Shown in pieces: positions 1-64,000 of a stretch of 64,000 bases of DNA. The notes below the pieces were generated by a model that saw nothing but the letters and a program-made list of their open reading frames with translations, searched no databases and had not been told where the DNA came from. The translations under genes and the position numbers were made by a program. Source of the stretch: Lachnospiraceae bacterium (GTDB lineage: Bacteria > Bacillota > Clostridia > Lachnospirales > Lachnospiraceae); the NCBI GenBank assembly GCA_014239155.1, contig JAAZZQ010000089.1:1-64000 (forward strand), given 5' to 3'. The stretch's first letter is position 1. The number at the start of each line of letters is the position of its first letter.

Positions 1-1264
1 GATACCCTTGCTTCTGAAGCACTTGTTTTAAGGCATTCATCATTGCATTTGATTTTATGTGGGTTTCGATATTTTTCACGAAAATGACATAAAATACCTG
101 TTCCCGTATCTGTCCGCTTAATGCAAACCGGAACTCCTGTACACTTCCCGCACGGAATTGTGAAAAAATTTTATCCTGATATGGAAACAGCTTCATTGCG
201 CAGTAGGTGATGTTGATTAAGTTTACCAGCATTTCAATCCCTTTGCGGCTGCGCACCATATAGCTACACAGCGACCAGAATGTTTTCTGTTCATAGTAAC
301 TGACTTCTATGTTCCATCTAAATGAATACAGAAACAAGGGAATGAGCTGCATCCTTGAGCTGCCAGTCTGGTTCAAAGGGGATTTTTCCTGCCACGCACA
401 GAAAATCTGGAGCTGTTCCGGAAAAACGGTACTGAAAAACAGCCTTCTGGAACCGGAATTTTTTTCACTGGAAGTCACATATGCCATCACTGGCCTTCTG
501 CCAAAAATATTTGTAAGGACACGGCGGGCAGCCGTATGGTAACCGCCGATTTTTTCATCAGACAGTGCAAAATCATCCTGAATGGAAAGCCTTTTCCCAT
601 GCAGTGCAGGCCGTCCTTTTTTCCCTGTCCGCTGTGGCGGCAGGTCATAAAGGACGGAATCAGACCTTGCATTCCCTATAAGGTCAAGATTTTCATATTC
701 ATCCACGATGGAAACAAGGTTCTTTTTTACATACCAGCTGTCACAGAGGATGATGACATGTTTCTTTCCGCTCAATTCCGGCATTACATGGCGTATCATG
801 GATGCAGCGAGTTCCAGTTTGGACTCCTTTTTCTGCCACATGCGGTATCCAAGGGGCACGCAAAGATAATGGATTCTGTTTTTATTCCAGACCGGAACAC
901 AAAGCATCAGGCTTACAAAACAGTGCCCATTCAGGTAATTAGCTCCGCTATGCGCTGCATGGTCAAAAAGTTTTGATACATCTTCAAATTTTTTGCCGAA
1001 CTTTGAAACGACCGTATCATCAATGCACAGAAATACAGGCTGTGACAGCAGTTTTTCCGGTATCAGTTTCAATGCCAAGCCTGCGGTGACATTCATAAAT
1101 CTGGAATAATCAGCTTTGGCATAAGAACATGCATAGTAAAACGCATTCAATGATTTTTCGGTAATACCAGACAAAAAGTGTCTATATAATGATCGGATAG
1201 AGCCAGCCGATTCCATAGCTAGCATGGATAAAACCAACAGAAACAGAGTTTCTATAGTGGGCAT
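1..1264 (-). CDS. DDE transposase (IS4/IS701-like), C-terminus beyond window edge
   Basis: An open frame runs on the minus strand from an ATG at 1264 to the window edge, about 420 codons with no stop. A TGA lies in frame upstream, and the stretch between them also reads as protein, so the exact start is uncertain. A DDE triad can be placed: Asp82 in FLCIDDT, Asp175 in ILCDSWY and Glu320 in RWNIEVSYYEQK, the arrangement of IS4/IS701-type cut-and-paste transposases. The C-terminal end is outside the window. It is the left border of the accessory region. An imperfect inverted match at 1342-1356 and 1399-1412 (core ACGyACAGG) may mark the element end. The family call rests on motif reading, not on a search. 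Confidence 0.75.
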   Translation of the reverse strand, partial: MPTIETLFLLVLSMLAMESAGSIRSLYRHFLSGITEKSLNAFYYACSYAKADYSRFMNVTAGLALKLIPEKLLSQPVFLCIDDTVVSKFGKKFEDVSKLFDHAAHSGANYLNGHCFVSLMLCVPVWNKNRIHYLCVPLGYRMWQKKESKLELAASMIRHVMPELSGKKHVIILCDSWYVKKNLVSIVDEYENLDLIGNARSDSVLYDLPPQRTGKKGRPALHGKRLSIQDDFALSDEKIGGYHTAARRVLTNIFGRRPVMAYVTSSEKNSGSRRLFFSTVFPEQLQIFCAWQEKSPLNQTGSSRMQLIPLFLYSFRWNIEVSYYEQKTFWSLCSYMVRSRKGIEMLVNLINITYCAMKLFPYQDKIFSQFRAGSVQEFRFALSGQIREQVFYVIFVKNIETHIKSNAMMNALKQVLQKQGY

Positions 1265-1393
1265 GGAAAAAGTTTCAAAATAAATATAAAAATAACGGTA
1301 CAGTCTACCAATTGGATTCTTTTCGTTGTATAATAAGTCTGACGTACAGGGTCACTCTCTTTCGTATATTTTAGTTCGCAAACTTATTATATA

Positions 1394-2344
1394 TTGAAAG
1401 TGTCCTGTGCGTTATTTTATTTCTCAAAAAGTTGTAAAGTGGTGTCTATATATACAACACATGAAATTTATGCAAATAATAAATATCAATTATCGGATTT
1501 ATGCTATTTGGGAGCGAATCAGATTTTAGAGGAAGATAATACAGAACATCTTCCAAAAGAAATTGAGGAAATGGGAATGGTTTTGTATTGTTACGGAGCA
1601 GATTTGCATAGTGTAATTACGAGTGCGCTTCATCAAAAACCGGATATAGACAATAAGCAGTTGGTATATGCATTAAATTATTTTTCAGTAAATTGCGCTT
1701 TGATTTCATTCAAAGACGAAGAGGAGAGAAGAAAGAAACCATATTTTAATATTGGAATTTTCCCCAATTTTGCAAGAGAAGAACTGGAAAAAGAATTAAT
1801 GGTACGACAGCCAAATTTCCTAAAAAATAATACGATGTTAGAGTATCAAAGCGGAACTGTATTGATTGGAGTAGATCGATTAAGTAGTTATACACCACTT
1901 TATTATCTAATTTCTCATAAGTCAATATGGGCGCTCAATATTCTTTTCTTAGGAGACCATTGGAGGCATAATTTATATAAAAATGCCCTTCCTGTTAGTC
2001 CTATAAGAAATCCTCAAGATCCTCCCAAAAGGAATCACTATAGGTTAGTAGCAAATCTTCATGAATTTATGGAGGCATTTTCAGATACAGATCCACAGAT
2101 CTTGAAAAATTATTTAAGTGCGGATGCAGAGATTGTATCTTATCAAGAGGCATGGATAAATAAAAAGAAAAAATCACAGAAAGAGAATGCTATGAAGGAG
2201 GTTCAAAATTTTAAAGACGGCACTCCTTATTATGTATGTCCCAATGATAGATATTTGTCGAATGATGCAAAACAGGTATTTGATATGCTAAGATATTTGT
2301 CATTTCCTATTGAGGAAGAGTGCTTCAAGTTGTCAGCATTCTAA
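1394..2344 (+). CDS. Uncharacterised protein, possible immunity protein, N-terminus perhaps altered by the IS
   Basis: A 316-residue frame with a TTG start and no convincing ribosome site. No signal peptide or membrane segment is visible; the protein is mixed charged/aromatic and looks cytoplasmic. I do not recognise the family. The frame begins where the neighbouring insertion element appears to end, so the first 10-15 residues (rich in Cys/Phe/Lys) may be element-derived and the native start lost. It is the first of seven same-strand small genes with immunity-like character, which is the only hint to function. A short frame at 2350 follows directly. Confidence 0.5.
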   Translation: MKVSCALFYFSKSCKVVSIYTTHEIYANNKYQLSDLCYLGANQILEEDNTEHLPKEIEEMGMVLYCYGADLHSVITSALHQKPDIDNKQLVYALNYFSVNCALISFKDEEERRKKPYFNIGIFPNFAREELEKELMVRQPNFLKNNTMLEYQSGTVLIGVDRLSSYTPLYYLISHKSIWALNILFLGDHWRHNLYKNALPVSPIRNPQDPPKRNHYRLVANLHEFMEAFSDTDPQILKNYLSADAEIVSYQEAWINKKKKSQKENAMKEVQNFKDGTPYYVCPNDRYLSNDAKQVFDMLRYLSFPIEEECFKLSAF

Positions 2345-2349
2345 TATTA

Positions 2350-2484
2350 ATGAGGAAAATGGAATATAATGAATGGCTGATTAAGGAGGATAAAGTTGTA
2401 TATACAGGGGCATATAATGATTTAAGTGTTTGGCATAGCTCTTATGAAAAAGATGTGCTTTTTAATTATGCATTGAGGGACTAA
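2350..2484 (+). CDS. Short frame (44 aa), possible gene remnant
   Basis: Begins six bases after the preceding stop with ATG AGG AAA ATG and ends at 2484. The peptide is aromatic and acidic (NEWLIKEDKVVYTGAYNDLS in its middle) and reads like real protein rather than random sequence, but it has no good ribosome site of its own. It could be the tail of a truncated immunity-type gene or a genuine micro-protein. No family recognised. Confidence 0.3.
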   Translation: MRKMEYNEWLIKEDKVVYTGAYNDLSVWHSSYEKDVLFNYALRD

Positions 2485-2529
2485 GGGCTTATTTGTGTAA
2501 CTTTATTTTATCATTAAAATGGAGGATAT

Positions 2530-3780
2530 ATGATAAAAGAGAAAATAAAGAATTGTTTAGAAGAAAATATTGCTTTGTGGCAGTTAGAGACAAATTCTTT
2601 GCCCAAAATAAATTTTGATCAGTATACATATGAGACATCGAATTTATATGTGGGGAAACCAGATACAGAAGGTCGTATTCAGTGGCATTATGCTCCAGCT
2701 AATAGGGTTCTTGATTTTTCCAAATTGGAGATGGAGTATCATGTTGCGCTACCACAAGACCTAAAGGATTATTATAATGCATATTTCTTTTTGGAACTGA
2801 ATGGTTTTATAGATGATGAATGTATTTCCTTTGAGCCATTAGATCAGATAGATGACGTTTTGGAGAATTTAGAGTTTTTTATAAGTGGGGAAGAAGATGA
2901 GAAATTTGGGACTACAGACTTTATTATTCTAGGAACTTATGGACATAAATATCCATTTGGAATTTCCAAAACCGGAAATGGACAAGTAGTTGCAATTATG
3001 GAAGAGGATAAGGAATATGTGTTGGCAAAGTCATTGTGTGAACTGTTTGCTAGATTGAAGATAGCGAATCCACGACTAGGATGGTATTCTGTTTTGACAT
3101 CTATGGAGCAGAAGCAGGATAATAGTGATTCGTTTATTGGCGGAAAACCACGTATTTCTGCAAATATACCATTGCCAGTCTGCAAAGTATGTGGAGAACC
3201 ACTTACGTTTTTCTTTCAATTGGCTTTCCCCAAAGGTCATATATGGGAAGGGAAGTCGTTGGCATTTTTCTTCTGCACAAGTACCTATTACAAACATGAT
3301 GCTCAGGAGTGGTTTCCTCCACGATTGCTTGCAAATGACAAGGCGGATGTTCCAATTGAAGCCTTGGATAGTGACAGTTATCAGACTTTGTTTAGAGTAT
3401 ATTTTTTTGATACCAAGGATGGTGTATTGAGGCAGGATTATCATGAGAAGGTGATGTATCAAAGAATTGATTGGAAAGCAGGGAGAAGGAGAGATAAAAA
3501 AGTTCCAATTATATTGGCTGGTGAGCCGATTTGGATGGATAGCTTCCAGAGAGAATGTCCAAAGTCTTGTGGTGGGAAGAATTTGGAGTTAGTATTACAA
3601 ATTGCAGACTACTTTAATTTTGAGAAATATCCAGATGCACCTCCTGAAATTAGACGTTCCTTTCAACCAAGAAAAGAGAATAATTACACATTATTTTGTG
3701 ATTTTAATAGGATATTTTTATGGGGAATAGATGATAAAGAGAAACCAGTATTTGGGATTAATGTGCAGAGTGATATGTAG
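2530..3780 (+). CDS. SUKH/SMI1-like domain fused to a DUF1963-like domain
   Basis: 416 residues, ATG preceded by AATGGAGG. Residues about 60-185 look like a SUKH (SMI1/KNR4) immunity domain: the start LPQDLKDYYNAYFFLELNGF, a stretch FIILGTYGHKYPFGIS and an acidic, aromatic core. Residues about 195-416 form a second domain with SFIGGKPRI, a CKVCGEP Cys pair and a KVPIILAGEPIW strand, resembling DUF1963/YwqG-like proteins. SUKH proteins usually neutralise secreted or contact-dependent toxins by direct binding; that this one does so is inference. The C-terminal domain is repeated as a stand-alone gene at 5366, so one of the two probably arose by duplication. No toxin gene lies beside it. Confidence 0.65.
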   Translation: MIKEKIKNCLEENIALWQLETNSLPKINFDQYTYETSNLYVGKPDTEGRIQWHYAPANRVLDFSKLEMEYHVALPQDLKDYYNAYFFLELNGFIDDECISFEPLDQIDDVLENLEFFISGEEDEKFGTTDFIILGTYGHKYPFGISKTGNGQVVAIMEEDKEYVLAKSLCELFARLKIANPRLGWYSVLTSMEQKQDNSDSFIGGKPRISANIPLPVCKVCGEPLTFFFQLAFPKGHIWEGKSLAFFFCTSTYYKHDAQEWFPPRLLANDKADVPIEALDSDSYQTLFRVYFFDTKDGVLRQDYHEKVMYQRIDWKAGRRRDKKVPIILAGEPIWMDSFQRECPKSCGGKNLELVLQIADYFNFEKYPDAPPEIRRSFQPRKENNYTLFCDFNRIFLWGIDDKEKPVFGINVQSDM

Positions 3781-3829
3781 GGAAATATTCTGATACAAAC
3801 AAATATTCAAGTAAGAAAGATTATAGTAT

Positions 3830-4183
3830 ATGGAAAAAGATGCATATTATTTTTACATGATAGCAAATGAACATTATAACAATGATCAAATAAAAGAAGC
3901 AATTGATTTATTTTTAAAATCGCTAGAGATGGATTATCATTTCAAAACATGTGAGAAATTGTATTGGTGTTATAACAGCTTACAGCAGTATGATTTAGCG
4001 AACGATTTTATTAAAAGAGCTTATGAAGAAAATAACAATAATGATAAAGTGGCTTATTTGTATGCAAAGGTATTAATAGACAAAAAACAATTCAATAAAG
4101 CGCGTGAAATTCTTTTAAGTATTATAAAGCGTAACCCTAGCTATAAAAAAGCAGAACAAGAGTATTTAAAGCTCCAAAAATAA
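3830..4183 (+). CDS. Small TPR-repeat protein
   Basis: 117 residues, ATG start. About three tetratricopeptide helical pairs can be traced: YYFYMIANEHYNNDQIKEAI, then YNSLQQYDLANDFIKRAYEE, then YLYAKVLIDKKQFNKAREIL. No signal peptide, so probably cytoplasmic. TPR arrays are protein-binding scaffolds. Its position between the SUKH fusion gene and other immunity-like genes, in the same orientation and with short gaps, suggests it belongs to the same accessory set, but no partner can be named. Confidence 0.6.
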   Translation: MEKDAYYFYMIANEHYNNDQIKEAIDLFLKSLEMDYHFKTCEKLYWCYNSLQQYDLANDFIKRAYEENNNNDKVAYLYAKVLIDKKQFNKAREILLSIIKRNPSYKKAEQEYLKLQK

Positions 4184-4288
4184 AAAGGAGAACATTGATT
4201 TGAATACCAAAAGGTAGATTTAACTATATTCAAGAAAGAGAATAGTCTTTCTTAATTTATAAAATTAATATTTAAGGAGTGAAATATT

Positions 4289-4855
4289 ATGCGTAAACAA
4301 CCAGATTTTCCTTTTGATTTGACAGGTTACACTTGCTTCTCTATTATCAATTGTCCTGTGGAACAGGCAATACAGCTTTTGAAGGAGTATCCTAATCTTT
4401 GGATTGCAAAAAACAGAGTTCCATTTTCTTTTCAGATTGCTGTTCTGCCAGAAGATACGAATTGGACTCTTTTGCGTTGGCCTTGTCCGGGAACATTTTA
4501 CAATTTGATGAACTTGACCATATGGCTGATGGGACATCAAGAAGAACTTGGTGGGGAGAATCCAATTTTTGTTGCTCTCCCTCCTATGGAACGAGCTGCC
4601 GAAGGCCCGTTTTTGGCTCGACCTGACTACGATAACCGGTTTGGTGATTCTATGTTAGGGTTCTGGCAAAACTGGAGCTTTAATTACACAATACCAGGAG
4701 AGAAATTGCGTTGGATTGGTGAGGATGTATTTCCTCAGGAATATTTCTTTAATGGTCAGGGCTATTCTTCCACTGGCTTTCAATTAGGATGGCTGAGAAA
4801 TTTGGAACGTATTTCAGAATGGATAGAATGTACAATTTTAATGGAAAAAGAATAG
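4289..4855 (+). CDS. Uncharacterised protein of the immunity-like array
   Basis: 188 residues with ATG behind AAGGAGTGAAATATT, a good ribosome site. Tryptophan- and proline-rich (TNWTLLRWPCPGTFYNLMN, then SMLGFWQNWSFNYTIPGEKL). No membrane segment or catalytic motif recognised. It is in line with the surrounding small genes and is probably co-transcribed with them. The A/T-rich spacer before it shows no terminator. Function unknown; a role as immunity protein is inferred from context only. Confidence 0.55.
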   Translation: MRKQPDFPFDLTGYTCFSIINCPVEQAIQLLKEYPNLWIAKNRVPFSFQIAVLPEDTNWTLLRWPCPGTFYNLMNLTIWLMGHQEELGGENPIFVALPPMERAAEGPFLARPDYDNRFGDSMLGFWQNWSFNYTIPGEKLRWIGEDVFPQEYFFNGQGYSSTGFQLGWLRNLERISEWIECTILMEKE

Positions 4856-4902
4856 TGCATTAAAAAATTTTGAATTTGATTTCAAAAGGAAAGAGAAGTT
4901 TT

Positions 4903-5328
4903 ATGAATGAGAGTACGCTTACAAATTTTTATAGAATAATGGTTTTTATACGATTTGACATAAAGAATGAAGAAAATAAGGACATAGTATGCATATTAAT
5001 TCAAGCTTTTGATGGCTTAATAAACAATAAAGAAATGTGTGATGCCATTGTTAAAATAATGCCCGATTGGAAGACACAGTTAAGATATGAAGAATCGGAA
5101 TATCATTTTATTCAAAAACAAATAATTGAATATGTTAAGGCTGCTTTGTATATTATGAAGGAAAGTTTAGCTACAAATGCGTTTGAGATTGCATATGACA
5201 TTGCAGATCTGTTACATGTTCTGCCAGATATAGTTCTCCAAAAGAAAACGAATCAATGGAAAAGTTATTGGAAAATGTATGTAGAACCGTTTAATAAAAA
5301 ATGGAAATGTAATGCTTTTAAATTTTAA
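4903..5328 (+). CDS. Uncharacterised helical protein of the immunity-like array
   Basis: 141 residues from the ATG at 4903, chosen because AAAGGAAAG lies 7-8 bases upstream; a TTG at 4870 in the same frame is less likely. The sequence is almost entirely helical and amphipathic (FIQKQIIEYVKAALYIMKES, then AFEIAYDIADLLHVLP) with a charged C-terminus. No family recognised. Same strand and spacing as its neighbours. Confidence 0.5.
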   Translation: MNESTLTNFYRIMVFIRFDIKNEENKDIVCILIQAFDGLINNKEMCDAIVKIMPDWKTQLRYEESEYHFIQKQIIEYVKAALYIMKESLATNAFEIAYDIADLLHVLPDIVLQKKTNQWKSYWKMYVEPFNKKWKCNAFKF

Positions 5329-5365
5329 AGAGATATCTAAAGATTAGCAAAAGAAAGGAATCTAT

Positions 5366-6094
5366 ATGAAACAGGGATGGGATTCGATTTTAACAAAAAC
5401 AGAACAAGATAACAGTACTTCTTTTATTGGAGGAAAACCATATATTCCTAAAGATGAACTTTTGCCAATATGTAAGGTTTGCGGTGAACCACTTACATTT
5501 TTCTTCCAGATAGCTTTTCCACAAGGTCATATGTGGGAAGGAAAGTCTTTGGCGCTGTTTTATTGTACATGTACCACTCATAAGCATGATGATATGCAGA
5601 CATTTCCCCCGTCAATACATACAGGTACTGCAAATGATTTGTTTAATATTCCTGATGGAGAGATAAATCCTGAAACTTATCAGACATTATTTAGGGTTAT
5701 CTTTTTTGATACTACGGAGGGTGTATTAAGAGAGGATTATAAAGAGAAGGTAACCTATCAGAGAATTGATTGGAAATCTAGTAAGAAAAAGAATAAAAAA
5801 GTACCAATCATTGTTGCAGGAGAAGCTATTTGGTCAAAGGAGTTTGGAATGGAGCGTCCAGCCTCTTATGAAGGAAAAAATATGGAGTTAGTTTTACAAG
5901 TAGCAGATTACTTTAATTTTGATAAGCTTTATGATGCATCACCCGAGATGGAGGCAACCTATGAAAAGAATAATCCTTTTATACCTAGAAAAGAGAATAG
6001 TTATACTTTCTTTTATGAATTTAATAGGGTGTATCTTTGGGGCACAGCAGAGCGAGAGCATCCTTCATTTTGGCTCAATGTACAATGTTTTTGA
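5366..6094 (+). CDS. DUF1963-like protein, paralogue of the C-terminal half of the gene at 2530
   Basis: 242 residues, ATG after AAGAAAGGAATCTAT. Nearly the whole protein aligns with residues about 190-416 of the SUKH fusion upstream: shared blocks include SFIGGKP, CKVCGEPLTFFFQ, HxWEGKSLA, YQTLFRV, YQRIDWK and KVPII. The two differ mainly around the short loop after the Cys pair and near the C-terminus. The retained CxxC suggests a metal-binding or structural pair. Function unknown; the partner domain of the first copy (SUKH) makes a toxin-immunity role plausible. The repeated block could also recombine. Confidence 0.6.
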   Translation: MKQGWDSILTKTEQDNSTSFIGGKPYIPKDELLPICKVCGEPLTFFFQIAFPQGHMWEGKSLALFYCTCTTHKHDDMQTFPPSIHTGTANDLFNIPDGEINPETYQTLFRVIFFDTTEGVLREDYKEKVTYQRIDWKSSKKKNKKVPIIVAGEAIWSKEFGMERPASYEGKNMELVLQVADYFNFDKLYDASPEMEATYEKNNPFIPRKENSYTFFYEFNRVYLWGTAEREHPSFWLNVQCF

Positions 6095-6185
6095 GTCAGC
6101 ATGCTCCCCCACTTAGGGAAGTAGGGCTTGTTACAAATAGTTAAGAGATAAGTAAAAATTTTAAGAGAGGGAAGGTTCATCTGTA

Positions 6186-6800
6186 ATGGGCTTCAATGAG
6201 ATTAGGAAATTGTATCATATTGATAATAATATTGGTTATTCACAAAGTACAATTGCAAAAGCAACTGTAAAATTTGGTAAACTGCCAAATCTTTTGACGC
6301 AATATTATTGTCAGTTGGGAAGACATTTTGGTTTAAATCATGCAAATTACGATTTCCATTCTCCGGGAAAACTTGAAATTTTAAACTATGGGAATTATCT
6401 ATGTTTTTGTAAGTCAAAGAATAAGGAACTTTATTGGTATATAGATATGGATAAGTTGGAGTCAGAGAACCCACCAGTATATCGTCGTTATTTGAATGGA
6501 GCTACTGTATGTGATGTATTAGATAGTGAAACGATGGAAGAATTTCTATACGTGATGGCTTACTGGCAAGCATTGTTTTGGCTGCCATATCATAGCAGAG
6601 TTGTGTGTACATTTCAGCAAACAGAAAAGATACAAAAAAAGTTTGGGTTAAAGCCATATAATCTTTCAACATGGCCTCAATTTTATGGAAATTGTGATGA
6701 TGAGGTAATTTGTATCTGCAAAGAAAAATGTTTATCACGAGTGCTCTATGCGTGTACATTGGAAGAACAATTTGAAGAAATAAATTTTATTCTTCGTTAG
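6186..6800 (+). CDS. SUKH/SMI1-like protein
   Basis: 204 residues from an ATG after AGAGGGAAGGTTCATCTGTA. The centre (ILNYGNYLCFCKSKNKELYW, then ESENPPVYRRY and a helix EEFLYVMAYWQALFW) matches the general look of SMI1/KNR4-type proteins, whose members often carry the ENPPVY-like turn. Cytoplasmic by sequence. Its last 14 bases overlap the end of a convergent gene. As for its neighbours no toxin is next to it; immunity is inferred. Confidence 0.5.
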   Translation: MGFNEIRKLYHIDNNIGYSQSTIAKATVKFGKLPNLLTQYYCQLGRHFGLNHANYDFHSPGKLEILNYGNYLCFCKSKNKELYWYIDMDKLESENPPVYRRYLNGATVCDVLDSETMEEFLYVMAYWQALFWLPYHSRVVCTFQQTEKIQKKFGLKPYNLSTWPQFYGNCDDEVICICKEKCLSRVLYACTLEEQFEEINFILR

Positions 6801-7032
6801 TATAAATCTTTCGATATGCTTTTTGTATATCTCGATCATAAACATATGTTGGGTTTTCAAAAGTCTTTACAATTGTCCAATTATATCTTCGACAGAGCAG
6901 CGCTACAAAGTTATCGTGTGCTCTGTCATAATCGAATTCTATTTCATGGAGTTGTCTTAAAAATTCTGCGTATGGTATTTGCTTTCCTGATAAAAGGATA
7001 TCACCGCGGTAAAACTCAATTTCTATTATCAT
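6787..7032 (-). CDS. Small conserved-looking hypothetical protein
   Basis: 81 residues on the minus strand, compact and charged (MIIEIEFYRGDILLSGKQIP at the start, then a helical DYDRAHDNFVALLCRRYNW and a Tyr-rich end). It overlaps the convergent SUKH-like gene by 14 bases. I do not recognise the family, but composition and a clean ATG argue it is real rather than a shadow of the short plus-strand frame over it. Confidence 0.5.
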   Translation of the reverse strand: MIIEIEFYRGDILLSGKQIPYAEFLRQLHEIEFDYDRAHDNFVALLCRRYNWTIVKTFENPTYVYDRDIQKAYRKIYTNEE

Positions 7033-7084
7033 AATGTTTAATTTTGTTGATGTGTATTGTTATGCGTTCTTTACAGTTTCTTAG

Positions 7085-7471
7085 TTATTCTATAATCTTG
7101 ATCAAGTCATGATAACCAGATTTTTTCAAAAGCTGTCTCATACCATCAAGGACTTCTTCTTTAGAGTAAGCATTCTGTATTAGAAAATCCTCATCTTTCT
7201 CACTAAGATATTGATAAAAAAGAGCGGCGGCAGCAATTTCACTTTTTTGGGAGTAAGTAATTCCATTTAATAAAATATTTTCAGCCTCATTTATTTTTCC
7301 CTGATCAATCATTGTTTTTAACATGCTTAATTTTTGACCGGAGACTTCATATTTATTTTCGTCTTCTTGTTCGACAGAGACATATTTTTTCCCAAAGAGT
7401 AGTGAAAATAATACGCGGACCATTTCTTTAATTACTCTCATAATATAATCTTTTTCATCCTCGAAGTTCAC
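7085..7471 (-). CDS. DUF6483-like protein
   Basis: 128 residues, ATG preceded on the minus strand by TAGGAGGTATCC. The N-terminal helix MRVIKEMVRVLFSLLFGKKY followed by a two-helix repeat (LKTMIDQGKINEAENILLNG) resembles the family I know as DUF6483, small helical proteins of unknown function in Clostridia. No membrane anchor is certain, though the first helix is hydrophobic. It shares strand with the nucleotidyltransferase upstream; a 27-bp gap suggests one transcript. Confidence 0.5.
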   Translation of the reverse strand: MNFEDEKDYIMRVIKEMVRVLFSLLFGKKYVSVEQEDENKYEVSGQKLSMLKTMIDQGKINEAENILLNGITYSQKSEIAAAALFYQYLSEKDEDFLIQNAYSKEEVLDGMRQLLKKSGYHDLIKIIE

Positions 7472-7498
7472 TGATGGATACCTCCTACTTTATAGAAA

Positions 7499-8278
7499 TT
7501 ATTGAAAGTTAGGTTTGATTTGTTGAAGCATATAATCAGTATATTCTCTTGCAAGTGTCTTGTCTAGGTTTGTTGGCCGATTCAATTCGTATTCTGCCAG
7601 TGCATTTGCAATTAGTTCTGTGTATTTTTTAGGAACGTTTTGCAACCCCCATCTACCACCTTCTAGTTTTGACAGAATCAATTCATCTTGGTGGAAAGCA
7701 AGTACACGGCATAAATTGAGGATTATATAGGTAGGATTTTCATTGATTTCTTCTCGGGCATTCTTGATATCGTCCCAAATACTGTCAAAGTAGTCGTCTT
7801 TGCTGACTTTAGAAAAAACATCAGGAATCGGTTTACCGCAGAGTGTCTTGCCTCTGTGATAAAGAATGGTAAAATGAGCCGCCAAATCTTTGTCGGTTCC
7901 TTTCATCTTTTCAAGGTAATCATTGGGATTCGTCTGATACCAGTTTAAGTGTTCAATGGAAAAATGCAGTTCAAATGGAGTTGGATAGACAAAAGGGGTA
8001 CATACATTTTCCTTGACAATGCTAAGTTCAATTCCTTTTTTGGGGGCTTGTTTGTTCAGCCTGATAACCATGTCCATATAGATTTGTTTTGTTTTATTGG
8101 GGAGTGTATGTTTAATGACAATAATAAAATCAAGGTCACTTTTTTGACTGTTAAAACACTCCATGACAGCGGAACCATGAAGATACACACCAACAAGATT
8201 TTCGCCGAGTATATTTTGACTTTCTTGTACAAAATTATCTATTAAAGTGAAATATTTATTTATATTAGTTTTTTGCAA
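7499..8278 (-). CDS. Nucleotidyltransferase, aminoglycoside adenylyltransferase-like
   Basis: 259 residues. The N-terminal nucleotidyltransferase signature is intact: GVYLHGSAVMECF (GS motif) followed by SDLDFIIV (DxD metal pair), and the C-terminal half is the helical domain typical of ANT(3'')/ANT(9)-like enzymes (former DUF4111), with NPTYIILNLCRVLAF and TNLDKTLAREYTDYM. Known members transfer AMP from ATP onto spectinomycin or streptomycin; whether this one modifies a drug cannot be told from sequence. It lies at the end of the accessory region on the opposite strand to the immunity-like genes. Confidence 0.75.
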   Translation of the reverse strand: MQKTNINKYFTLIDNFVQESQNILGENLVGVYLHGSAVMECFNSQKSDLDFIIVIKHTLPNKTKQIYMDMVIRLNKQAPKKGIELSIVKENVCTPFVYPTPFELHFSIEHLNWYQTNPNDYLEKMKGTDKDLAAHFTILYHRGKTLCGKPIPDVFSKVSKDDYFDSIWDDIKNAREEINENPTYIILNLCRVLAFHQDELILSKLEGGRWGLQNVPKKYTELIANALAEYELNRPTNLDKTLAREYTDYMLQQIKPNFQ

Positions 8279-8395
8279 ATTTTATAATTCCTTTTCAAAA
8301 AAAGATAAGCTGATGGAGAGCTGTTCTTAACTCCTATTATAGAATAAAATATTAAATTTTACAATTGGAAAGCGGTTTTAGTTTTAAAATATCGT

Positions 8396-8592
8396 ACATT
8401 TGTACCTTGTATATTTTACGTGCTGAAGGACTGCTTGGTTTTCGTATTCTGATTTCTCAGCACAACCATCTATATACAGTTATCAATGTGTGTATGAATG
8501 AATTATAATAAAAAATTTACACTATGACAACCACTACTTTTGGCTACCTTAACCCACCGTCTAAAGCCAGTGGGATTGCGGTCACCCTATTT
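8396..8592. repeat. Dispersed ~200-bp repeat, copy 1, with IS200/IS605-type hairpin
   Basis: Nearly identical to 32228-32426 along its whole length with scattered substitutions. It contains the hairpin CCCAC/GTGGG around GTCTAAAGC at 8553-8574, the kind of imperfect palindrome found at IS200/IS605 ends. No open frame. It fills the middle of the 560-bp gap between the nucleotidyltransferase and the xylanase genes; the rest of this gap is A/T-rich with no other clear feature. Confidence 0.8.
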
Positions 8593-8837
8593 TCAAATAA
8601 AAACACAATATAGTGTATAATGATTTTTAAGCGTGCAAGTAAAAAAGATTTATTTTCTTTATTCGATTTTTAGATAAAGGATATGTAAAGTATTCATAAA
8701 AAATAGGGGTATTATATTTAGTTTGATGGGTTCAAATAAATTAATACTTTAGTAAAATAATACAAAGGAGGAAAAGAATCCCATGATACGGAGTAAAATT
8801 TAACAATGCTCAAAAATAAAGGAATGGAGGAAACTGT

Positions 8838-9893
8838 TTGAAAAAAAGATTAAAAAGTATAATTCTATCGGCACTAATGTGTGTGCAACTTATAATGCCA
8901 ACAATAGAAGTACAGGCGGCAGGAACAATATACGATAATGAAATCGGAACACAGGATGGTTATAACTATGAACTGTGGAAGGATTATGGTACAACAAGTA
9001 TGACACTGAACGATGGAGGAACATTTAGTTGTCAGTGGAGCGACATAGGAAATGCTTTGTTTCGCAAAGGTAAAAAGTTTGACAGTACTAAAACCTATCA
9101 GCAGATTGGAGATATATCAATCGATTATGGATGTAATTATCAGCCAGATGGCAATTCCTATTTATGTGTATATGGATGGAGTGTAGATCCTCTTGTGGAA
9201 TATTATATTGTAGAGAGTTGGGGTTCGTGGCGTCCGCCTGGAGCTGATTCAAAAGGAACTATCACAGTTGATGGTGGTACATATGATGTGTATGAGACAA
9301 CAAGAGTTAATATGCCTTCTATTCAAGGAGATACGACATTCAAACAATATTGGAGTGTCCGCACATCAAGGAGAACAAGTGGTACGATTTCTGTGACAGA
9401 TCATTTTAGGGCATGGGAAAATATGGGAATGCCAATGGGAAAATTATATGAGACGGCTTTGAACGTAGAAGGTTATCAAAGCAATGGATGGGCAGATGTA
9501 TATCAAAATGTGATTAACATAAGGGAAAATACAACTGTAAAAGTAGAGTGCGAGGATATGACAATTTTAGGAGAGTACGCTGGAAGAATCGATAAGCCTT
9601 TTGATGGTGTAGGTCTGTATGCAAATAATGATTCCTGCCAATATACTCAGTACTTTGCAAATGACTGTAATAATTTTACTTTGAGGGGCTGTTCAAACAA
9701 TGAAAATATGGCTAGGATTGATTTGTTGATCGGAGGAGAATATAAAGGGACTTTTTACTTTGGTGATGCATATCCCGCGGAATATACGATTCGTAATGTT
9801 TATCATGGGACAGGAAATCAGACAGTTGCATTGAAAGTTACATCAGATGATGGATTATGGGATGCATATGTAGATTATTTAGTAATTGATTAG
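8838..9893 (+). CDS. Secreted GH11 endo-1,4-beta-xylanase with C-terminal CBM36
   Basis: 351 residues; TTG start, supported by GGAATGGAGG seven bases upstream and by the signal peptide that follows (KKR, hydrophobic core to about 20, AAG cleavage near 28). Residues about 30-228 are GH11: the nucleophile is Glu121 in [12 protein letters not shown] and the acid/base Glu211 in NVEGYQSNG. Residues about 234-351 match the CBM36 type of calcium-dependent xylan-binding module ([35 protein letters not shown]). The enzyme (EC 3.2.1.8) should cut xylan outside the cell. No sortase or S-layer anchor is seen, so it is probably released. First gene of the xylan locus, followed by its own terminator region. 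Confidence 0.93.
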
Positions 9894-9929
9894 AATTTAC
9901 ATTGTATGATACCTATGCCATTACAGGTC

Positions 9930-10055
9930 ATAGTTCGTTTATGCTATAAAAGTATTTGTTTATTTTTATAGTAAGCGTTTCTCTTGCGGCTGAATTGCAA
10001 GGTTAGCGGACACATGACCGTCCATGCTATAAAAATCACAGATTTTTATAGTAAT
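9930..10055 (+). other. Two hairpins downstream of the xylanase gene
   Basis: Two related inverted repeats, both with CTATAAAA...TTTTATAG ends. The second is a perfect 11-bp stem CTATAAAAATC/GATTTTTATAG with a three-base loop near 10034-10058; the first is looser. They lie between the xylanase stop and the terminator at 10084 and may protect the 3' end of the xylanase mRNA or bind a regulator. Confidence 0.45.
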
Positions 10056-10083
10056 AGTTGAAATTTCATACTACGAAATAGAA

Positions 10084-10128
10084 CCTTTTACACAGTATGA
10101 AATAAATACTGTGTAAAGGGTTTTTTAT
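10084..10128 (+). terminator. Rho-independent terminator between xylanase and chemoreceptor genes
   Basis: Stem CCTTTTACACAGTAT / ATACTGTGTAAAGG around a GAAATAA loop, followed by TTTTTTAT. It closes the xylanase transcript 40 bases before the chemoreceptor start, so the receptor either has a promoter inside this region or is reached by read-through. Confidence 0.85.
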
Positions 10129-10167
10129 ATGGTTTGTACGAAAGAAATGGAAAGATAGGAGGATAGC

Positions 10168-12654
10168 ATGATGAAGGATGAAGGAAAGGCACAAGGTTTT
10201 GCGATGCTTCAGACAATAAAAGGTAAGATATTGATTATGGGGTTATTCTCTGTCTTGGTGTCAATTGTGATTGGCACAATAGGAATTAATTCTATAAATA
10301 GAAATAAGACAAACAGTGAAATTGAGTCAATTGCCAAAGAAATCGATGTGTTGCAGGCCAAAAATCTTGCATTGGAGGCACAATATCAATATTATATAGA
10401 ACAAAAATATCTAGATGGTATTTTAGATAATTTGCATCAAATGACTACATATGTACAATCTCTGCAGACTATGACAAGCGATAAGTATGCAAGTGATGTA
10501 AATCAGATGCTTGACAGCCTCACGAAGATTGAAGCAAATTATAGTAATATTAGTAAGTTTGGCAGTATGAGAAGTTTTAATACAGATGCAGGATTGTATC
10601 AACAGTACGCAGATGCAAGGGATTCCTTAACAGAGAGTTTGGGAGAACTAATTGATAGAGAGACTTGGCTTGAATTAAAATGGATTGATGCACATATGTG
10701 GACAGATGGTGAGTATGTGACAGTTAATGGGAAAGAGTATGTAAAATTAGTATATAGAGGTCCGATACCAGAAGGGGTGAAAAGAGATAATTTGGCATTT
10801 CGCGTGGGCGGTACACTTACTTACGATTTGGATTGTTATGTTACAGATATCAAATTGATAAACAATGCAGAATTTATGGAAATAGATATCAATACATTGG
10901 ATACAGTGACTGGAACAGGACTTGCCTATATGGACAGTGAGATTACTACATTTGATGCAAAACCTGCAATTCGTATTGGTTGTAATTTCAATGCAGCGAA
11001 CGAAGGATGGGAAGAGTTTGCGGCACAGATTTCAGTAAAAGGTTATGATACACAAAATTATACAAATATAGAATATACAATGTATCTTGAACCAAACGGC
11101 ATGGGATATGATTATAAATATGGAGGCTCTTACTCGGGTGTATATGATTTTACAGGAATGGTTGAAAAGCTTGACAGATATATAAGCGATTACAGTAAAT
11201 TGGTGGTGGAAGGTAAAGATGTTACAGAGCATTATGGGCAGATCGTAACTTTGCTCACAGAAATATCAGAGAATATTCCCCTTTATACGGCAAGTGAGGA
11301 ACTTGCTCAAAATTCGCTTGCTAAATTAAATGCAAAAGAAGAAATTATTCGGCAAATGAAAGAATTGGATGACAGTATACTTTCATTAAAGTCTGAAAAT
11401 GTACAATTAAATAATGGATTGACCTTGCTATGCGAGACAATTAAAGCAACTGCTTCCAACGATATGGCAGAGATAAAAGGAAATGTAATGAGTATTAGTA
11501 TCATTGTAATAGTGCTTGCAACCATAATATTGATTGGCATGACTATGCTGATTGGCATGAGCATTGACAGAAATGTTGTACTTTTTAAAAAGACTTTGGA
11601 TAAGATAACACAAGGCAAAATTGCAGTTAGAGTAAAGGCGGATGGGAGGGATGAGTTTTCCCAATTTGGCAGAAGCCTAAATGTATTCTTGGATAAGCTT
11701 GTAGGTACGATAAGGCAGATTCAAGATATTTCGACAGAGCTTGCGAAGTCCGGTGGTTTGCTCGAGGATAAAGCCAACAAAACCAAAATAGCTGCCCAAG
11801 TTATAAGTTCTGCATTGGATGAGATATCGCAAGGGGCATCTGCGCAGGCGGGGGATATTTCAAGTTCTTCATTGCAGGTAAGCAATATGCAAGAAAATAT
11901 GATGCTGATTACAGAAGGTGTAAGTACATTGTCGGTGGTTTCAAGTGATATGAGTGAAAACGGAAGAGAAGCGACAAAAATCGTTCAGGAATTAAGCAGT
12001 ACAAGTAATATGACGACGGAAGCGTTTCACAGAATATCGGAGCAAATATACAAGACGAATGCTTCTGTGGTAAAAATTCAGGAAGTAGTTAATCTGATCG
12101 CAGAGATTGCAAGTCAGACAAATCTATTGTCGCTGAATGCCAGCATAGAAGCTGCAAGAGCCGGTGAGGCGGGAAAAGGGTTTGCAGTGGTAGCAAGTGA
12201 GATACAAAAGCTTGCGGAACAAACCAATTCATCGGCAAAGATTATTGATAAAATTATACTGTCATTATCGGAGGAATCCCAACAGACAGTGCGATCGATC
12301 AATGAAGTTACGAATATTGTTGTAGATCAGAAGAAAAAGCTTGATGAGACAAAGGAAAAGTTCAATGTTGTTGAGATTGGAATTAATTCAACATACAATG
12401 GCATGAAAGACATGCTAATCCAAGCTGATGTATGTGGAAATGCAGGAAAAAAAGTAGTAGATTTAATGACAAATTTGTCGGCTGTTGCGGAAGAAAATGC
12501 AGCATCGACCCAGCAGACCACAGCTTCTATGAACGAGCTGAACGATGCGACTACATCTCTTGCAAAGACAGCGCAAGAACTTAAGCAGTTATCTACTGTG
12601 GTGAACGAGAATCTAAATTATTTCAGTACAGATCCTTATATGGACCTTGCATAG
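10168..12654 (+). CDS. Methyl-accepting chemotaxis protein with a large inserted sensor domain
   Basis: 828 residues, ATG five bases after GGAGG. A membrane helix at about 20-42 and a second at about 441-465 enclose a ~400-residue outside region. That region is helical at both ends but holds a beta-rich, Tyr/Gly/Asp-rich insert at about 165-330 ([20 protein letters not shown] ... [16 protein letters not shown]). Inside the cell are a HAMP segment (about 466-520) and a coiled-coil signalling domain whose hairpin tip [20 protein letters not shown] and [20 protein letters not shown] (about 645-685) would contact CheA/CheW. No CheB/R tether pentapeptide at the C-terminus. Lying between the xylanase and the YesMN pair, it may sense xylan fragments or bound carbohydrate; that is inference. 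Confidence 0.9.
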
Positions 12655-12723
12655 AAATGTGGATTGTGATATTACTGTATTGGCAGAGGCGATGAAACAC
12701 ATATACGAGGAGAGGATATTTCA

Positions 12724-14547
12724 GTGAATATAATCCAAGATGGACATAGGGAACATTATCAACAGAAGTGGATGGGCAGATTTTATCAACATATGAATAA
12801 TATTAAGCTCAGCAGGAAATTAACAATTCTGTATGTATTCTGCGTATTGATTCCACTGATTGTCACAGACAGTATCCTGTTGTATATTGTATTAAATAAT
12901 GAGTATGCCAAGAGACAACATGCTATGGAAAATGAAGCAAATGCCATACAATATAGTCTGACGAACAGTATTGACTATGCGGCAGCTACAGCAAAGCAGA
13001 TCTATATGAATGAATATATAGAGCGGTATTTGAATCATAATTACGCAAGTGCACTCGCATATGTTGAGGCATATCAGGATTTCGTGAAAACGACTCTGTT
13101 CAAAGGCGGGGCTGGTATGGACAACACAATTATTACAATGTATGCAGATAACCCCACGATTGTGAATGGAGGCGAGTTCTCTCGCATGTCCTCTATAGAA
13201 AAAACGAACTGGTACAATACCTTCAAAAAATCTGGGCAGGATACGATGTTATACTTTTATTATGACAATGAAAAGAGTCCAGCAGTAGAGGCAAAAAGAA
13301 AAGTTTTATTTCTCAAAAAACTGGATTTTTTCAGTGGAAGCAGATGTGACAAGTTTTTAAAAATAGAGCTTGATTATAGCAATATGGTACGGGGACTTGT
13401 CAGACTGGGATATGAGTTTCCTGTATATGTCTGTCAGGGAAAGAAAGTGCTGTTGGCAAATAACGGGCACAGTAGCATTAACCAGAATTTTGAAGAATTT
13501 CAGATGAAGCATAAAGTTGGTGTGTGCAAAGAGATGAGTCTGTATGGCTGTGAACTGCAGATTTATATTTTGAAACCTGAGACTGATATTCTAAAGAATA
13601 TATTAGAAAATATGCCTCTAATTGTTCTGTTAATACTCACAAATGCAATTCTCCCGGGGTGGCTGATGAAAGAACTCAATCTTTCGCTTACAGTGCGGAT
13701 AGAGCAGTTAAGCCAAGTGTTTGATAATGTGGAGGATGAGGAGCTTTGTCGGATTGACGAGATTAATGGCAGTGACGAAATTAGCAGACTTATGGAAAAT
13801 TATAATAGAATGGCATTGAGAACAAATGAATTGATACAGACGGTATATAAAGATCGTATTAAGGAACAAGAGATGGATATTGCCAGACAAAATGCGGAGC
13901 TTTTAGCACTTCATAGTCAGATTAATCCGCATTTTTTATTCAATGCATTAGAGAGCATACGAATGCACTGTATTATTCAAAATAAACCCGAGATTGCAGA
14001 GATGGTAGAAAAACTTGCGATTATGGAGCGGCAGAATGTGGATTGGGCGACAGATACTGTGGAGATTGGGAAAGAGATGGAGTTTGTTGAAGCGTATCTT
14101 AGTTTGCAAAAATATCGTTTTGGGGATAAATTGTCATATGAATTAGAGGTAGACAAATCATGTTTGGATATTAATATTCCAAAACTTACTGTGGTTACAT
14201 TTGTGGAGAATGCTTGTATTCATGGGATTGAGAACAAGGCGACAAAAGGATGGATTTTTGTGCGAATCTATATGGAAGAGAAAGAATCATATAGAGCACT
14301 TTGCATAGAGGTGGAGGATACTGGCAGTGGCATGGAAGAATCAGAACAGCAAAAACTACTGTGGATGATGCAGAACGCAAGTATTGACCGACTTCAAGAG
14401 AAAGGACGAGTGGGGATAGTAAATGCCTGTCTTCGCCTGAAAATGATAACAGATAACCAAGTAAAATTTGCACTGGAGAGTGAAAAGGGCGTTGGAACAA
14501 TGGTGCAAATACGGATTCCATTGGAAGGGAATGTTGAGATATGTTAA
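12724..14547 (+). CDS. Sensor histidine kinase, YesM type
   Basis: 607 residues, GTG start with GAGGAGAGG upstream. One membrane helix at about 35-58, an extracellular sensing region of ~235 residues, a second helix near 292-312, a HAMP-like linker, then the His_kinase segment with phospho-acceptor His403 in QINPHFLFN and an ATP-binding domain (N box ENACIHGIEN, G box EDTGSGM, GVGTMVQI). This is the YesM/LytS-like architecture that partners YesN-type AraC regulators. Its stop overlaps the start of the regulator at 14541, so both are translated as a coupled pair. It probably senses extracellular xylo-oligosaccharide directly or through a binding protein and controls the transporter genes downstream. 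Confidence 0.92.
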   Translation: MNIIQDGHREHYQQKWMGRFYQHMNNIKLSRKLTILYVFCVLIPLIVTDSILLYIVLNNEYAKRQHAMENEANAIQYSLTNSIDYAAATAKQIYMNEYIERYLNHNYASALAYVEAYQDFVKTTLFKGGAGMDNTIITMYADNPTIVNGGEFSRMSSIEKTNWYNTFKKSGQDTMLYFYYDNEKSPAVEAKRKVLFLKKLDFFSGSRCDKFLKIELDYSNMVRGLVRLGYEFPVYVCQGKKVLLANNGHSSINQNFEEFQMKHKVGVCKEMSLYGCELQIYILKPETDILKNILENMPLIVLLILTNAILPGWLMKELNLSLTVRIEQLSQVFDNVEDEELCRIDEINGSDEISRLMENYNRMALRTNELIQTVYKDRIKEQEMDIARQNAELLALHSQINPHFLFNALESIRMHCIIQNKPEIAEMVEKLAIMERQNVDWATDTVEIGKEMEFVEAYLSLQKYRFGDKLSYELEVDKSCLDINIPKLTVVTFVENACIHGIENKATKGWIFVRIYMEEKESYRALCIEVEDTGSGMEESEQQKLLWMMQNASIDRLQEKGRVGIVNACLRLKMITDNQVKFALESEKGVGTMVQIRIPLEGNVEIC

Positions 14548-16136
14548 AGGTGCTGCTTGTGGATGATGAGCCGTTTATTGTACAGGGGCTTTGTCAGCTC
14601 CTTGACTGGAAGAAGGAGAATTATGAAATTGTAGGAACAGCACAAAATGGAAGAGAAGCACTGGAATATCTAAAAATAAATAAGGTTGACTTAATTATTG
14701 CGGATATTAAAATGCCAGAGATGACAGGGTTGGAATTGTTAGAAACGATCCGCAGGGAACAAGTTTCAGATGCGTATTTTGTTATCCTTAGCGGTTATGG
14801 AGAATTTTCTTATGCACAACAGGCAATTCGATATTCTTGTATGGACTATGTACTGAAACCTGTTGAGAAAGAAGTTTTGACAGAGGTAATTAGAAAGGTT
14901 GCCAATATGTCAGCGACTGAAATACAGCGTCAGGAGGACAAAAGGCAGATGGAGCGGGCATATTTGGCGAGAAATGTGATCTCCTTGCTGATCGGTAAAT
15001 ATGATGGTATGAATCTGCAATATGTTTCTAACCATATGCAGCTTTCCAATGGAGTCAGATATATTGATATCCAGTTAGTGGATGTTTCAGATCCAGAAGA
15101 CATGGAGGAAATGGAAATGCGTTCCATGCAGAGGAAGCTGTATCAGGGTTGCAGGGAATTTTTGAAGGAGGACGAGTCACATTGTATTCTTGATGTTTCC
15201 GCCGAGGAAAATATATATGATGTTGGTTTAATCTACTGTGATTACATGGCGGCAAAGAATGGCTGTATGGAAAAGGAGTATCTTGAAAAACTTTTTAATT
15301 ATTTGAGTGTGACACTCAAACAAAAGATTATAATATTGGTAGGAAAACGTGTTGCAGATATTGCGGCTGTGTCAAAATCATATGGGACTGCTTGTATGCT
15401 CAACTCTCTCCAAGCATTTCATGATCGCAAAAATATTTATTATTATGAGGAAGAGATTCAGGTTAACAGTGATGGTATACTTTTGTGTAAAGCAGAACTT
15501 GACAATTTGATTTCCGCTATTGAACAAAATGACAAGGTGCGCATTCACGAGGCGGTGGACAAGTTATATGAAGAATTGCGCAGGATGGGGGCGATGGGGG
15601 AGACAATCAATTTAAATATCAATTATCTTTTGTTCCAATTGATTCATACTGCTACAGAACAGGATGACTGTGTGAATCAGGAAGAAATTTTGCACCTGAT
15701 CAGTGAGAGTGCTTTTGAGGATGGAGTGAAGCGGGGAAGCAAAGTGCATTTGGCAAGATTTGCCTGCGAGTATGCAGAATATCTTGCACAGCTTAGAAAA
15801 AATGTGTCGAGAGGTATATTGGCTATGATTGAGCAGGAGGTAAGGGAGCACTTTGCAGAAAATTTGACATTGCGAGACTTGGGACAAAAATACTATATCA
15901 ACAATGCCTATCTTGGACAAGTGTTTCGCAAGAAGTATAATCAATCTTTCAAGGATTATTTGAACAACTATCGCATAGAACAGGCGGCAGCGCTACTTGT
16001 GCGGACGGATGATAAGATTTACAAGATAGCAGAGGATGTGGGGTATAAGAATACAGATTATTTTATTAATAAGTTTATAGCTGCAAAAGGTTGTACGCCG
16101 TCTAAGTTTAGAAAACAATCTATCAAAACAGGGTAA
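14541..16136 (+). CDS. Response regulator, YesN type (REC + AraC HTH)
   Basis: 531 residues. An N-terminal receiver domain (VDDE acidic pair at 8-9, phospho-acceptor Asp55 in ADIKMPE, Lys of YVLKPVE) is followed by a long helical linker and a C-terminal AraC/XylS double helix-turn-helix at about 430-528 (LTLRDLGQKYYINNAYLGQV, IAEDVGYKNTDYFINKFIAA). It is the cognate partner of the overlapping kinase. Phosphorylation should drive binding at promoters of the transporter and hydrolase genes; the nearest candidate target is the 130-bp gap before the binding-protein gene at 16268. A strong terminator follows it. Confidence 0.93.
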   Translation: MLKVLLVDDEPFIVQGLCQLLDWKKENYEIVGTAQNGREALEYLKINKVDLIIADIKMPEMTGLELLETIRREQVSDAYFVILSGYGEFSYAQQAIRYSCMDYVLKPVEKEVLTEVIRKVANMSATEIQRQEDKRQMERAYLARNVISLLIGKYDGMNLQYVSNHMQLSNGVRYIDIQLVDVSDPEDMEEMEMRSMQRKLYQGCREFLKEDESHCILDVSAEENIYDVGLIYCDYMAAKNGCMEKEYLEKLFNYLSVTLKQKIIILVGKRVADIAAVSKSYGTACMLNSLQAFHDRKNIYYYEEEIQVNSDGILLCKAELDNLISAIEQNDKVRIHEAVDKLYEELRRMGAMGETINLNINYLLFQLIHTATEQDDCVNQEEILHLISESAFEDGVKRGSKVHLARFACEYAEYLAQLRKNVSRGILAMIEQEVREHFAENLTLRDLGQKYYINNAYLGQVFRKKYNQSFKDYLNNYRIEQAAALLVRTDDKIYKIAEDVGYKNTDYFINKFIAAKGCTPSKFRKQSIKTG

Positions 16137-16151
16137 AGAAAAAGTATAGGA

Positions 16152-16184
16152 AAAAGTATAGACTAATAATCTATACTTTTTTAT
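16152..16184 (+). terminator. Rho-independent terminator after the two-component pair
   Basis: Perfect stem AAAAGTATAGA / TCTATACTTTT with a seven-base loop, followed by TTATGTTTTT. It separates the regulatory genes from the transporter operon, so the latter needs its own promoter within 16185-16250, a suitable place for control by the YesN-type regulator. Confidence 0.9.
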
Positions 16185-16267
16185 GTTTTTATATATCGTT
16201 TATTGGGTTTTTTTAAGTTTAATATAAAGTAGAATTATATTACTAAAATAATAAGGGAGGCATACAC

Positions 16268-18013
16268 ATGAGAACAAAGAAAATACTGTCAGTTTTACTG
16301 GCAACAGCAGTGATGTCCGCAATGTTAACAGGATGTGGTGGCGATGATGCAACATCGACAAATTCGGGCACAAGTGGCGATACAGGTACAAGTGCTAATG
16401 GATCGTCCTCAGGAGGCAACAAAGGCGGTGAAACATCTAATTCAGGCAATATCAAGGAGTTTACAGCTTTTTTTGCGGTTCCAGGTTCAGAGATCAACGA
16501 TGACAATGAGATTCAGCAGATGATTGCGGAAAAGACTGGGGCAAAGGTAAAGGAGACATGGCTTACTGGACAGACAGCGCAGGAGGCGGTCGGAACATTG
16601 ATCGCAGGAGGTGAGTACCCTGATTTTATTGATGGAGGTGATGGCTCTGCACAACTCTATGATGCAGGTGCTCTGGTAGCATTGGATGATTATATCGACA
16701 ATTATCCCAACATCAAGAACTTCCTGACAGCAGAGGAATGGGATAAGCTAAGACAAGAAGACGGGCATATTTATTGGATTAACCAGTTTGGAAATATCTA
16801 CGGGGAAGAGAAAGCGACAACGCATAATGATGAGGCATTCTGGATTCAGACGAGAGTGCTTGAATGGGCTGGATATCCTGAGATACATACAATGGATCAG
16901 TATTTTGATCTGATTGAGAGTTACAATGAGGCAAACCCTACAATGGAGGATGGGACAGCAAATATTCAATATACTATCCTCTGTGATGATTGGCGTTACT
17001 TCTGCCTTGAGAATGCGCCGCAGTTCCTTGATGGATATCCCAATGATGGAAGCTGTATTGTCGATCCGGACTCGCTCACAATTATTGACTATAATACAAC
17101 ACCGACAGCAAAGAGATATTTTCAGAAGTTAAACGAAGAGTTTAAGAAAGGCGTGGTAGATCCAGAATCCTTTACACAGACGTATGACGAGTATATATCC
17201 AAATTGTCTACAGGACGTGTTCTGGGTATGATTGACCAGTGGTGGGACTTCGCTTACACAGTAAATGATGCACTGAAACAGCAGGGACTTGATGTTAAGG
17301 GATGCAATTATGTTCCACTTCCAATCACCATTGACGAGGGAATTAAGAATCAGTGGCATAATTCCGGCGGAGTTTTGAATGTGTCAAGTGGTATTGCAAT
17401 TACGACAAGCTGCAAGGATGTCGAAGGGGCATTACAGTTTATTAATGACCTATTAGAACAGGATGTGCATGACCTTCGCTTCTGGGGAGTAAAGGATGTG
17501 GATTATAATGTGGACGAAAATGGTGAATTTTTCCGTACAGAAGATCAGAGAATGCAATCCGCTGATACCGCTTATAAAGCTTCCCATACATGTACTTACT
17601 CTTATTTCTTACAGTATGGGGGAACAAGCACAGATGGTATTAATGCTATGAAGCCGGAGAATCAGCCTAAAGAGTTTTATGACAGTTTAAGCAAAAATGT
17701 TCAGAAATGTTTTGATGCATATGGTGCAGAAACTTATGTAGACATGCTAGGAACAAGCGAAGCTCCAGGACCGTGGTATCCAATGTATTCTTATTCTAAC
17801 AATATGACAACTGCCACAGAAGGTGGTACAGCATGGGCTAAAATAGGCGAGATTAAACATGAGTACTTACCAAAAGTTGTCATGGCAAATGATTTTGAGA
17901 GTGCATGGGAAGAGTATATGGAGGTTTATGCTGGTTGTAACCCACAGGCATTTATTGATGAGATGCAGGCAGAACTTGACCGCAGAATGGAGGAAGCCGC
18001 AAAGTACAACTAG
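16268..18013 (+). CDS. Lipoprotein carbohydrate-binding protein of an LplABC-type importer
   Basis: 581 residues, ATG after AAGGGAGGCATACAC. Lipobox LTGC with Cys23 followed by a Gly/Ser/Thr-rich tether to about residue 58, then a large extracellular solute-binding (family 1, LplA/LipO-like) fold: EFTAFFAVPGSEINDDNEI, WLTGQTAQEAVGTLIAGGEY, GMIDQWWDFAYTVND, PGPWYPMYSY. Such proteins capture oligosaccharides for LplB/LplC permeases powered by a shared MsmX-type ATPase. The neighbours (GH11, GH8) make xylo-oligosaccharides the likely ligand. A paralogue without lipobox is encoded at 20024. A GC-rich hairpin after the gene would keep its mRNA level above that of the permeases. Confidence 0.92.
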   Translation: MRTKKILSVLLATAVMSAMLTGCGGDDATSTNSGTSGDTGTSANGSSSGGNKGGETSNSGNIKEFTAFFAVPGSEINDDNEIQQMIAEKTGAKVKETWLTGQTAQEAVGTLIAGGEYPDFIDGGDGSAQLYDAGALVALDDYIDNYPNIKNFLTAEEWDKLRQEDGHIYWINQFGNIYGEEKATTHNDEAFWIQTRVLEWAGYPEIHTMDQYFDLIESYNEANPTMEDGTANIQYTILCDDWRYFCLENAPQFLDGYPNDGSCIVDPDSLTIIDYNTTPTAKRYFQKLNEEFKKGVVDPESFTQTYDEYISKLSTGRVLGMIDQWWDFAYTVNDALKQQGLDVKGCNYVPLPITIDEGIKNQWHNSGGVLNVSSGIAITTSCKDVEGALQFINDLLEQDVHDLRFWGVKDVDYNVDENGEFFRTEDQRMQSADTAYKASHTCTYSYFLQYGGTSTDGINAMKPENQPKEFYDSLSKNVQKCFDAYGAETYVDMLGTSEAPGPWYPMYSYSNNMTTATEGGTAWAKIGEIKHEYLPKVVMANDFESAWEEYMEVYAGCNPQAFIDEMQAELDRRMEEAAKYN

Positions 18014-18058
18014 GGGATGTCTGAAAAATCATAATTATAAGCAGTAGCAATCAGACAG

Positions 18059-18090
18059 GGCGGACTAATTAAAACGGTCCGCCTTTTATA
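18059..18090 (+). terminator. Intra-operon attenuating hairpin
   Basis: GGCGGAC / GTCCGCC with an 11-base loop, followed by TTTTATAT and, 16 bases on, the permease start. In binding-protein transporter operons such partial terminators lower permease expression relative to the binding protein. The U-run is short and interrupted, which fits partial rather than full termination. Confidence 0.75.
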
Positions 18091-18105
18091 TAAAGGAGTG
18101 AAAAT

Positions 18106-19035
18106 ATGGCTTCACAGGAAAAGAAAAGAAATATAACATGGAAAGAGATAAAAAAGCAGAAAATATTAATTATATGGTCACTTATTATAGTGGTATATGG
18201 TGTTATTTTTTGCTATCTGCCGTTAGCTGGGTGGGTGATGGCATTTCAGAACTACAAACCAAAAGATGGGTTGTTCCACTCCGCTTTTGTGGGATTGGCT
18301 AAATTTAAACAATTGTTTTCTGATGATACTTTTATTCGTGTTATTAGAAATACACTGGGCATGGGTGTGATCAATCTGGTAGTTACATTTGTTGCGGCAA
18401 TTGTGTTTGCAATTTTGTTGAATGAAGTAAAATCAAATGGAGGAAAGAAAACTGTTCAGACAATCTCGTATCTGCCGCATTTCCTTTCTTGGATTATTGT
18501 TACAGGGATTCTTCATGATGCGCTGTCCAGCACAGGAATTATTAATGAGCTGCTTTTAAAACTTCATATTTTGGATCAGCCGCTCAATTTCTTTGCACAC
18601 CCAAAATATTTCTGGCCGATTGTTGCATTTGCAAATGTGTGGAAAGAGACAGGCTGGAATGCAATCATTTATCTATCTGCAATTACTGCGATAGACCCAT
18701 CACTCTATGAAGCAGCAAATATGGATGGCGCTGGGCGTTGGGCGCGTATCCGTTACGTGACACTTCCTGGAATCAAACCAACAATTATGATTTTATTGTT
18801 GATGAATGTGGGTAATGTGTTAAATGCAGGTTTTGAAATTCAGTATTTGCTCGGAAATGGTTTGGTAAAGAGCGTATCAGAAACAATCGATATTTATGTG
18901 TTGAAATGGGGTATCAGCCAGAATGACTTTTCCATTGGTACTGCAGCAGGTATCTTTAAGAGTTTTGTAAGTATCGTGCTAATCATAATTGCAAACCAGA
19001 TTGCAAAGAAAAACGGCGAAGAGCGGTTATTCTAG
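18106..19035 (+). CDS. ABC transporter permease, LplB type
   Basis: 309 residues, ATG behind AAAGGAGTGAAAAT. Six membrane segments are visible, beginning LIIWSLIIVVYGVIFCYLPL, and the cytoplasmic EAA loop reads EAANMDGAGRWARIRYVTLP, which docks the ATPase. The sequence type (PLAGWVMAFQNYKP, GWNAIIYLSAITAIDP) is that of LplB/YteP-family permeases for complex oligosaccharides. It pairs with the permease at 19049. The ATPase is not in the window, as is usual for systems sharing MsmX. Confidence 0.93.
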   Translation: MASQEKKRNITWKEIKKQKILIIWSLIIVVYGVIFCYLPLAGWVMAFQNYKPKDGLFHSAFVGLAKFKQLFSDDTFIRVIRNTLGMGVINLVVTFVAAIVFAILLNEVKSNGGKKTVQTISYLPHFLSWIIVTGILHDALSSTGIINELLLKLHILDQPLNFFAHPKYFWPIVAFANVWKETGWNAIIYLSAITAIDPSLYEAANMDGAGRWARIRYVTLPGIKPTIMILLLMNVGNVLNAGFEIQYLLGNGLVKSVSETIDIYVLKWGISQNDFSIGTAAGIFKSFVSIVLIIIANQIAKKNGEERLF

Positions 19036-19048
19036 GAAGGAGAAGCAA

Positions 19049-19951
19049 ATGGAAAAGGTAAAAAGTACTAAAATAAAAACTTCTGCAGGGGATAAAGTGT
19101 TTGTTGTATGCAATACTTTGTTTATGATTTTGTTTGTAATTATTACATTGTATCCAGTATTGAATACACTTGCAATTTCATTTAATGATGGTACAGACGC
19201 ACTCAGAGGTGGTATCTATCTTTTGCCAAGAAAGTGGACTTTAAAAAATTATATCACAGTGCTCCAAAAACAAAATCTAATTACAGGTGCTTACATTACA
19301 GTGGCAAGGACAGTTATAGGAACGCTGCTCGCGCTGGTAGCAAATGCAATTCTTGCTTTTATCGTAAGTAGGAAGAACTTTCTCTTTAAACAGGAACTTT
19401 CCTTGTTTTGGGTTATTACAATGTACGTTAATGGTGGCATGATTCCTACCTTCTTATTATATAGAGGTCTTCATTTGACCAATAGTTTTTGGGTTTATGT
19501 AATTCCTGGAATGTTCAGCGCGTTCAATATGTTGGTAATTCGTACATATATGACGGGAATCCCAGACAGCCTTGAGGAGTCAGCACAGCTTGATGGTGCA
19601 GGATATACAACAATTTTTATAAAAATTATATCACCGCTCTGCAAACCTGTATATGCGACAGTCGCACTTTTTGTAGCAGTAGGACAGTGGAATTCATGGT
19701 TTGATGCTATGCTGTATAATAGAATGAGTTCTCATTTGACAACATTACAGTATGAATTGATGAAATTGCTGTCTTCTGTTACCAATCAGGGTACTTCAGC
19801 GGAGGCGATGAAGAACGCGGCGGGAACTGTTACGCCAACTTCGGTTCGTGCGGCAGCTACGATTTTAACAATGCTTCCAATCATTTGCTTGTATCCGTTT
19901 TTACAGAGATATTTTGTAACTGGACTTACAATTGGTGGTGTAAAGGAATAA
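19049..19951 (+). CDS. ABC transporter permease, LplC/YtcP type
   Basis: 300 residues from the ATG at 19049, which has AGGAAGGAG seven bases upstream; a longer in-frame reading overlapping the previous gene is not needed. Multi-spanning, starting FMILFVIITLYPVLNTLAIS, with the EAA loop EESAQLDGAGYTTIFIKIIS and the family C-terminus PIICLYPFLQRYFVTGLTIGGVKE. Second half of the permease pair, co-transcribed with LplB 14 bases upstream. Confidence 0.93.
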   Translation: MEKVKSTKIKTSAGDKVFVVCNTLFMILFVIITLYPVLNTLAISFNDGTDALRGGIYLLPRKWTLKNYITVLQKQNLITGAYITVARTVIGTLLALVANAILAFIVSRKNFLFKQELSLFWVITMYVNGGMIPTFLLYRGLHLTNSFWVYVIPGMFSAFNMLVIRTYMTGIPDSLEESAQLDGAGYTTIFIKIISPLCKPVYATVALFVAVGQWNSWFDAMLYNRMSSHLTTLQYELMKLLSSVTNQGTSAEAMKNAAGTVTPTSVRAAATILTMLPIICLYPFLQRYFVTGLTIGGVKE

Positions 19952-20023
19952 ATTTTTAGGATTGCTGACTTGCGACGAAATGGTTATAATGAGTATAAAG
20001 ATATAAGAAGAAGGAGTCAGCAG

Positions 20024-21703
20024 ATGAGGAGAAAGACCATACTAAGGGTTGTTCTAATTGGGGTTGTGTTGACCTTATTCTTTGCAGTGAGGATAACAAA
20101 CAGCAAAAAAAATCGGGAAATTAAGGAGTTTACAGCCTTTTTTGATGTTCCTGGGAACGAGATTGATGAGGATAATGAGATTAGAGAACTGATCGCACAG
20201 AAAATTGGCGCGCGTTGTCAGGAACAGTGGCTTTCTGGAAAGTCTGCTGACGAGGCAATCGCTTCGTATATTGCAAGTGGTGAGTACACAGATTTTATTT
20301 CAGGTAACATGGTACTTTACGAGGCGGGGGCATTGATACCAATTGATGTATATTGGGATGATTACCCAAATATCAAAAATTTTTTGACACTGGAATTGTG
20401 GGATAGATTTCGACAGGCAGATGGGCATGTTTATTGGATTCCACAGTTTGGTATTGTACATGGCAAGGTTGCGGAGGTGTTGCATGAAGGTGAGGCATTT
20501 TGGATACAAACACGCGTTCTTAAATGGGCAGGATATCCTGATATTCGTACATTGGACGAATACTTTGACTTACTTGAAGCATATGTAGCAGAGAATCCAT
20601 TGATGGAAAATCCATTTCGGCGGGGGGAGATGGTGGAGAGCATTCCGTTTACGATACTTTGTGATGATTGGAGATATTTCTGCTTGGAAAATCCGCCGCA
20701 ATTTCTGGATGGATATCCTAATGATGGAAGCTGTATGGTGGATGTGGATATGCAGACGGTGATGGATTACAATAGTTCTGAGACTGCCAAAAGATATTTT
20801 AAAAAGCTGAATGAGGAATATAACAACGGAATTATTGACCAAGAATTTTTTACGCAGAGTTATCAGGAATATCTTGAAAAACTTGCTAGCGGAAGAGTGC
20901 TTGGCATGGTGGATCAGTGGTGGCAGTTTGCATACTCCGTCAATACTTCTCAGGATCGAATGCCTGTGCAAGGATATGGATATGTGCCATTGCCAATTAC
21001 GATCGATAGAGGAATTAAAAATCAGTGGCATGTAAAACGAGGGACGGAATTGAGTGTGGCAGATGGTATTTCTATTACAGTGAGTTGTAAAGATTTGAAG
21101 GGAGCGATGCAGTTTATCAATGATCTTCTCGATGAGGAAATTCTAAAGCTTAGGTATTGGGGTATTGAAGGGATAGATTATGATGTGTATGAAAATGGAG
21201 TGTATTACAGGACGCCAGAGCAGAGAGCGCGTGCGAGAAATCTAGATTACAGTGATGCACACTTTTGTATCTATTCTCATTTTCCGAGAATAGAAGGGAT
21301 GTTGAGTGATGGCATCAATGCATTTTCTCCTGAATATCAGGCGGATGAATTTTTGAATGCGTTGGCTCCCGATGTGAGGGAATGTCTAGTGGCATACAAA
21401 TGCAGAAACTATGTGGAAATGCTTGGAACGAACAGTGAGCCGGGACCTTGGTATCCTATGTACTCGTATTCTGAAATGCTCACGCCAGAATCGGAGGCGG
21501 GAAGAGTGTGGGAACAGATGAAAAGTGTTAAAAATGATTATCTTCCACGTGTTGTAATGACAGAGGATTTTGAAGGAATGTGGCAGCAGTATATGGAACA
21601 TTATACGGCGTGCCAGCCTGAAATCTTTTTTGAGGAAATGCAAAGGGAGCTTGAGCGCAGGATAGCACTTGCTAAACAAATTAAAGCTTATAGTAAGTAT
21701 TAG
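20024..21703 (+). CDS. Second solute-binding protein, membrane-anchored, no lipobox
   Basis: 559 residues from the ATG at 20024 (AGAAGGAG seven bases upstream). The N-terminus RRKTILRVVLIGVVLTLFFA is a signal-anchor; no cysteine follows, so it cannot be lipidated in the normal way and is either anchored by this helix or secreted. The rest aligns throughout with the lipoprotein at 16268 (EFTAFFDVPGNEIDEDNEI, GMVDQWWQFAYSVN, GPWYPMYSYSE), clearly a paralogue. It may be a second receptor with another oligomer preference or a sensor partner of the YesM-type kinase. No terminator separates it from the permeases. Confidence 0.88.
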   Translation: MRRKTILRVVLIGVVLTLFFAVRITNSKKNREIKEFTAFFDVPGNEIDEDNEIRELIAQKIGARCQEQWLSGKSADEAIASYIASGEYTDFISGNMVLYEAGALIPIDVYWDDYPNIKNFLTLELWDRFRQADGHVYWIPQFGIVHGKVAEVLHEGEAFWIQTRVLKWAGYPDIRTLDEYFDLLEAYVAENPLMENPFRRGEMVESIPFTILCDDWRYFCLENPPQFLDGYPNDGSCMVDVDMQTVMDYNSSETAKRYFKKLNEEYNNGIIDQEFFTQSYQEYLEKLASGRVLGMVDQWWQFAYSVNTSQDRMPVQGYGYVPLPITIDRGIKNQWHVKRGTELSVADGISITVSCKDLKGAMQFINDLLDEEILKLRYWGIEGIDYDVYENGVYYRTPEQRARARNLDYSDAHFCIYSHFPRIEGMLSDGINAFSPEYQADEFLNALAPDVRECLVAYKCRNYVEMLGTNSEPGPWYPMYSYSEMLTPESEAGRVWEQMKSVKNDYLPRVVMTEDFEGMWQQYMEHYTACQPEIFFEEMQRELERRIALAKQIKAYSKY

Positions 21704-21704
21704 G

Positions 21705-22194
21705 AATTGTTATGATATTATCAAAATTGCGAAAAAATGTGGAAAGCCAGTGATTTTTGTAGTGCTTTGTGGCAGCGCTACGGCACTTACATGGGAACAG
21801 GATTATCTCGATACCAGCTGGTATTCTAATGTGCAAAATAGAAAGTCAATTACGGATATTTTGTTTGGTGAGGTAAATCCTTAAGGAAAACTTCTGGTTA
21901 CTTTTTATAAGACAATGGAAGAACTTCCTGATTTTGAGAATTATTCGATAAAGGAATGCACCTATCGTTACATGACACAAGAGGCGCTCTATTCGTTTGG
22001 ATGGGTTGTCTTATACAGATTATGAATATCGAGACATTACATTTGTTGGAATTTCAAGGGTGAAAAATGGTGTGGAGATTGTTTTTACAGTTAAAGATAT
22101 AGGAAAGATGGATGGAATTGCAACCGTGTACGCCTATGTAAAGGCAAAGTGGGAAGGTGCGTCAAATGCTAAGAGATATCCTTTTCCTACTTGA
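21705..22194 (+). pseudogene. C-terminal remnant of a GH3 beta-glycosidase
   Basis: Reads as the C-terminal domain of a GH3 enzyme: GKPVIFVVLCGSATALTWEQ, DILFGEVNP, then after an in-frame TAA at 21882 GKLLVTFYKTMEELPDFENY, YRYMTQEALYSFGW, and after a frameshift near 21999 GLSYTDYEYRDITF. The catalytic N-terminal barrel is absent. An intact version would have been a beta-xylosidase or beta-glucosidase fitting the locus. The stop, the shift and the missing half show it is dead. Confidence 0.85.
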
Positions 22195-22227
22195 TTGTAT
22201 ATGGACACAACAAGTAGGGAAAAAATT

Positions 22228-22346
22228 TGTTGCTGTTCATTCTGTTCTAGTAACAAGTAAAAATCCGTGTAAAATTTACAGTACAAACAAATTTGTTGCA
22301 CAAATGGATTTTTGTTGTAACAGGGCAGTTTATCTGAACTGTTACC
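22228..22346. repeat. Palindromic intergenic element, copy A
   Basis: A ~119-bp unit with outer inverted ends (TGTTGCTGTTCA / TGAACTGTTACC, 8 of 12 paired) and inner arms AGTAACAAGTAAAAATCC (22249-22266) and ATGGATTTTTGTTGTAACA (22304-22322). The inner arms recur at 36225-36243 and 36279-36297. It lies in the leader of the GH8 gene. Confidence 0.65.
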
Positions 22347-22455
22347 AAAAATCCCTTATTCAATTAAGATAGCAGTTCTTGAGTAGCTTTTATTGAAAAC
22401 AAAGATAAAATGAATAGGTATTCAAGCAAAAATAGTATTTTGAGGAAAGGAATAA

Positions 22456-23586
22456 ATGATGAAAAAGCAATATCGCAATATATTCGTAGAAATTGGGATT
22501 GAACCAACAGAGATAGAAGCACGTCTTCAGGAAATTCGGTATAATTATTTTTATGGAAATGAGGAGCGCGTCTATTATCCAGTAGGGGACGATATGGCAT
22601 ACATTATGGATACGGGGAACAATGATGCTCGTACAGAAGGTATGTCTTATGGGATGATGCTCTGTGTACAACTTGATATGCAAAAGGAGTTTGACTGTCT
22701 TTGGAAATGGGCAAAGACCTATATGTGGATGTCAAATGGATTTCACGAGGGATATTTTGCATGGTCTTGCGCGACCGATGGCACAAAAAATGCGGACAGC
22801 CCTGCGCCAGATGGAGAGGAATTTTTTGCAATGGCGCTTTTCTTTGCCTCACATAGATGGGGAGATAGGGAAGGTATTTTCAATTATTCTCACGAAGCGA
22901 AAGAAATTCTAAGAGCATGTCTTCATAAAGGGGAAAATGGCAGATCTGGGGTTCCAATGTGGAATCATGATAATCATCAGATTTTATTTGTGCCCGGAAG
23001 TGATTTTACAGATCCATCTTATCATCTGCCACATTTTTATGAGTTGTTTGCATTATGGGCATATGAGGAAGATAGGGATTTTTGGAAACAGGCAGCAGTG
23101 GAGAGCCGCAAGTACTTAATTAAGGCATGTCATGAAAAGACTGGTTTTTCAGCGGAGTACGCTGAGTTTGATGGAAGCCCAATGCGTAGGAAATTACCGT
23201 GGACAGACGACAGACATGATTGGTTTTATAGTGATTCTTATCGCACGGTGGCAAACATTGGATTGGATTATGAATGGTTTGGAAAAGATGAGGGGCAGTG
23301 TCATGCAGCGCAGGCGATACAGGAGTTTCTGCTAGAGGATTGTAGAAAAAATACATATCATATTTATGAGATTAATGGAAGTATAGCAGGGGAGCTGGCA
23401 CTTCATCCAATAGCAATTTCAGCAACTGTGGCAATGTCAACGTTGGCAGCCACCACAGATTACAGTAAAGAGTGGGTTGAGAATTTCTGGAAAACGCCTA
23501 TGCGCACAGGAGAGAGAAGGTATTATGATAATTGTCTGTATTTCTTTGCTTTCTTGGCGCTCAGTGGTAATTACAGAATTTGGTAA
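22456..23586 (+). CDS. GH8 reducing-end xylose-releasing exo-oligoxylanase (Rex)
   Basis: 376 residues, ATG after TGAGGAAAGGAATAA; no signal peptide, so intracellular. GH8 (alpha/alpha)6 enzyme: general acid Glu61 in ARTEGMSYGMML, the segment WSCATDGTKNADSPAPDGEE, and FYSDSYRTVANIGLDYEWF, which carries the usual base aspartate. Length and these motifs match Rex enzymes (EC 3.2.1.156), which remove one xylose from the reducing end of imported xylo-oligosaccharides. This complements the secreted GH11 enzyme and the transporter upstream; no intact beta-xylosidase remains here to finish xylobiose. Confidence 0.92.
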   Translation: MMKKQYRNIFVEIGIEPTEIEARLQEIRYNYFYGNEERVYYPVGDDMAYIMDTGNNDARTEGMSYGMMLCVQLDMQKEFDCLWKWAKTYMWMSNGFHEGYFAWSCATDGTKNADSPAPDGEEFFAMALFFASHRWGDREGIFNYSHEAKEILRACLHKGENGRSGVPMWNHDNHQILFVPGSDFTDPSYHLPHFYELFALWAYEEDRDFWKQAAVESRKYLIKACHEKTGFSAEYAEFDGSPMRRKLPWTDDRHDWFYSDSYRTVANIGLDYEWFGKDEGQCHAAQAIQEFLLEDCRKNTYHIYEINGSIAGELALHPIAISATVAMSTLAATTDYSKEWVENFWKTPMRTGERRYYDNCLYFFAFLALSGNYRIW

Positions 23587-23693
23587 TTTCTTGTTATAAG
23601 CATCAAGTCACGTTCTGGGGCTTGATGCATCTCTGCCACTATGTTTTCTAAACGAAATTGTAATCTGTTACTACAGAAATTTTAAAATTATAA

Positions 23694-23722
23694 TTGACAT
23701 GTTTTGCTGATTATGGTAACAT
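23694..23722 (+). promoter_or_regulatory. SigA-type promoter of the tRNA-Thr gene
   Basis: TTGACA at 23694-23699, a 17-base spacer and TAACAT at 23717-23722, about 36 bases before the tRNA. Only the tRNA lies between it and the terminator at 23839. Confidence 0.8.
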
Positions 23723-23758
23723 ATATCTCGGTAATAACAGTAAAGCTGTTATGAACTA

Positions 23759-23831
23759 GCTGCTATAGCACAGTCGGTAGTGCGTCGCATTGGTAGTGCG
23801 GAGGTCACGGGTCCGATTCCCGTTAGCAGCT
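23759..23831 (+). tRNA. tRNA-Thr (anticodon GGT)
   Basis: Folds as a full cloverleaf: acceptor GCTGCTA/TAGCAGC (7 of 7 pairs), D stem GCAC/GTGC with GG in the loop, anticodon stem TCGCA/TGCGG with loop TTGGTAG (anticodon GGT, reading ACC/ACU), variable loop AGGTC, T stem ACGGG/CCCGT. The T loop reads TCCGATT, so position 55 is C where almost all tRNAs have U (pseudouridine). CCA is not encoded. Single tRNA with its own promoter and terminator. Confidence 0.88.
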
Positions 23832-23838
23832 TAATGTA

Positions 23839-23866
23839 AGCCTAGATTTTCTAGGCTTTTTCTTTT
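23839..23866 (+). terminator. Terminator of the tRNA-Thr gene
   Basis: AGCCTAG / CTAGGCT stem with a four-T-rich loop followed by TTTTCTTTT, seven bases after the tRNA end. Confidence 0.88.
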
Positions 23867-24282
23867 GTGTGTTGCATTTCATGTTGCATACTCCAAAAAT
23901 GGGACATTTTCCAAAAGCAGGGTATCGAAAGCGGCTGTTATGTACTATCTATGAAAACATTTTTCTGTCTTTTAGAGAAACAGCCAGAATTACGCATAAC
24001 ACAAATAATTCAGGAGCAACAGGAAAAGTCTGGAACTTGCTAAGGTTCATGGGTTTCTTAAGTGACACATACTTTTTACTCTTAAGTATAGTAAGTAGTA
24101 TCATCAATTATCCAAAGGCACTTAGTTTTTTCTAGATGCTTTTGTTTATGTACACGGGTGTCGAAATGAAATATGTCAGCAAGCTGGCTGACACCCGGCG
24201 CATGAGTAGGGGAAGATAAAACTTCCCTACTCGATTGTAAAAACATAAAGGACTGGAAAACCAATCCTTTTTAGTGTCTGTA
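23867..24282. other. Gene-free stretch between tRNA and Uma2 relic
   Basis: No convincing frame. A plus-strand hairpin AAAGGACTGG / CCAATCCTTT with TTTTT after it (24247-24273) can act as terminator. The sequence after the tRNA has no recognisable integrase or repeat of the tRNA 3' end, although such sites often host elements. Confidence 0.5.
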
Positions 24283-24735
24283 TTATTCAATACTCATCCC
24301 TGCAAAGTCAATTTCAAAGTCTTTATATATTCCAGCTTTTAATTTATCTGAAAAAGAATATTGTTCAAAAGTATCATGTTCAAAATTGTAAACTATTATC
24401 GATTTTTTCATAGGATCAACAGTCTAGTATTCTCTACCTCCTGCTGTTCTATATTTGAATAATTTCTTGTTATAATCCATTTGACGACTGGAAGGTGATA
24501 TTATTTCAATAATCCAATCCGGCGCGCCCTTGCAACCCTCGTTTGTGAGTTTATCTTTATCCCATATAACAGTTATGGATGGATTCCACAGCCATTGTGG
24601 ATACTGCTCTCCGAGCGAATATGAAAAGCAATATCTGAACAGAATGGAAGCAAAAATGCAGGAAATCGGATACTTGTACTTTTTCTTGACATAGTACCAC
24701 TTCTGGAGAAACAAACTGATGATACAAGTCATCAA
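24283..24735 (-). pseudogene. Uma2-family (DUF820) nuclease-fold gene, broken
   Basis: Minus-strand reading: QYPQWLWNPSITVIWDKDKL, GAPDWIIEIISPSSRQMDYN, KKLFKYRTAGGREY, then an amber TAG at 24422-24424 where family members have Trp (REYWxVDP), followed in the same frame by TVDPMKKSIIVYNFEHDTFE and a normal end FEIDFAGMSIE. The N-terminal part is also disrupted. Uma2 proteins have a restriction-endonuclease-like fold and unclear roles. The gene is dead through at least one nonsense change. Confidence 0.85.
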
Positions 24736-24783
24736 TGATAATATAAACGGTTAAAATAAAGTCTTCAAAAACTACCAAATGCC

Positions 24784-25233
24784 TTAATAATATTTATAGT
24801 CCCCTATTCTGAAATAGTGATAATCGGATATAAGGTCTTTTAGTGTAATGCTTTTTAAACTATCACATAAATCATTTTGAATTTTCTGGTAAGAACGATT
24901 TAATACGTTATGAATATTTTTTCCTATTGGGCAGAGTGGTGAAGGCAACGAATGAATACCAAACAATTTTGAAACAAAGTCTGGTTCTATCGCTTTACAT
25001 ATACGATGGATTGTTATTTCTTCTAATGGACAGTTGAGTGTTGCGCCGCCTGTTCCAAATTTAACGGATATGATACCATCCTTTTTCAATGAACTTAAAA
25101 TATTGCGAATTGTAACAGAATTACTTCCAGTGGATAATGATAAAAGTTCACTGGTTACTTTTTTCTTTTCTCCGTATTCATAAATAAAAATAAGACAATG
25201 AATCGCAACGGAACACTTTGTACTGATATGCAT
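24784..25233 (-). CDS. Rrf2-family transcriptional regulator
   Basis: 149 residues from the ATG at 25233, preceded by AGGAGGAG; a longer reading to 25293 would run into the promoter. Winged helix of the Rrf2 type: HISTKCSVAIHCLIFIYEYG, then the recognition part SNSVTIRNILSSLKKDGIIS and the wing GTGGATLNCPLEEIT. Only one Cys (CPLE...CP segment) remains in the region where IscR/NsrR bind an Fe-S cluster, so it is YwnA-like rather than cluster-binding. It is divergent from the flavodoxin-ferredoxin gene and probably represses it through the palindrome at 25293-25322. Confidence 0.88.
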   Translation of the reverse strand: MHISTKCSVAIHCLIFIYEYGEKKKVTSELLSLSTGSNSVTIRNILSSLKKDGIISVKFGTGGATLNCPLEEITIHRICKAIEPDFVSKLFGIHSLPSPLCPIGKNIHNVLNRSYQKIQNDLCDSLKSITLKDLISDYHYFRIGDYKYY

Positions 25234-25286
25234 AGTATTTCTCCTCCTATAAAGAATTGTACCATAAATGTGTTTTGATGTAAATC

Positions 25287-25322
25287 TTGACATTACACCT
25301 TTTGCCTGTTATAATGGTGTAA
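25287..25322 (+). promoter_or_regulatory. SigA promoter with embedded operator for the flavodoxin-ferredoxin gene
   Basis: TTGACA (25287-25292), exactly 17 bases, TATAAT (25310-25315). An inverted repeat TTACACC (25293-25299) / GGTGTAA (25316-25322) brackets the spacer and -10 box, so a bound dimer would block polymerase. The neighbouring Rrf2 regulator is the natural candidate. Confidence 0.82.
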
Positions 25323-25348
25323 ATTTAAAAATTACAGGAGGTTTGTAT

Positions 25349-26116
25349 ATGAATATTTCACAAATTATATTTAGTCCGACTGGAGGAACGAAACGAGTTA
25401 CAGATATAATAACAAAAGCGTGTGGAATGCCAGTCAGCGAAATTGATTTGACGAATGCAGAATTTGATTATGCTTCTGTTCATATGAAAGAAGATGATAT
25501 TGCGGTTCTTGCAGTTCCTTCTTATGGTGGGCGTGTTCCGCCTCTCGCAACCCAAAGAATTTCAAAAATTTGTGGTAATCGAGCACAATGCATTATTGTT
25601 TGTGTATATGGAAATCGAGCATATGAGGATACTTTGATAGAATTGAAGGATATTGCAGAAAAAAGCGGTTTCAAAGTAATTGCTGCGGTTACAGCCATTG
25701 CGGAGCATTCCATCATGCATCAGTATGCAGCAGGAAGACCTGATGCCAAAGATAAACAAGAGTTACAAAATTTTGCTAAAAAAATTGTAGAAAAAATAAA
25801 CAATAATGTGACAGAAACATCTGCACCACAAATGCCAGGGAACTATCCATATAAGAAAGCAGGTGGAACAGGTTTGGTACCAAAAGCTGATAATAAATGC
25901 ACGAATTGCGGACTCTGCGCCCAAAATTGTCCAGCGCAGGCAATAAGTAAGGAAAATTTCAAGGATACAGACAGTAAAAAGTGTATTTCTTGTATGCGTT
26001 GTGTTGTAAAATGTCCTCAATCGGCTCGCAAAGTAAATGGCGCTATGGTTTCAGTTGCTGCATTAGCAATGAAAAAAGTGTGTTCAGCAAGAAAAGCAAA
26101 TGAGTTGTATATCTAA
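25349..26116 (+). CDS. EFR1-family flavodoxin-[4Fe-4S] ferredoxin fusion
   Basis: 255 residues from the ATG at 25349 (ACAGGAGG seven bases upstream). Residues 1-155 form a flavodoxin-like fold with the FMN phosphate loop FSPTGGTKRV and the loop PSYGGRVPP. The C-terminal part carries two ferredoxin motifs, CTNCGLCAQNCP and CISCMRCVVKCP, for two [4Fe-4S] clusters. EFR1 proteins are cytoplasmic electron carriers with unknown partners. The divergent Rrf2 gene suggests redox- or stress-linked control. Confidence 0.9.
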   Translation: MNISQIIFSPTGGTKRVTDIITKACGMPVSEIDLTNAEFDYASVHMKEDDIAVLAVPSYGGRVPPLATQRISKICGNRAQCIIVCVYGNRAYEDTLIELKDIAEKSGFKVIAAVTAIAEHSIMHQYAAGRPDAKDKQELQNFAKKIVEKINNNVTETSAPQMPGNYPYKKAGGTGLVPKADNKCTNCGLCAQNCPAQAISKENFKDTDSKKCISCMRCVVKCPQSARKVNGAMVSVAALAMKKVCSARKANELYI

Positions 26117-26135
26117 ATTCTGAGAAAAATATATG

Positions 26136-26169
26136 AAAGCAGAGATTCGAGAGAAATCCCTGCTTTTTT
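26136..26169 (+). terminator. Terminator after the flavodoxin-ferredoxin gene
   Basis: AAAGCAGAGATT pairs with AATCCCTGCTTT (one mismatch) and TTTTTT follows. Confidence 0.85.
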
Positions 26170-26251
26170 GTGGGCAAAATTAAATTCATCACTTGACAAT
26201 GTTGCATAGAAATCCCCATTGGTTAGCGATAGTTTACAGGAGGTGCAAATT

Positions 26252-26408
26252 GTGGAGAAATTGACACCAATTAAGGCAGTCAAAAAAATGCTTAGATTGT
26301 TGTTGTAATCAAATTGCAGAAGTACGCCTGCATTCTGCTGTCGATTGTCCTTTATGGGCGTATTGTATAGGAGATAGACCGAGAGAGTTGAAGGACTGTA
26401 AAATGTAA
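26252..26408 (+). pseudogene. Small Cys-rich protein gene, frameshifted in an A7 run
   Basis: GTG start with CAGGAGGTGC upstream, VEKLTPIKAVKK, then a run of seven A (26281-26288 region) after which the sense frame continues one base out: CLDCCCNQIAEVRLHSAVDC followed by PLWAYCIGDR. This matches the small proteins of the form KAIRxxCLDCC...CxLWPYRxG common in phages and mobile elements. The shift makes it non-functional unless slippage occurs at the A run. Confidence 0.65.
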
Positions 26409-26439
26409 GATAGCCTCCTATTTCTTGAGAATAAAGGAC

Positions 26440-26652
26440 ATTATGAGGAGAAGGCTAACCACAGGCAGGCAGATCCATAGATTCCGACCGAAACGAAGTG
26501 CAAAATAAGCACTCGAAGTAGTTAGGAAAGCATGTAACAACAAAAGGTATAGGGCTATAGAAAGAAGAATGTCGGAAAGCCGTGTGAAGAACTTCATGCA
26601 TGGTTTGATAAGGGGGGAAAGAGGGCGAAAACCCTCTAACCTATTCTATCAG
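26440..26652 (+). mobile_element. Group II intron 3'-end relic (domains V-VI), no maturase
   Basis: 26576-26606 folds like domain V: AGCCGTG / CATGGTT stem with the AGC catalytic triad, a two-base bulge and a TGAA-GAAC-TTCA cap. It is followed at 26620-26640 by a domain VI-like hairpin GAGGG/CCCTC and an end CTAACCTATTCTAT. The upstream part (26440-26575) is G/A-rich with intron-like motifs, but a complete domain I and the reverse-transcriptase gene are absent. It lies directly behind the Cys-rich pseudogene. The assignment rests on hand-folding. Confidence 0.55.
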
Positions 26653-26713
26653 ACCCGCACAGAAGAAATAAGGTGCTATGACATTGTACGGGTCAGTATT
26701 TTTCCAATACGCT

Positions 26714-29380
26714 CTAATCTGTATCAGATACAGGGGCTTGTGGTTCCGCAGGTGTCTCCAGTGAGGGGGGTGTTATGCCAGCCGCTCTTAACTGCTTTTC
26801 TAACATCTGCTGTTGAATAACTTCCTGCGCGTTTGGTGCTGCAAAGAAAGTACTATTGTGCGGACAAAGCTGTGTGTTTTCTGCGGTATTATCTGTAGGA
26901 AGTTTTGTAAGGGATGATGCAAGATTATTGTCCTGAAGTCGATCAGGTATCTGTTCGATAACAGATGCTTGTTTAAAAGGACATTCCTCTGCTGCCGAGA
27001 GTCCACAGTATCCACATATATTTGAGAAGTAATGTACGTCACAGTATTCAGTGGGGACAGAACCTTCTGCAAAGTATTCTGTTTTGACACTGCCATTACA
27101 TACTCCTGCAATTGGAAGCCTTCCAGATTTGGAGCAGATAGAAGCTGTGACAATACCATTAGCCATAGGGAATGACTTGTATTCTAAGTTTTCATGAATC
27201 TTTGACATAACTTTTTTCCACATGGTTTTTGACAAATTCTTTTCAGCTGAAGTTTTCATACTGACATTATTGTCGTAACCTGTCCATGTTGTGGCAGTAT
27301 AGTATGGAGTATAACCAGAAAACCATACATCTTTATAATCAGAAGTAGTTCCTGTTTTTCCGGCAATTGCCATATTTCCAAAATTTACGGAGCCGCCAGT
27401 ACCAGATGTGACTACATCAACCATAGCGCTTGTAAGTAGCCATGCAGTGGAGGCTTTAATAACTTGGGTAGACTCAGGCTCTGTGTTGTCAATCATAACA
27501 TTGCCGTCGTGATCAACGATTTTTGTATAGAGCTTCGGTTTAACGTAAGTTCCCTGATTGGCGATGGTAGCGTAGGCAGCATTTAGTTCCATGTTAGTAA
27601 CACCATCTGTAATTCCTCCAAGTGCAAGGGGCTGCCCAATATCGGATACAACAGTTCCATCTTTCTCAACACGTTTGTCAACAAGTGTAGTAAAACCAAA
27701 GTTTTGTAGATAGTCAAAGCCAAGTTGTGGAGAAATCTGTGTAAGTGTTTTTACCGCTACAATATTTGCAGATTGTACAATACCATAGCGAAGACTTAGA
27801 AGTCCTCTATAATTATTTCCCCACCAATTTTTTACAGGGCGTCCGCTGTTGTAGTTAAATGGAGCATCATTTTGTACATCGGCAAGCGTCAGACCTGCGC
27901 TATCAAGGGCTGGCGCGTAGGTTGAAACGACTTTGAAGGTAGAACCCGGCTGTCTTGTTGTATTGGAGGCTCTGTTAAGAGTACGGCTTGCTTCTTTTGT
28001 ACCCCGTCCACCTACCATAGCGACAATATGTCCAGTAGATTGGTCTTCTACAGTGATAGATACTTGTGGTTGTGGAGTGAGCGTGATACGTTCGCCATCA
28101 ACTTTATCCCCCTCTGACATGACGTCATGCTTGTAGGCTTCGATTGCCGCATATGCATCATCTTTCGTTGCATATAGTAAGTTAAAAGAAGGATTTTGTT
28201 GTTTATAGAACGCTTTGAACATCTCGGTACTATGATTTTCCTTTTCACCGTTGGCTTTTTCAATTGTGAGGGCATAGTTTAAGTACCATTTGATGGTTTC
28301 TGGATAGTTTTCTTCATTTTCATATACTTCATCACAAATTGCTTGAATATCTGGGTCCTGTGTTGTGTAAATACTCAAACCACCGCTAAATAGAAGCCAG
28401 TGTGCCTGTGTTTCATTAAAACCCTTGATTTCCATTAAATCGTTCAGTACTTGCCTAGTAACTTCGTCTACAAAATATGTATAGACGGATTTGTCCACAG
28501 TTTCTTCATTTACAGCCAAAATACGGCTGTACACATCATCAGCCATTGCTTCATCGTACTCAACCTGTGTAATATAGCCCTGGTTTTTCATTTTTTCAAG
28601 AACGATTTTGCGCCTTGTTTCATTATTATCTGGATGGGATATGGGATTGTATTTTGAAGGGTTTGATGTGGTGGCAACGATAACTGCACACTCAGATAGC
28701 GTTAGTTGATAAGGCTGTTTATTAAAATAGCGCAAAGCGGCAGCTTTAACCCCCAAGGTATTTTGTCCCAGATTGATCGTGCTCATATAAATTTCCAGTA
28801 TTTTCTCTTTTGACATTTTCTTTTCTAGTTCAATCGCAAGATACTGTTCCTGGATTTTACGTTTAATTTTCTGCATTGTCTCCTCATTCACCCAATCGTC
28901 AAATACGTTATTTTTAATAATTTGTTGAGTGATTGTAGAAGCACCTTGCGAGAGCTCTCCATTTTGCAGCGCTGCAAAACCTGCACGTATAATACCTCTG
29001 ATGTCGATGCCGTTATGCTCGTAAAAACGTTCGTCTTCAACTGCGACAAAAGCATCTGAAAGATATTTAGGAATTTTATCAATTTCTTCATAGCTTCTGT
29101 TGGAATTGGCAGCAACTAATTTGGTCAACTCATTGCCTTTTGCGTCGTACACAACCGTGGCAAAACCTTGCGGAAGCACGGCAGCAGGATCTACGTCAGG
29201 AGCTGAATTTAAAATTCCTTTGAAGGCACCAATACCAAAACAGACACCAACAATCATCACTGACATGACACTGACCAGCATCAGCTTCAATGCAGAGACT
29301 AGAAACATTTTTTTGAATTTTATGGATTTTGAAGTTAGGGATTTCTGGACTTTTGAAATGCCTCTTTTCCCATAATTCAT
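26714..29380 (-). CDS. Class A penicillin-binding protein (GT51 + transpeptidase)
   Basis: 888 residues. One membrane helix at about 25-52, then the glycosyltransferase domain with Glu115 in AVEDERFYEHNGID and QGASTITQQ, and the transpeptidase with Ser480 (GSTFK, SxxK), SAN at 537-539 and KTG at 675-677. The enzyme polymerises lipid II and crosslinks peptidoglycan at the outer membrane face. The C-terminal ~150 residues add a Cys-rich segment (CSKSGRLPIAGVC, CDVHYFSNICGYCGL) and a Pro/Ala-rich acidic tail, longer than minimal PBP1 proteins. It is monocistronic and convergent with the intron relic. Confidence 0.95.
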   Translation of the reverse strand: MNYGKRGISKVQKSLTSKSIKFKKMFLVSALKLMLVSVMSVMIVGVCFGIGAFKGILNSAPDVDPAAVLPQGFATVVYDAKGNELTKLVAANSNRSYEEIDKIPKYLSDAFVAVEDERFYEHNGIDIRGIIRAGFAALQNGELSQGASTITQQIIKNNVFDDWVNEETMQKIKRKIQEQYLAIELEKKMSKEKILEIYMSTINLGQNTLGVKAAALRYFNKQPYQLTLSECAVIVATTSNPSKYNPISHPDNNETRRKIVLEKMKNQGYITQVEYDEAMADDVYSRILAVNEETVDKSVYTYFVDEVTRQVLNDLMEIKGFNETQAHWLLFSGGLSIYTTQDPDIQAICDEVYENEENYPETIKWYLNYALTIEKANGEKENHSTEMFKAFYKQQNPSFNLLYATKDDAYAAIEAYKHDVMSEGDKVDGERITLTPQPQVSITVEDQSTGHIVAMVGGRGTKEASRTLNRASNTTRQPGSTFKVVSTYAPALDSAGLTLADVQNDAPFNYNSGRPVKNWWGNNYRGLLSLRYGIVQSANIVAVKTLTQISPQLGFDYLQNFGFTTLVDKRVEKDGTVVSDIGQPLALGGITDGVTNMELNAAYATIANQGTYVKPKLYTKIVDHDGNVMIDNTEPESTQVIKASTAWLLTSAMVDVVTSGTGGSVNFGNMAIAGKTGTTSDYKDVWFSGYTPYYTATTWTGYDNNVSMKTSAEKNLSKTMWKKVMSKIHENLEYKSFPMANGIVTASICSKSGRLPIAGVCNGSVKTEYFAEGSVPTEYCDVHYFSNICGYCGLSAAEECPFKQASVIEQIPDRLQDNNLASSLTKLPTDNTAENTQLCPHNSTFFAAPNAQEVIQQQMLEKQLRAAGITPPSLETPAEPQAPVSDTD

Positions 29381-29800
29381 TGAATCACCTCCGTCAAACT
29401 AAAACTCATTCTACTCATTATAACAAAATCCTTTGTGTAAATAAAGAACTTTTTTTAGAGTTTATAGGAATTATATTATTTATTTACATTTTTTTACATT
29501 TTTGGTGAGAATGGTAGCACTTGGCATATAAGTTACAGTTTAGCCTATTTCAATTCATAGAGAACCGCTTTTCGTAGCTTGATTGTGCCCTTGCTATGAT
29601 ACAATTTCACATGAATTGTAAGATCATAATTTGCAGTTAATGTACTAAAGTATTTTGGGATATACATTTCACTCTTTTGTTAGAGGAGTGAAATGTAACG
29701 AACTGTTATATATAAATATTAGTTTAGGCGGAATATTTGCATTTTATACAAGTACAGGTTATGATAGGAATATAAAAAGTTGATTTGTTGGAGGTTGGAT
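29381..29800. promoter_or_regulatory. Divergent intergenic region with a 12-bp-stem hairpin
   Basis: A 420-bp A/T-rich gap between the PBP and YigZ genes. The clear feature is a perfect inverted repeat TACATTTCACTC (29663-29674) / GAGTGAAATGTA (29686-29697) with no T-run, so it looks more like an operator or RNA structure than a terminator. TATGATACAAT near 29596 may be part of a promoter. Confidence 0.5.
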
Positions 29801-30451
29801 ATGGAAAAAGATACAAAGGAACAGGTGTATGAGGATTTTATATTGCTTGTAAAAGGGGCAGAGGCAGAACTTGTGGAAAAGAATTCGAGATTTATAGCGA
29901 CAGTGCGTCCTGTCAAGAATGAGGAAGAGGCAATCGCTTTTATAGAAGAGATGAAAAAGAAATATTACGATGCCAGACATAATTGTTCCGCTTTCATAAT
30001 AGGAAGAAAAGCGCAACTTATTAGAAGCAATGATGACGGGGAACCAAGTGGCACTGCGGGGCGACCGATGCTTGAGGTATTAATTGGAAGTGGGATTAGA
30101 AATGTTGCTGCGGTAGTTACAAGATATTTTGGTGGGACTTTATTGGGAACTGGTGGTCTTGTGCGAGCATATTCTGGTGCGCTGAAGGAAGCATTGCAAA
30201 AATGTGAGACAGCCCGCCAACATTTTGGCGTAAGATTAAAGATTCGGACGGATTACAATGCGGTTGGAAAAATACAATATATTTTGGCCAATAAAAATAT
30301 TGAGATAGAGGATAGTGCTTATATGGCGGATGTAGAGATGACGGTCATAGCACCAATCGAGGAGTATGACCGCCTTTGCAAAGAAATCGTAGAGGTGACA
30401 AGTGCCTGTGCAAAGATAGAAGAGTTGGAACATCTGTATTATTCTGTGTAA
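29801..30451 (+). CDS. YigZ/IMPACT family protein
   Basis: 216 residues from the ATG at 29801 (GGAGG six bases upstream). N-terminal IMPACT fold with KNSRFIATVRPVKNEEEAIA, HNCSAFIIG, the signature DDGEPSGTAGRPMLEVL and RYFGGTLLGTGGLVRAY, then the DUF1949-type C-terminal domain. Family members are conserved cytoplasmic proteins linked to translation stress (IMPACT competes for GCN1 in eukaryotes); the bacterial role is unclear. Stand-alone gene. Confidence 0.92.
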   Translation: MEKDTKEQVYEDFILLVKGAEAELVEKNSRFIATVRPVKNEEEAIAFIEEMKKKYYDARHNCSAFIIGRKAQLIRSNDDGEPSGTAGRPMLEVLIGSGIRNVAAVVTRYFGGTLLGTGGLVRAYSGALKEALQKCETARQHFGVRLKIRTDYNAVGKIQYILANKNIEIEDSAYMADVEMTVIAPIEEYDRLCKEIVEVTSACAKIEELEHLYYSV

Positions 30452-30481
30452 AGTAAGTGATTAGTAATACAATTTGGTAGA

Positions 30482-31744
30482 TTAACCCGGTTCTGAGATG
30501 CGGGTTACACCTACAAAAATTTCCGAGATTTTATACCAAGTAGGGTAATCTACAATTCCGGTGGGAGCAAGACCAAATACACGCTGGAAAGTACGAACTG
30601 CATTGGCCGTGGCGGTTCCAAAGATTCCATCTTCGGTGATACGCGGAATTGCTGGATAATTTTGAGCAATACGGTTTAACTGCTGTTGCATTTGCAATAC
30701 TTTCTGGCCAGAGGAACCGATTGTTAAATCATAGCCCGGCCAAGAAGAGGGAACACCAGAGATATATGAAGTCGAGTTAATATACATGTCATTTCCATAA
30801 TAATAACGAATAATTTCTATTGGTGTATATCCCTGATCGCCTAGATACTTACTACCCCACTGGGATAAACCATTGCAGGTAACACGGTTACCATCACAGT
30901 ATGAAGTGAAAATCGGTTGTCGTACTCCCGGACGGGAAAGGAAGTTAGAGAAGATGGAATCCACAATACGGCTGATATTTTCGTATATGTTTCTGCCGCG
31001 AATCCATTTCTGGTCATAGGCGGTGGAGGAGGTGATGGTGAAGTTATAGCCTTGGTTTCGATACCATTCCGTATATACCCTGTTCAATGTAAAGGACATA
31101 ATTGCAAGTGTATTTGCATAGATTGTGTTTTCCGGCCATGTCGCATAGATTTCTGATGATACAACGTTTTTGATATAATCCGTATAGCGCACATAGTAAT
31201 TTGGGGCGGAGGAGTCTTGTGGAACACCATCATGCACAATAACATATTCGGGGATTACGACACGGCTTAGAACAATTTCTCCGCTTTCATCCATTGGTTT
31301 AATTTCGTCCTCTGGTATTTTGGGTGGATACTCGCCATATAATGTATGGTCAGGTATTACAATATCGTCCTCAGTTTCCCCCGGTGGTTCAACCTCGATT
31401 GGATTCATAGTAACTGGCTGAACAGCCGTGACATCGGGAAGAATCTCTGTACCAGAGATATATACGGGTTCATATCCCGGAGCAGTGACAGAGATATTGT
31501 ACTCTGAGTAAGGTTGGACATCACTAATCTGTGTACTGTAAGACAGATTGGGGGCTGGGAGTGCGATTGTGGCAGTCTGTCCAGAGTCGTCTGTGGTGAG
31601 TGTTTGGACGACGGAGTTTGGATCGCCAGAATAAGAAATGGTGATAGTGGCATTATCTATGGGGATAAATCCCAGCGATGATGTAACGCTGATGGTTAAA
31701 TCTCCAGAATAAGCCGGGGTTTCTGCTTTTATAATATTGGACAT
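30482..31744 (-). CDS. SpoIID-like protein with peptidoglycan-binding domain
   Basis: 420 residues. N-terminal Ig/carboxypeptidase-regulatory-like beta domain (SNIIKAETPAYSGDLTISVT), a Pro/Glu linker near 110-155, a SpoIID/LytB-like part (YIKNVVSSEIYATWPENTIY, CNGLSQWGSKYLGDQGYTPI) and a C-terminal PG_binding_1 repeat (GQKVLQMQQQLNRIA, DGIFGTATANAVRTFQ). No signal peptide, which is odd for a wall protein; in spore formers such proteins can act in the mother cell or in the spore coat/cortex. A sporulation-related role is inference. Confidence 0.75.
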   Translation of the reverse strand: MSNIIKAETPAYSGDLTISVTSSLGFIPIDNATITISYSGDPNSVVQTLTTDDSGQTATIALPAPNLSYSTQISDVQPYSEYNISVTAPGYEPVYISGTEILPDVTAVQPVTMNPIEVEPPGETEDDIVIPDHTLYGEYPPKIPEDEIKPMDESGEIVLSRVVIPEYVIVHDGVPQDSSAPNYYVRYTDYIKNVVSSEIYATWPENTIYANTLAIMSFTLNRVYTEWYRNQGYNFTITSSTAYDQKWIRGRNIYENISRIVDSIFSNFLSRPGVRQPIFTSYCDGNRVTCNGLSQWGSKYLGDQGYTPIEIIRYYYGNDMYINSTSYISGVPSSWPGYDLTIGSSGQKVLQMQQQLNRIAQNYPAIPRITEDGIFGTATANAVRTFQRVFGLAPTGIVDYPTWYKISEIFVGVTRISEPG

Positions 31745-31831
31745 AAAAATCCCCTACATATGTTTTTTATAATATATGCGGGGGATTTTGATTGTGTTAC
31801 GCGTGTTCATTTTTCGATAAAACGAAAATTC

Positions 31832-32279
31832 TCACATTACATGTGCATTTAAAATTTTAGCGGCTAACACTCCTAACTTCGTAAACAGAAACTCCATCTG
31901 CAAGGTCAGATCATTTAATTCTCCGTCTGTGGTCAACGGATAATCTGCCCAGAAACCACTTCTGTCCGTATACGCCACAAATAAGCTGATGATATTCATA
32001 TTGGGCTTTAAAAGTACATGAGACTTCAAACCGATCTATATAAGGTAGTTCGTTAGTTTCCAAAAAACCCTCGATCAATTCTGTAAAATCAGACAATGAC
32101 AGATCGGGAAATTGGGCAGATTTGTGAACTACCCATTGTCTAAAGCCAATGGGCTTCCTGCTTCTTCGACATACTATCTCCATAGACGTTAATTTGGACA
32201 ATCCCTGCCTATAACGATATATGCAATACATTCGTACCTTGTATATTTTACGTGCTGAAGGATTGCTCGGTTTTCGCAT
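31832..32279 (-). pseudogene. Frameshifted open frame overlapping the dispersed repeat
   Basis: Two minus-strand frames appear to make one protein: the first from 32279 reads ...FPDLSLSDFTELIEGFLETN then DRFE, and one base out of phase near 32025 it continues KSHVLLKPNMNIISLFVAYT, DRSGFWADYPLTTDGELNDL to a TGA at 31832-31834. The last half reads like a genuine protein; its N-terminus lies inside the repeat of 32228-32426. Family not recognised; probably a captured, decayed gene. Confidence 0.45.
32132..32153. repeat. Second IS200/IS605-type hairpin beside repeat copy 2
   Basis: CCCATTG / CAATGGG around TCTAAAGC. It has the same loop core as the hairpin at 32387-32408; the two delimit a 277-bp segment that could be a non-autonomous IS200/IS605 derivative. 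Confidence 0.6.
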
Positions 32280-32426
32280 TTTGATTTCTCAGCACAACCA
32301 TCTATATACAGTTATCAATATCCGTGTATGAATAAATGATAACAAAAAATTTACACTATAGTAACCACTACTTTTGGCTGCCTTAACCCACCGTCTAAAG
32401 CTAGTGGGATTGCGGTCGCCCTATTT
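32228..32426. repeat. Dispersed ~200-bp repeat, copy 2
   Basis: Matches 8396-8592 almost base for base, including the blocks CTTGTATATTTTACGTGCTG, CTCAGCACAACCATCTATAT and the hairpin at 32387-32408. It ends against the stop codon of typA (32427-32429), so it forms the 3' untranslated region of that gene. Confidence 0.8.
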
Positions 32427-34259
32427 TTAATTTTTTTTCAAACCTGCCCTTTTTCTTAATGTAGGATCAAGAATTTTTTTGCGAATGCGCAGATTCTTGG
32501 GAGTAACCTCAAGAAGTTCGTCTGTATCAATGAAATCAAGTGCCTGTTCCAAACTTAGAATTTTGGGTGGAGTGAGTCGTAGAGCCTCATCTGCACTTGA
32601 AGAACGCGTGTTTGTCAATTGTTTTTTCTTGCAGACATTGAGTTCGATATCCTCGCCTTTTCCATTTTGACCAACCACCATGCCAGAGTAAACCTTCTCT
32701 CCGGGACCGATAAATAAAGTGCCGCGTTCCTGTGCATTATACAGACCATAGGTGATTGCTTCACCAGCCTCAAATGCGATTAGAGAGCCTTGTTTGCGAT
32801 ACTGGATATCACCTTTGTAAGGACCATAACCGTCAAATATTGTGTTTAAGATACCATTTCCTTTGGTGTCTGTCAAGAATTCACCGCGGTATCCAATCAA
32901 ACCGCGCGAGGGGATGGAGAACTCTAAACGAGCATATCCCCCACTTGCCTTGCCCATGTTCTGCAATTCTCCCTTTCGCTGACTAAGTTTCTCGATGACA
33001 GTGCCGGAAAACTCTTCGGGAACATCGACATATGCAAGTTCCATTGGTTCAAGCTTTTTGCCATTTTCGTCTGTCTTGTATAAAACCTCTGCTTTACTAA
33101 CTGCAAATTCAAAGCCTTCACGGCGCATATTCTCAATTAGTACGGAAAGATGCAGTTCACCACGACCAGATACCTTAAAGGCATCTGTATTTTCTGTCTC
33201 CTCGACACGCAATGACACATCTGTATTCAATTCTCGGAACAACCGGTCGCGCAAATGTCGGCTGGTTACATATTTTCCTTCCTGTCCGGCAAGCGGCGAA
33301 TCGTTTACGATAAACTGCATAGCAATCGTGGGATCGCTAATTTTCTGGAAGGGAATAGGAACAATCTTGTCAATAGCGCAGAGTGTATCACCAATACGAA
33401 TATCTGCAATCCCTGAGATGGCAACGATTGAGCCAATGCCAGCTTCCCGTACTTCTACTTTATTTAATCCATCAAACTCATAAAGTTTGCTGACCTTTAC
33501 CCTTTTTTGTTTGTCTGGCTCGTGATGATTGCAGATAATGACCTCCTGATTGACAGCGATAGTTCCATTGTCAACCTTGCCAACACCAATGCGGCCAACA
33601 TACTCATTGTAGTCAATCGTACTAATTAGCACTTGTGTTCCAGCGTCAGGGTCTCCTTCTGGTGCAGGAATATAATCAAGGATAGTTTCAAATAATGGTG
33701 TCATATCAACACCTATTTCTTCCTCTTCTAAGGAAGCAACACCTGTTTTTGCGGAAGCGTATACAAAGGGGCAGTCAAGCTGGGAATCGTCTGCGTCGAG
33801 TTCGAGGAAAAGTTCTAGTACTTCTTCCATCACTTCGGAAGGGCGTGATTCTGGCCGGTCGATTTTGTTGATGCATACGATGACAGGAAGTTTGAGTTCC
33901 AAAGCTTTTTTAAGTACAAATTTTGTCTGAGGCATGGCACCTTCAAATGCATCCACAACAAGAATAACACCGTTTACCATTTTAAGGACACGCTCCACTT
34001 CGCCGCCAAAATCAGCATGACCGGGAGTGTCAATAATGTTAATCTTTGTATTTTTATACATGACCGCTGTATTTTTTGATAAGATTGTAATGCCGCGTTC
34101 TCGCTCAATGTCATTGGAATCCATGATGCGCTCGGCAACTTCCTGATTTTCACGAAACACGCCGCTTTGTTTTAACAGTTCATCTACAAGTGTAGTTTTG
34201 CCGTGGTCTACATGGGCGATTATAGCTACATTTCTGACATCTTCTCTTTTCTGTATCAT
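32427..34259 (-). CDS. typA: Ribosome-associated GTPase TypA/BipA
   Basis: 610 residues, full length. Translation-factor GTPase: G1 AHVDHGKTTLVDELL, switch II DTPGHADFGGEVERV, NKID (CINKIDRP), then EF-G-like domains and the BipA-specific C-terminal domain (GGYARLEFSIPSRGLIGYRG, KKKQLTNTRSSSADEALRLT). TypA binds the ribosome and affects assembly, cold growth and stress responses. Single-gene unit. Confidence 0.97.
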   Translation of the reverse strand: MIQKREDVRNVAIIAHVDHGKTTLVDELLKQSGVFRENQEVAERIMDSNDIERERGITILSKNTAVMYKNTKINIIDTPGHADFGGEVERVLKMVNGVILVVDAFEGAMPQTKFVLKKALELKLPVIVCINKIDRPESRPSEVMEEVLELFLELDADDSQLDCPFVYASAKTGVASLEEEEIGVDMTPLFETILDYIPAPEGDPDAGTQVLISTIDYNEYVGRIGVGKVDNGTIAVNQEVIICNHHEPDKQKRVKVSKLYEFDGLNKVEVREAGIGSIVAISGIADIRIGDTLCAIDKIVPIPFQKISDPTIAMQFIVNDSPLAGQEGKYVTSRHLRDRLFRELNTDVSLRVEETENTDAFKVSGRGELHLSVLIENMRREGFEFAVSKAEVLYKTDENGKKLEPMELAYVDVPEEFSGTVIEKLSQRKGELQNMGKASGGYARLEFSIPSRGLIGYRGEFLTDTKGNGILNTIFDGYGPYKGDIQYRKQGSLIAFEAGEAITYGLYNAQERGTLFIGPGEKVYSGMVVGQNGKGEDIELNVCKKKQLTNTRSSSADEALRLTPPKILSLEQALDFIDTDELLEVTPKNLRIRKKILDPTLRKRAGLKKN

Positions 34260-34543
34260 AATAAATCCTCCATATTTTCAAACACATGATTCAATCAAGA
34301 ATTTGTTTTCAAAACTAAAACAGTATAGCACTTATGTGTAGCTTTTGCAATGAAAAATATAAAGAGAAAACTTTTCTACGGCGTTTTGCAATTTGTGGCG
34401 CAATGAGATATAGGTATTTGTCAAATGTCGTCAAACATTGCCAAAATGCCATGAATTATCAGTGTTTCTGCGATATTTCATGCTTTATTTACTGTATAAA
34501 CTGGCATATGATTTAACTACAAGAACGAAGGGAGAATGAAAAA

Positions 34544-35218
34544 ATGCAAGAAACATTAAAGACAAAAAATGGGTATCATGAGCAGGTGATTGAAAACAAT
34601 CAGGTAACAGTCATGGGGGAGATAGTAAGTGAGTTCTCATTCAGCCACGAAATATTTGGTGAGGGCTTTTATATGGTTGATATTCAGGTGGCAAGATTGT
34701 CTGAATCTATGGATATTATCCCAGTGATGATTTCGGAGAGACTGCTCGATGTAAGTGGAGACTATAGAGGGATGATGGTGGTTGTGAATGGTCAGTTTCG
34801 TTCATACAACAGGCATGAGGAGCACAAAAATAAACTGGTTCTGTCTGTATTTGCAAGGGAAATTGAATTTGTAGAAGAAATCAGTGAGAATATCAAAACG
34901 AATCAGATTTTTCTTGATGGTTATGTGTGCAAGGAACCTGTATATAGAAAGACTCCTCTAGGACGCGAGATTGCAGATTTGCTGTTGGCAGTTAACCGTC
35001 CATATGGCAAGTCAGATTATATCCCTTGTATCTGCTGGGGAAGAAATGCTCGTTATGCCTCAAATTTTGGGGTGGGAGAGCGTTGCTTGGTATGGGGACG
35101 CATTCAGTCGAGAGAGTATATGAAAAAAATTTCAGAGGAAGAACTAGAGAAACGGATTGCTTACGAGGTTTCTGTCAGCAAGTTGGAACTTCCAGAGGAA
35201 GGCACAGAGGAATTGTAA
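34544..35218 (+). CDS. Tandem OB-fold (single-strand binding-like) protein
   Basis: 224 residues, ATG after AAGGGAGAATGAAAAA. Two repeats resembling SSB/PriB OB folds: the first covers about 18-110 (VTVMGEIVSEFSFSHEIFGE, VVVNGQFRSYN), the second 118-215 (IFLDGYVCKEPVYRKTPLGR, DYIPCICWGRNARYASNFGV, GRIQSREY). The acidic SSB tail ending in DxPF is absent. It is not the main SSB; it may bind DNA in recombination or be a domesticated phage protein. Confidence 0.8.
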   Translation: MQETLKTKNGYHEQVIENNQVTVMGEIVSEFSFSHEIFGEGFYMVDIQVARLSESMDIIPVMISERLLDVSGDYRGMMVVVNGQFRSYNRHEEHKNKLVLSVFAREIEFVEEISENIKTNQIFLDGYVCKEPVYRKTPLGREIADLLLAVNRPYGKSDYIPCICWGRNARYASNFGVGERCLVWGRIQSREYMKKISEEELEKRIAYEVSVSKLELPEEGTEEL

Positions 35219-35345
35219 CAGTTCAGACTTATGCTATTCTGCGAATAAAATCGTATTGCTGTGTGTTGCGAAGGCGTCAAAATGTGGCTTTGGAGCATTT
35301 TGTGTGCATTGGACGTGACAGTGAAACCGAAGGCGAAACTGTTAC
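35215..35345. repeat. Palindromic intergenic element, copy D
   Basis: GTAACAGTTCA at 35215-35225 is the reverse complement of the right end of copy A, and AACTGTTAC at 35337-35345 closes it (9 bp perfect). The stop codon of the OB protein lies inside the left end. Confidence 0.5.
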
Positions 35346-35473
35346 TTGTAATTAACGAAATGTAAAATTCAAAGTTGCAAAATTCTGTACGTTATGCTAT
35401 TATTTTCGGGTGATAAATGTTTATATCTGCACAAATGATGCAGTTGCGAGGAAAGGGCATAAGAGATAGATTT

Positions 35474-35965
35474 ATGGAAAAAGGATTAATACAGATATAC
35501 AGTGGTGAAGGGTATGATAAGTCTGCCGTGATGCTCGGAAGAGCTATTCAGATTGCAAGTACAGGCAGGGATGTGGTGATTATCAATTTCCTAAAGAGAA
35601 ATCTAAATGAAATTTTACTCAAACGGATGGAACCAGAAATTAAAATTTTTCGTTTTGAGAAAAGCGAAGTAGAATTTGCGCAACTTTCTGACGAACATAA
35701 GCAGGAAGAGATTTATAATATAAAAAATGGACTTAATTTTGCAAAAAAAGTTCTCACAACAGGAGAATGTGGTCTGCTGATTTTGGATGAAGTACTTGGG
35801 CTGATTGATAATAATATTATAACAATCGAGGATTTACACCATATTTTGAAGATGAAATCGGAGGATGTAGATATTATTCTGACAGGAGCACACCTCAATG
35901 ATGATATGTGTCAGCTTGCAGATAAGATTTTTAAGATTGAGGCAGTTAATTATAAGGTGTATTAA
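35474..35965 (+). CDS. Corrinoid adenosyltransferase-like protein with degenerate P-loop
   Basis: 163 residues from the ATG at 35474, where the family similarity begins; an earlier in-frame ATG at 35417 lacks support. It aligns with CobA/BtuR-type proteins along its length (GLIQIYSGEGYDKSAVMLGR, VVIINFLKR, CGLLILDEVLGLIDNNIITI), but the Walker A region is GEGYDKSA instead of GxGKGKTT. CobA adds the adenosyl group of ATP to cob(I)alamin; with this loop the activity is doubtful. No cobalamin genes are nearby. Confidence 0.75.
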   Translation: MEKGLIQIYSGEGYDKSAVMLGRAIQIASTGRDVVIINFLKRNLNEILLKRMEPEIKIFRFEKSEVEFAQLSDEHKQEEIYNIKNGLNFAKKVLTTGECGLLILDEVLGLIDNNIITIEDLHHILKMKSEDVDIILTGAHLNDDMCQLADKIFKIEAVNYKVY

Positions 35966-35985
35966 TATTTGACCAGAAAATTGAC

Positions 35986-36012
35986 AAGGAGCTGTTTGAG
36001 CTCCTTTGTTGC
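35986..36012 (+). terminator. Terminator-like hairpin after the CobA-like gene
   Basis: AAGGAGCT / AGCTCCTT with a GTTTG loop and TTGTTG after it; weak T-run. Confidence 0.6.
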
Positions 36013-36036
36013 TGTGATAAAAATCTGGTTTGTTAG

Positions 36037-36065
36037 TTGACAGTCCAGATAATAGGATATATAAT
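36037..36065 (+). promoter_or_regulatory. SigA promoter of the dapA leader
   Basis: TTGACA (36037-36042), 17-base spacer, TATAAT (36060-36065): perfect consensus. Transcription would begin near 36072, about ten bases before the riboswitch. Confidence 0.9.
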
Positions 36066-36080
36066 GAAATAATATAAAAA

Positions 36081-36454
36081 GATAGAGGTTGCGTTTTTTA
36101 TCAGTACTTTTAATTCATTTGAAGAGCGATAACAATACAATGTAAGTTTTTCATAATGTAAAGTTTCTGTTACTGTTCACATAGGACTTAACATTTATTG
36201 CTAAGCCTGTATGAAAACGTACATGTAGCAAGTAAAAATCCATTTGCGCAGCGAATTCGATCGTTTTGCAAATTTTGCATGGATTTTTATCTGTTACTGG
36301 AATGAAATGAACAGTAACAAGTTCCTGAGGTGACAGGCATCGTTTGAGGGAGAAGGAAAGGGAAAAACGCCGAAAGCAGAAGGTTCCTGAGTGCTTTCTG
36401 CTTGGGCATGTGGTTAAGAGCTATATGACTGTCATCAACAGATGGAGCGCTATC
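36081..36454 (+). ncRNA. Lysine riboswitch, split by a 152-bp element in its P2 arm
   Basis: 5' part: GATAGAGGTTGCG (36081-36093) and ATCAGTAC, matching the start of lysine riboswitches. 3' part: GAAGGAAAGGG, GCCGAAAGC, a hairpin CAGAAG...CTTTCTGCTTGGGC, ACTGTCATC/GATGGAGCGCTATC (36427-36454). P1 closes as GATAG/CTATC. Between the halves lies the element of 36168-36319 in the distal P2 region, making the aptamer about 374 nt instead of the usual ~180. With the terminator downstream and dapA 117 bases further on, it should cut dapA transcription when lysine is high, if the long arm is tolerated. Confidence 0.85.
36168..36319. repeat. Palindromic intergenic element, copy B, inside the riboswitch
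   Basis: Perfect 12-bp outer inverted ends TGTTACTGTTCA (36168-36179) / TGAACAGTAACA (36308-36319). Inner arms GTAGCAAGTAAAAATCCAT (36225-36243) and ATGGATTTTTATCTGTTAC (36279-36297) match copy A at 22.2 kb. Flanks AGTTTC and AGTTCC may be a target duplication. Confidence 0.75.
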
Positions 36455-36498
36455 ATTTTCAGCTAGAGCTAGTATATGGCATTGTGTGAGGATAGAGT

Positions 36499-36537
36499 AC
36501 CGGCCGTCTATTGATTAGATGATCGGTTTTTTCTTTG
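36499..36537 (+). terminator. Riboswitch expression platform: intrinsic terminator before dapA
   Basis: ACCGGCCGTCTA / TAGATGATCGGT with a short loop and TTTTTTCTTT, 45 bases after the aptamer and 34 before the dapA start. Confidence 0.88.
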
Positions 36538-36570
36538 TTAATCAGTATATTATTTAAGGAGGGCATGTCT

Positions 36571-37455
36571 ATGTCTATATTTAAAGGAGCAGGTGTTGCG
36601 ATTGTCACACCGATGAAACCAGATGGAGAAGTAAATTACGAGGCTTTTGCAAAGCTAATTGAGTTCCAAATTGCGAACAAGACAGACGCAATTATTGTAT
36701 GTGGGACGACTGGAGAGGCATCAACACTTACACACGAGGAGCATTTGGACTGTATTCGTTTTTGTGTGGAAAAGGTTGGCAAGAGAATACCAGTAATTGC
36801 AGGAACGGGTTCAAACTGTACAAAGACAGCAATCTATCTTTCTCGGGAAGCTGAGAAAGCTGGGGCAGATGGATTGCTTCTGGTAACACCTTACTACAAC
36901 AAGGCAACACAGAATGGTTTGTATGAGCACTTTAAAATGATTGCAGGATCTGTAAAGATACCCGTGATTCTATATAATGTACCGGGAAGAACAGGCTGTA
37001 ATATTGCGCCGGCTACAATTGTGCGCCTTTGCAGAGATGTTGAAAATATTGTTGGTGTAAAGGAAGCGAGCGGAGATATCTCGCAGGTAGCGAAGTTGAT
37101 GGCAATGGCTGATGGTTGTGTAGATTTGTACTCAGGAAATGACAATCAGATTGTACCACTTCTTTCTCTTGGTGGAAAAGGGGTTATTTCTGTGCTTTCT
37201 AATGTTGCACCAGAACAGACACACAATATCTGTCAGCTTTACTTTGATGGAAAGACAGAGGAGAGCTGTAAGGAGCAATTAAGGGCGATTGAGCTTGTTG
37301 ACGCACTGTTTTGCGAGGTGAATCCAATACCAGTAAAGAAGGCAGTAAATCTGATTGGTATGGAGGGCGGTGTGCTCAGAAGACCTTTGACAGAGATGGA
37401 GCCTGCAAATGTTGAGCGGCTTGAGAAAGCGATGAAAAATTATGGGATTTTATAA
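36571..37455 (+). CDS. dapA: 4-hydroxy-tetrahydrodipicolinate synthase
   Basis: 294 residues from the second of two close ATGs (36571), eight bases behind AAGGAGG; the first at 36565 is too near. TIM barrel with GVAIVTPM, CGTTGEASTLTHEEHL, the Tyr of YNVPGRTGCNI and the Schiff-base Lys in IVGVKEASGD. It condenses pyruvate with aspartate semialdehyde, the first committed step of diaminopimelate and lysine synthesis (EC 4.3.3.7). Controlled by the lysine riboswitch upstream and followed by dapB. Confidence 0.97.
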   Translation: MSIFKGAGVAIVTPMKPDGEVNYEAFAKLIEFQIANKTDAIIVCGTTGEASTLTHEEHLDCIRFCVEKVGKRIPVIAGTGSNCTKTAIYLSREAEKAGADGLLLVTPYYNKATQNGLYEHFKMIAGSVKIPVILYNVPGRTGCNIAPATIVRLCRDVENIVGVKEASGDISQVAKLMAMADGCVDLYSGNDNQIVPLLSLGGKGVISVLSNVAPEQTHNICQLYFDGKTEESCKEQLRAIELVDALFCEVNPIPVKKAVNLIGMEGGVLRRPLTEMEPANVERLEKAMKNYGIL

Positions 37456-37501
37456 GATAATTGTTGGATGAGAGCAGAATTAAGAAAGGATACGATAAGA
37501 G

Positions 37502-38254
37502 ATGACGAAGGTGATAATGCATGGCTGTAATGGAAAAATGGGACAGATGATAACTGGAATTATAGCTTCTGATCCTGAGATAGAAATAGTGGCGGGGATC
37601 GATACATCAGACCATATAAAAAATGCATATCCCGTGTTTCACAGTATTGATGCGTGTGACGTGGCAGCAGATGTTGTGATTGATTTCTGTGTCGCACAGG
37701 CAGTTGACGGACTTCTTGACTATTGTGTGGAGCGTCAGATTCCATGTGTACTCTGTACAACTGGACTTTCTGAGACACAGCTTGCACACGTAGAGGAGGC
37801 TTCGCAGAAAGTAGCGATTTTAAAATCTGCCAATATGTCACTAGGAATTAATATGTTGTTAAAACTCTTGAAGGAGGTAGCAGAAATATTGGTTCCTGCT
37901 GGATTTGATATTGAGATTGTAGAGAAACATCATAATTTAAAGGTGGATGCGCCAAGTGGGACGGCACTTGCACTTGCAGATAGTATAAATGAATCTTTTG
38001 ACAATGAATACGAATATGTTTATGACAGGAGCCAAGTACGAGCAAAACGCACAGACAAGGAAATTGGTATTAGCGCGGTGAGAGGCGGCACAATTGTGGG
38101 TGATCATGATGTGATTTTTGCAGGTGAGGATGAAGTAATCACTTTTTCCCATCGGGCATATTCTAAGGCATTGTTTGGGAAAGGTGCTGTTCAGGCGGCA
38201 AAATTCCTAAAAGGAAAGCCTGCTGGTAGGTATGATATGAAAGATGTGGTATAA
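37502..38254 (+). CDS. dapB: 4-hydroxy-tetrahydrodipicolinate reductase
   Basis: 250 residues, 46 bases after dapA. N-terminal NAD(P)H fold GCNGKMGQMI, catalytic-site block EIVEKHHNLKVDAPSGTALA (His/Lys of the EXXHHxxKxDAPSGTA signature) and RGGTIVGDHDVIFAGEDE. Catalyses the second step of the pathway (EC 1.17.1.8). The same riboswitch should control it. Confidence 0.97.
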   Translation: MTKVIMHGCNGKMGQMITGIIASDPEIEIVAGIDTSDHIKNAYPVFHSIDACDVAADVVIDFCVAQAVDGLLDYCVERQIPCVLCTTGLSETQLAHVEEASQKVAILKSANMSLGINMLLKLLKEVAEILVPAGFDIEIVEKHHNLKVDAPSGTALALADSINESFDNEYEYVYDRSQVRAKRTDKEIGISAVRGGTIVGDHDVIFAGEDEVITFSHRAYSKALFGKGAVQAAKFLKGKPAGRYDMKDVV

Positions 38255-38259
38255 AACAA

Positions 38260-39051
38260 ATGGAGTTTCGGCCGTGTATAGACATTCATAATGGGCAAGT
38301 CAAACAGATTGTTGGCAGTTCTTTAATGGATAAGGGAGATCATGCAAGAGAAAATTTTGTGGCCTCAAAAGACGCTGAATACTATGCGAATTTATACCAG
38401 AAAAATGGGATTAAAGGAGGTCATATAATTCTTTTAAATCCTGTATCTAGCCCCTATTATGAAGCGACAAGAAAGCAGGCAATACAAGCGCTTGCGGCGT
38501 ATCCGTGTGGACTTCAGATTGGCGGCGGTGTCACAGCCGAAAATGCAAGTGCATATCTGGAAGCAGGAGCTTCCCATGTGATAGTAACTTCCTATGTGTT
38601 TCAGAACGGCGAAATAAATATGGCACATTTGGATAAAATCTGTCATGCTGTAGGAAAAGAACATCTAGTTTTGGATTTGAGCTGTCGCATAAAAAATGGG
38701 CAATATTATATTGTGACTGACCGCTGGCAGAAATTTGCAGATGTGAGTGTAGAAGACAGCACGCTTGATTTGTTGAGAGGATATTGTGATGAATTTCTGA
38801 TCCATGCTGTGGATGTGGAGGGCAAGAGTCAGGGAATTGAACAGCCACTTATCCGACAGCTTGGAGAGTGGTGCAATACAAGGGATAATGCAGTAATTAC
38901 TTATGCAGGTGGCGTGCACAGTTATGAGGATATTGAACTTTTGAGAGAACTTGGACACGGGAAAATTAATGTGACAATTGGGAGCGCACTTGATATATTT
39001 GGCGGGAAACTTGCTTTTGAAGAAGTAATTAAAAGAATGAAAGCTTCGTGA
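38260..39051 (+). CDS. hisA: HisA, eukaryotic-like type (phosphoribosylformimino-AICAR-P isomerase)
   Basis: 263 residues, five bases after dapB. Starts MEFRPCIDIHNGQVKQIVGS and carries GLQIGGGVTAENASAYLEAG, LVLDLSCR and VITYAGGVHSYEDIELL. This is the long eukaryotic-type HisA (yeast HIS6-like) rather than the ~240-residue bacterial form. It performs step 4 of histidine synthesis (EC 5.3.1.16). No other his genes are near; it sits in the lysine-controlled dap operon. The terminator stem begins inside its last codons. Confidence 0.88.
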   Translation: MEFRPCIDIHNGQVKQIVGSSLMDKGDHARENFVASKDAEYYANLYQKNGIKGGHIILLNPVSSPYYEATRKQAIQALAAYPCGLQIGGGVTAENASAYLEAGASHVIVTSYVFQNGEINMAHLDKICHAVGKEHLVLDLSCRIKNGQYYIVTDRWQKFADVSVEDSTLDLLRGYCDEFLIHAVDVEGKSQGIEQPLIRQLGEWCNTRDNAVITYAGGVHSYEDIELLRELGHGKINVTIGSALDIFGGKLAFEEVIKRMKAS

Positions 39052-39070
39052 GAAAATCACGAAGCTTTTT
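39040..39070 (+). terminator. Terminator overlapping the hisA stop codon
   Basis: AAAGCTTCGTGA / TCACGAAGCTTT around GAAAA, then TTT; the TGA stop is in the 5' arm. Almost symmetric, so it may also serve the convergent cold-shock gene. Confidence 0.9.
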
Positions 39071-39093
39071 GTACAATAAATTTATATGCAATC

Positions 39094-39294
39094 TTATAAT
39101 TTTGTTACGTTGATTGCCTGAGGCCCTTTTTCACTATTTACAATTTCGAATGTTACATTAGCGCCCTCGTCAATGGATTTGAAACCGTCCATTACAAGTC
39201 CAGAGTAATGTACAAACACATCATTTCCAGCCTCATCAGAGATAAAACCGTATCCCTTCTGGTTATTGAACCATTTTACTGTACCTTTGTTCAT
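39094..39294 (-). CDS. Cold-shock domain protein
   Basis: 66 residues, complete CspA-type OB fold: [20 protein letters not shown] with RNP1 KGYGFI, RNP2 VFVHY, ending PQAINVTKL. An RNA chaperone that keeps mRNA unstructured. Single gene with a long structured leader (39295-39530 on the minus strand). Confidence 0.96.
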
Positions 39295-39897
39295 GACAGA
39301 TGCCTGCTACTAAAAAACATACACAAAAGTGTATGTGTTAGATGATTTGCTACAATCTCACGATTTGTAGTTACTGCTTCAACGTGTATGTGTTGGCAAC
39401 TACATGTAATGCACTGCTCATATGTTTGTATACACTCCACAGTCGTAAATTCCCGATGAGATATCGGTACATACTTACAACTTGCTTGACTATGCAATTA
39501 TGTAAGTTTTCATCTAATTAGCTTTTCCTTTCCTAAATTTTTTGCATTTTTTGTCCTTGCTTTTTGAGCTTGACAATTGAAAAACACAAGTTCCAAGTGA
39601 CATGCACTGCAACAGTAATAGAATATCATAGTGTATTCTAAAAGTAAAGATATTCTGTTTTTGTTGGATTAATAAAAATCAAATAAGACTACTGTTCATC
39701 CCTGTTAGTTATTAATAGAATTTTAAGCATTGTTGGCGTAAATAGCAATATTTTTGCACATGTTGGAACTTTCATAACAGTTTAGAAAAGTGGACCTGTT
39801 ATGAATTTTTTAAAAATTTGGAGAAAGTTTGCAAAAGGGTGTTTATTTTTAGTATTCTATGATAAAATAATTCAAGTTACATTTTGGTAGACTTTGT
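39295..39897. promoter_or_regulatory. Cold-shock gene leader and divergent promoter region
   Basis: 600 bp without a likely gene. Next to the start of the cold-shock gene is a perfect 8-bp hairpin (39317-39336, arms ACATACAC/GTGTATGT), and further inverted segments with GTATG/CATAC follow, as expected for a structured cold-responsive leader. The right half is A/T-rich with an inverted repeat AGAATATC (39619-39626) / GATATTCT (39649-39656); it should hold the promoter for the gene at 39898. Confidence 0.45.
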
Positions 39898-40638
39898 ATG
39901 TCTGTGTTGGAGGACAGAATAGATATGGAAAAGAAGGACAGAGATCATTATAAAGTATTAATTGTATTAGATCAAGAAAAAAATTCAACCAAACAATTTT
40001 CGGTCAGTTTGGAAGTATTTATTGTATTTTTTGTGGCAATCGCTCTAGTAATGATTGCCGCATTGGCATATTGTTATCTTTTAATAGAGGAACGAAATGC
40101 GTCAAACAGACGTATGAAATCGTTTCAGGTGCAAAATGAGGAACTCGTGGAGCAAAATACAAGTTTAATCAAAGAAAATAAAGAATTGCAGGAAAAGGTT
40201 ACAATTCTTAGCGATACAGTAAACAATAAGGTGTATCAAGAGGAAAAGAGAGAGGCGCAGATGATACAATCTTATATTCCGACAGGATTTCCAATTAAAG
40301 GGGCGGCGTCATACAATGAGGAAGAAAAAGAATTGGAGGGAAATCCAGCCGTAATTTTTCAAGCTTCCGCAGGGACAAGCGTAATCGCCACAGCAAATGG
40401 CACTGTCTCGTCAATCGCTGGCAGCGCAGAAGCGGGTTATATTGTAATGATTGACCACGGTAACGGATATTATACAGTATACCGAAACAATGCGGAACCA
40501 CGAGTGAAAGAGGGAGACAGTGTCACTGGTGAGACAACGCTTTTTCATATAGAAACTGGGAACGAAACATTAGGTTATCAGATTATTCAGGAAGAGAAGT
40601 TTATCGATCCTTTAGACCTTATGGATATTAGCGGCTGA
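39898..40638 (+). CDS. Membrane protein with coiled coil and degenerate M23-like domain
   Basis: 246 residues from ATG 39898; the ATG at 39925, behind GGAGG, is an alternative start. A membrane helix at about 39-62 (VFIVFFVAIALVMIAALAYC), a coiled coil to about 115, then a beta domain with PTGFPIKGAASYNEEEKE, AGTSVIATANGTVSSIAGSA, YIVMIDHGNGYYTVYRN and VTGETTLFHIETG. This is the LytM/M23 layout, but the zinc ligands (HxxxD and HxH) are missing, so it is probably a non-catalytic regulator or scaffold outside the membrane. Its end overlaps the convergent YerC-like gene by 27 bases. Confidence 0.8.
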   Translation: MSVLEDRIDMEKKDRDHYKVLIVLDQEKNSTKQFSVSLEVFIVFFVAIALVMIAALAYCYLLIEERNASNRRMKSFQVQNEELVEQNTSLIKENKELQEKVTILSDTVNNKVYQEEKREAQMIQSYIPTGFPIKGAASYNEEEKELEGNPAVIFQASAGTSVIATANGTVSSIAGSAEAGYIVMIDHGNGYYTVYRNNAEPRVKEGDSVTGETTLFHIETGNETLGYQIIQEEKFIDPLDLMDISG

Positions 40639-40935
40639 ATTGGATTTGGCATGGTCGAGACGCTCAAAAATTAGTTCATAACCATCGCTTCCATAGTTTA
40701 GGGAACGGTTTACACGGCTGATGGTTGCGGTTGAGGCACCTGTTTTCTCTGCGATCTCCAAATAAGTTTTATGATCGCGCAACATTGTGGCAACCTCGAA
40801 TCGCTGGGAGAGCGAGAGCAATTCATTGACAGTACATAAGTCTTCGAGAAAATTATAACTCTCCTCTTTTGTTTTAAGGCAGAGCAGAGCGTCAATTAAA
40901 TGATCTACAGCATCCGTTTTTATTTTTTTATTCAT
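40612..40935 (-). CDS. YerC/YecD family TrpR-like DNA-binding protein
   Basis: 107 residues. TrpR-like helix-turn-helix: FLEDLCTVNELLSLSQRFEV, ATMLRDHKTYLEIAEKTGAS, TATISRVNRSLNYGSDGYEL. In Firmicutes the YerC family is small, single-domain and of poorly known function, often next to pcrA-like genes. Here pcrA lies 4 kb away. Overlaps the convergent gene at its 3' end. Confidence 0.9.
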   Translation of the reverse strand: MNKKIKTDAVDHLIDALLCLKTKEESYNFLEDLCTVNELLSLSQRFEVATMLRDHKTYLEIAEKTGASTATISRVNRSLNYGSDGYELIFERLDHAKSNSAANIHKV

Positions 40936-41509
40936 GTTTTACCTCCATACAACAGATAGCATATGTTTTTATGAAATGCTTTAATACTGTAAAGTTTTAC
41001 AGTTTTAAATATTGTAACATATTTTAGTATCAATGTAAATGTGCAGATAAAAAAGATATGTACTATTACACTGCTATAGTTACTGTTCACGGCAATGTTA
41101 GTTAAGCAATCCTGATAAACACTAGGTTTAGCAGTACCTTTTATATCATTTTTATGTATTTTTTGGTTACCCCTTTCTCAAAATCGAAGGGGTATAACCC
41201 CAATTTTAACCAAAACAGTCTGTAAAAAGACTTGAAAAGTCCATAAAAAGGCATTTTTAAGATGTTTCCTTAACTGACTGACATTGGTTCACGGGCATAC
41301 AAAAGTAGTGAAAAGCGTGCGATAAAATGCTTGTCTTTTAGCGTTTTGTGTGTAAAGTTATTGGTTTGCGCTAACAATACCTAAAATTTTGGTAAAAACT
41401 GAGGAGTGAAAATAAAAAAGCATTAAAAGTCTTGATAAGTAGTTTTGAATACTATATTATAATAATAGTAATATTTTTATGATTATTTATTGGATTTTAA
41501 AAGAAAGGC
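40936..41509. other. Gene-free region with a hairpin
   Basis: No credible frame. GGTTACCCCTT (41166-41176) pairs with AAGGGGTATAACC (41185-41197) to give a hairpin without a T-run. AGTTACTGTTCAC at 41079-41091 matches one end of the palindromic element family, but no closing arm was found. The rest is A/T-rich and should contain the promoters of the flanking divergent genes. Confidence 0.45.
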
Positions 41510-42145
41510 ATGGTAAGTCATATGCATATAGACACGAAAGATTTGTTAAACAGTATTATGGAGAGTTTTGACAGGATTAGTTATGTGAAGTCCTCGGATA
41601 TTCCAAATATTGATCTTTATATGGATCAGGTGACTACTTTTATGGATAAAAATTTTCGCAACACTACCAGATATCCCGGAGATGACAAAATTATGACAAA
41701 GACAATGATTAATAATTATGCAAAGAATGATTTGTTACCGCCTCCTGTCAGAAAAAAATATTCTCGGGAGCATATTCTAATTCTAATTTTTATTTATTAT
41801 TATAAGGGAATTTTGTCAATCAGTGACATACAGGCATTGTTAGGACCTATCACAGATAAATTTTTTCATAAAGAGGAAGGGTTTGATATTCAGTCTGTTT
41901 ATGAGGAGGTTTTTCAGGTTGGATATGACCAGATTGAGGCGCTAAAAAAGCATGTTGTCGAAGAATATAATTGTGCGATGGGAACTTTTGAAGATGCTCC
42001 AGAGGAAAGCAGAGAATTTCTAAAATTGTTTTCTTTTATCTGTTTTTTAAGTTTTGATGTGTATATGAAAAAGCAATTGATAGAAAAGTTGATTGATACA
42101 ATTAGAGAAGATGGATTTCCAATGAAAGAGAAGGAAAGAGATTGA
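41510..42145 (+). CDS. DUF1836 protein
   Basis: 211 residues from ATG 41510, or from 41522. N-terminal helical part with the DUF1836 signature PGDDKIMTKTMINNYAKNDL, LPPPVRKKYSREHILILIFI, YYYKGILSISDIQALLGPIT, which resembles a MerR-like helix-turn-helix. Function unknown; probably DNA-binding. The next gene follows 74 bases on. Confidence 0.85.
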   Translation: MVSHMHIDTKDLLNSIMESFDRISYVKSSDIPNIDLYMDQVTTFMDKNFRNTTRYPGDDKIMTKTMINNYAKNDLLPPPVRKKYSREHILILIFIYYYKGILSISDIQALLGPITDKFFHKEEGFDIQSVYEEVFQVGYDQIEALKKHVVEEYNCAMGTFEDAPEESREFLKLFSFICFLSFDVYMKKQLIEKLIDTIREDGFPMKEKERD

Positions 42146-42219
42146 TAAAGAATTGTTGTAAAAAACTTGAAATTGTCTGACAATAGCATTATAATAGGGA
42201 AATAGAGAGGAGGTATTTT

Positions 42220-42591
42220 ATGGGGATAGCAGCAATTTCAGGATTTGGCAATTATAGAATTTCGTCAATACATGGTAATCCTTACAGTTTGAATGCAATT
42301 CAGAAGATTGGGCAGAACAATGATCGTTCTGGTAAGCCGCTTGTTATCGCGTCAGAGGACAAAAAGGAAAATTTGTATGTAAAAGATTACGGCGCATTGG
42401 AGGCGACGAGAAGTACAGCGAGCGGTGATTTTGCTGAAATGCTTGGCATACAGGAGAGTATGCTTTCACAGAAGCAAGAGGTCCAAAAGTCGGATTATGT
42501 TTCTTATCTAAACGATACTATCGGGATGATGGGAATGCAAAATCGATTGAGAGATCGTCTGAATGGAACAGGGTTTATACCATTTTCTTAA
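42220..42591 (+). CDS. Hypothetical protein
   Basis: 123 residues, ATG after AGAGAGGAGGTATTTT, a very good ribosome site. Start MGIAAISGFGNYRISSIHGN, Ser/Asn/Gln-rich middle, end NDTIGMMGMQNRLRDRLNGT. No signal peptide or membrane helix. Not recognised; its look is that of small Lachnospiraceae proteins seen next to DUF1836. A terminator follows at once. Confidence 0.7.
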   Translation: MGIAAISGFGNYRISSIHGNPYSLNAIQKIGQNNDRSGKPLVIASEDKKENLYVKDYGALEATRSTASGDFAEMLGIQESMLSQKQEVQKSDYVSYLNDTIGMMGMQNRLRDRLNGTGFIPFS

Positions 42592-42601
42592 AAAATCTAA
42601 A

Positions 42602-42627
42602 AAAACACCTGTTAGGGTGTTTTTTTA
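42602..42627 (+). terminator. Terminator after the hypothetical gene
   Basis: AACACC / GGTGTT with a TGTTAG loop and seven T. Confidence 0.85.
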
Positions 42628-42712
42628 TTGAAAAATGTAGAAAGATAGTGTATGATTATTCGTGTTTGGTAAAATTTGAAAAGCTGAATTAGTAGTCACG
42701 GAGGGGGATTGC

Positions 42713-43600
42713 ATGAAAAGAAATTTGAGTGTTGTTGGCATTAGAAAAATTGCTGCATTTTTTCTTGCCATATGTTTGTGCATAGGGGTTGTGTTGGAAG
42801 GCAGTATGATAGCTGCAGCAGCGGAGGATAGCACTCCAATCTATAAAATTATGGTCAATCGAGCAGCAAATTGTGTGACAGTTTATGCGAAAGACAGCAA
42901 TGGAGAATTTAGTGTTCCAATCAAAGCGTTTGTATGTTCTTGTGGCAGAGAAGGTCATGAGACACCACTTGGAACATTTAAGACAAGCAATTATTATCAG
43001 TGGAGATTAATGGTAGATGGTTCTTATGGGCATTATGCAGTTCGCTTTAACCGTGGAATTATGTTTCATTCTATACCATATTATACTCAAAATGCAGGGA
43101 ATATGGAGTGGGAGCAGTTTAATCTCCTTGGAGAGGCGGCATCACTTGGCTGTGTAAGACTTGCATGTGCAGATGCAAAGTGGATATATGATAATTGTAA
43201 GCCGGGTACACAGGTAGTTGTATATGATGATCTTGAGAATCCGGGACCGCTAGGGAAGCCGACAGAGTTAAAAATTACAGCGGATAATCCAATGAAAAAA
43301 TGGGACCCAACGGACACAGACCCTAAAAATCCGTGGAATCAGGTTAGACCCACATTGTATCTGACAGATCAAAATACAGACGAAGTACTGCGTTTGCCGG
43401 TGGGGGCGTCACAAGAGGATATTTATAAGGCAGTTGGTTTGATAAATGCTGCTGGTGATATTTGTGAGCTTGGTCAGTACACGATTAATCTTTCAGGAAG
43501 GTATGACTTAAATCAACAGGGAATTTATCATATTTCTGTATGTGGCGTAGGTTTGTTTGGTGTACGGACAGAGAAAAACATGATGTTGTGTGTAGGATAA
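42713..43600 (+). CDS. Secreted L,D-transpeptidase (YkuD)
   Basis: 295 residues, ATG seven bases after ACGGAGGGGGATT. Signal peptide or anchor at 12-37 ending AAAAEDS. YkuD domain at about 44-185 with His119 (MFHSIPYY) and nucleophile Cys147 in ASLGCVRL, both in the family pattern HxnSxGC[IV]R. It would form 3-3 crosslinks or link proteins to the wall. The C-terminal ~110 residues are a Pro/Asp-rich linker and a beta domain of unknown role. Confidence 0.93.
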   Translation: MKRNLSVVGIRKIAAFFLAICLCIGVVLEGSMIAAAAEDSTPIYKIMVNRAANCVTVYAKDSNGEFSVPIKAFVCSCGREGHETPLGTFKTSNYYQWRLMVDGSYGHYAVRFNRGIMFHSIPYYTQNAGNMEWEQFNLLGEAASLGCVRLACADAKWIYDNCKPGTQVVVYDDLENPGPLGKPTELKITADNPMKKWDPTDTDPKNPWNQVRPTLYLTDQNTDEVLRLPVGASQEDIYKAVGLINAAGDICELGQYTINLSGRYDLNQQGIYHISVCGVGLFGVRTEKNMMLCVG

Positions 43601-43602
43601 GA

Positions 43603-43627
43603 GGACAGAAAGCACTGTCCTTTTTTC
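43603..43627 (+). terminator. Terminator of the L,D-transpeptidase gene
   Basis: GGACAG / CTGTCC with six T directly after. Confidence 0.88.
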
Positions 43628-43638
43628 TACATACATAG

Positions 43639-43688
43639 ATACACAAGTAGGGAAGGCTCTCCCTGCTTGTGTGTATGTTTTTTATTTT
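43639..43688 (+). terminator. Second, larger hairpin between convergent genes
   Basis: ATACACAAGTAGGGA pairs with TCCCTGCTTGTGTGTAT (small mismatches) and GTTTTTTATTTT follows. It reaches the stop codon of the convergent binding-protein gene. Confidence 0.75.
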
Positions 43689-44707
43689 GCTTGTTCTGCA
43701 AAATTACGGGTTACTAAATCTTTATATGGTATATAGTCTTCGAGCTCTCCTGCTTCCATTAGAATATTTTGCAATAGAATAAAGCTTTCCTCTGTAAAAA
43801 TCAGGTCTTTTTTCCATGTATCTTGTGTCTGATAACGAGTCACAATTGTAGTGATTGTATTAAGTTCTGTTTCGGGAAACTGAGGTTTGATAACGGTTGC
43901 TATTTCATTGGCAGAATGACTTGCAACATAATCTATTCCTTTTTGAAGTGCTTTAGTGAAGGAGAGCAAAACATCGGGATTTTCTTCAATATAGCTCTTT
44001 CTAGCACTGAATGCAGTGTAGGGGATATAGCCAGAGTCAACGCCAAGAGAAGCGACAATATAGCCTTTTTGTTGTGTTTCTAAGGAGGTGGCGTGAGGCT
44101 CAAATTCAACAGTGAAGTCCGCGTATCCAGCATCACCTTCCTTTGCGCCTGCAAAAGCTGCGGCAGTGGATCCAAAATCAATGCTTGTGTCAATAGTGAG
44201 ATCAGTGTCTGGATTCATTTGATTCATTTTGAGAATATACTCAAAGACCATTTGTGGCATACCACCTTTGCGTCCGCCAAGGACATAAGTGCCTTTTAGC
44301 ATGTTCCAGTTGAAATTGTCAATCGGAGTACGACTTACAAGGAAATTGCCAGCGCGCTGAGTCAGTTGTGCAAAATTTACTGCGTAATCCTGAGCACCTT
44401 GTAGATAGGTATAGATAGATGCTTCACTGCCCATAAAACCGATATCAGCCTCGCCGGTGAGTAGTGCTGTCATGGTTTTGTCTGCACCATATCCAGTGAT
44501 CAGTTCAAGATCAATGCCTTCTGCTGCGAAATATCCTTCCTCGATGGCAACGTACATAGGAGCATAGAAAATAGAGTGCGCAACTTCATTTAATATGACT
44601 TTTTTTGTCTGCCCAGAGGATTCTGTTTTCCGACTGCATCCGCTTATCAGTGTGGAAATAATCAAGACGATTGTCAAAAGTATTGAGAGTGATTTAAACT
44701 TTTTCAT
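43682..44707 (-). CDS. Orphan lipoprotein ABC substrate-binding protein (NMT1/SsuA-like)
   Basis: 341 residues from the ATG at 44707 (GGGGATT upstream; a TTG at 44719 is also in frame). Lipobox LISGC. NMT1/THI5-like fold: NEVAHSIFYAPMYVAIEEGY, GADKTMTALLTGEADIGFMG, SEASIYTYLQGAQDYAV. Relatives bind pyrimidine precursors, sulfonates or nitrate-like solutes. No permease or ATPase gene adjoins it, so the substrate cannot be inferred and its partners must be elsewhere. Confidence 0.88.
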   Translation of the reverse strand: MKKFKSLSILLTIVLIISTLISGCSRKTESSGQTKKVILNEVAHSIFYAPMYVAIEEGYFAAEGIDLELITGYGADKTMTALLTGEADIGFMGSEASIYTYLQGAQDYAVNFAQLTQRAGNFLVSRTPIDNFNWNMLKGTYVLGGRKGGMPQMVFEYILKMNQMNPDTDLTIDTSIDFGSTAAAFAGAKEGDAGYADFTVEFEPHATSLETQQKGYIVASLGVDSGYIPYTAFSARKSYIEENPDVLLSFTKALQKGIDYVASHSANEIATVIKPQFPETELNTITTIVTRYQTQDTWKKDLIFTEESFILLQNILMEAGELEDYIPYKDLVTRNFAEQAK

Positions 44708-45177
44708 AGGAATCCCCAAAAATTGTTTTCATTATTATATGCTGAAAAGTAAATAAGGGTGATTGTGGGAGGACACTGAAACAATATGACCCTAGTCCTA
44801 CTAATTATAGTACAATGTTTTTCAGATAACTATATTTTAGAAATGCAGTATTTATCAGTGTTTCTGAATAATATAGTCAAGTTAATTAGCCAACGCTGTA
44901 CTAGATGGGAAGGTAAGGCTATAAAACGAACAGTTGCCAAAGCATCAATTTTTTGTTATACTCACGGTAAATGAAATTTGCTTTGAGCATTGCGCCAGTC
45001 GCGACTGCAAGGTAGTATATGTCCTTATTTGGTTACAACTAAGTTTGATTCAAGAACAATGAATTAGGAATCCAAGTGATTTTAGAAAATAGGCAGTTTA
45101 TATAAGAGGATTTCAACAGTGTTGTTTTATAGTACTTTATTTTTATAAAAAGGGTTTGTTAGGAGAGGATTAAAAAG
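44708..45177. other. Intergenic region upstream of pcrA
   Basis: 470 bp, no credible gene. A 12-bp perfect palindrome CAGTCGCGACTG at 44996-45007 is the only marked feature; it stands out as G/C-rich in A/T-rich surroundings. Promoters for the divergent genes are expected here but none is clear. Confidence 0.4.
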
Positions 45178-47802
45178 ATGGGACTTTATGATACGCTAAA
45201 TGAACAACAGAAAAAGGGAGTTTTTACCACAGAAGGTCCTGTGCTAATCCTTGCAGGTGCAGGCAGCGGAAAGACAAGCGTACTTACAAAACGGATTGCA
45301 TATCTGATTGAAAATGTGGGAGTCAATCCGTGGAACATCTTGGCGATTACGTTTACAAACAAGGCAGCAGGCGAGATGCGTGACAGAGTGAATGATATTG
45401 TAGGTTATGGTGCGGAGAGCATTTGGGTATCGACATTTCATTCCACTTGTGTGCGGATACTTAGAAGGCATATTAACAGCCTTGGCTTTGATAATAGCTT
45501 TACGATTTATGATGCAGATGATGCAAAGAGCGTTATGAAAGATGTGTGCAAAAAACTAGATATTGACACAAAAATGCTCAAGGAAAAGACGATTTTAAGT
45601 GCCATTTCCAACGCGAAAGATAATCTGATATCAACTACAGAATATGAACTGTCAGCTGCAGGAGATTATTTTAAGAAAAGAATATCGGCGGCGTACACGG
45701 AGTATCAGCTAACTTTGAAAAAGAATAATGCCTTGGATTTTGATGATTTAATTGGCAAGACAGTACAACTTTTTAAGAAGTGCCCGGATATTCTTGAAAA
45801 TTATCAAAATCGTTTTCGATATATTATGGTTGATGAGTATCAAGATACAAATACAGCACAGTTTGAGTTGATACGGCTTTTAGCACAACGAGATAGAAAT
45901 CTGTGTGTTGTGGGAGATGATGACCAGTCTATCTATAAATTTCGAGGGGCAAATATTAAAAATATTCTTGATTTTGAAAAAATCTATCCAGATACAATAG
46001 TGATTAAACTAGAACAAAACTATCGTTCTACGCAAAATATCTTAGATTCTGCAAATGCAGTGATTGGAAATAATATCAGAAGAAAATCCAAATCGCTTTG
46101 GACACAGAAAGATGCTGGGAATCAGGTGCATTTTAGAGCTTTTGACAACGCTTATGAGGAGGCAGAATACATAGCATCTGATATTAAACGCAAAAAGAGA
46201 GAACTGGTGAGTGATTATAAGGAATGCGCAGTTCTTTATCGGACAAATGCACAGTCACGTCTTTTGGAGGAAAGTTTTATCACACTCAATATTCCATACA
46301 ATGTGGTGGGTGGTGTAAATTTTTATGCGCGTAAGGAAATTAAAGATATTTTGGCATATTTGAAGACGATTGATAATGGAAAAGATGATTTGGCAGTAAA
46401 ACGCATTATCAATGTGCCAAGGCGCGGCATTGGTGCGGCAAGTATTACAAAAGTACAGGAGTATGCAGACCAGAATAGATTGAGCTTTTTTGAAGCCTTG
46501 CTTCAGGTAGATGAGATACCAGTGTTGGGAAAAAGCAAAGCTGCGGACAAACTTCGTGATTTTGCAACAATGATTCGTATGTTTCGGACAAAAATGCAGT
46601 TTGGCTCTTTGGAAGATTTAATAACTGATGTTATAGAAACAACAGGTTATGTGAGGGAATTAGAGGAATCCGATGAGGACGAAGCAAGGGATAGAATTGA
46701 TAACATTGATGAATTGATTACCAAACTAGTAAGCTTTGAGATGGAACGAGAAAATTTAGGGGAGGAGGCGACTCTTTCTGCATTTCTAGAAGAGGTAGCA
46801 CTTGTTTCAGATATTGATACAGTGGCGAAAGATGACAATCGGGTATTGTTGATGACATTGCACAGTGCGAAGGGACTTGAGTTTTCTAATGTATATTTGT
46901 CAGGGCTAGAAGACGGAATCTTTCCGAGCTATATGGCAATTACTTCTGATGAACTTGAGGATATTGAGGAGGAGCGGCGTCTTGCCTACGTAGGGATCAC
47001 GCGAGCAAAGGAGGATTTAACAATCACTTATGCAAAGGCTCGTATGATTAAGGGGGAAAATCAGTACAATGCAGTTAGTCGTTTTGTAAGAGAAATACCA
47101 GATAAATTGCTTGACAGCAAAATTCCCGGGGTTAATCAATGGGATGTACAAGATTATGATAATAGAAATTCATTTGAGGGGCAATTTTATTCTTTGAATA
47201 GAGGAAATGGGGGCGCAAAGCGGTTTGTAGAGCGCGAGGAATTAAGTGATACAGTGTTTGACAAACCCCGCAATAATTGGGAGGCAGCAGAACAAGTATT
47301 GAAGCCTTCGCGGCAACAGACAAATGTTGCCGCGAAGCGTGTAATTCGAGCAGGGGTCGGTGCAGATGTTACAAAAACTTCTGTAATTCGGACAGATGCA
47401 CCACAATCGGATTCAACAAGGAGACCTGTGACAAAATTATCGACAGGACAAAATATAGCAAAACCAATAGAGCAACACAATACTACATCGTCCACTGTAA
47501 AAAAGCATTTGTCAGAGATATTGGTTTCTCGTCCTAAAGCTGTTGTAAAGAAGAAGGAGACGCCTGCGGCAAACAAACCATATATTGCAAAATCGTTGGA
47601 AGGTCTTACCAAAGGGATGCCTATATTAGAGAATGGCAGTCTAGGATATGACATAGGAGATAGAGTGAGCCATGTTAAATATGGCGATGGCACTGTTCTC
47701 AATATTGTACAGGATATTAGAGATTTTAAAGTAACTGTGAATTTTGACGCATATGGTAATAAAATTATGTACGCGGCATTTGCAAAATTACAAAAGATAT
47801 AA
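45178..47802 (+). CDS. pcrA: UvrD/PcrA-type DNA helicase
   Basis: 874 residues, ATG after TTAGGAGAGGATTAAAAAG. Superfamily 1 motifs in order: LNEQQKKGVFTTEGPVLILA, Walker A AGAGSGKTS, TFTNKAAGEMRDRV, DEYQDTN, GDDDQSIYKFRGA, QNYRST, and the C-terminal VxxMTxHxAKGLEF (LLMTLHSAKGLEF) and VGITRAKEDL. The last ~190 residues are a linker and the PcrA tail with SLGYDIGDRVSHVKYGDGTV, used for RNA polymerase contact. Repairs UV damage and restrains RecA. Monocistronic. Confidence 0.97.
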   Translation: MGLYDTLNEQQKKGVFTTEGPVLILAGAGSGKTSVLTKRIAYLIENVGVNPWNILAITFTNKAAGEMRDRVNDIVGYGAESIWVSTFHSTCVRILRRHINSLGFDNSFTIYDADDAKSVMKDVCKKLDIDTKMLKEKTILSAISNAKDNLISTTEYELSAAGDYFKKRISAAYTEYQLTLKKNNALDFDDLIGKTVQLFKKCPDILENYQNRFRYIMVDEYQDTNTAQFELIRLLAQRDRNLCVVGDDDQSIYKFRGANIKNILDFEKIYPDTIVIKLEQNYRSTQNILDSANAVIGNNIRRKSKSLWTQKDAGNQVHFRAFDNAYEEAEYIASDIKRKKRELVSDYKECAVLYRTNAQSRLLEESFITLNIPYNVVGGVNFYARKEIKDILAYLKTIDNGKDDLAVKRIINVPRRGIGAASITKVQEYADQNRLSFFEALLQVDEIPVLGKSKAADKLRDFATMIRMFRTKMQFGSLEDLITDVIETTGYVRELEESDEDEARDRIDNIDELITKLVSFEMERENLGEEATLSAFLEEVALVSDIDTVAKDDNRVLLMTLHSAKGLEFSNVYLSGLEDGIFPSYMAITSDELEDIEEERRLAYVGITRAKEDLTITYAKARMIKGENQYNAVSRFVREIPDKLLDSKIPGVNQWDVQDYDNRNSFEGQFYSLNRGNGGAKRFVEREELSDTVFDKPRNNWEAAEQVLKPSRQQTNVAAKRVIRAGVGADVTKTSVIRTDAPQSDSTRRPVTKLSTGQNIAKPIEQHNTTSSTVKKHLSEILVSRPKAVVKKKETPAANKPYIAKSLEGLTKGMPILENGSLGYDIGDRVSHVKYGDGTVLNIVQDIRDFKVTVNFDAYGNKIMYAAFAKLQKI

Positions 47803-48167
47803 CAATAATTGGCATGAGCTTTTCATTACATCAATGAATGGTGTTACTATTTGGATAAGATATCTGATATTGAAGTGATGTGAACAGGAAAAAGTAGTAT
47901 TTTAATTTCTTGTTACAAGTATTAAACTACCTTGTGGTGTCAAAGCCATAATGTTTTTTGCCACTACGCAATTTTATGTGGCTTGTGGAGCTATAATTTA
48001 CAGTAAATGCGAAGCCTTAGTGCAATTTTTGACATGTCTTAGGTTGGGGTGCAACAAAAATCGAACAAATTCTGTGAAAATGGTAGTAAAATTTATAAAA
48101 TAATGTTATGATATATACAACAGAGCTTTGCTGTGTGCAAAGTAAAAACAGAAAGGAGCTTTTTGCA
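47803..48167. other. Intergenic region between pcrA and a small membrane protein gene
   Basis: 365 bp without a credible gene. TTCTTGTTACAAG near 47908 is an imperfect palindrome vaguely like the ends of the dispersed element family. No clear terminator after pcrA. Confidence 0.35.
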
Positions 48168-48491
48168 ATGAAAAAGTTGGATGAATTGGTAGATTATTTG
48201 CAGGATAAAAATTTGGTGAGTAATGACATCATAAGTAAATACTGCACAAAGTGTGATCTCAAGAAGGACAATGAGAAGAAGGGAAACACAGTGCTATGGG
48301 TGTTGGCCATTATTGGTGCGGTAGCAGCAGTGGCAGCTATTGCATATGCAGTATACCGTTATATGACACCAGATTATCTTGATGATTTCGATGATGAATT
48401 TGATGATGATTTTGAGGATGACTTCTTTGATGATGAGGAAGATGAGGAACAGGAACCTGCAAAGGAAAATGAGTACACAACTGTGAAATAG
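48168..48491 (+). CDS. Small single-pass membrane protein with very acidic tail
   Basis: 107 residues from the ATG at 48168 (AGAAAGGAGC upstream). Residues 1-38 are charged and contain a Cys pair (KYCTKCDLKK); TVLWVLAIIGAVAAVAAIAY at about 41-63 is a membrane helix; the rest is almost only Asp/Glu/Phe (DDFDDEFDDDFEDDFFDDEE). Family not recognised. The repeated FDD pattern could bind cations or a basic partner. Followed by a strong hairpin. Confidence 0.75.
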   Translation: MKKLDELVDYLQDKNLVSNDIISKYCTKCDLKKDNEKKGNTVLWVLAIIGAVAAVAAIAYAVYRYMTPDYLDDFDDEFDDDFEDDFFDDEEDEEQEPAKENEYTTVK

Positions 48492-48502
48492 TGTCGCGAA
48501 GT

Positions 48503-48532
48503 AATAGGGTGCTGATGATACAGCACCCTATT
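48503..48532 (+). terminator. Long GC-rich hairpin after the acidic membrane protein
   Basis: AATAGGGTGCTG / CAGCACCCTATT, perfect 12-bp stem with a six-base loop, followed by AAAG rather than T, so it stops transcription weakly on the plus strand but may protect mRNA. Confidence 0.6.
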
Positions 48533-48830
48533 AAAGTTCTGGAGCGTGTTGAAAAATGATTTCTGTCAAATGTACGTCGGAGTTTGTAAAAGATGAAATC
48601 ATCTTATAGATGAGAGGGAGTAGTATAACTGCGTCTATTGAATTCGGTACAAATATTGTGCAAAGTAGTGAATATAATACTTTGCTGTTATTATATATAT
48701 AGATGGCAGGAATAATTTTTGATTGTACTAGTTATCTGTTTTTAAGGAATTATGATTAAATTTCAATAATACGATTTGGATAGTTCGCTGCATAACATAG
48801 AATAATGAAATTGAATCAATGGAGGAGCGC
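48533..48830. other. Leader region of rlmD
   Basis: About 300 bp of A/T-rich sequence with no credible gene or repeat. ATTATATATATAG near 48690 could carry a -10 element. Confidence 0.35.
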
Positions 48831-50252
48831 ATGAAAAAGGGGCAGATCTGCGAAGGATATGTACAACGTGTTGATTTTCCCAATAAGGGAGTTATCTTAT
48901 ATGAAGATAAACCAGTTTTTGTTAAAAATGTATTGCCGGGTCAAAAGATTTCATTTATAATCAGCAAAAAGCGTAAAGGGAAGGTTGAGGGAAAACTGCT
49001 GGAAGTGATTGAGAGAGCACCTTATGAATTGACAGAAGTCTGTCCACATTTTGGAGTGTGCGGAGGATGCAATTACCAGAGTGTTCCTTACGAGAAGCAG
49101 CTTGAAATAAAAGAAAGCCAAGTGAAGAGCCTTTTAAAACCTGTTTTTGAAAAACAGATGTTATTGGAAGGAATACAAAAGAAATCTGATCAATATATAA
49201 ATGAAATTTTTGAAGGAATCAAGGCAAGTCCAATTCAATATCAATATAGAAATAAGATGGAATTTTCTTTTGGGGATGAATATAAGGATGGTCCACTTGC
49301 ATTAGGAATGCATAAGCGTGGGAGTTTTTATGATGTTGTTTCTGTGTTAAATTGCCAAATTGTGGATGAGGACTACAGAACAGTACTGGTCTGTGTGCTA
49401 AATTATTTTACACAAAGAAACAGTAGTTATTTTCATAGAATTCGTCATGAAGGGTATCTGAGACATTTGCTTGTTAGAAAAGCACAGAAAACAGGGGAAA
49501 TATTGATTGCATTGGTGACAACGACACAGGAGACACAAGATTTACAACCATTAGTATCACAATTGTTAACATTGCGTTTAAAAGGAAAAATAACAGGTGT
49601 ACTTCACACAAAAAATGATTCGTTAGCAGATGTTGTGCAGAGTGATGAGACGACTATTTTATATGGACGGGATTACTTTTATGAGGAATTGTTGGGACTA
49701 CGATTTAAAATTTCTCAATTTTCTTTTTTTCAAACAAATACATTGGGAGCAGAAGTTTTATATAAAACAGCAAGAGATTTTCTGGGGGATATATCCGATG
49801 AAGGAAAGCGCGATAAAACGGTATTTGATTTATATTGTGGAACTGGAACCATCGCTCAGCTTTTAGCGCCTATAACAAAAAAGGTTGTTGGAGTGGAGAT
49901 TGTAGAGGAGGCTGTCTTAGCGGCGCGGCAGAATGCAAAATTAAACGGTTTAGATAACTGTGAGTTTATTGTGGGTGATGTGCTCAAAGTAATTGATAAT
50001 ATTGGTGAAAAGCCAGACTTTATCGTGCTAGATCCGCCGCGTGATGGGATACATCCTAAGGCGCTTCAAAAGATTATTGATTTTCGGGTGGACAGGCTTG
50101 TGTATATAAGCTGTAAGCCGACAAGTCTCGCAAGGGATCTAGAAGTGCTGCTGGATTGTGGGTATAGAGTGAAGAGGGCGGTTGCGATCGATCAGTTCCC
50201 GGGAACAACACATGTGGAGACTATAGTGGAACTACAAAGGCAAGATACGTAG
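48831..50252 (+). CDS. rlmD: 23S rRNA (uracil-5)-methyltransferase, RlmD/RumA type
   Basis: 473 residues from the ATG at 48831, with GGAGG five bases upstream; the ATG at 48819 overlaps that site. N-terminal TRAM domain (GQICEGYVQRVDFPNKGVIL), Fe-S cysteines CPHFGVCGGC, then the SAM domain with FFQTNTLGAEVLY, FDLYCGTGTIAQLLAP, DPPRDGIHPKAL and the nucleophile Cys in VYISCKPTSLARDL. The family methylates U1939 or U747 of 23S rRNA (EC 2.1.1.190-type); Firmicute members can do both. Followed directly by mobile-element debris. Confidence 0.93.
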   Translation: MKKGQICEGYVQRVDFPNKGVILYEDKPVFVKNVLPGQKISFIISKKRKGKVEGKLLEVIERAPYELTEVCPHFGVCGGCNYQSVPYEKQLEIKESQVKSLLKPVFEKQMLLEGIQKKSDQYINEIFEGIKASPIQYQYRNKMEFSFGDEYKDGPLALGMHKRGSFYDVVSVLNCQIVDEDYRTVLVCVLNYFTQRNSSYFHRIRHEGYLRHLLVRKAQKTGEILIALVTTTQETQDLQPLVSQLLTLRLKGKITGVLHTKNDSLADVVQSDETTILYGRDYFYEELLGLRFKISQFSFFQTNTLGAEVLYKTARDFLGDISDEGKRDKTVFDLYCGTGTIAQLLAPITKKVVGVEIVEEAVLAARQNAKLNGLDNCEFIVGDVLKVIDNIGEKPDFIVLDPPRDGIHPKALQKIIDFRVDRLVYISCKPTSLARDLEVLLDCGYRVKRAVAIDQFPGTTHVETIVELQRQDT

Positions 50253-50700
50253 AAGTCCTTGAGTTTACGTACTTTGTAACCATGTTTGAATTTGGCGGAG
50301 ACGGTCATTTTCGGGATGAAAAACACCTCATTCAGAAAATTAACTGCTCTGTGGTACTTGACCTCGGTTGTGGGAACACGAAAGAGGGCTTATATACAAT
50401 TAAAGATAAAGAACTGTAAACAGTTCTTGCAAAAGGCGGAAGCTGATTGGAACATAAGGGCATTTCCAGTAGGAAGTGTCCTTTTGTTATTCAAAAATTC
50501 AAACAAGGAGGTTCAGGCATGAACAACACAGCGTTAAGGGCAGGGGCGCAGAGCGCCAACAACACACATGGTTTTTGCAAACGGGGAACATGAGAATTTA
50601 TTTTGAGAAACTGGAACAGGCGAGGATAAGGTGACCGTTGGTAAGATGGACAGCTACCACAAGGCATTGATTTACATTTTTGGTATTTCAAAGGACAATT
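50253..50700 (+). mobile_element. Remnants of a conjugative or other mobile element
   Basis: Higher G/C than its surroundings, with fragments: a frame 50286-50522 (RKLTALWYLTSVVGTRKRAY); a start at 50519 behind AAGGAGGTTCAGGC reading MNNTALRAGAQSANNTHGFC and then a stop; and MRIYFEKLEQA with, one frame off, GEDKVTVGKMDSYHKALIYI. The last resembles small proteins (DUF6075-like) common in Firmicute conjugative elements. None is intact. Confidence 0.45.
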
Positions 50701-51451
50701 CATAATAAGGCTTAATGCGGACATAGAGCTCCACTTCTGTCCGCGTGATCATTTCCTCAAGGTAACTCAAATGGTCGCGTGCAAGTTTCAGCTTTTTAGG
50801 CTGATCGGTTTCAATGTTATAACCTTTGATTGCTCCAATGATTTTATCTGATGTGGCTTTTGTTCCCTTTTTGATTAGTTTGCGTACAGCCTTTTCATCA
50901 ATGGTATCTGACGTGTGTTCCAGCAGATAGGACATGATTTGAGTCGCTGCTTTACAAAAAGAGCCTTTCAGGACACTTGCAATGCCAATGTTGAAAACTG
51001 TCATATAGTTTTGGATGTGGTTTTTCTCAGAAGATTTCATATCAACCAGCTTAAAACGGTATCTGGCAAGTTTGCGGAGCTGTCGGAAATCTTTTGGAGG
51101 AATAAAGGAACATCTGACCAAATTGAATTTGTAGAGACCAGCAATCCATTTGGAATCCTTTTTATCTGTTTTCTTACCCTTGACGTATTTAGGATGTGTC
51201 AGGCATACATCAATATCGGTTTCAAGGTAATTAAAAATAGGAATCCAGTACTTGCCAGTGGATTCCATACAGACACGATAACAATAATTCTCGATAAGCC
51301 AGTTGTAAAATTTTTGAATATCAGAGTTTATGATGGAAAAAGATTTTTGGATATATTCAGATATTTCGTTCTTATCAGTAGTTACGATGGTTGCAACGAT
51401 AACATTATTGTGGACGTCAAGTCCACAGCAGATGGAGTATTTTAGCTTCAT
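50672..51451 (-). pseudogene. IS110-family transposase, truncated before its catalytic-serine domain
   Basis: Reads from an ATG pair near 51454/51451. RuvC-like DEDD domain present: GLDVHNNVIVATIVT, CMESTGKYWIP, THPKYVKGKKTDKKDSKWIA. Helical part to TRTEVELYVRIKPYYELS, then a stop after FEIPKM. Full-length IS110 proteins are about 400 residues and continue with the Transposase_20 domain holding the catalytic serine; here that part is replaced by the element debris of 50253-50700. It cannot recombine alone. Confidence 0.85.
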
Positions 51452-51720
51452 CATAAGGACCATCACCTTAAAAGGGATAGCAACATTGACTGTCATCCTG
51501 CGACTAAATAAATAGGGTTTATACTAATGATAAGGGTTCGGACTCAAAGTTCCACCTGTTTGTGCTTGAAAGGAGCACGGCACTGGAACAGATCGTGAAT
51601 CTTAAAAAAATAAAAAAGGTAAAATTTGGGGTCATAAAATCATTCATGCGTATGTCCTAAGAAGATAAAAGAGAAGCTTGAAAGATAGTGAAAAAATTGT
51701 TAAAATATTGATGAGAAAGA
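51452..51720 (-). other. Non-coding left-end region of the IS110 fragment
   Basis: Lies upstream of the transposase on the minus strand and holds a hairpin GTGCT/AGCAC (near 51570-51586). In IS110 elements this segment encodes the guide (bridge) RNA. A boundary cannot be set by eye. Confidence 0.4.
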
Positions 51721-51750
51721 ACAGGCAGACAGTTTTCTTTGCCTGTTTTT
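51721..51750 (+). terminator. Terminator upstream of mutS
   Basis: ACAGGCA / TGCCTGT with a GACAGTTTTCT-like loop, then TTTT. It shields mutS from the mobile-element region. Confidence 0.85.
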
Positions 51751-51804
51751 CAGTATGTTATGATAAATAAGGTTGTATAAAATACAGAAAGATGAGGTTA
51801 ATAT

Positions 51805-54450
51805 ATGGCTGGAATGACACCGATGATGCAACAGTATTTGGAGACAAAGAAGCAGTATGCAGACTGTATTCTTTTCTACAGACTCGGTGATTTTTATGAA
51901 ATGTTTTTTGAGGACGCAAAGCTTGTCTCAAAGGAGTTGGAGCTGACCTTGACCGGAAAGGACTGCGGAATGGAAGAGCGAGCACCTATGTGTGGAGTTC
52001 CCTATCACGCAGTAGATGGCTATTTGAGCAGGTTGGTATCAAAAGGATACAAAGTTGCTATCTGTGAGCAGGTAGAAGACCCAAAACTTGCAAAGGGATT
52101 GGTAAAGCGTGAGGTTGTCCGTATTGTCACTCCGGGTACAAACTTGAATGCGCAGACACTTGAGGAATCAAAAAACAATTATATTATGTGTATTGCACAA
52201 TTTCCAAATAAAATTGGAATTTCTGTGGCAGATGTGACAACAGGTGACTTTTATATGACAGAGGTTGAGGATCTTTCCAAGCTTACTGATGAACTTTATA
52301 AATATATGCCAACAGAAATTATTTGTAATGATGCACTGATGATGAGTGGAATCGATATAGATGACTTAAAGAACCGCTTGAAGATTGTGGTCTATCCGTT
52401 GGAACCGTGGTATTTTGATGAGGATGGATGTCGGAAATGCTTGATGGAGCATTTTAAAGTCAATACGCTCACTGGACTTGGATTGGAAGATTTTCCATCA
52501 GGTTTGATTGCCTGTGGTGTGCTGATGCAATATTTGTTGGAGACACAGAAAACGCAGCTTACACATATCACACACATTACCCCTTATTTGGCAAGCCGTT
52601 ATATGCTGCTTGACAGCTCAACAAGGCGGAATTTGGAACTGACAGAGACACTGCGGGAAAAACAGAAACGAGGTTCTCTTTTATGGGTGCTTGATAAGAC
52701 AAAGACAGCGATGGGCGCAAGACAGTTGCGCACCGATATAGAACAGCCACTGGTCAGTAAAAATGATATAAATGACAGGCTTGACACAATTGAACAACTC
52801 TGTAAAGATACCGTGTCGCGAGATGAGATTAGAGAATATTTGAATCCAATCTATGACATGGAGCGTCTGCTTGGTCGTATTAGCTATAAATCAGCAAATC
52901 CAAGGGATTTGATATCCTTTGCAAACTCTATGGAGATGCTTCCCCATATCAAAACAGTTTTGAAAGGCTTTGATGCAAAACTGTTAAGAGAGATTGACGA
53001 GCAGATTGATGCTCTTGAGGATTTATATGAGTTAATTAAAAATTCAATTTGTGAGGACCCACCCATACTGATTCGTGAGGGAGGAATTATCAGAGAAGGG
53101 TTTGACACGGATATTGACCATTTGCGCAAAGCAAAAACAGATGGGAAGAATTGGCTTGCTCAGCTTGAGGAGGAGGACCGGGAGCGGACTGGTATTAAAA
53201 ATCTTCGGATAAAATACAACAAGGTATTTGGCTATTATTTTGAAGTGAGCAATTCTTATAAAAATCAAGTGCCTAGCGATTATGTGCGCAAACAGACGCT
53301 TGTCAATGCAGAGCGATATACAACAGCAAAGTTGAAAGAGCTTGAGGATACGATTTTAAATGCGGAGGACAAGCTTAACGTGTTGGAATATGATATGTTT
53401 TGCAAAATACGCGACAATCTTGCAATGCATTTGGAGCGTGTACAAAAGACAGCAAAAGCAGTGGCGAGACTGGATGTGTTTGCATCGCTTTCTGTTGTGG
53501 CAGAACAAAATCACTATGTCAGACCGACATTAAATGATAAGGGATTGATTGATATCAAAGAAGGAAGACACCCTGTTGTGGAAAAGATGATTGACCATGA
53601 TATGTTTGTGTCAAATGATACTTTTTTAGATAACAATAACCATTGTATAGCGGTTATTACGGGTCCTAATATGGCGGGAAAATCGACTTATATGCGCCAG
53701 TCTGCACTGATTGTATTAATGGCACAGCTTGGCAGTTTTGTGCCAGCAAAGAGTGCGAATATTGGTATTGTTGACAGAATTTTCACAAGGGTAGGTGCAT
53801 CGGATGACCTTGCGAGTGGGCAGAGTACTTTTATGGTGGAGATGAATGAAGTTGCAAACATTCTACGCAATGCCACATCGAAAAGTCTGTTAGTGCTCGA
53901 TGAGATTGGACGTGGTACTTCTACGTTTGATGGGTTGAGTATTGCCTGGGCAGTGATTGAGCATATCAGCAACAAAAAAATACTTGGCGCTAAAACATTG
54001 TTTGCGACACATTATCATGAGCTTACAGAGTTAGAAGGAAAGATGAACAATGTCATCAACTATTGTATTGCGGTAAAAGAAAAAGGCGATGATATTATCT
54101 TTTTAAGAAAGATAGTCAAAGGAGGAGCAGACAGAAGTTATGGCATTCAAGTGGCAAAACTTGCAGGAGTGCCAGATATGGTAATTGACCGTGCCAAGGA
54201 GATTGTGGAGCAGTTGAGCGACAATGATATCACGGAAAAGGTGCAGTGTATTGCGGTCGATATCAAAGGGGAAAAGAAGCGGTCTAAGCATTATGATGAT
54301 GTGGATTTGGGACAGATATCTTTGATTGACACAGTAAAGGATGAGGATATTTTAAATGAATTGAAGGAAATTAACATCTCGAATCTGACACCACTTGATG
54401 CGCTGAACACATTGTACCGACTACAAAATAAGTTGAAAAATCGTTGGTGA
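51805..54450 (+). CDS. mutS: DNA mismatch repair protein MutS
   Basis: 881 residues, complete. Mismatch-reading motif FYRLGDFYEMFFEDA, core and clamp domains, Walker A GPNMAGKSTYMRQ, Walker B LLVLDEIGRGTSTFDGLSIA, signature ASDDLASGQSTFMVEM. Recognises mispairs and recruits MutL. First gene of the repair-to-shape run; mutL follows 31 bases later. Confidence 0.98.
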   Translation: MAGMTPMMQQYLETKKQYADCILFYRLGDFYEMFFEDAKLVSKELELTLTGKDCGMEERAPMCGVPYHAVDGYLSRLVSKGYKVAICEQVEDPKLAKGLVKREVVRIVTPGTNLNAQTLEESKNNYIMCIAQFPNKIGISVADVTTGDFYMTEVEDLSKLTDELYKYMPTEIICNDALMMSGIDIDDLKNRLKIVVYPLEPWYFDEDGCRKCLMEHFKVNTLTGLGLEDFPSGLIACGVLMQYLLETQKTQLTHITHITPYLASRYMLLDSSTRRNLELTETLREKQKRGSLLWVLDKTKTAMGARQLRTDIEQPLVSKNDINDRLDTIEQLCKDTVSRDEIREYLNPIYDMERLLGRISYKSANPRDLISFANSMEMLPHIKTVLKGFDAKLLREIDEQIDALEDLYELIKNSICEDPPILIREGGIIREGFDTDIDHLRKAKTDGKNWLAQLEEEDRERTGIKNLRIKYNKVFGYYFEVSNSYKNQVPSDYVRKQTLVNAERYTTAKLKELEDTILNAEDKLNVLEYDMFCKIRDNLAMHLERVQKTAKAVARLDVFASLSVVAEQNHYVRPTLNDKGLIDIKEGRHPVVEKMIDHDMFVSNDTFLDNNNHCIAVITGPNMAGKSTYMRQSALIVLMAQLGSFVPAKSANIGIVDRIFTRVGASDDLASGQSTFMVEMNEVANILRNATSKSLLVLDEIGRGTSTFDGLSIAWAVIEHISNKKILGAKTLFATHYHELTELEGKMNNVINYCIAVKEKGDDIIFLRKIVKGGADRSYGIQVAKLAGVPDMVIDRAKEIVEQLSDNDITEKVQCIAVDIKGEKKRSKHYDDVDLGQISLIDTVKDEDILNELKEINISNLTPLDALNTLYRLQNKLKNRW

Positions 54451-54481
54451 AGACTATTGTAGAGGAAAGGAAAGAGGAGAC

Positions 54482-56488
54482 ATGGCAGAGATACATGTGC
54501 TGGATGATGCGACAATAGACAAGATTGCGGCAGGCGAGGTGGTGGAGCGGCCAGCCAGTGTAGTCAAGGAATTAGTGGAAAACGCTATGGATGCAGGTGC
54601 AACTGCAATAACAGTTGAAATTAAAGATGGCGGAATTGAATTCATCCGTGTGACAGACAATGGCTCAGGTATTGAACAGAACCAGTTACGAAATGCCTTT
54701 CTGCGTCATGCCACAAGTAAAATCAATTCTGTTGTTGATTTGATGTGTCTGCACAGTATGGGATTTCGCGGAGAGGCGCTTTCAAGTATTGCGGCGGTGG
54801 CAAAAGTTGAAATTGTCACTAAGACAAAGGAGGATATGACTGGAACGCGCCTATGTCTGGAAGGTGCGAAAGAGACTTCATTTGAGGAGGTTGGCGCCCC
54901 TGATGGCACCACTTTTATTGTGCGTAACCTGTTTTTTAATACGCCTGTACGGCGCAAATTTCTAAAGACAGCAATGACAGAGGCGAGTTATATTACAGAC
55001 TTGCTTGAGCACATGGCATTGTCAAGACCAGAGATTTCATTTAAGTATGTCATAAATAATCAAACAAAATTTTACACGAACGGCGATGGAGATATGAAGG
55101 CGATTATCTATCGCATTTTTGGTCGGGATATTGCCAATGAAATGTTAGAATTTCAAGCGGTTGATGAGGAGATTGTACTGGAAGGATTTTTGGGAAAACC
55201 AACACTAAATCGCGCAAACAGAAATTTTGAAAACTATTTTGTCAACAGGAGATATATAAAAAGTAAAATAATTTCCAAGGCGATTGAGGAGGGGTATCAG
55301 TCCTATATGATGCAGCACCGGTATCCATTTTGCGTGATACATATTACTGTGCCGCCAGAAAGTGTGGATGTCAATGTTCACCCGACAAAGATGGAAGTGC
55401 GCTTTTCTAATCAGAATAGTCTCTACAGGTTAATTGCTGAAAATATTACTGATTTTTTGTCCCAGCAGGAGATGATTCCAGATGCAGTTCTTGGACCAGA
55501 AAAAAAAGAAAAGAAGGATAAAAAAGCAATAAAAATAGATGTGCCAGAACCTTTTGAGAAGGAGCGCCGTCTTGCAGAGCAAATATCAAATGCAGATGAA
55601 AAGCAGACTCTCAATATACTAAAACAGGAGAGCCAATACAATTTATCTTCTTCTGATGGCAGTTCTAATAAGGAAACACAGGAAATATCTGGAACGGTTT
55701 CCAAGGATTATTTTTTTGTGGATAACAGAGGAAAAGATGCAAAGATTAATCAAATGAACCAGAATGTGTTGACGGGAAAAATATTAGGTACGCCATCCAA
55801 GGAAGCAGATACTAGAAATCTTGGAGTGATTAAGAGTAAAGACCATATCCTTGTGGAGAAGCCAGAACAACTAAATTTCTTTGACGAGAAAATACTTACC
55901 AAAGAGGCAAGACAAGAGTATAAAATTGTAGGGCAGGTATTTGATACATATTGGATTATTGAGTATCGTGATAAGATGCTTATGATTGACCAGCACGCAG
56001 CACATGAGAAGGTAAAATATGAGCAAATATTGACTAAGGCAGAACACAATGAGATTTATACACAAATGTTGACTCCGCCAGTTGTTATTAGCGTCACGCC
56101 CAAAGAGGCTGCATTAATGGATAGTTATGCACAGTATTTTAAGGAACTTGGGTTTGAAATTGAGGATTTTGGAATGAATGCATTTGCAATTAGAGGTGTG
56201 CCAATTGACTTATTTGGTCATAATATAAAAGAACTTTTTGAGGAAGTACTGACTCAGATGTCTGAGAGCCCGGTGCGTGGCGTACCTCAGACTATACGGG
56301 AAAAAATTGCTTCTATGGCATGTAAGGCGGCTGTGAAGGGAAATCATTCACTGACTTATGAGGAAGCGGACAAATTGATTGAACAGTTGCTAGAATTGGA
56401 GAATCCTTATAATTGTCCGCACGGTAGACCAACAATTATTTCCATGTCAAAGTATGAGATAGAAAAAAAATTTAAAAGGATCGTGTGA
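54482..56488 (+). CDS. mutL: DNA mismatch repair protein MutL
   Basis: 668 residues, ATG after AAAGGAAAGAGGAGAC. GHKL ATPase with IAAGEVVERPASVVKELVEN, DNGSGI, RGEALSSI; C-terminal endonuclease domain with DQHAAHEKVKYEQ (metal motif DQHAxxExxxYE), MACKAAVKGNHSLTYEEADK and CPHGRPTI. Like other Firmicute MutL it should nick DNA itself, as no mutH is needed. Confidence 0.97.
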   Translation: MAEIHVLDDATIDKIAAGEVVERPASVVKELVENAMDAGATAITVEIKDGGIEFIRVTDNGSGIEQNQLRNAFLRHATSKINSVVDLMCLHSMGFRGEALSSIAAVAKVEIVTKTKEDMTGTRLCLEGAKETSFEEVGAPDGTTFIVRNLFFNTPVRRKFLKTAMTEASYITDLLEHMALSRPEISFKYVINNQTKFYTNGDGDMKAIIYRIFGRDIANEMLEFQAVDEEIVLEGFLGKPTLNRANRNFENYFVNRRYIKSKIISKAIEEGYQSYMMQHRYPFCVIHITVPPESVDVNVHPTKMEVRFSNQNSLYRLIAENITDFLSQQEMIPDAVLGPEKKEKKDKKAIKIDVPEPFEKERRLAEQISNADEKQTLNILKQESQYNLSSSDGSSNKETQEISGTVSKDYFFVDNRGKDAKINQMNQNVLTGKILGTPSKEADTRNLGVIKSKDHILVEKPEQLNFFDEKILTKEARQEYKIVGQVFDTYWIIEYRDKMLMIDQHAAHEKVKYEQILTKAEHNEIYTQMLTPPVVISVTPKEAALMDSYAQYFKELGFEIEDFGMNAFAIRGVPIDLFGHNIKELFEEVLTQMSESPVRGVPQTIREKIASMACKAAVKGNHSLTYEEADKLIEQLLELENPYNCPHGRPTIISMSKYEIEKKFKRIV

Positions 56489-56555
56489 AGTCAGAGATTT
56501 GACCAGTTTGATTTGAGTATCCGCTAAGGCGGGCGAAAGGGAGTTAGAGTAAGAG

Positions 56556-57332
56556 ATGAAAATAAAAAAATCTCCGATTGAAAGGGAATTAGAGCGGATT
56601 GTACGTGAGGAAAAAAAGCTTGAAAGACAAGCAGTGGAGTACCATGCTGCCAAGTGGAAGGAGACATTAGAACAAAAGATTCCTTCTAAGGTGCATGAAA
56701 ATTTGCAAAAAGCATTTTGTATGGCGTTTGAATTAATATTTGAACGAGGTACAAGTCTGATTGAGAAGACATACTCCAAAGATACGATGGAAAAAGATTT
56801 TCGGATACATGATTTTGCGGTAAGCTTAAAAGGTGGCAAGAAGGAATTTCGTCATCTGAAATCAGATGTAAGTCGTGGAAATTTGGTAAATATGGCAGTC
56901 AGCACTGTTGAAGGAGTTGGTCTGGGGATTCTGGGGATTGGATTGCCAGATATTGTATTATTTTTATCAATGATTCTGAAAGGAACTTATGAGACAGCAC
57001 TGCAATATGGATTTTCTTATGATACGCCGGAGGAACGAATGTATATTCTGAAGCTTTTGGAGGCGGCTATGTCTAAGGGGGAACAGTGGACAGTGTGCAA
57101 TTTGGCAGTTGACAACTGTTTCTCTAACGAGTATCTTCAGGAGACAAAACTTGCAGAGCAAATTAAGAATACAGCGAATGCATTTGCTGTGGATATGTTG
57201 CTTGCCAAGTTTATTCAAGGGCTTCCAATTGCAGGCGTTTTGGGTGGTATTAGCAATCCTATTTATTACAGGCGTATAATGAATTATGTACAATTAAAGT
57301 ACCATAAACGATATTTGCTTTCAAAAAGATAA
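56556..57332 (+). CDS. EcsC family protein
   Basis: 258 residues, ATG after AAGGGAGTTAGAGTAAGAG. Basic helical N-terminus, then the EcsC pattern GVGLGILGIGLPDIVLFLSM, ILKGTYETALQYGFSYDTPE, ERMYILKLLEAAMSKG. Described relatives are soluble proteins linked to the Ecs transporter, but no ecsAB is here. Its place between mutL and miaA, where most genomes have none, may be an insertion into the operon. Confidence 0.85.
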   Translation: MKIKKSPIERELERIVREEKKLERQAVEYHAAKWKETLEQKIPSKVHENLQKAFCMAFELIFERGTSLIEKTYSKDTMEKDFRIHDFAVSLKGGKKEFRHLKSDVSRGNLVNMAVSTVEGVGLGILGIGLPDIVLFLSMILKGTYETALQYGFSYDTPEERMYILKLLEAAMSKGEQWTVCNLAVDNCFSNEYLQETKLAEQIKNTANAFAVDMLLAKFIQGLPIAGVLGGISNPIYYRRIMNYVQLKYHKRYLLSKR

Positions 57333-57374
57333 TGACTTTGGCACAACAAAAAATAGAAAGGAGATTGCTGCGCC

Positions 57375-58298
57375 ATGAAGCCATTGATTATTTTGACAGG
57401 TCCTACGGCGGCTGGCAAGACGAAACTTTCCATAGCGCTTGCAAAAACGATAAACGGTGAGATTATCTCCGCTGATTCCATGCAAGTATACAGACATATG
57501 GATATTGGCTCTGCCAAAATTCGGCAGGAGGAAATGCAGGGTGTAAAGCATTACCTAGTAGATATTCTCGAACCGACAGAAGCATTTCATATTGTTTTGT
57601 TTCAGAAATATGCGAAAGAGGCGATTGCGGAAATTTATGCGAAGGGAAAGATTCCAATTATTGTTGGTGGCACAGGATTTTATATTCAGTCAGTGCTATA
57701 TGATATTGATTTTCAGGAGGGGGAGGAGGACTCTGTGCTCCGAAAAACATTGGAACAGCTTGCACAGGAAAAAGGTGCACAAACTCTCCATAATATTTTG
57801 AAGGAATGTGATCCCAAAGCAGCAGAGGAAATCCATGCAAACAACATTAAACGTGTAATCCGCGCCATTGAATTTAACCGACAGACTGGCAAGAAGATTT
57901 CGGAACACAATAACATGGAGCGGGAAAAAAAGTCCGCATATGATTCGCGTTATTTTGTGCTGACAGACCAAAGAGAGAGGATTTATGAGGCGATTGACAA
58001 ACGTGTAGATCAGATGATTGAAGAAGGGCTTGTCGACGAGGTAAGGCGATTGCTGGAAATGGGATGCAAGCGGGATTCAACAGCGATGCAAGGGCTTGGA
58101 TACAAAGAGATTATTTCGTATTTAATGGGTGAAGTTAGTTTGGATGAGGCAGTGTATACCATTAAGCGGGACACACGCCATTTTGCAAAACGACAGCTTA
58201 CTTGGTTTCGCAGAGAACGCGATGTTATTTGGATAGAAAAGGATAAATTTGCATACGATGAAGAAAAAATGTTACACTATATAAAAACGAAGTTATAG
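57375..58298 (+). CDS. miaA: tRNA dimethylallyltransferase
   Basis: 307 residues, ATG after AGAAAGGAGATTGCTGCGCC. P-loop GPTAAGKTKLSIAL, SADSMQVYRHMDIGSAK, GGTGFYIQSVLY, RDTRHFAKRQLTWFRR. Adds dimethylallyl to A37 of tRNAs reading UNN codons (EC 2.5.1.75). The mutS-mutL-miaA order is common in Firmicutes. Confidence 0.97.
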   Translation: MKPLIILTGPTAAGKTKLSIALAKTINGEIISADSMQVYRHMDIGSAKIRQEEMQGVKHYLVDILEPTEAFHIVLFQKYAKEAIAEIYAKGKIPIIVGGTGFYIQSVLYDIDFQEGEEDSVLRKTLEQLAQEKGAQTLHNILKECDPKAAEEIHANNIKRVIRAIEFNRQTGKKISEHNNMEREKKSAYDSRYFVLTDQRERIYEAIDKRVDQMIEEGLVDEVRRLLEMGCKRDSTAMQGLGYKEIISYLMGEVSLDEAVYTIKRDTRHFAKRQLTWFRRERDVIWIEKDKFAYDEEKMLHYIKTKL

Positions 58299-58322
58299 GA
58301 TGATGGAAGGAAACTAGAGAAA

Positions 58323-59630
58323 ATGATAGAACCAACAAATGAGAAGAATACTACCATACAAAATATATACAGACAATTGGGCATTTCGGCTCGAGTTTAC
58401 CGCTTTTGTCAAGAGATTTTACAACAATTACAATTGCGCTTTGAGGAGATTGATCAAAATACGGAGTATAACCAACTGAAAGTGTTGCAGGCAATGCAGA
58501 ATAATAAGGTCAGTGAAGCTTGCCTTTTGGGAACTACTGGTTACGGTTATAATGATTTTGGCAGAGAGACATTGGAAGCAGTGTATGCATCTGTTTTTCA
58601 CGCGGAAGATGCGCTGGTTAGACCACAGATTACTTGTGGGACACATGCGCTGGCGTTGGCGTTGATGAGTAATCTACGCCCGGGTGATGAACTGTTGTCT
58701 CCTGTGGGAAAGCCTTATGATACGTTGGAGGAGGTAATTGGTATTCGTCCATCAAAAGGGTCACTTGCAGAGTATGGCATTTCATATAGGCAAGTAGATT
58801 TGCTTCCTGATGGCAGTTTTGACTATGATGGTATTCGGGCAGCAGTTAGCGAAAAGACAAGGCTTGTCACAATACAGCGCTCCAAGGGATATCAGACAAG
58901 ACCAACGCTTTCCGTTCAAAAAATTGGAGAACTGATTTCATTTATCAAAAAAATGAAACCAGATATTATTTGTATGGTTGATAATTGTTACGGCGAGTTT
59001 GTGGAGCGCATAGAACCTACTGATGTGGGAGCAGATATGGTGGTCGGTTCGCTCATCAAGAATCCCGGAGGCGGACTTGCGCCGATTGGCGGATATATTG
59101 CTGGGAAAAAAGAATGTGTGGAAAATGCGGCTTACAGGCTTACATCACCCGGGCTTGGCAAGGAGGTTGGGGCTTCGCTCGGTATTCTGCGGGATTTTTA
59201 TCATGGCTTGTTTCTTGCGCCAACAGTGACGGCAGGCGCGTTAAAAGGAGCCATCTTTGCGGCGAATATCTATGAAAAGTTGGGCTTTAAAGTTGTGCCA
59301 AACAGTACAGAATCAAGGCATGATATTATACAGGCGGTCGAGTTTGGGACAGCCGAAGGAGTGATTGCTTTCTGTAAAGGGATTCAGGCAGCAGCGCCGG
59401 TTGATAGTTTTGTTATACCAGAATCATGGGATATGCCCGGATATGATGCGCCGGTGATTATGGCTGCGGGGGCATTTGTCTCGGGTTCCTCAATTGAATT
59501 GAGCGCGGATGGTCCGATGAAACCGCCTTATGCTGTGTATTTTCAAGGAGGATTGACCTTTGAGCACGCACGGTTTGGCATTATGAAGACCCTTCAGACT
59601 GTTGTTGATGCAGGAATTATAGAGATTTAA
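58323..59630 (+). CDS. PLP-dependent methionine gamma-lyase/YnbB-like protein
   Basis: 435 residues, 24 bases after miaA. Cys/Met-metabolism PLP fold: TTGYGYNDFGRETLEAVYAS, GTHALALALMSNLRPGDELL, MVDNCYGEFVERIEPTDVGA, and the PLP Lys in GSLIKNPGGGLAPIGGYIAG. These proteins (once named aluminium resistance proteins) sit next to miaA/hfq in many Firmicutes. The substrate is not settled. Confidence 0.92.
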   Translation: MIEPTNEKNTTIQNIYRQLGISARVYRFCQEILQQLQLRFEEIDQNTEYNQLKVLQAMQNNKVSEACLLGTTGYGYNDFGRETLEAVYASVFHAEDALVRPQITCGTHALALALMSNLRPGDELLSPVGKPYDTLEEVIGIRPSKGSLAEYGISYRQVDLLPDGSFDYDGIRAAVSEKTRLVTIQRSKGYQTRPTLSVQKIGELISFIKKMKPDIICMVDNCYGEFVERIEPTDVGADMVVGSLIKNPGGGLAPIGGYIAGKKECVENAAYRLTSPGLGKEVGASLGILRDFYHGLFLAPTVTAGALKGAIFAANIYEKLGFKVVPNSTESRHDIIQAVEFGTAEGVIAFCKGIQAAAPVDSFVIPESWDMPGYDAPVIMAAGAFVSGSSIELSADGPMKPPYAVYFQGGLTFEHARFGIMKTLQTVVDAGIIEI

Positions 59631-59824
59631 AAAAAGTATTAAAAATTTCATAAAACTTTCCAAAATAGGAAATATGTCGAAAAAAAACTAATCTTTTTTA
59701 TGTACAGACGCAAGATGGTGTGGTAAGATATCTAAGAAAGCTGGAAAGGATGACTGCATGGTATAAAAAGGCTATAAAATTGCAGTTGTCCGATACGCTT
59801 AGATGGAGAGCAAGGCGTAAATAC

Positions 59825-60514
59825 ATGAGTCTTTTTAAAAAATTATATGCTAAGGATGAGTTGCCTTATGACAAATTTATGAGGCTTGGACCGGAATGTC
59901 TTTCGGATGCCGAGCTTCTTGCTATCATGCTCAGGACTGGAACAAAAGAAAAAACTCCTATTGAACTTGGCAGGGAAATTTTAAAATTGGCTGGTGAGGG
60001 AATAGGGCTTTTGGGGCTGTATCATTTTGGAATTAAGGATTTGATGCAGATATCTGGAATCGGTGAAGTCAAGGCAGTGCAATTGCTTTGCATTGCCGAA
60101 ATTGCTAAGCGGACTTCCAATATGCAGGCAAGGCCAGACCTTACTTTTGACAAACCTGAGACCGTGGCGGCTTATTATATGGAACAGATGCGGCACAGAG
60201 ATACAGAGCAGCTTTTATTGGTGCTTCTCGATGCCAGACGGCATATTGTGGACGAGTCTGTATTGTCAACAGGCACATTTAATTCGACGCTGATTTCACC
60301 TAGAGAAATCTGTATTAGGGCCATGCGCAATGAAGCATCCTATATCGTGATTCTGCACAATCATCCCAGTGGTGATCCGACGCCTAGCAGGCAGGATGTG
60401 CAAGTGACACAGAAGATAAAGGAAGTATCCGATTTAGTTGAAATTCCATTGCTGGACCATATCATTATTGGGGATAACAGATATACCAGCTTTATTCAAA
60501 AAGGACTTTTATGA
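59825..60514 (+). CDS. radC: RadC/JAB-domain protein
   Basis: 229 residues from the ATG at 59825, chosen for the family length and a GCAAGG site; ATG 59750 would add 25 basic residues. N-terminal helix-hairpin-helix (LSDAELLAIMLRTGT, ISGIGEVKAVQLLCIAEIAK), C-terminal JAB1/MPN metal motif HNHPSGDPTPSRQD and a distal Glu (DESVLSTGTFN). Cellular role uncertain despite the name. The stop overlaps the ribosome-site region of mreB. Confidence 0.93.
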   Translation: MSLFKKLYAKDELPYDKFMRLGPECLSDAELLAIMLRTGTKEKTPIELGREILKLAGEGIGLLGLYHFGIKDLMQISGIGEVKAVQLLCIAEIAKRTSNMQARPDLTFDKPETVAAYYMEQMRHRDTEQLLLVLLDARRHIVDESVLSTGTFNSTLISPREICIRAMRNEASYIVILHNHPSGDPTPSRQDVQVTQKIKEVSDLVEIPLLDHIIIGDNRYTSFIQKGLL

Positions 60515-60528
60515 GGAAAGGAGTTGTT

Positions 60529-61539
60529 ATGTTGGCTAACAACGCATTTGGTATTGATTTAGGTACCAGAACAATTAAGATTTACAACGCTCACAGTGAC
60601 AACGTTATTGTTGAGAAAAATATGATCGCGATTGAGGACAAGAAAAATTTATTTGCATATGGTGATTCTGCATTTGAAATGTTTGAGAAGGCACCATCTA
60701 GTATTGAAATATCTTATCCGCTTTGCAATGGAGTCATTGCGGATATTAAAAATATGCAGTTGATTCTCAAGAATTTTATACTGGATTGTAACAAGGGAGT
60801 TGTGAAGCCCGCAGAGTTTTATATTGCAGTTCCATCAGATATAACTGAGGTGGAGAAGCGGGCGTTTTCCGATTTGGTGAAAGACGCCAATATCAAGGCG
60901 AAGAAGATTTTGCGTGTGGAAAAAGCAGTTGCAGACGGGCTTGGGCTTGATATTGATGTCAAGAATGCACAGGGAATTCTTGTTGTCAATGTCGGGTTTC
61001 ATACAACGGAAATCTCTATTTTATCACTGGGAGGTATTGTGCTTAGCCGTCTGATAAAAGTAGGAGGACAGAAGTTTGATGAGTCAATTAAAAATGCGAT
61101 TCGCAAAGAGTTTAGCCTGATTGTCGGCAGTAAAACTGCGGAGAATGTCAAGATAGATCTCCGGGAACTTGAGGAGGATAAGCGAAAAGCAGTTGTATAT
61201 GGCCGGGATATTGTGACAGGGCTTCCTATGGAGAAGGAAATACCAACGGATTTGGTGAGCGAGAGTATGCTTGAGAATTTTAATGTGATTATTGATAACA
61301 TTAGAGTAATTCTTGAAAGAACTCCGCCAGAATTGTCCGCAGATATTTTTCGCAGGGGAATCTATCTGACGGGAGGTGCGTCGCAGGTTGTGCATTTGGC
61401 AGAACTGATTGCAAAAGGAACCGGTTTAAGGGTAAATGTGAGTGAGAATCCGGTGTCTGGCGTTGCCCTTGGACTTGCCAAGATTATCAAAGATGATAAC
61501 TATAAATCAGTTGCATATTTAGAAGGAATGGGGCGCTAG
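60529..61539 (+). CDS. mreB: Rod-shape actin-like protein MreB
   Basis: 336 residues from the ATG at 60529 behind GGAAAGGAG. Actin-fold ATPase: FGIDLGTRTIKIY (phosphate 1), VNVGFHTTEISILSLGG (phosphate 2), YLTGGASQVVHLAELIAKGT (adenosine). The usual bacterial DxGGGTT block reads NVGFHTT, so this may be a divergent MreB/Mbl paralogue. Directs side-wall synthesis with MreC, MreD and PBP2 encoded after it. Confidence 0.93.
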   Translation: MLANNAFGIDLGTRTIKIYNAHSDNVIVEKNMIAIEDKKNLFAYGDSAFEMFEKAPSSIEISYPLCNGVIADIKNMQLILKNFILDCNKGVVKPAEFYIAVPSDITEVEKRAFSDLVKDANIKAKKILRVEKAVADGLGLDIDVKNAQGILVVNVGFHTTEISILSLGGIVLSRLIKVGGQKFDESIKNAIRKEFSLIVGSKTAENVKIDLRELEEDKRKAVVYGRDIVTGLPMEKEIPTDLVSESMLENFNVIIDNIRVILERTPPELSADIFRRGIYLTGGASQVVHLAELIAKGTGLRVNVSENPVSGVALGLAKIIKDDNYKSVAYLEGMGR

Positions 61540-61544
61540 TATTC

Positions 61545-62417
61545 ATGAGTCCGGTGGCGAAGAGAAAAAAAGGTAAGTTCTCTATTCCAAGCAAATACCT
61601 ATTGTTAATTTTGACTTGTGTCTGTGTAGCGTTGATGGCGGTGACATTTTTTACAGATTATTCTGCATCGCCGCTCAATAAGTTGGTGGGTTATATTGTA
61701 GTTCCATTTCAAGATGGTGTCAGTCGGATTGGCACTTGGATATCTGTCCGGATAGATGAGCTTGGAGAATTACGCATTGTACTTCAGGAAAATCAGGAAC
61801 TTAAGCAACAACTCGACGAGCTGACAGTTCAGAATACACAGCTTCAGCAGGACAAATATGAATTGAACAATCTGCGGGAATTGTACAAGCTGGATGAACA
61901 GTACAGTGGATATGAGAAGGTCGGCGCCAGAATTATTGCGAGGGACAGTGGGAATTGGTTTCATGCATTTACAATCAACAAGGGGGAAGAAGATGGACTC
62001 GCCATCGATATGAACGTGATTGCTGGCGGAGGGCTTGTTGGAAGAATTATTGATATCGGACCAAACTGGGCAAAGGTTAACGCCATTATCAACGACGATT
62101 CCAATGTGAGTGGCATGGTGCTTGCAAGTTCCGATATTTTGATGGTCAGCGGTTCGCTTCAGTTAATGGGAGATGGCGTGATTGGTTTTGGGCAGCTTAT
62201 TGATTCACAGAACACTGTGAAAGTTGGTGACAAAATAGTCACATCAAATATCAGCGACAAGTATCTGCCAAGTATTTTGATTGGATATATCAGTGAGATT
62301 AATCAGGATTCCAATAATATTACAAAATCGGGAAAAATTACGCCTGCAGTCGATTTTGAACACCTTGAGGAGGTGCTTGTTATTTTAAAGATAAAACAGC
62401 AAATAGGGGATAAGTAG
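61545..62417 (+). CDS. mreC: Rod-shape protein MreC
   Basis: 290 residues, five bases after mreB. One membrane helix (YLLLILTCVCVALMAVTFFT), a coiled coil around 80-125 (LQENQELKQQLDELTVQNTQ), then the twin beta-barrel periplasmic-type domain (RIIARDSGNWFHAFTINKGE, GLVGRIIDIGPNWAKVNAII). Links MreB to the cell-wall enzymes outside. Confidence 0.96.
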   Translation: MSPVAKRKKGKFSIPSKYLLLILTCVCVALMAVTFFTDYSASPLNKLVGYIVVPFQDGVSRIGTWISVRIDELGELRIVLQENQELKQQLDELTVQNTQLQQDKYELNNLRELYKLDEQYSGYEKVGARIIARDSGNWFHAFTINKGEEDGLAIDMNVIAGGGLVGRIIDIGPNWAKVNAIINDDSNVSGMVLASSDILMVSGSLQLMGDGVIGFGQLIDSQNTVKVGDKIVTSNISDKYLPSILIGYISEINQDSNNITKSGKITPAVDFEHLEEVLVILKIKQQIGDK

Positions 62418-62421
62418 GTTC

Positions 62422-62937
62422 ATGAAGAGAAATATTATACTATTTTTAGTAATGTTATGTGGATTTGTTCTTCAGACAACACTGTTTCAGACGCTGAGTT
62501 TTGGCGGGATATCTCCGAATATACTAATTATTATTACAGTGTCCTATGCATTTATGTATGGCGGGAAATGTGGTATGGTGGTTGGCTTTCTGTGTGGATT
62601 GCTAATGGATATTTTTTATGGAAATGTTCTTGGCTTTTATGCCTTGGTCTATTTGTACATAGGAGCTGCAAATGGCGTATTTCACAGTATTTTTTATCAG
62701 GATGATATCAAATTACCGCTAGTGCTAATTCTTGTGAGTGATTTTGTCTATACATTTATTTGCTATGTGTTGTTGTATCTTTTGCGGAGACGGTTTGATA
62801 TTTTATATTATTTGAAATATATTATGATTCCAGAGGTTGTGTATACTATTTTTGTTACAGTGTTTATATATCCGATGATATTGTTTTTAAACAGAACAAT
62901 AGATGATGTCGAAAGAGGTGAAAATAAGGTTGTTTAG
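62422..62937 (+). CDS. mreD: Rod-shape protein MreD
   Basis: 171 residues, four bases after mreC. Five to six hydrophobic helices, starting NIILFLVMLCGFVLQTTLFQ, with GFLCGLLMDIFYGNVLGFYA. Integral membrane partner of MreC. Its end overlaps the start of the PBP2 gene. Confidence 0.93.
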   Translation: MKRNIILFLVMLCGFVLQTTLFQTLSFGGISPNILIIITVSYAFMYGGKCGMVVGFLCGLLMDIFYGNVLGFYALVYLYIGAANGVFHSIFYQDDIKLPLVLILVSDFVYTFICYVLLYLLRRRFDILYYLKYIMIPEVVYTIFVTVFIYPMILFLNRTIDDVERGENKVV

Positions 62938-64000
62938 AAGGATTGGTGAAAGTCTGTATAATCTGCTGACATCTAGACTGTTATTGCTGTTTATTGTGTT
63001 TGTGGGAATGGCAGCGATCTTGATTTACAGGCTGTTTGACCTGCAAATTGTAAATGGTGAATCCTATTTGAACAATTTTCGACTGATGGTACAGAAGGAA
63101 AAGGTCATAGAGGGAACACGTGGGAATATTTATGACAGAAATGGCAATCTGCTCGCCTACAATGAACTTGCGTATTCAGTTACGATAGAGGATGTCTATG
63201 AATCAAATGAAAAGCTTAATTTGACGCTTTACAAGCTGATTCATATGATTGAAGAAAACGGCGATAACATCATCAGCGATTTTAATATTATATTAAATGA
63301 CAATGGGGATTATGAATTTACTGTTGAGGGGACTCGACTGCTTCGCTTTAAAGCAGATGTCTATGGATGCCCTAAAATAGATGGACCTGATTTTAAATAT
63401 TATATGAAAAATGCTTCTGCACAGGAAATTATAGATTATCTTGTCAATCGGTTTAAAATTGGAGCTTATCATGAGAATGAGAGCGGTAAGAGAGAGTTTG
63501 TGCCAGCAGAAGGATATAGTAAAAAAGAAGTCTTACAGATTGCAACACTTCGATATCAGATGAACCTGTACAGTTATCAGAAATATATTCCGACAACTGT
63601 CGCGACAGATGTCTCACTAAAGACAGTGGCTGTTATTATGGAAAATGCGGTGCAATTAGAGGGTGTTGCGATAGAGGAAGATATGATACGAAAGTATAAT
63701 TACCCATTTTATTTTTCACATATTCTTGGATATACTGGTAAGATTTCTTCTGAGGAACTTGCAACGCTCTCACAGCAGGATAATAGCTATACGATGAATG
63801 ACACCGTTGGAAAGGGCGGTATTGAGCAGGTAATGGAACTCAAACTTCAGGGAAAGAAGGGTTCTGAAACGATTTATGTCGATAATATGGGAAAGGTTGT
63901 CAATACAACAGACCATGTTGAGGCGCAAGCAGGGAATGATGTCTATCTGACATTAGACAAAGATTTGCAAGTTGCGATTTACAATATTTTGGAAGAAAAA
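62906..64000 (+). CDS. Penicillin-binding protein 2 (elongation type), C-terminus beyond window
   Basis: Open from 62906 to the window end, 365 codons. Overlaps mreD by 32 bases; starts at GTG 62918 or TTG 62930 are alternatives. Membrane helix LLLLFIVFVGMAAILIYRLF, then the PBP dimerisation module with the hallmark GTRGNIYDRNGNLLAYN, and HILGYTGKISSEEL, NDTVGKGGIEQVMELKLQGK. The transpeptidase motifs SxxK/SxN/KTG lie outside the window. It forms the elongasome with MreB-D. Confidence 0.93.
   Translation, partial: MSKEVKIRLFRRIGESLYNLLTSRLLLLFIVFVGMAAILIYRLFDLQIVNGESYLNNFRLMVQKEKVIEGTRGNIYDRNGNLLAYNELAYSVTIEDVYESNEKLNLTLYKLIHMIEENGDNIISDFNIILNDNGDYEFTVEGTRLLRFKADVYGCPKIDGPDFKYYMKNASAQEIIDYLVNRFKIGAYHENESGKREFVPAEGYSKKEVLQIATLRYQMNLYSYQKYIPTTVATDVSLKTVAVIMENAVQLEGVAIEEDMIRKYNYPFYFSHILGYTGKISSEELATLSQQDNSYTMNDTVGKGGIEQVMELKLQGKKGSETIYVDNMGKVVNTTDHVEAQAGNDVYLTLDKDLQVAIYNILEEK

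Follow-up and report, generated by a model that had tools for sequence, protein, structure and literature searches.

In the prevailing view, structured RNAs expand through helices inserted at permissive sites, a process best known in ribosomal RNA. The nearest structural analogue of the case presented here is provided by the expansion segments of prokaryotic 5S rRNAs (PMC7812874, cited in part), where a large insert also stands in the conserved core of a structured RNA; however, 5S rRNA is ribosomal and not a ligand sensor, and the cited part of that source does not trace the segments to MITEs. The nearest precedent comes from the trp operon of pneumococcus, in whose leader two T boxes are separated by a BOX element; the authors, in the part of the work cited (PMC3049150), judge regulation still possible with it. 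As in the locus described below, a dispersed repeat is cotranscribed in the leader of a riboregulator, but, in the same part of that source, the BOX repeat lies between two regulators, whereas the MITE studied here is embedded in a helix of a single aptamer. Prokaryotic MITEs, as outlined in part of a review (PMC10969869), resemble this element in being short and AT-rich, with terminal inverted repeats, direct repeats, and stable stem-loop transcripts; that part of the review calls the formation of riboswitches or terminators by MITEs merely conceivable and does not name the present family. A literature search of titles and abstract openings, with subscription journals mostly outside it, brought up no report of a transposable element placed inside a helix of an aptamer. 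Regarding the host RNA, the lysine riboswitch of B. subtilis contains a K-turn and a loop–loop contact, and that of T. maritima has a substitute kink (both from the cited part of PMC4316175).

The locus analyzed here is a lysine riboswitch carrying a MITE. The window, that is, the whole stretch of 64,000 nucleotides analyzed, comes from a Lachnospiraceae draft genome of 89 contigs (G000; contig C79 bears the riboswitch). The leader is like other RF00168 dapA leaders of the Lachnospiraceae in its promoter, P1–P5 core, L2–L3 complementarity, terminator, and downstream dapA, and differs from them by 212 nt inserted into helix P2b on its 5' strand. A btuR/cobO-type gene lies upstream of the leader and its promoter, and the features that follow are, from 5' to 3':

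36037–36065 (+): sigma-70 type promoter of the dapA leader, TTGACA-17-TATAAT, matching the consensus at 12/12 positions
36081–36111 (+): 5' portion of the aptamer, comprising the 5' strands of P1, P2a (36091–36098), and lower P2b (36107–36111) and the motif ATCAGTAC, assigned by its own profile match, alignment with 42 aptamers, and the fold of the joined leader
36112–36160 (+): insert in P2b outside the MITE, a hairpin of 49 nt, or 54 nt with AAGTT at 36319–36323
36161–36168 (+): left target-site duplicate, AAGTTTCT, one mismatch from the right copy
36169–36318 (+): MITE of 150 bp with 11-bp terminal inverted repeats GTTACTGTTCA / TGAACAGTAAC
36319–36326 (+): right target-site duplicate, AAGTTCCT, whose CCU (36324–36326) is the 5' strand of upper P2b and whose UU may, by reading, replace 36110–36111
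36324–36454 (+): 3' part of the aptamer, with upper P2b, the GAGG...UUGA turn, L2 CAGG, the 3' strands of P2, P3, P4, P5, and the 3' strand of P1, assigned by profile match, the helices by the fold of the joined leader
36334–36337 (+): L2 CAGG, by reading
36386–36389 (+): L3 CCUG, in P3, by reading
36499–36532 (+): intrinsic terminator, a hairpin ACCGGCCGUCUA...UAGAUGAUCGGU with a T run behind it, −12.3 kcal/mol
36571–37455 (+): dapA, dihydrodipicolinate synthase, Pfam PF00701, 306.5 bits
37502–38254 (+): dapB, dihydrodipicolinate reductase, Pfam PF01113 and PF05173

The aptamer (RF00168, 36081–36454) thus stands upstream of lysine-pathway genes, dapA and dapB, as is expected of its family, and is split in the 5' strand of P2b. 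A first-pass annotation of the same letters had recognized both halves of the aptamer, the terminator, and dapA, to which dapB is now added, and had rightly paired P1 as GATAG (36081–36085) with CTATC (36450–36454); its consensus promoter is also there, at a spacing of 15 nt from the end of the −10 box to 36081 rather than the ten bases given. The riboswitch is probably terminator-controlled, and a hairpin with a T run resembling the dapA terminator can be read in the nine relatives listed, although a pattern scan for terminators did not call the one at 36499–36532. The same locus is found in a second assembled genome (G016) with 99.96% identity over 2301 nt, and these two genomes hold the single known allele of the split aptamer. 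Elsewhere in the window, another dispersed repeat is located at 35215–35346, between ssb-like and cobO-type genes, with more matches in G006 and G010; Rfam matches were also obtained to RAGATH-18 at 39371–39443 on the reverse strand (48.6 bits, cut-off 44.9) and to a group II intron at 26575–26649 on the forward strand (43.1 bits, cut-off 40).

The extent of the insert emerges from profile and covariance searches. A profile HMM was built from 42 unsplit aptamers, 31 of the genus and 11 from outside, without loci L072–L078 and the named loci L113–L192. The 31 congeners derive from 38 genomes of the genus after the omission of the two with the studied allele, three without a dapA match (G004, G006, and G007), one in which dapA was found and the aptamer was not located by motif (G009), and one in which the leader was not assembled (G022). 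This profile matches the leader as found in two pieces, of 24.9 and 108.9 bits. When the MITE and one target copy (158 nt) are deleted, the larger piece rises to 112.1 bits and the smaller is unchanged, and when all 212 nt (36112–36323) are deleted, a single full-length match of 149.3 bits over model positions 3–172 is obtained. The insert is thus made of the MITE with one target copy plus the 54 nt, and its junction is ambiguous by two bases, since the UU at 36110–36111 and that at 36322–36323 are, by reading, equally usable. The distance between GATAGAGG and ACTGTCA is 347 nt in the allele of both genomes vs. 131–139 nt in the other loci listed, which therefore also gives an insert of about 212 nt; three congeners have about 24 nt more than other loci between these motifs. 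This count takes the motif pair framing the aptamer and leaves aside chance pairs in the same loci; L109–L192 were read by motif only, and loci without the motifs contribute nothing to it.

The covariance model of Rfam RF00168 gives one contiguous match, at 36287–36460 (53.2 bits, cut-off 30), in which the final 32 MITE bases are made to stand in for P1 and for P2 on its 5' side, with many non-standard pairs, and which does not cover the true 5' half, so that no contiguous match spans the two real halves. Among 295 sampled genomes of the order, 185 have an RF00168 match, and the best match of the studied genome is, by E-value, the weakest of the 185, as is expected of a split aptamer. The first-pass annotation, which took a 152-bp element at 36168–36319 for the whole insert, had held that a contiguous hit leaving 36081–36165 unused, or no gain in score on removal of the element, would refute its reading. 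Both outcomes nearly occurred as worded, with the match just described and a gain of about 3 bits in the profile search when the element and one target copy were removed, because the true insert is larger; without the 212 nt, the full-length match and a canonical fold return. A mobile element is indeed present within P2, accompanied by 54 nt and a second target copy. The perfect 12-bp inverted ends at 36168–36179 and 36308–36319 are real too, but the MITE itself spans 36169–36318, and the earlier limits overshoot by one base at either end, since the outermost T and A, which belong to the target duplication, happen to be complementary.

The element belongs to a dispersed family with at least 31 matches in the studied genome (40 of 68 candidates scored) and with matches in 29 of the 38 genomes of the genus. 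At 150 bp including its terminal inverted repeats, it is too short to encode a transposase, and it folds at −49.7 kcal/mol, more stably than every shuffled version (z = −6.4; 0/200). In the studied genome, 100 sites lie within one mismatch of the 12-bp MITE end, vs. 43 for the reversed control pattern, and 22 pairs of facing ends are no more than 400 bp apart. An autonomous partner was sought there in facing ends 401–5000 bp apart, and the two such pairs turned out to be paired short elements around host genes, with no transposase; the genes in between encode an EPSP_synthase family protein, BrxA and BrxB, and one 96-aa ORF without a family. At one of these sites (L228, G000:C41:182600-185400), two MITE copies about 2.2 kb apart enclose genes of the BrxA and BrxB families that belong to a BREX defence locus. 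A partial second copy is located in the window at 22227–22313 on the reverse strand. Another copy (L069, in G005) lies about 100 nt upstream of an unsplit lysine aptamer, just upstream of its promoter; together with the copy in the split aptamer, it indicates two or more landings of the family in this leader region within the genus.

Compared with the consensus of 12 related copies, among which L002 and L225 represent one site in two genomes, the copy in the window differs at 17 of 150 positions, eight of them private to it, and two of the 12 diverge more (18 and 21 differences). Paired positions of the MITE are kept at chance level (53/58; 1217 of 2000 random placements are as good), and when the 17 substitutions are placed at random, only 5 of 200 versions reach the stability of the window copy, whose energy is better than that of 195/200. 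Selection on the MITE fold is not claimed from this mixed result. An Rfam scan of 40 MITE loci, run without L017, L022, L024–L030, L096, and L102–L108, found no structured RNA overlapping a MITE copy; it did place a T box in L014, at a distance of about 90 nt from the MITE, and tRNAs in the loci L018 and L101.

Most of the copies checked in this family carry target-site duplications. Duplications of 8 bp with two mismatches at most were found in 15 of 19 element pairings in the studied genome and in 17/23 in other genomes, vs. 21 of 1722 crossed pairings (loci L001–L030 and L081–L107, a few pairings being alternative ends of one element). In L016/L017 (G000:C8:177406-177678), two adjoining copies are separated by the 8-bp target CATAATAA, which looks like the insertion of one MITE at a duplicate of the other. 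In the leader, the left duplicate has a T where the right one has the C that takes part in pairing; a T in the unused copy would fit a release from constraint, a single base being no proof.

The remaining 54 nt of the insert are of another kind. The hairpin at 36112–36160 is more stable than most of its shuffled versions (z = −2.3; 5/200 as good), and a search of 38 genomes of the genus gave no convincing match to the 54 nt outside the two with this allele, the next being in G001 with E = 0.007. Twenty-eight of the 31 congeners have no insert at this position, and the other three (L062, L063, and L064 in G003, G015, and G018) carry a different insert of 24 columns, a hairpin of about 24 nt located in P2 at nearly the same place; because of these three, the P2b arm seems permissive. 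The stem in L063 differs from that in L062 by a change from G-C to A-U, and TGAACAGT in L062 is shared with the MITE end. A MITE remnant was considered as the source of these three hairpins and remains a lead; no target duplication was seen for them. The 54 nt were probably in place before the MITE, given that the target duplication straddles the boundary between them and the P2b strand; known alleles never have the 54 nt or the MITE alone, and it is from this boundary that the order is deduced. The sister genome G022 (IMSAGC_011, DapA 93%) is uninformative as an empty site, its contigs ending on either side of the leader. At the end of one of them (L193, G022:C76), just upstream of the missing leader, there is a palindrome-like stretch, similar by reading to another next to L016.

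The sequences that by reading correspond to the K-turn and the loop–loop contact, GAGG...UUGA and CAGG/CCUG, lie 3' of the insert. The complementarity of L2 with L3 is retained, as it is in L035, L037, and L040, which carry TAGG with CCTA. Moreover, all 51 columns conserved at 95% or more in the 42 unsplit aptamers are retained in the window, as they are by 30 of these 42 aptamers; against the 31 congeners, 75/76 conserved columns are kept, and the sole change is at the insert junction. The supposition that the core was left intact therefore holds as regards its sequence. The earlier idea that a self-paired element simply lengthens P2 has to be abandoned, since the MITE, placed in the 5' strand of P2b, has to form a hairpin of its own that leaves the helix next to the 54-nt branch.

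In secondary-structure models, the insert is compatible with the aptamer. With the 212 nt removed, the joined leader takes the textbook fold, with a P2b of 8 bp in which CUUUU (36107–36111) and CCU (36324–36326) pair with the partner strand GGGAGAAG (36348–36355); pairing probabilities are 0.92–1.0 for P1, P2a, lower P2b, and P3 and 0.81–0.89 for upper P2b, P2b overall ranging over 0.81–0.96. The insert folds by itself into two hairpins, and CCU pairs with 36348–36350 in both the joined and the constrained folds. In the unconstrained leader with the insert, the probabilities are 0.02 for upper P2b, 0.14–0.28 for lower P2b, and 0.51–0.55 for P2a, the last of which ranges over 0.03–0.98 in the 31 congeners by the same method. 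Imposing the fold of the aptamer takes 6.1 kcal/mol when the real insert is present vs. 2.4 kcal/mol in the joined leader. Shuffling the MITE raises the mean cost to 9.98 kcal/mol (sd 2.52), with 1 of 100 versions as low as the real one, and shuffling the whole insert gives a mean of 9.81 kcal/mol, with 6/150 as low. For the leader with the 54 nt and no MITE, the cost is 8.5 kcal/mol and the P2a probability 0.01; the model thus rates the supposed ancestor with the 54 nt only as worse than the MITE-bearing leader, which is odd for a working switch. As these models are blind to tertiary contacts and lysine, and P2a probability spans so wide a range among congeners, they cannot decide function.

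The explanation that we favor, with some reserve, is that this is the lysine riboswitch of the dapA-dapB operon, that its P2b arm has served as a landing site, and that the core and lysine sensing were kept around two inserts. The 54-nt segment would have entered the 5' strand of P2b, and the 150-bp MITE would then have transposed beside it, duplicating the 8-bp AAGTTCCT. The insertion need not break P2b, because the duplication left the entire upper P2b strand on the aptamer side. Each inserted piece of RNA would fold on itself, so that CUUUU and CCU could still pair side by side with GGGAGAAG; a self-paired element would bring its own ends together, and the helix could close around the MITE. 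P2b would become a multi-way junction with two side hairpins, and the turn, the L2–L3 contact, and the five-helix core would be unchanged. On this view, lysine binding and control of the terminator would persist, and the lysine switch probably still works. An antiterminator formed by CUAUC and GAUAG is not claimed, since in the model it coexists with the terminator instead of excluding it; the switching step therefore rests on the RF00168 family, the intact P1, and the terminator.

It is also conceivable, if distinctly less probable, that the insert broke the riboswitch, with P2b forming too slowly during transcription, lysine unsensed, dapA expressed constitutively or fixed at a low level, and the core being a recent inheritance. 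The low probability of P2b in the full leader (0.02–0.28), the higher folding penalty (6.1 vs. 2.4 kcal/mol), and the single known allele would all agree with such a loss. The core is complete at 51/51 conserved positions, though, while the MITE differs from its consensus at 17/150, a contrast that reaches significance (Fisher p = 0.008); however, the differences of the MITE may predate its insertion, and when the core is set against the eight private differences, its retention is not significant (p = 0.21). In addition, the promoter (12/12) and the terminator hairpin are present, and the real insert disturbs the fold less than 99 of 100 shuffled MITEs, all of which argues against a broken switch.

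A gain of function, whereby the MITE would tune dapA output, e.g., as a hairpin for stalling or partial termination or as a landing site for a factor, appears improbable. The very stable hairpin of the MITE (−49.7 kcal/mol), its stability relative to randomly placed substitutions (5/200), and the transposon-derived mobile attenuators described in the cited part of PMC2965389 would lend it some plausibility, but base pairs within the MITE are conserved no more than by chance, none of the 31 compared congeners has a MITE in its aptamer, and no terminator-like site was called inside it by the pattern scan that also missed the dapA terminator. Finally, since the element is a multicopy repeat and the genome a draft of 89 contigs, it could have been wrongly joined into the leader during assembly. 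Such an artefact is very unlikely, because the second assembly has the same locus and the identical 53.2-bit RF00168 match, with identical junctions inside an 81-kb contig, and because the near-perfect 8-bp duplication is what transposition leaves and would not be expected of a chimera.

For annotation, the split aptamer exposes a blind spot, since a covariance scan returns it as a weak contiguous match with wrong 5' boundaries. With regard to riboswitches as a class, it can tentatively be proposed that MITEs provide them with expansion segments, where a duplicated helix strand and a self-paired element would let the aptamer rebuild its helix and keep sensing lysine, and that P2b may be a permissive site reused within the genus, by the 54 nt and the MITE here and by the hairpin of about 24 nt in G003, G015, and G018. 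If the sensor is intact, this leader would represent a traceable expansion, in which the transposon and its target duplication can both be recognized, in a small RNA open to a simple ligand assay.
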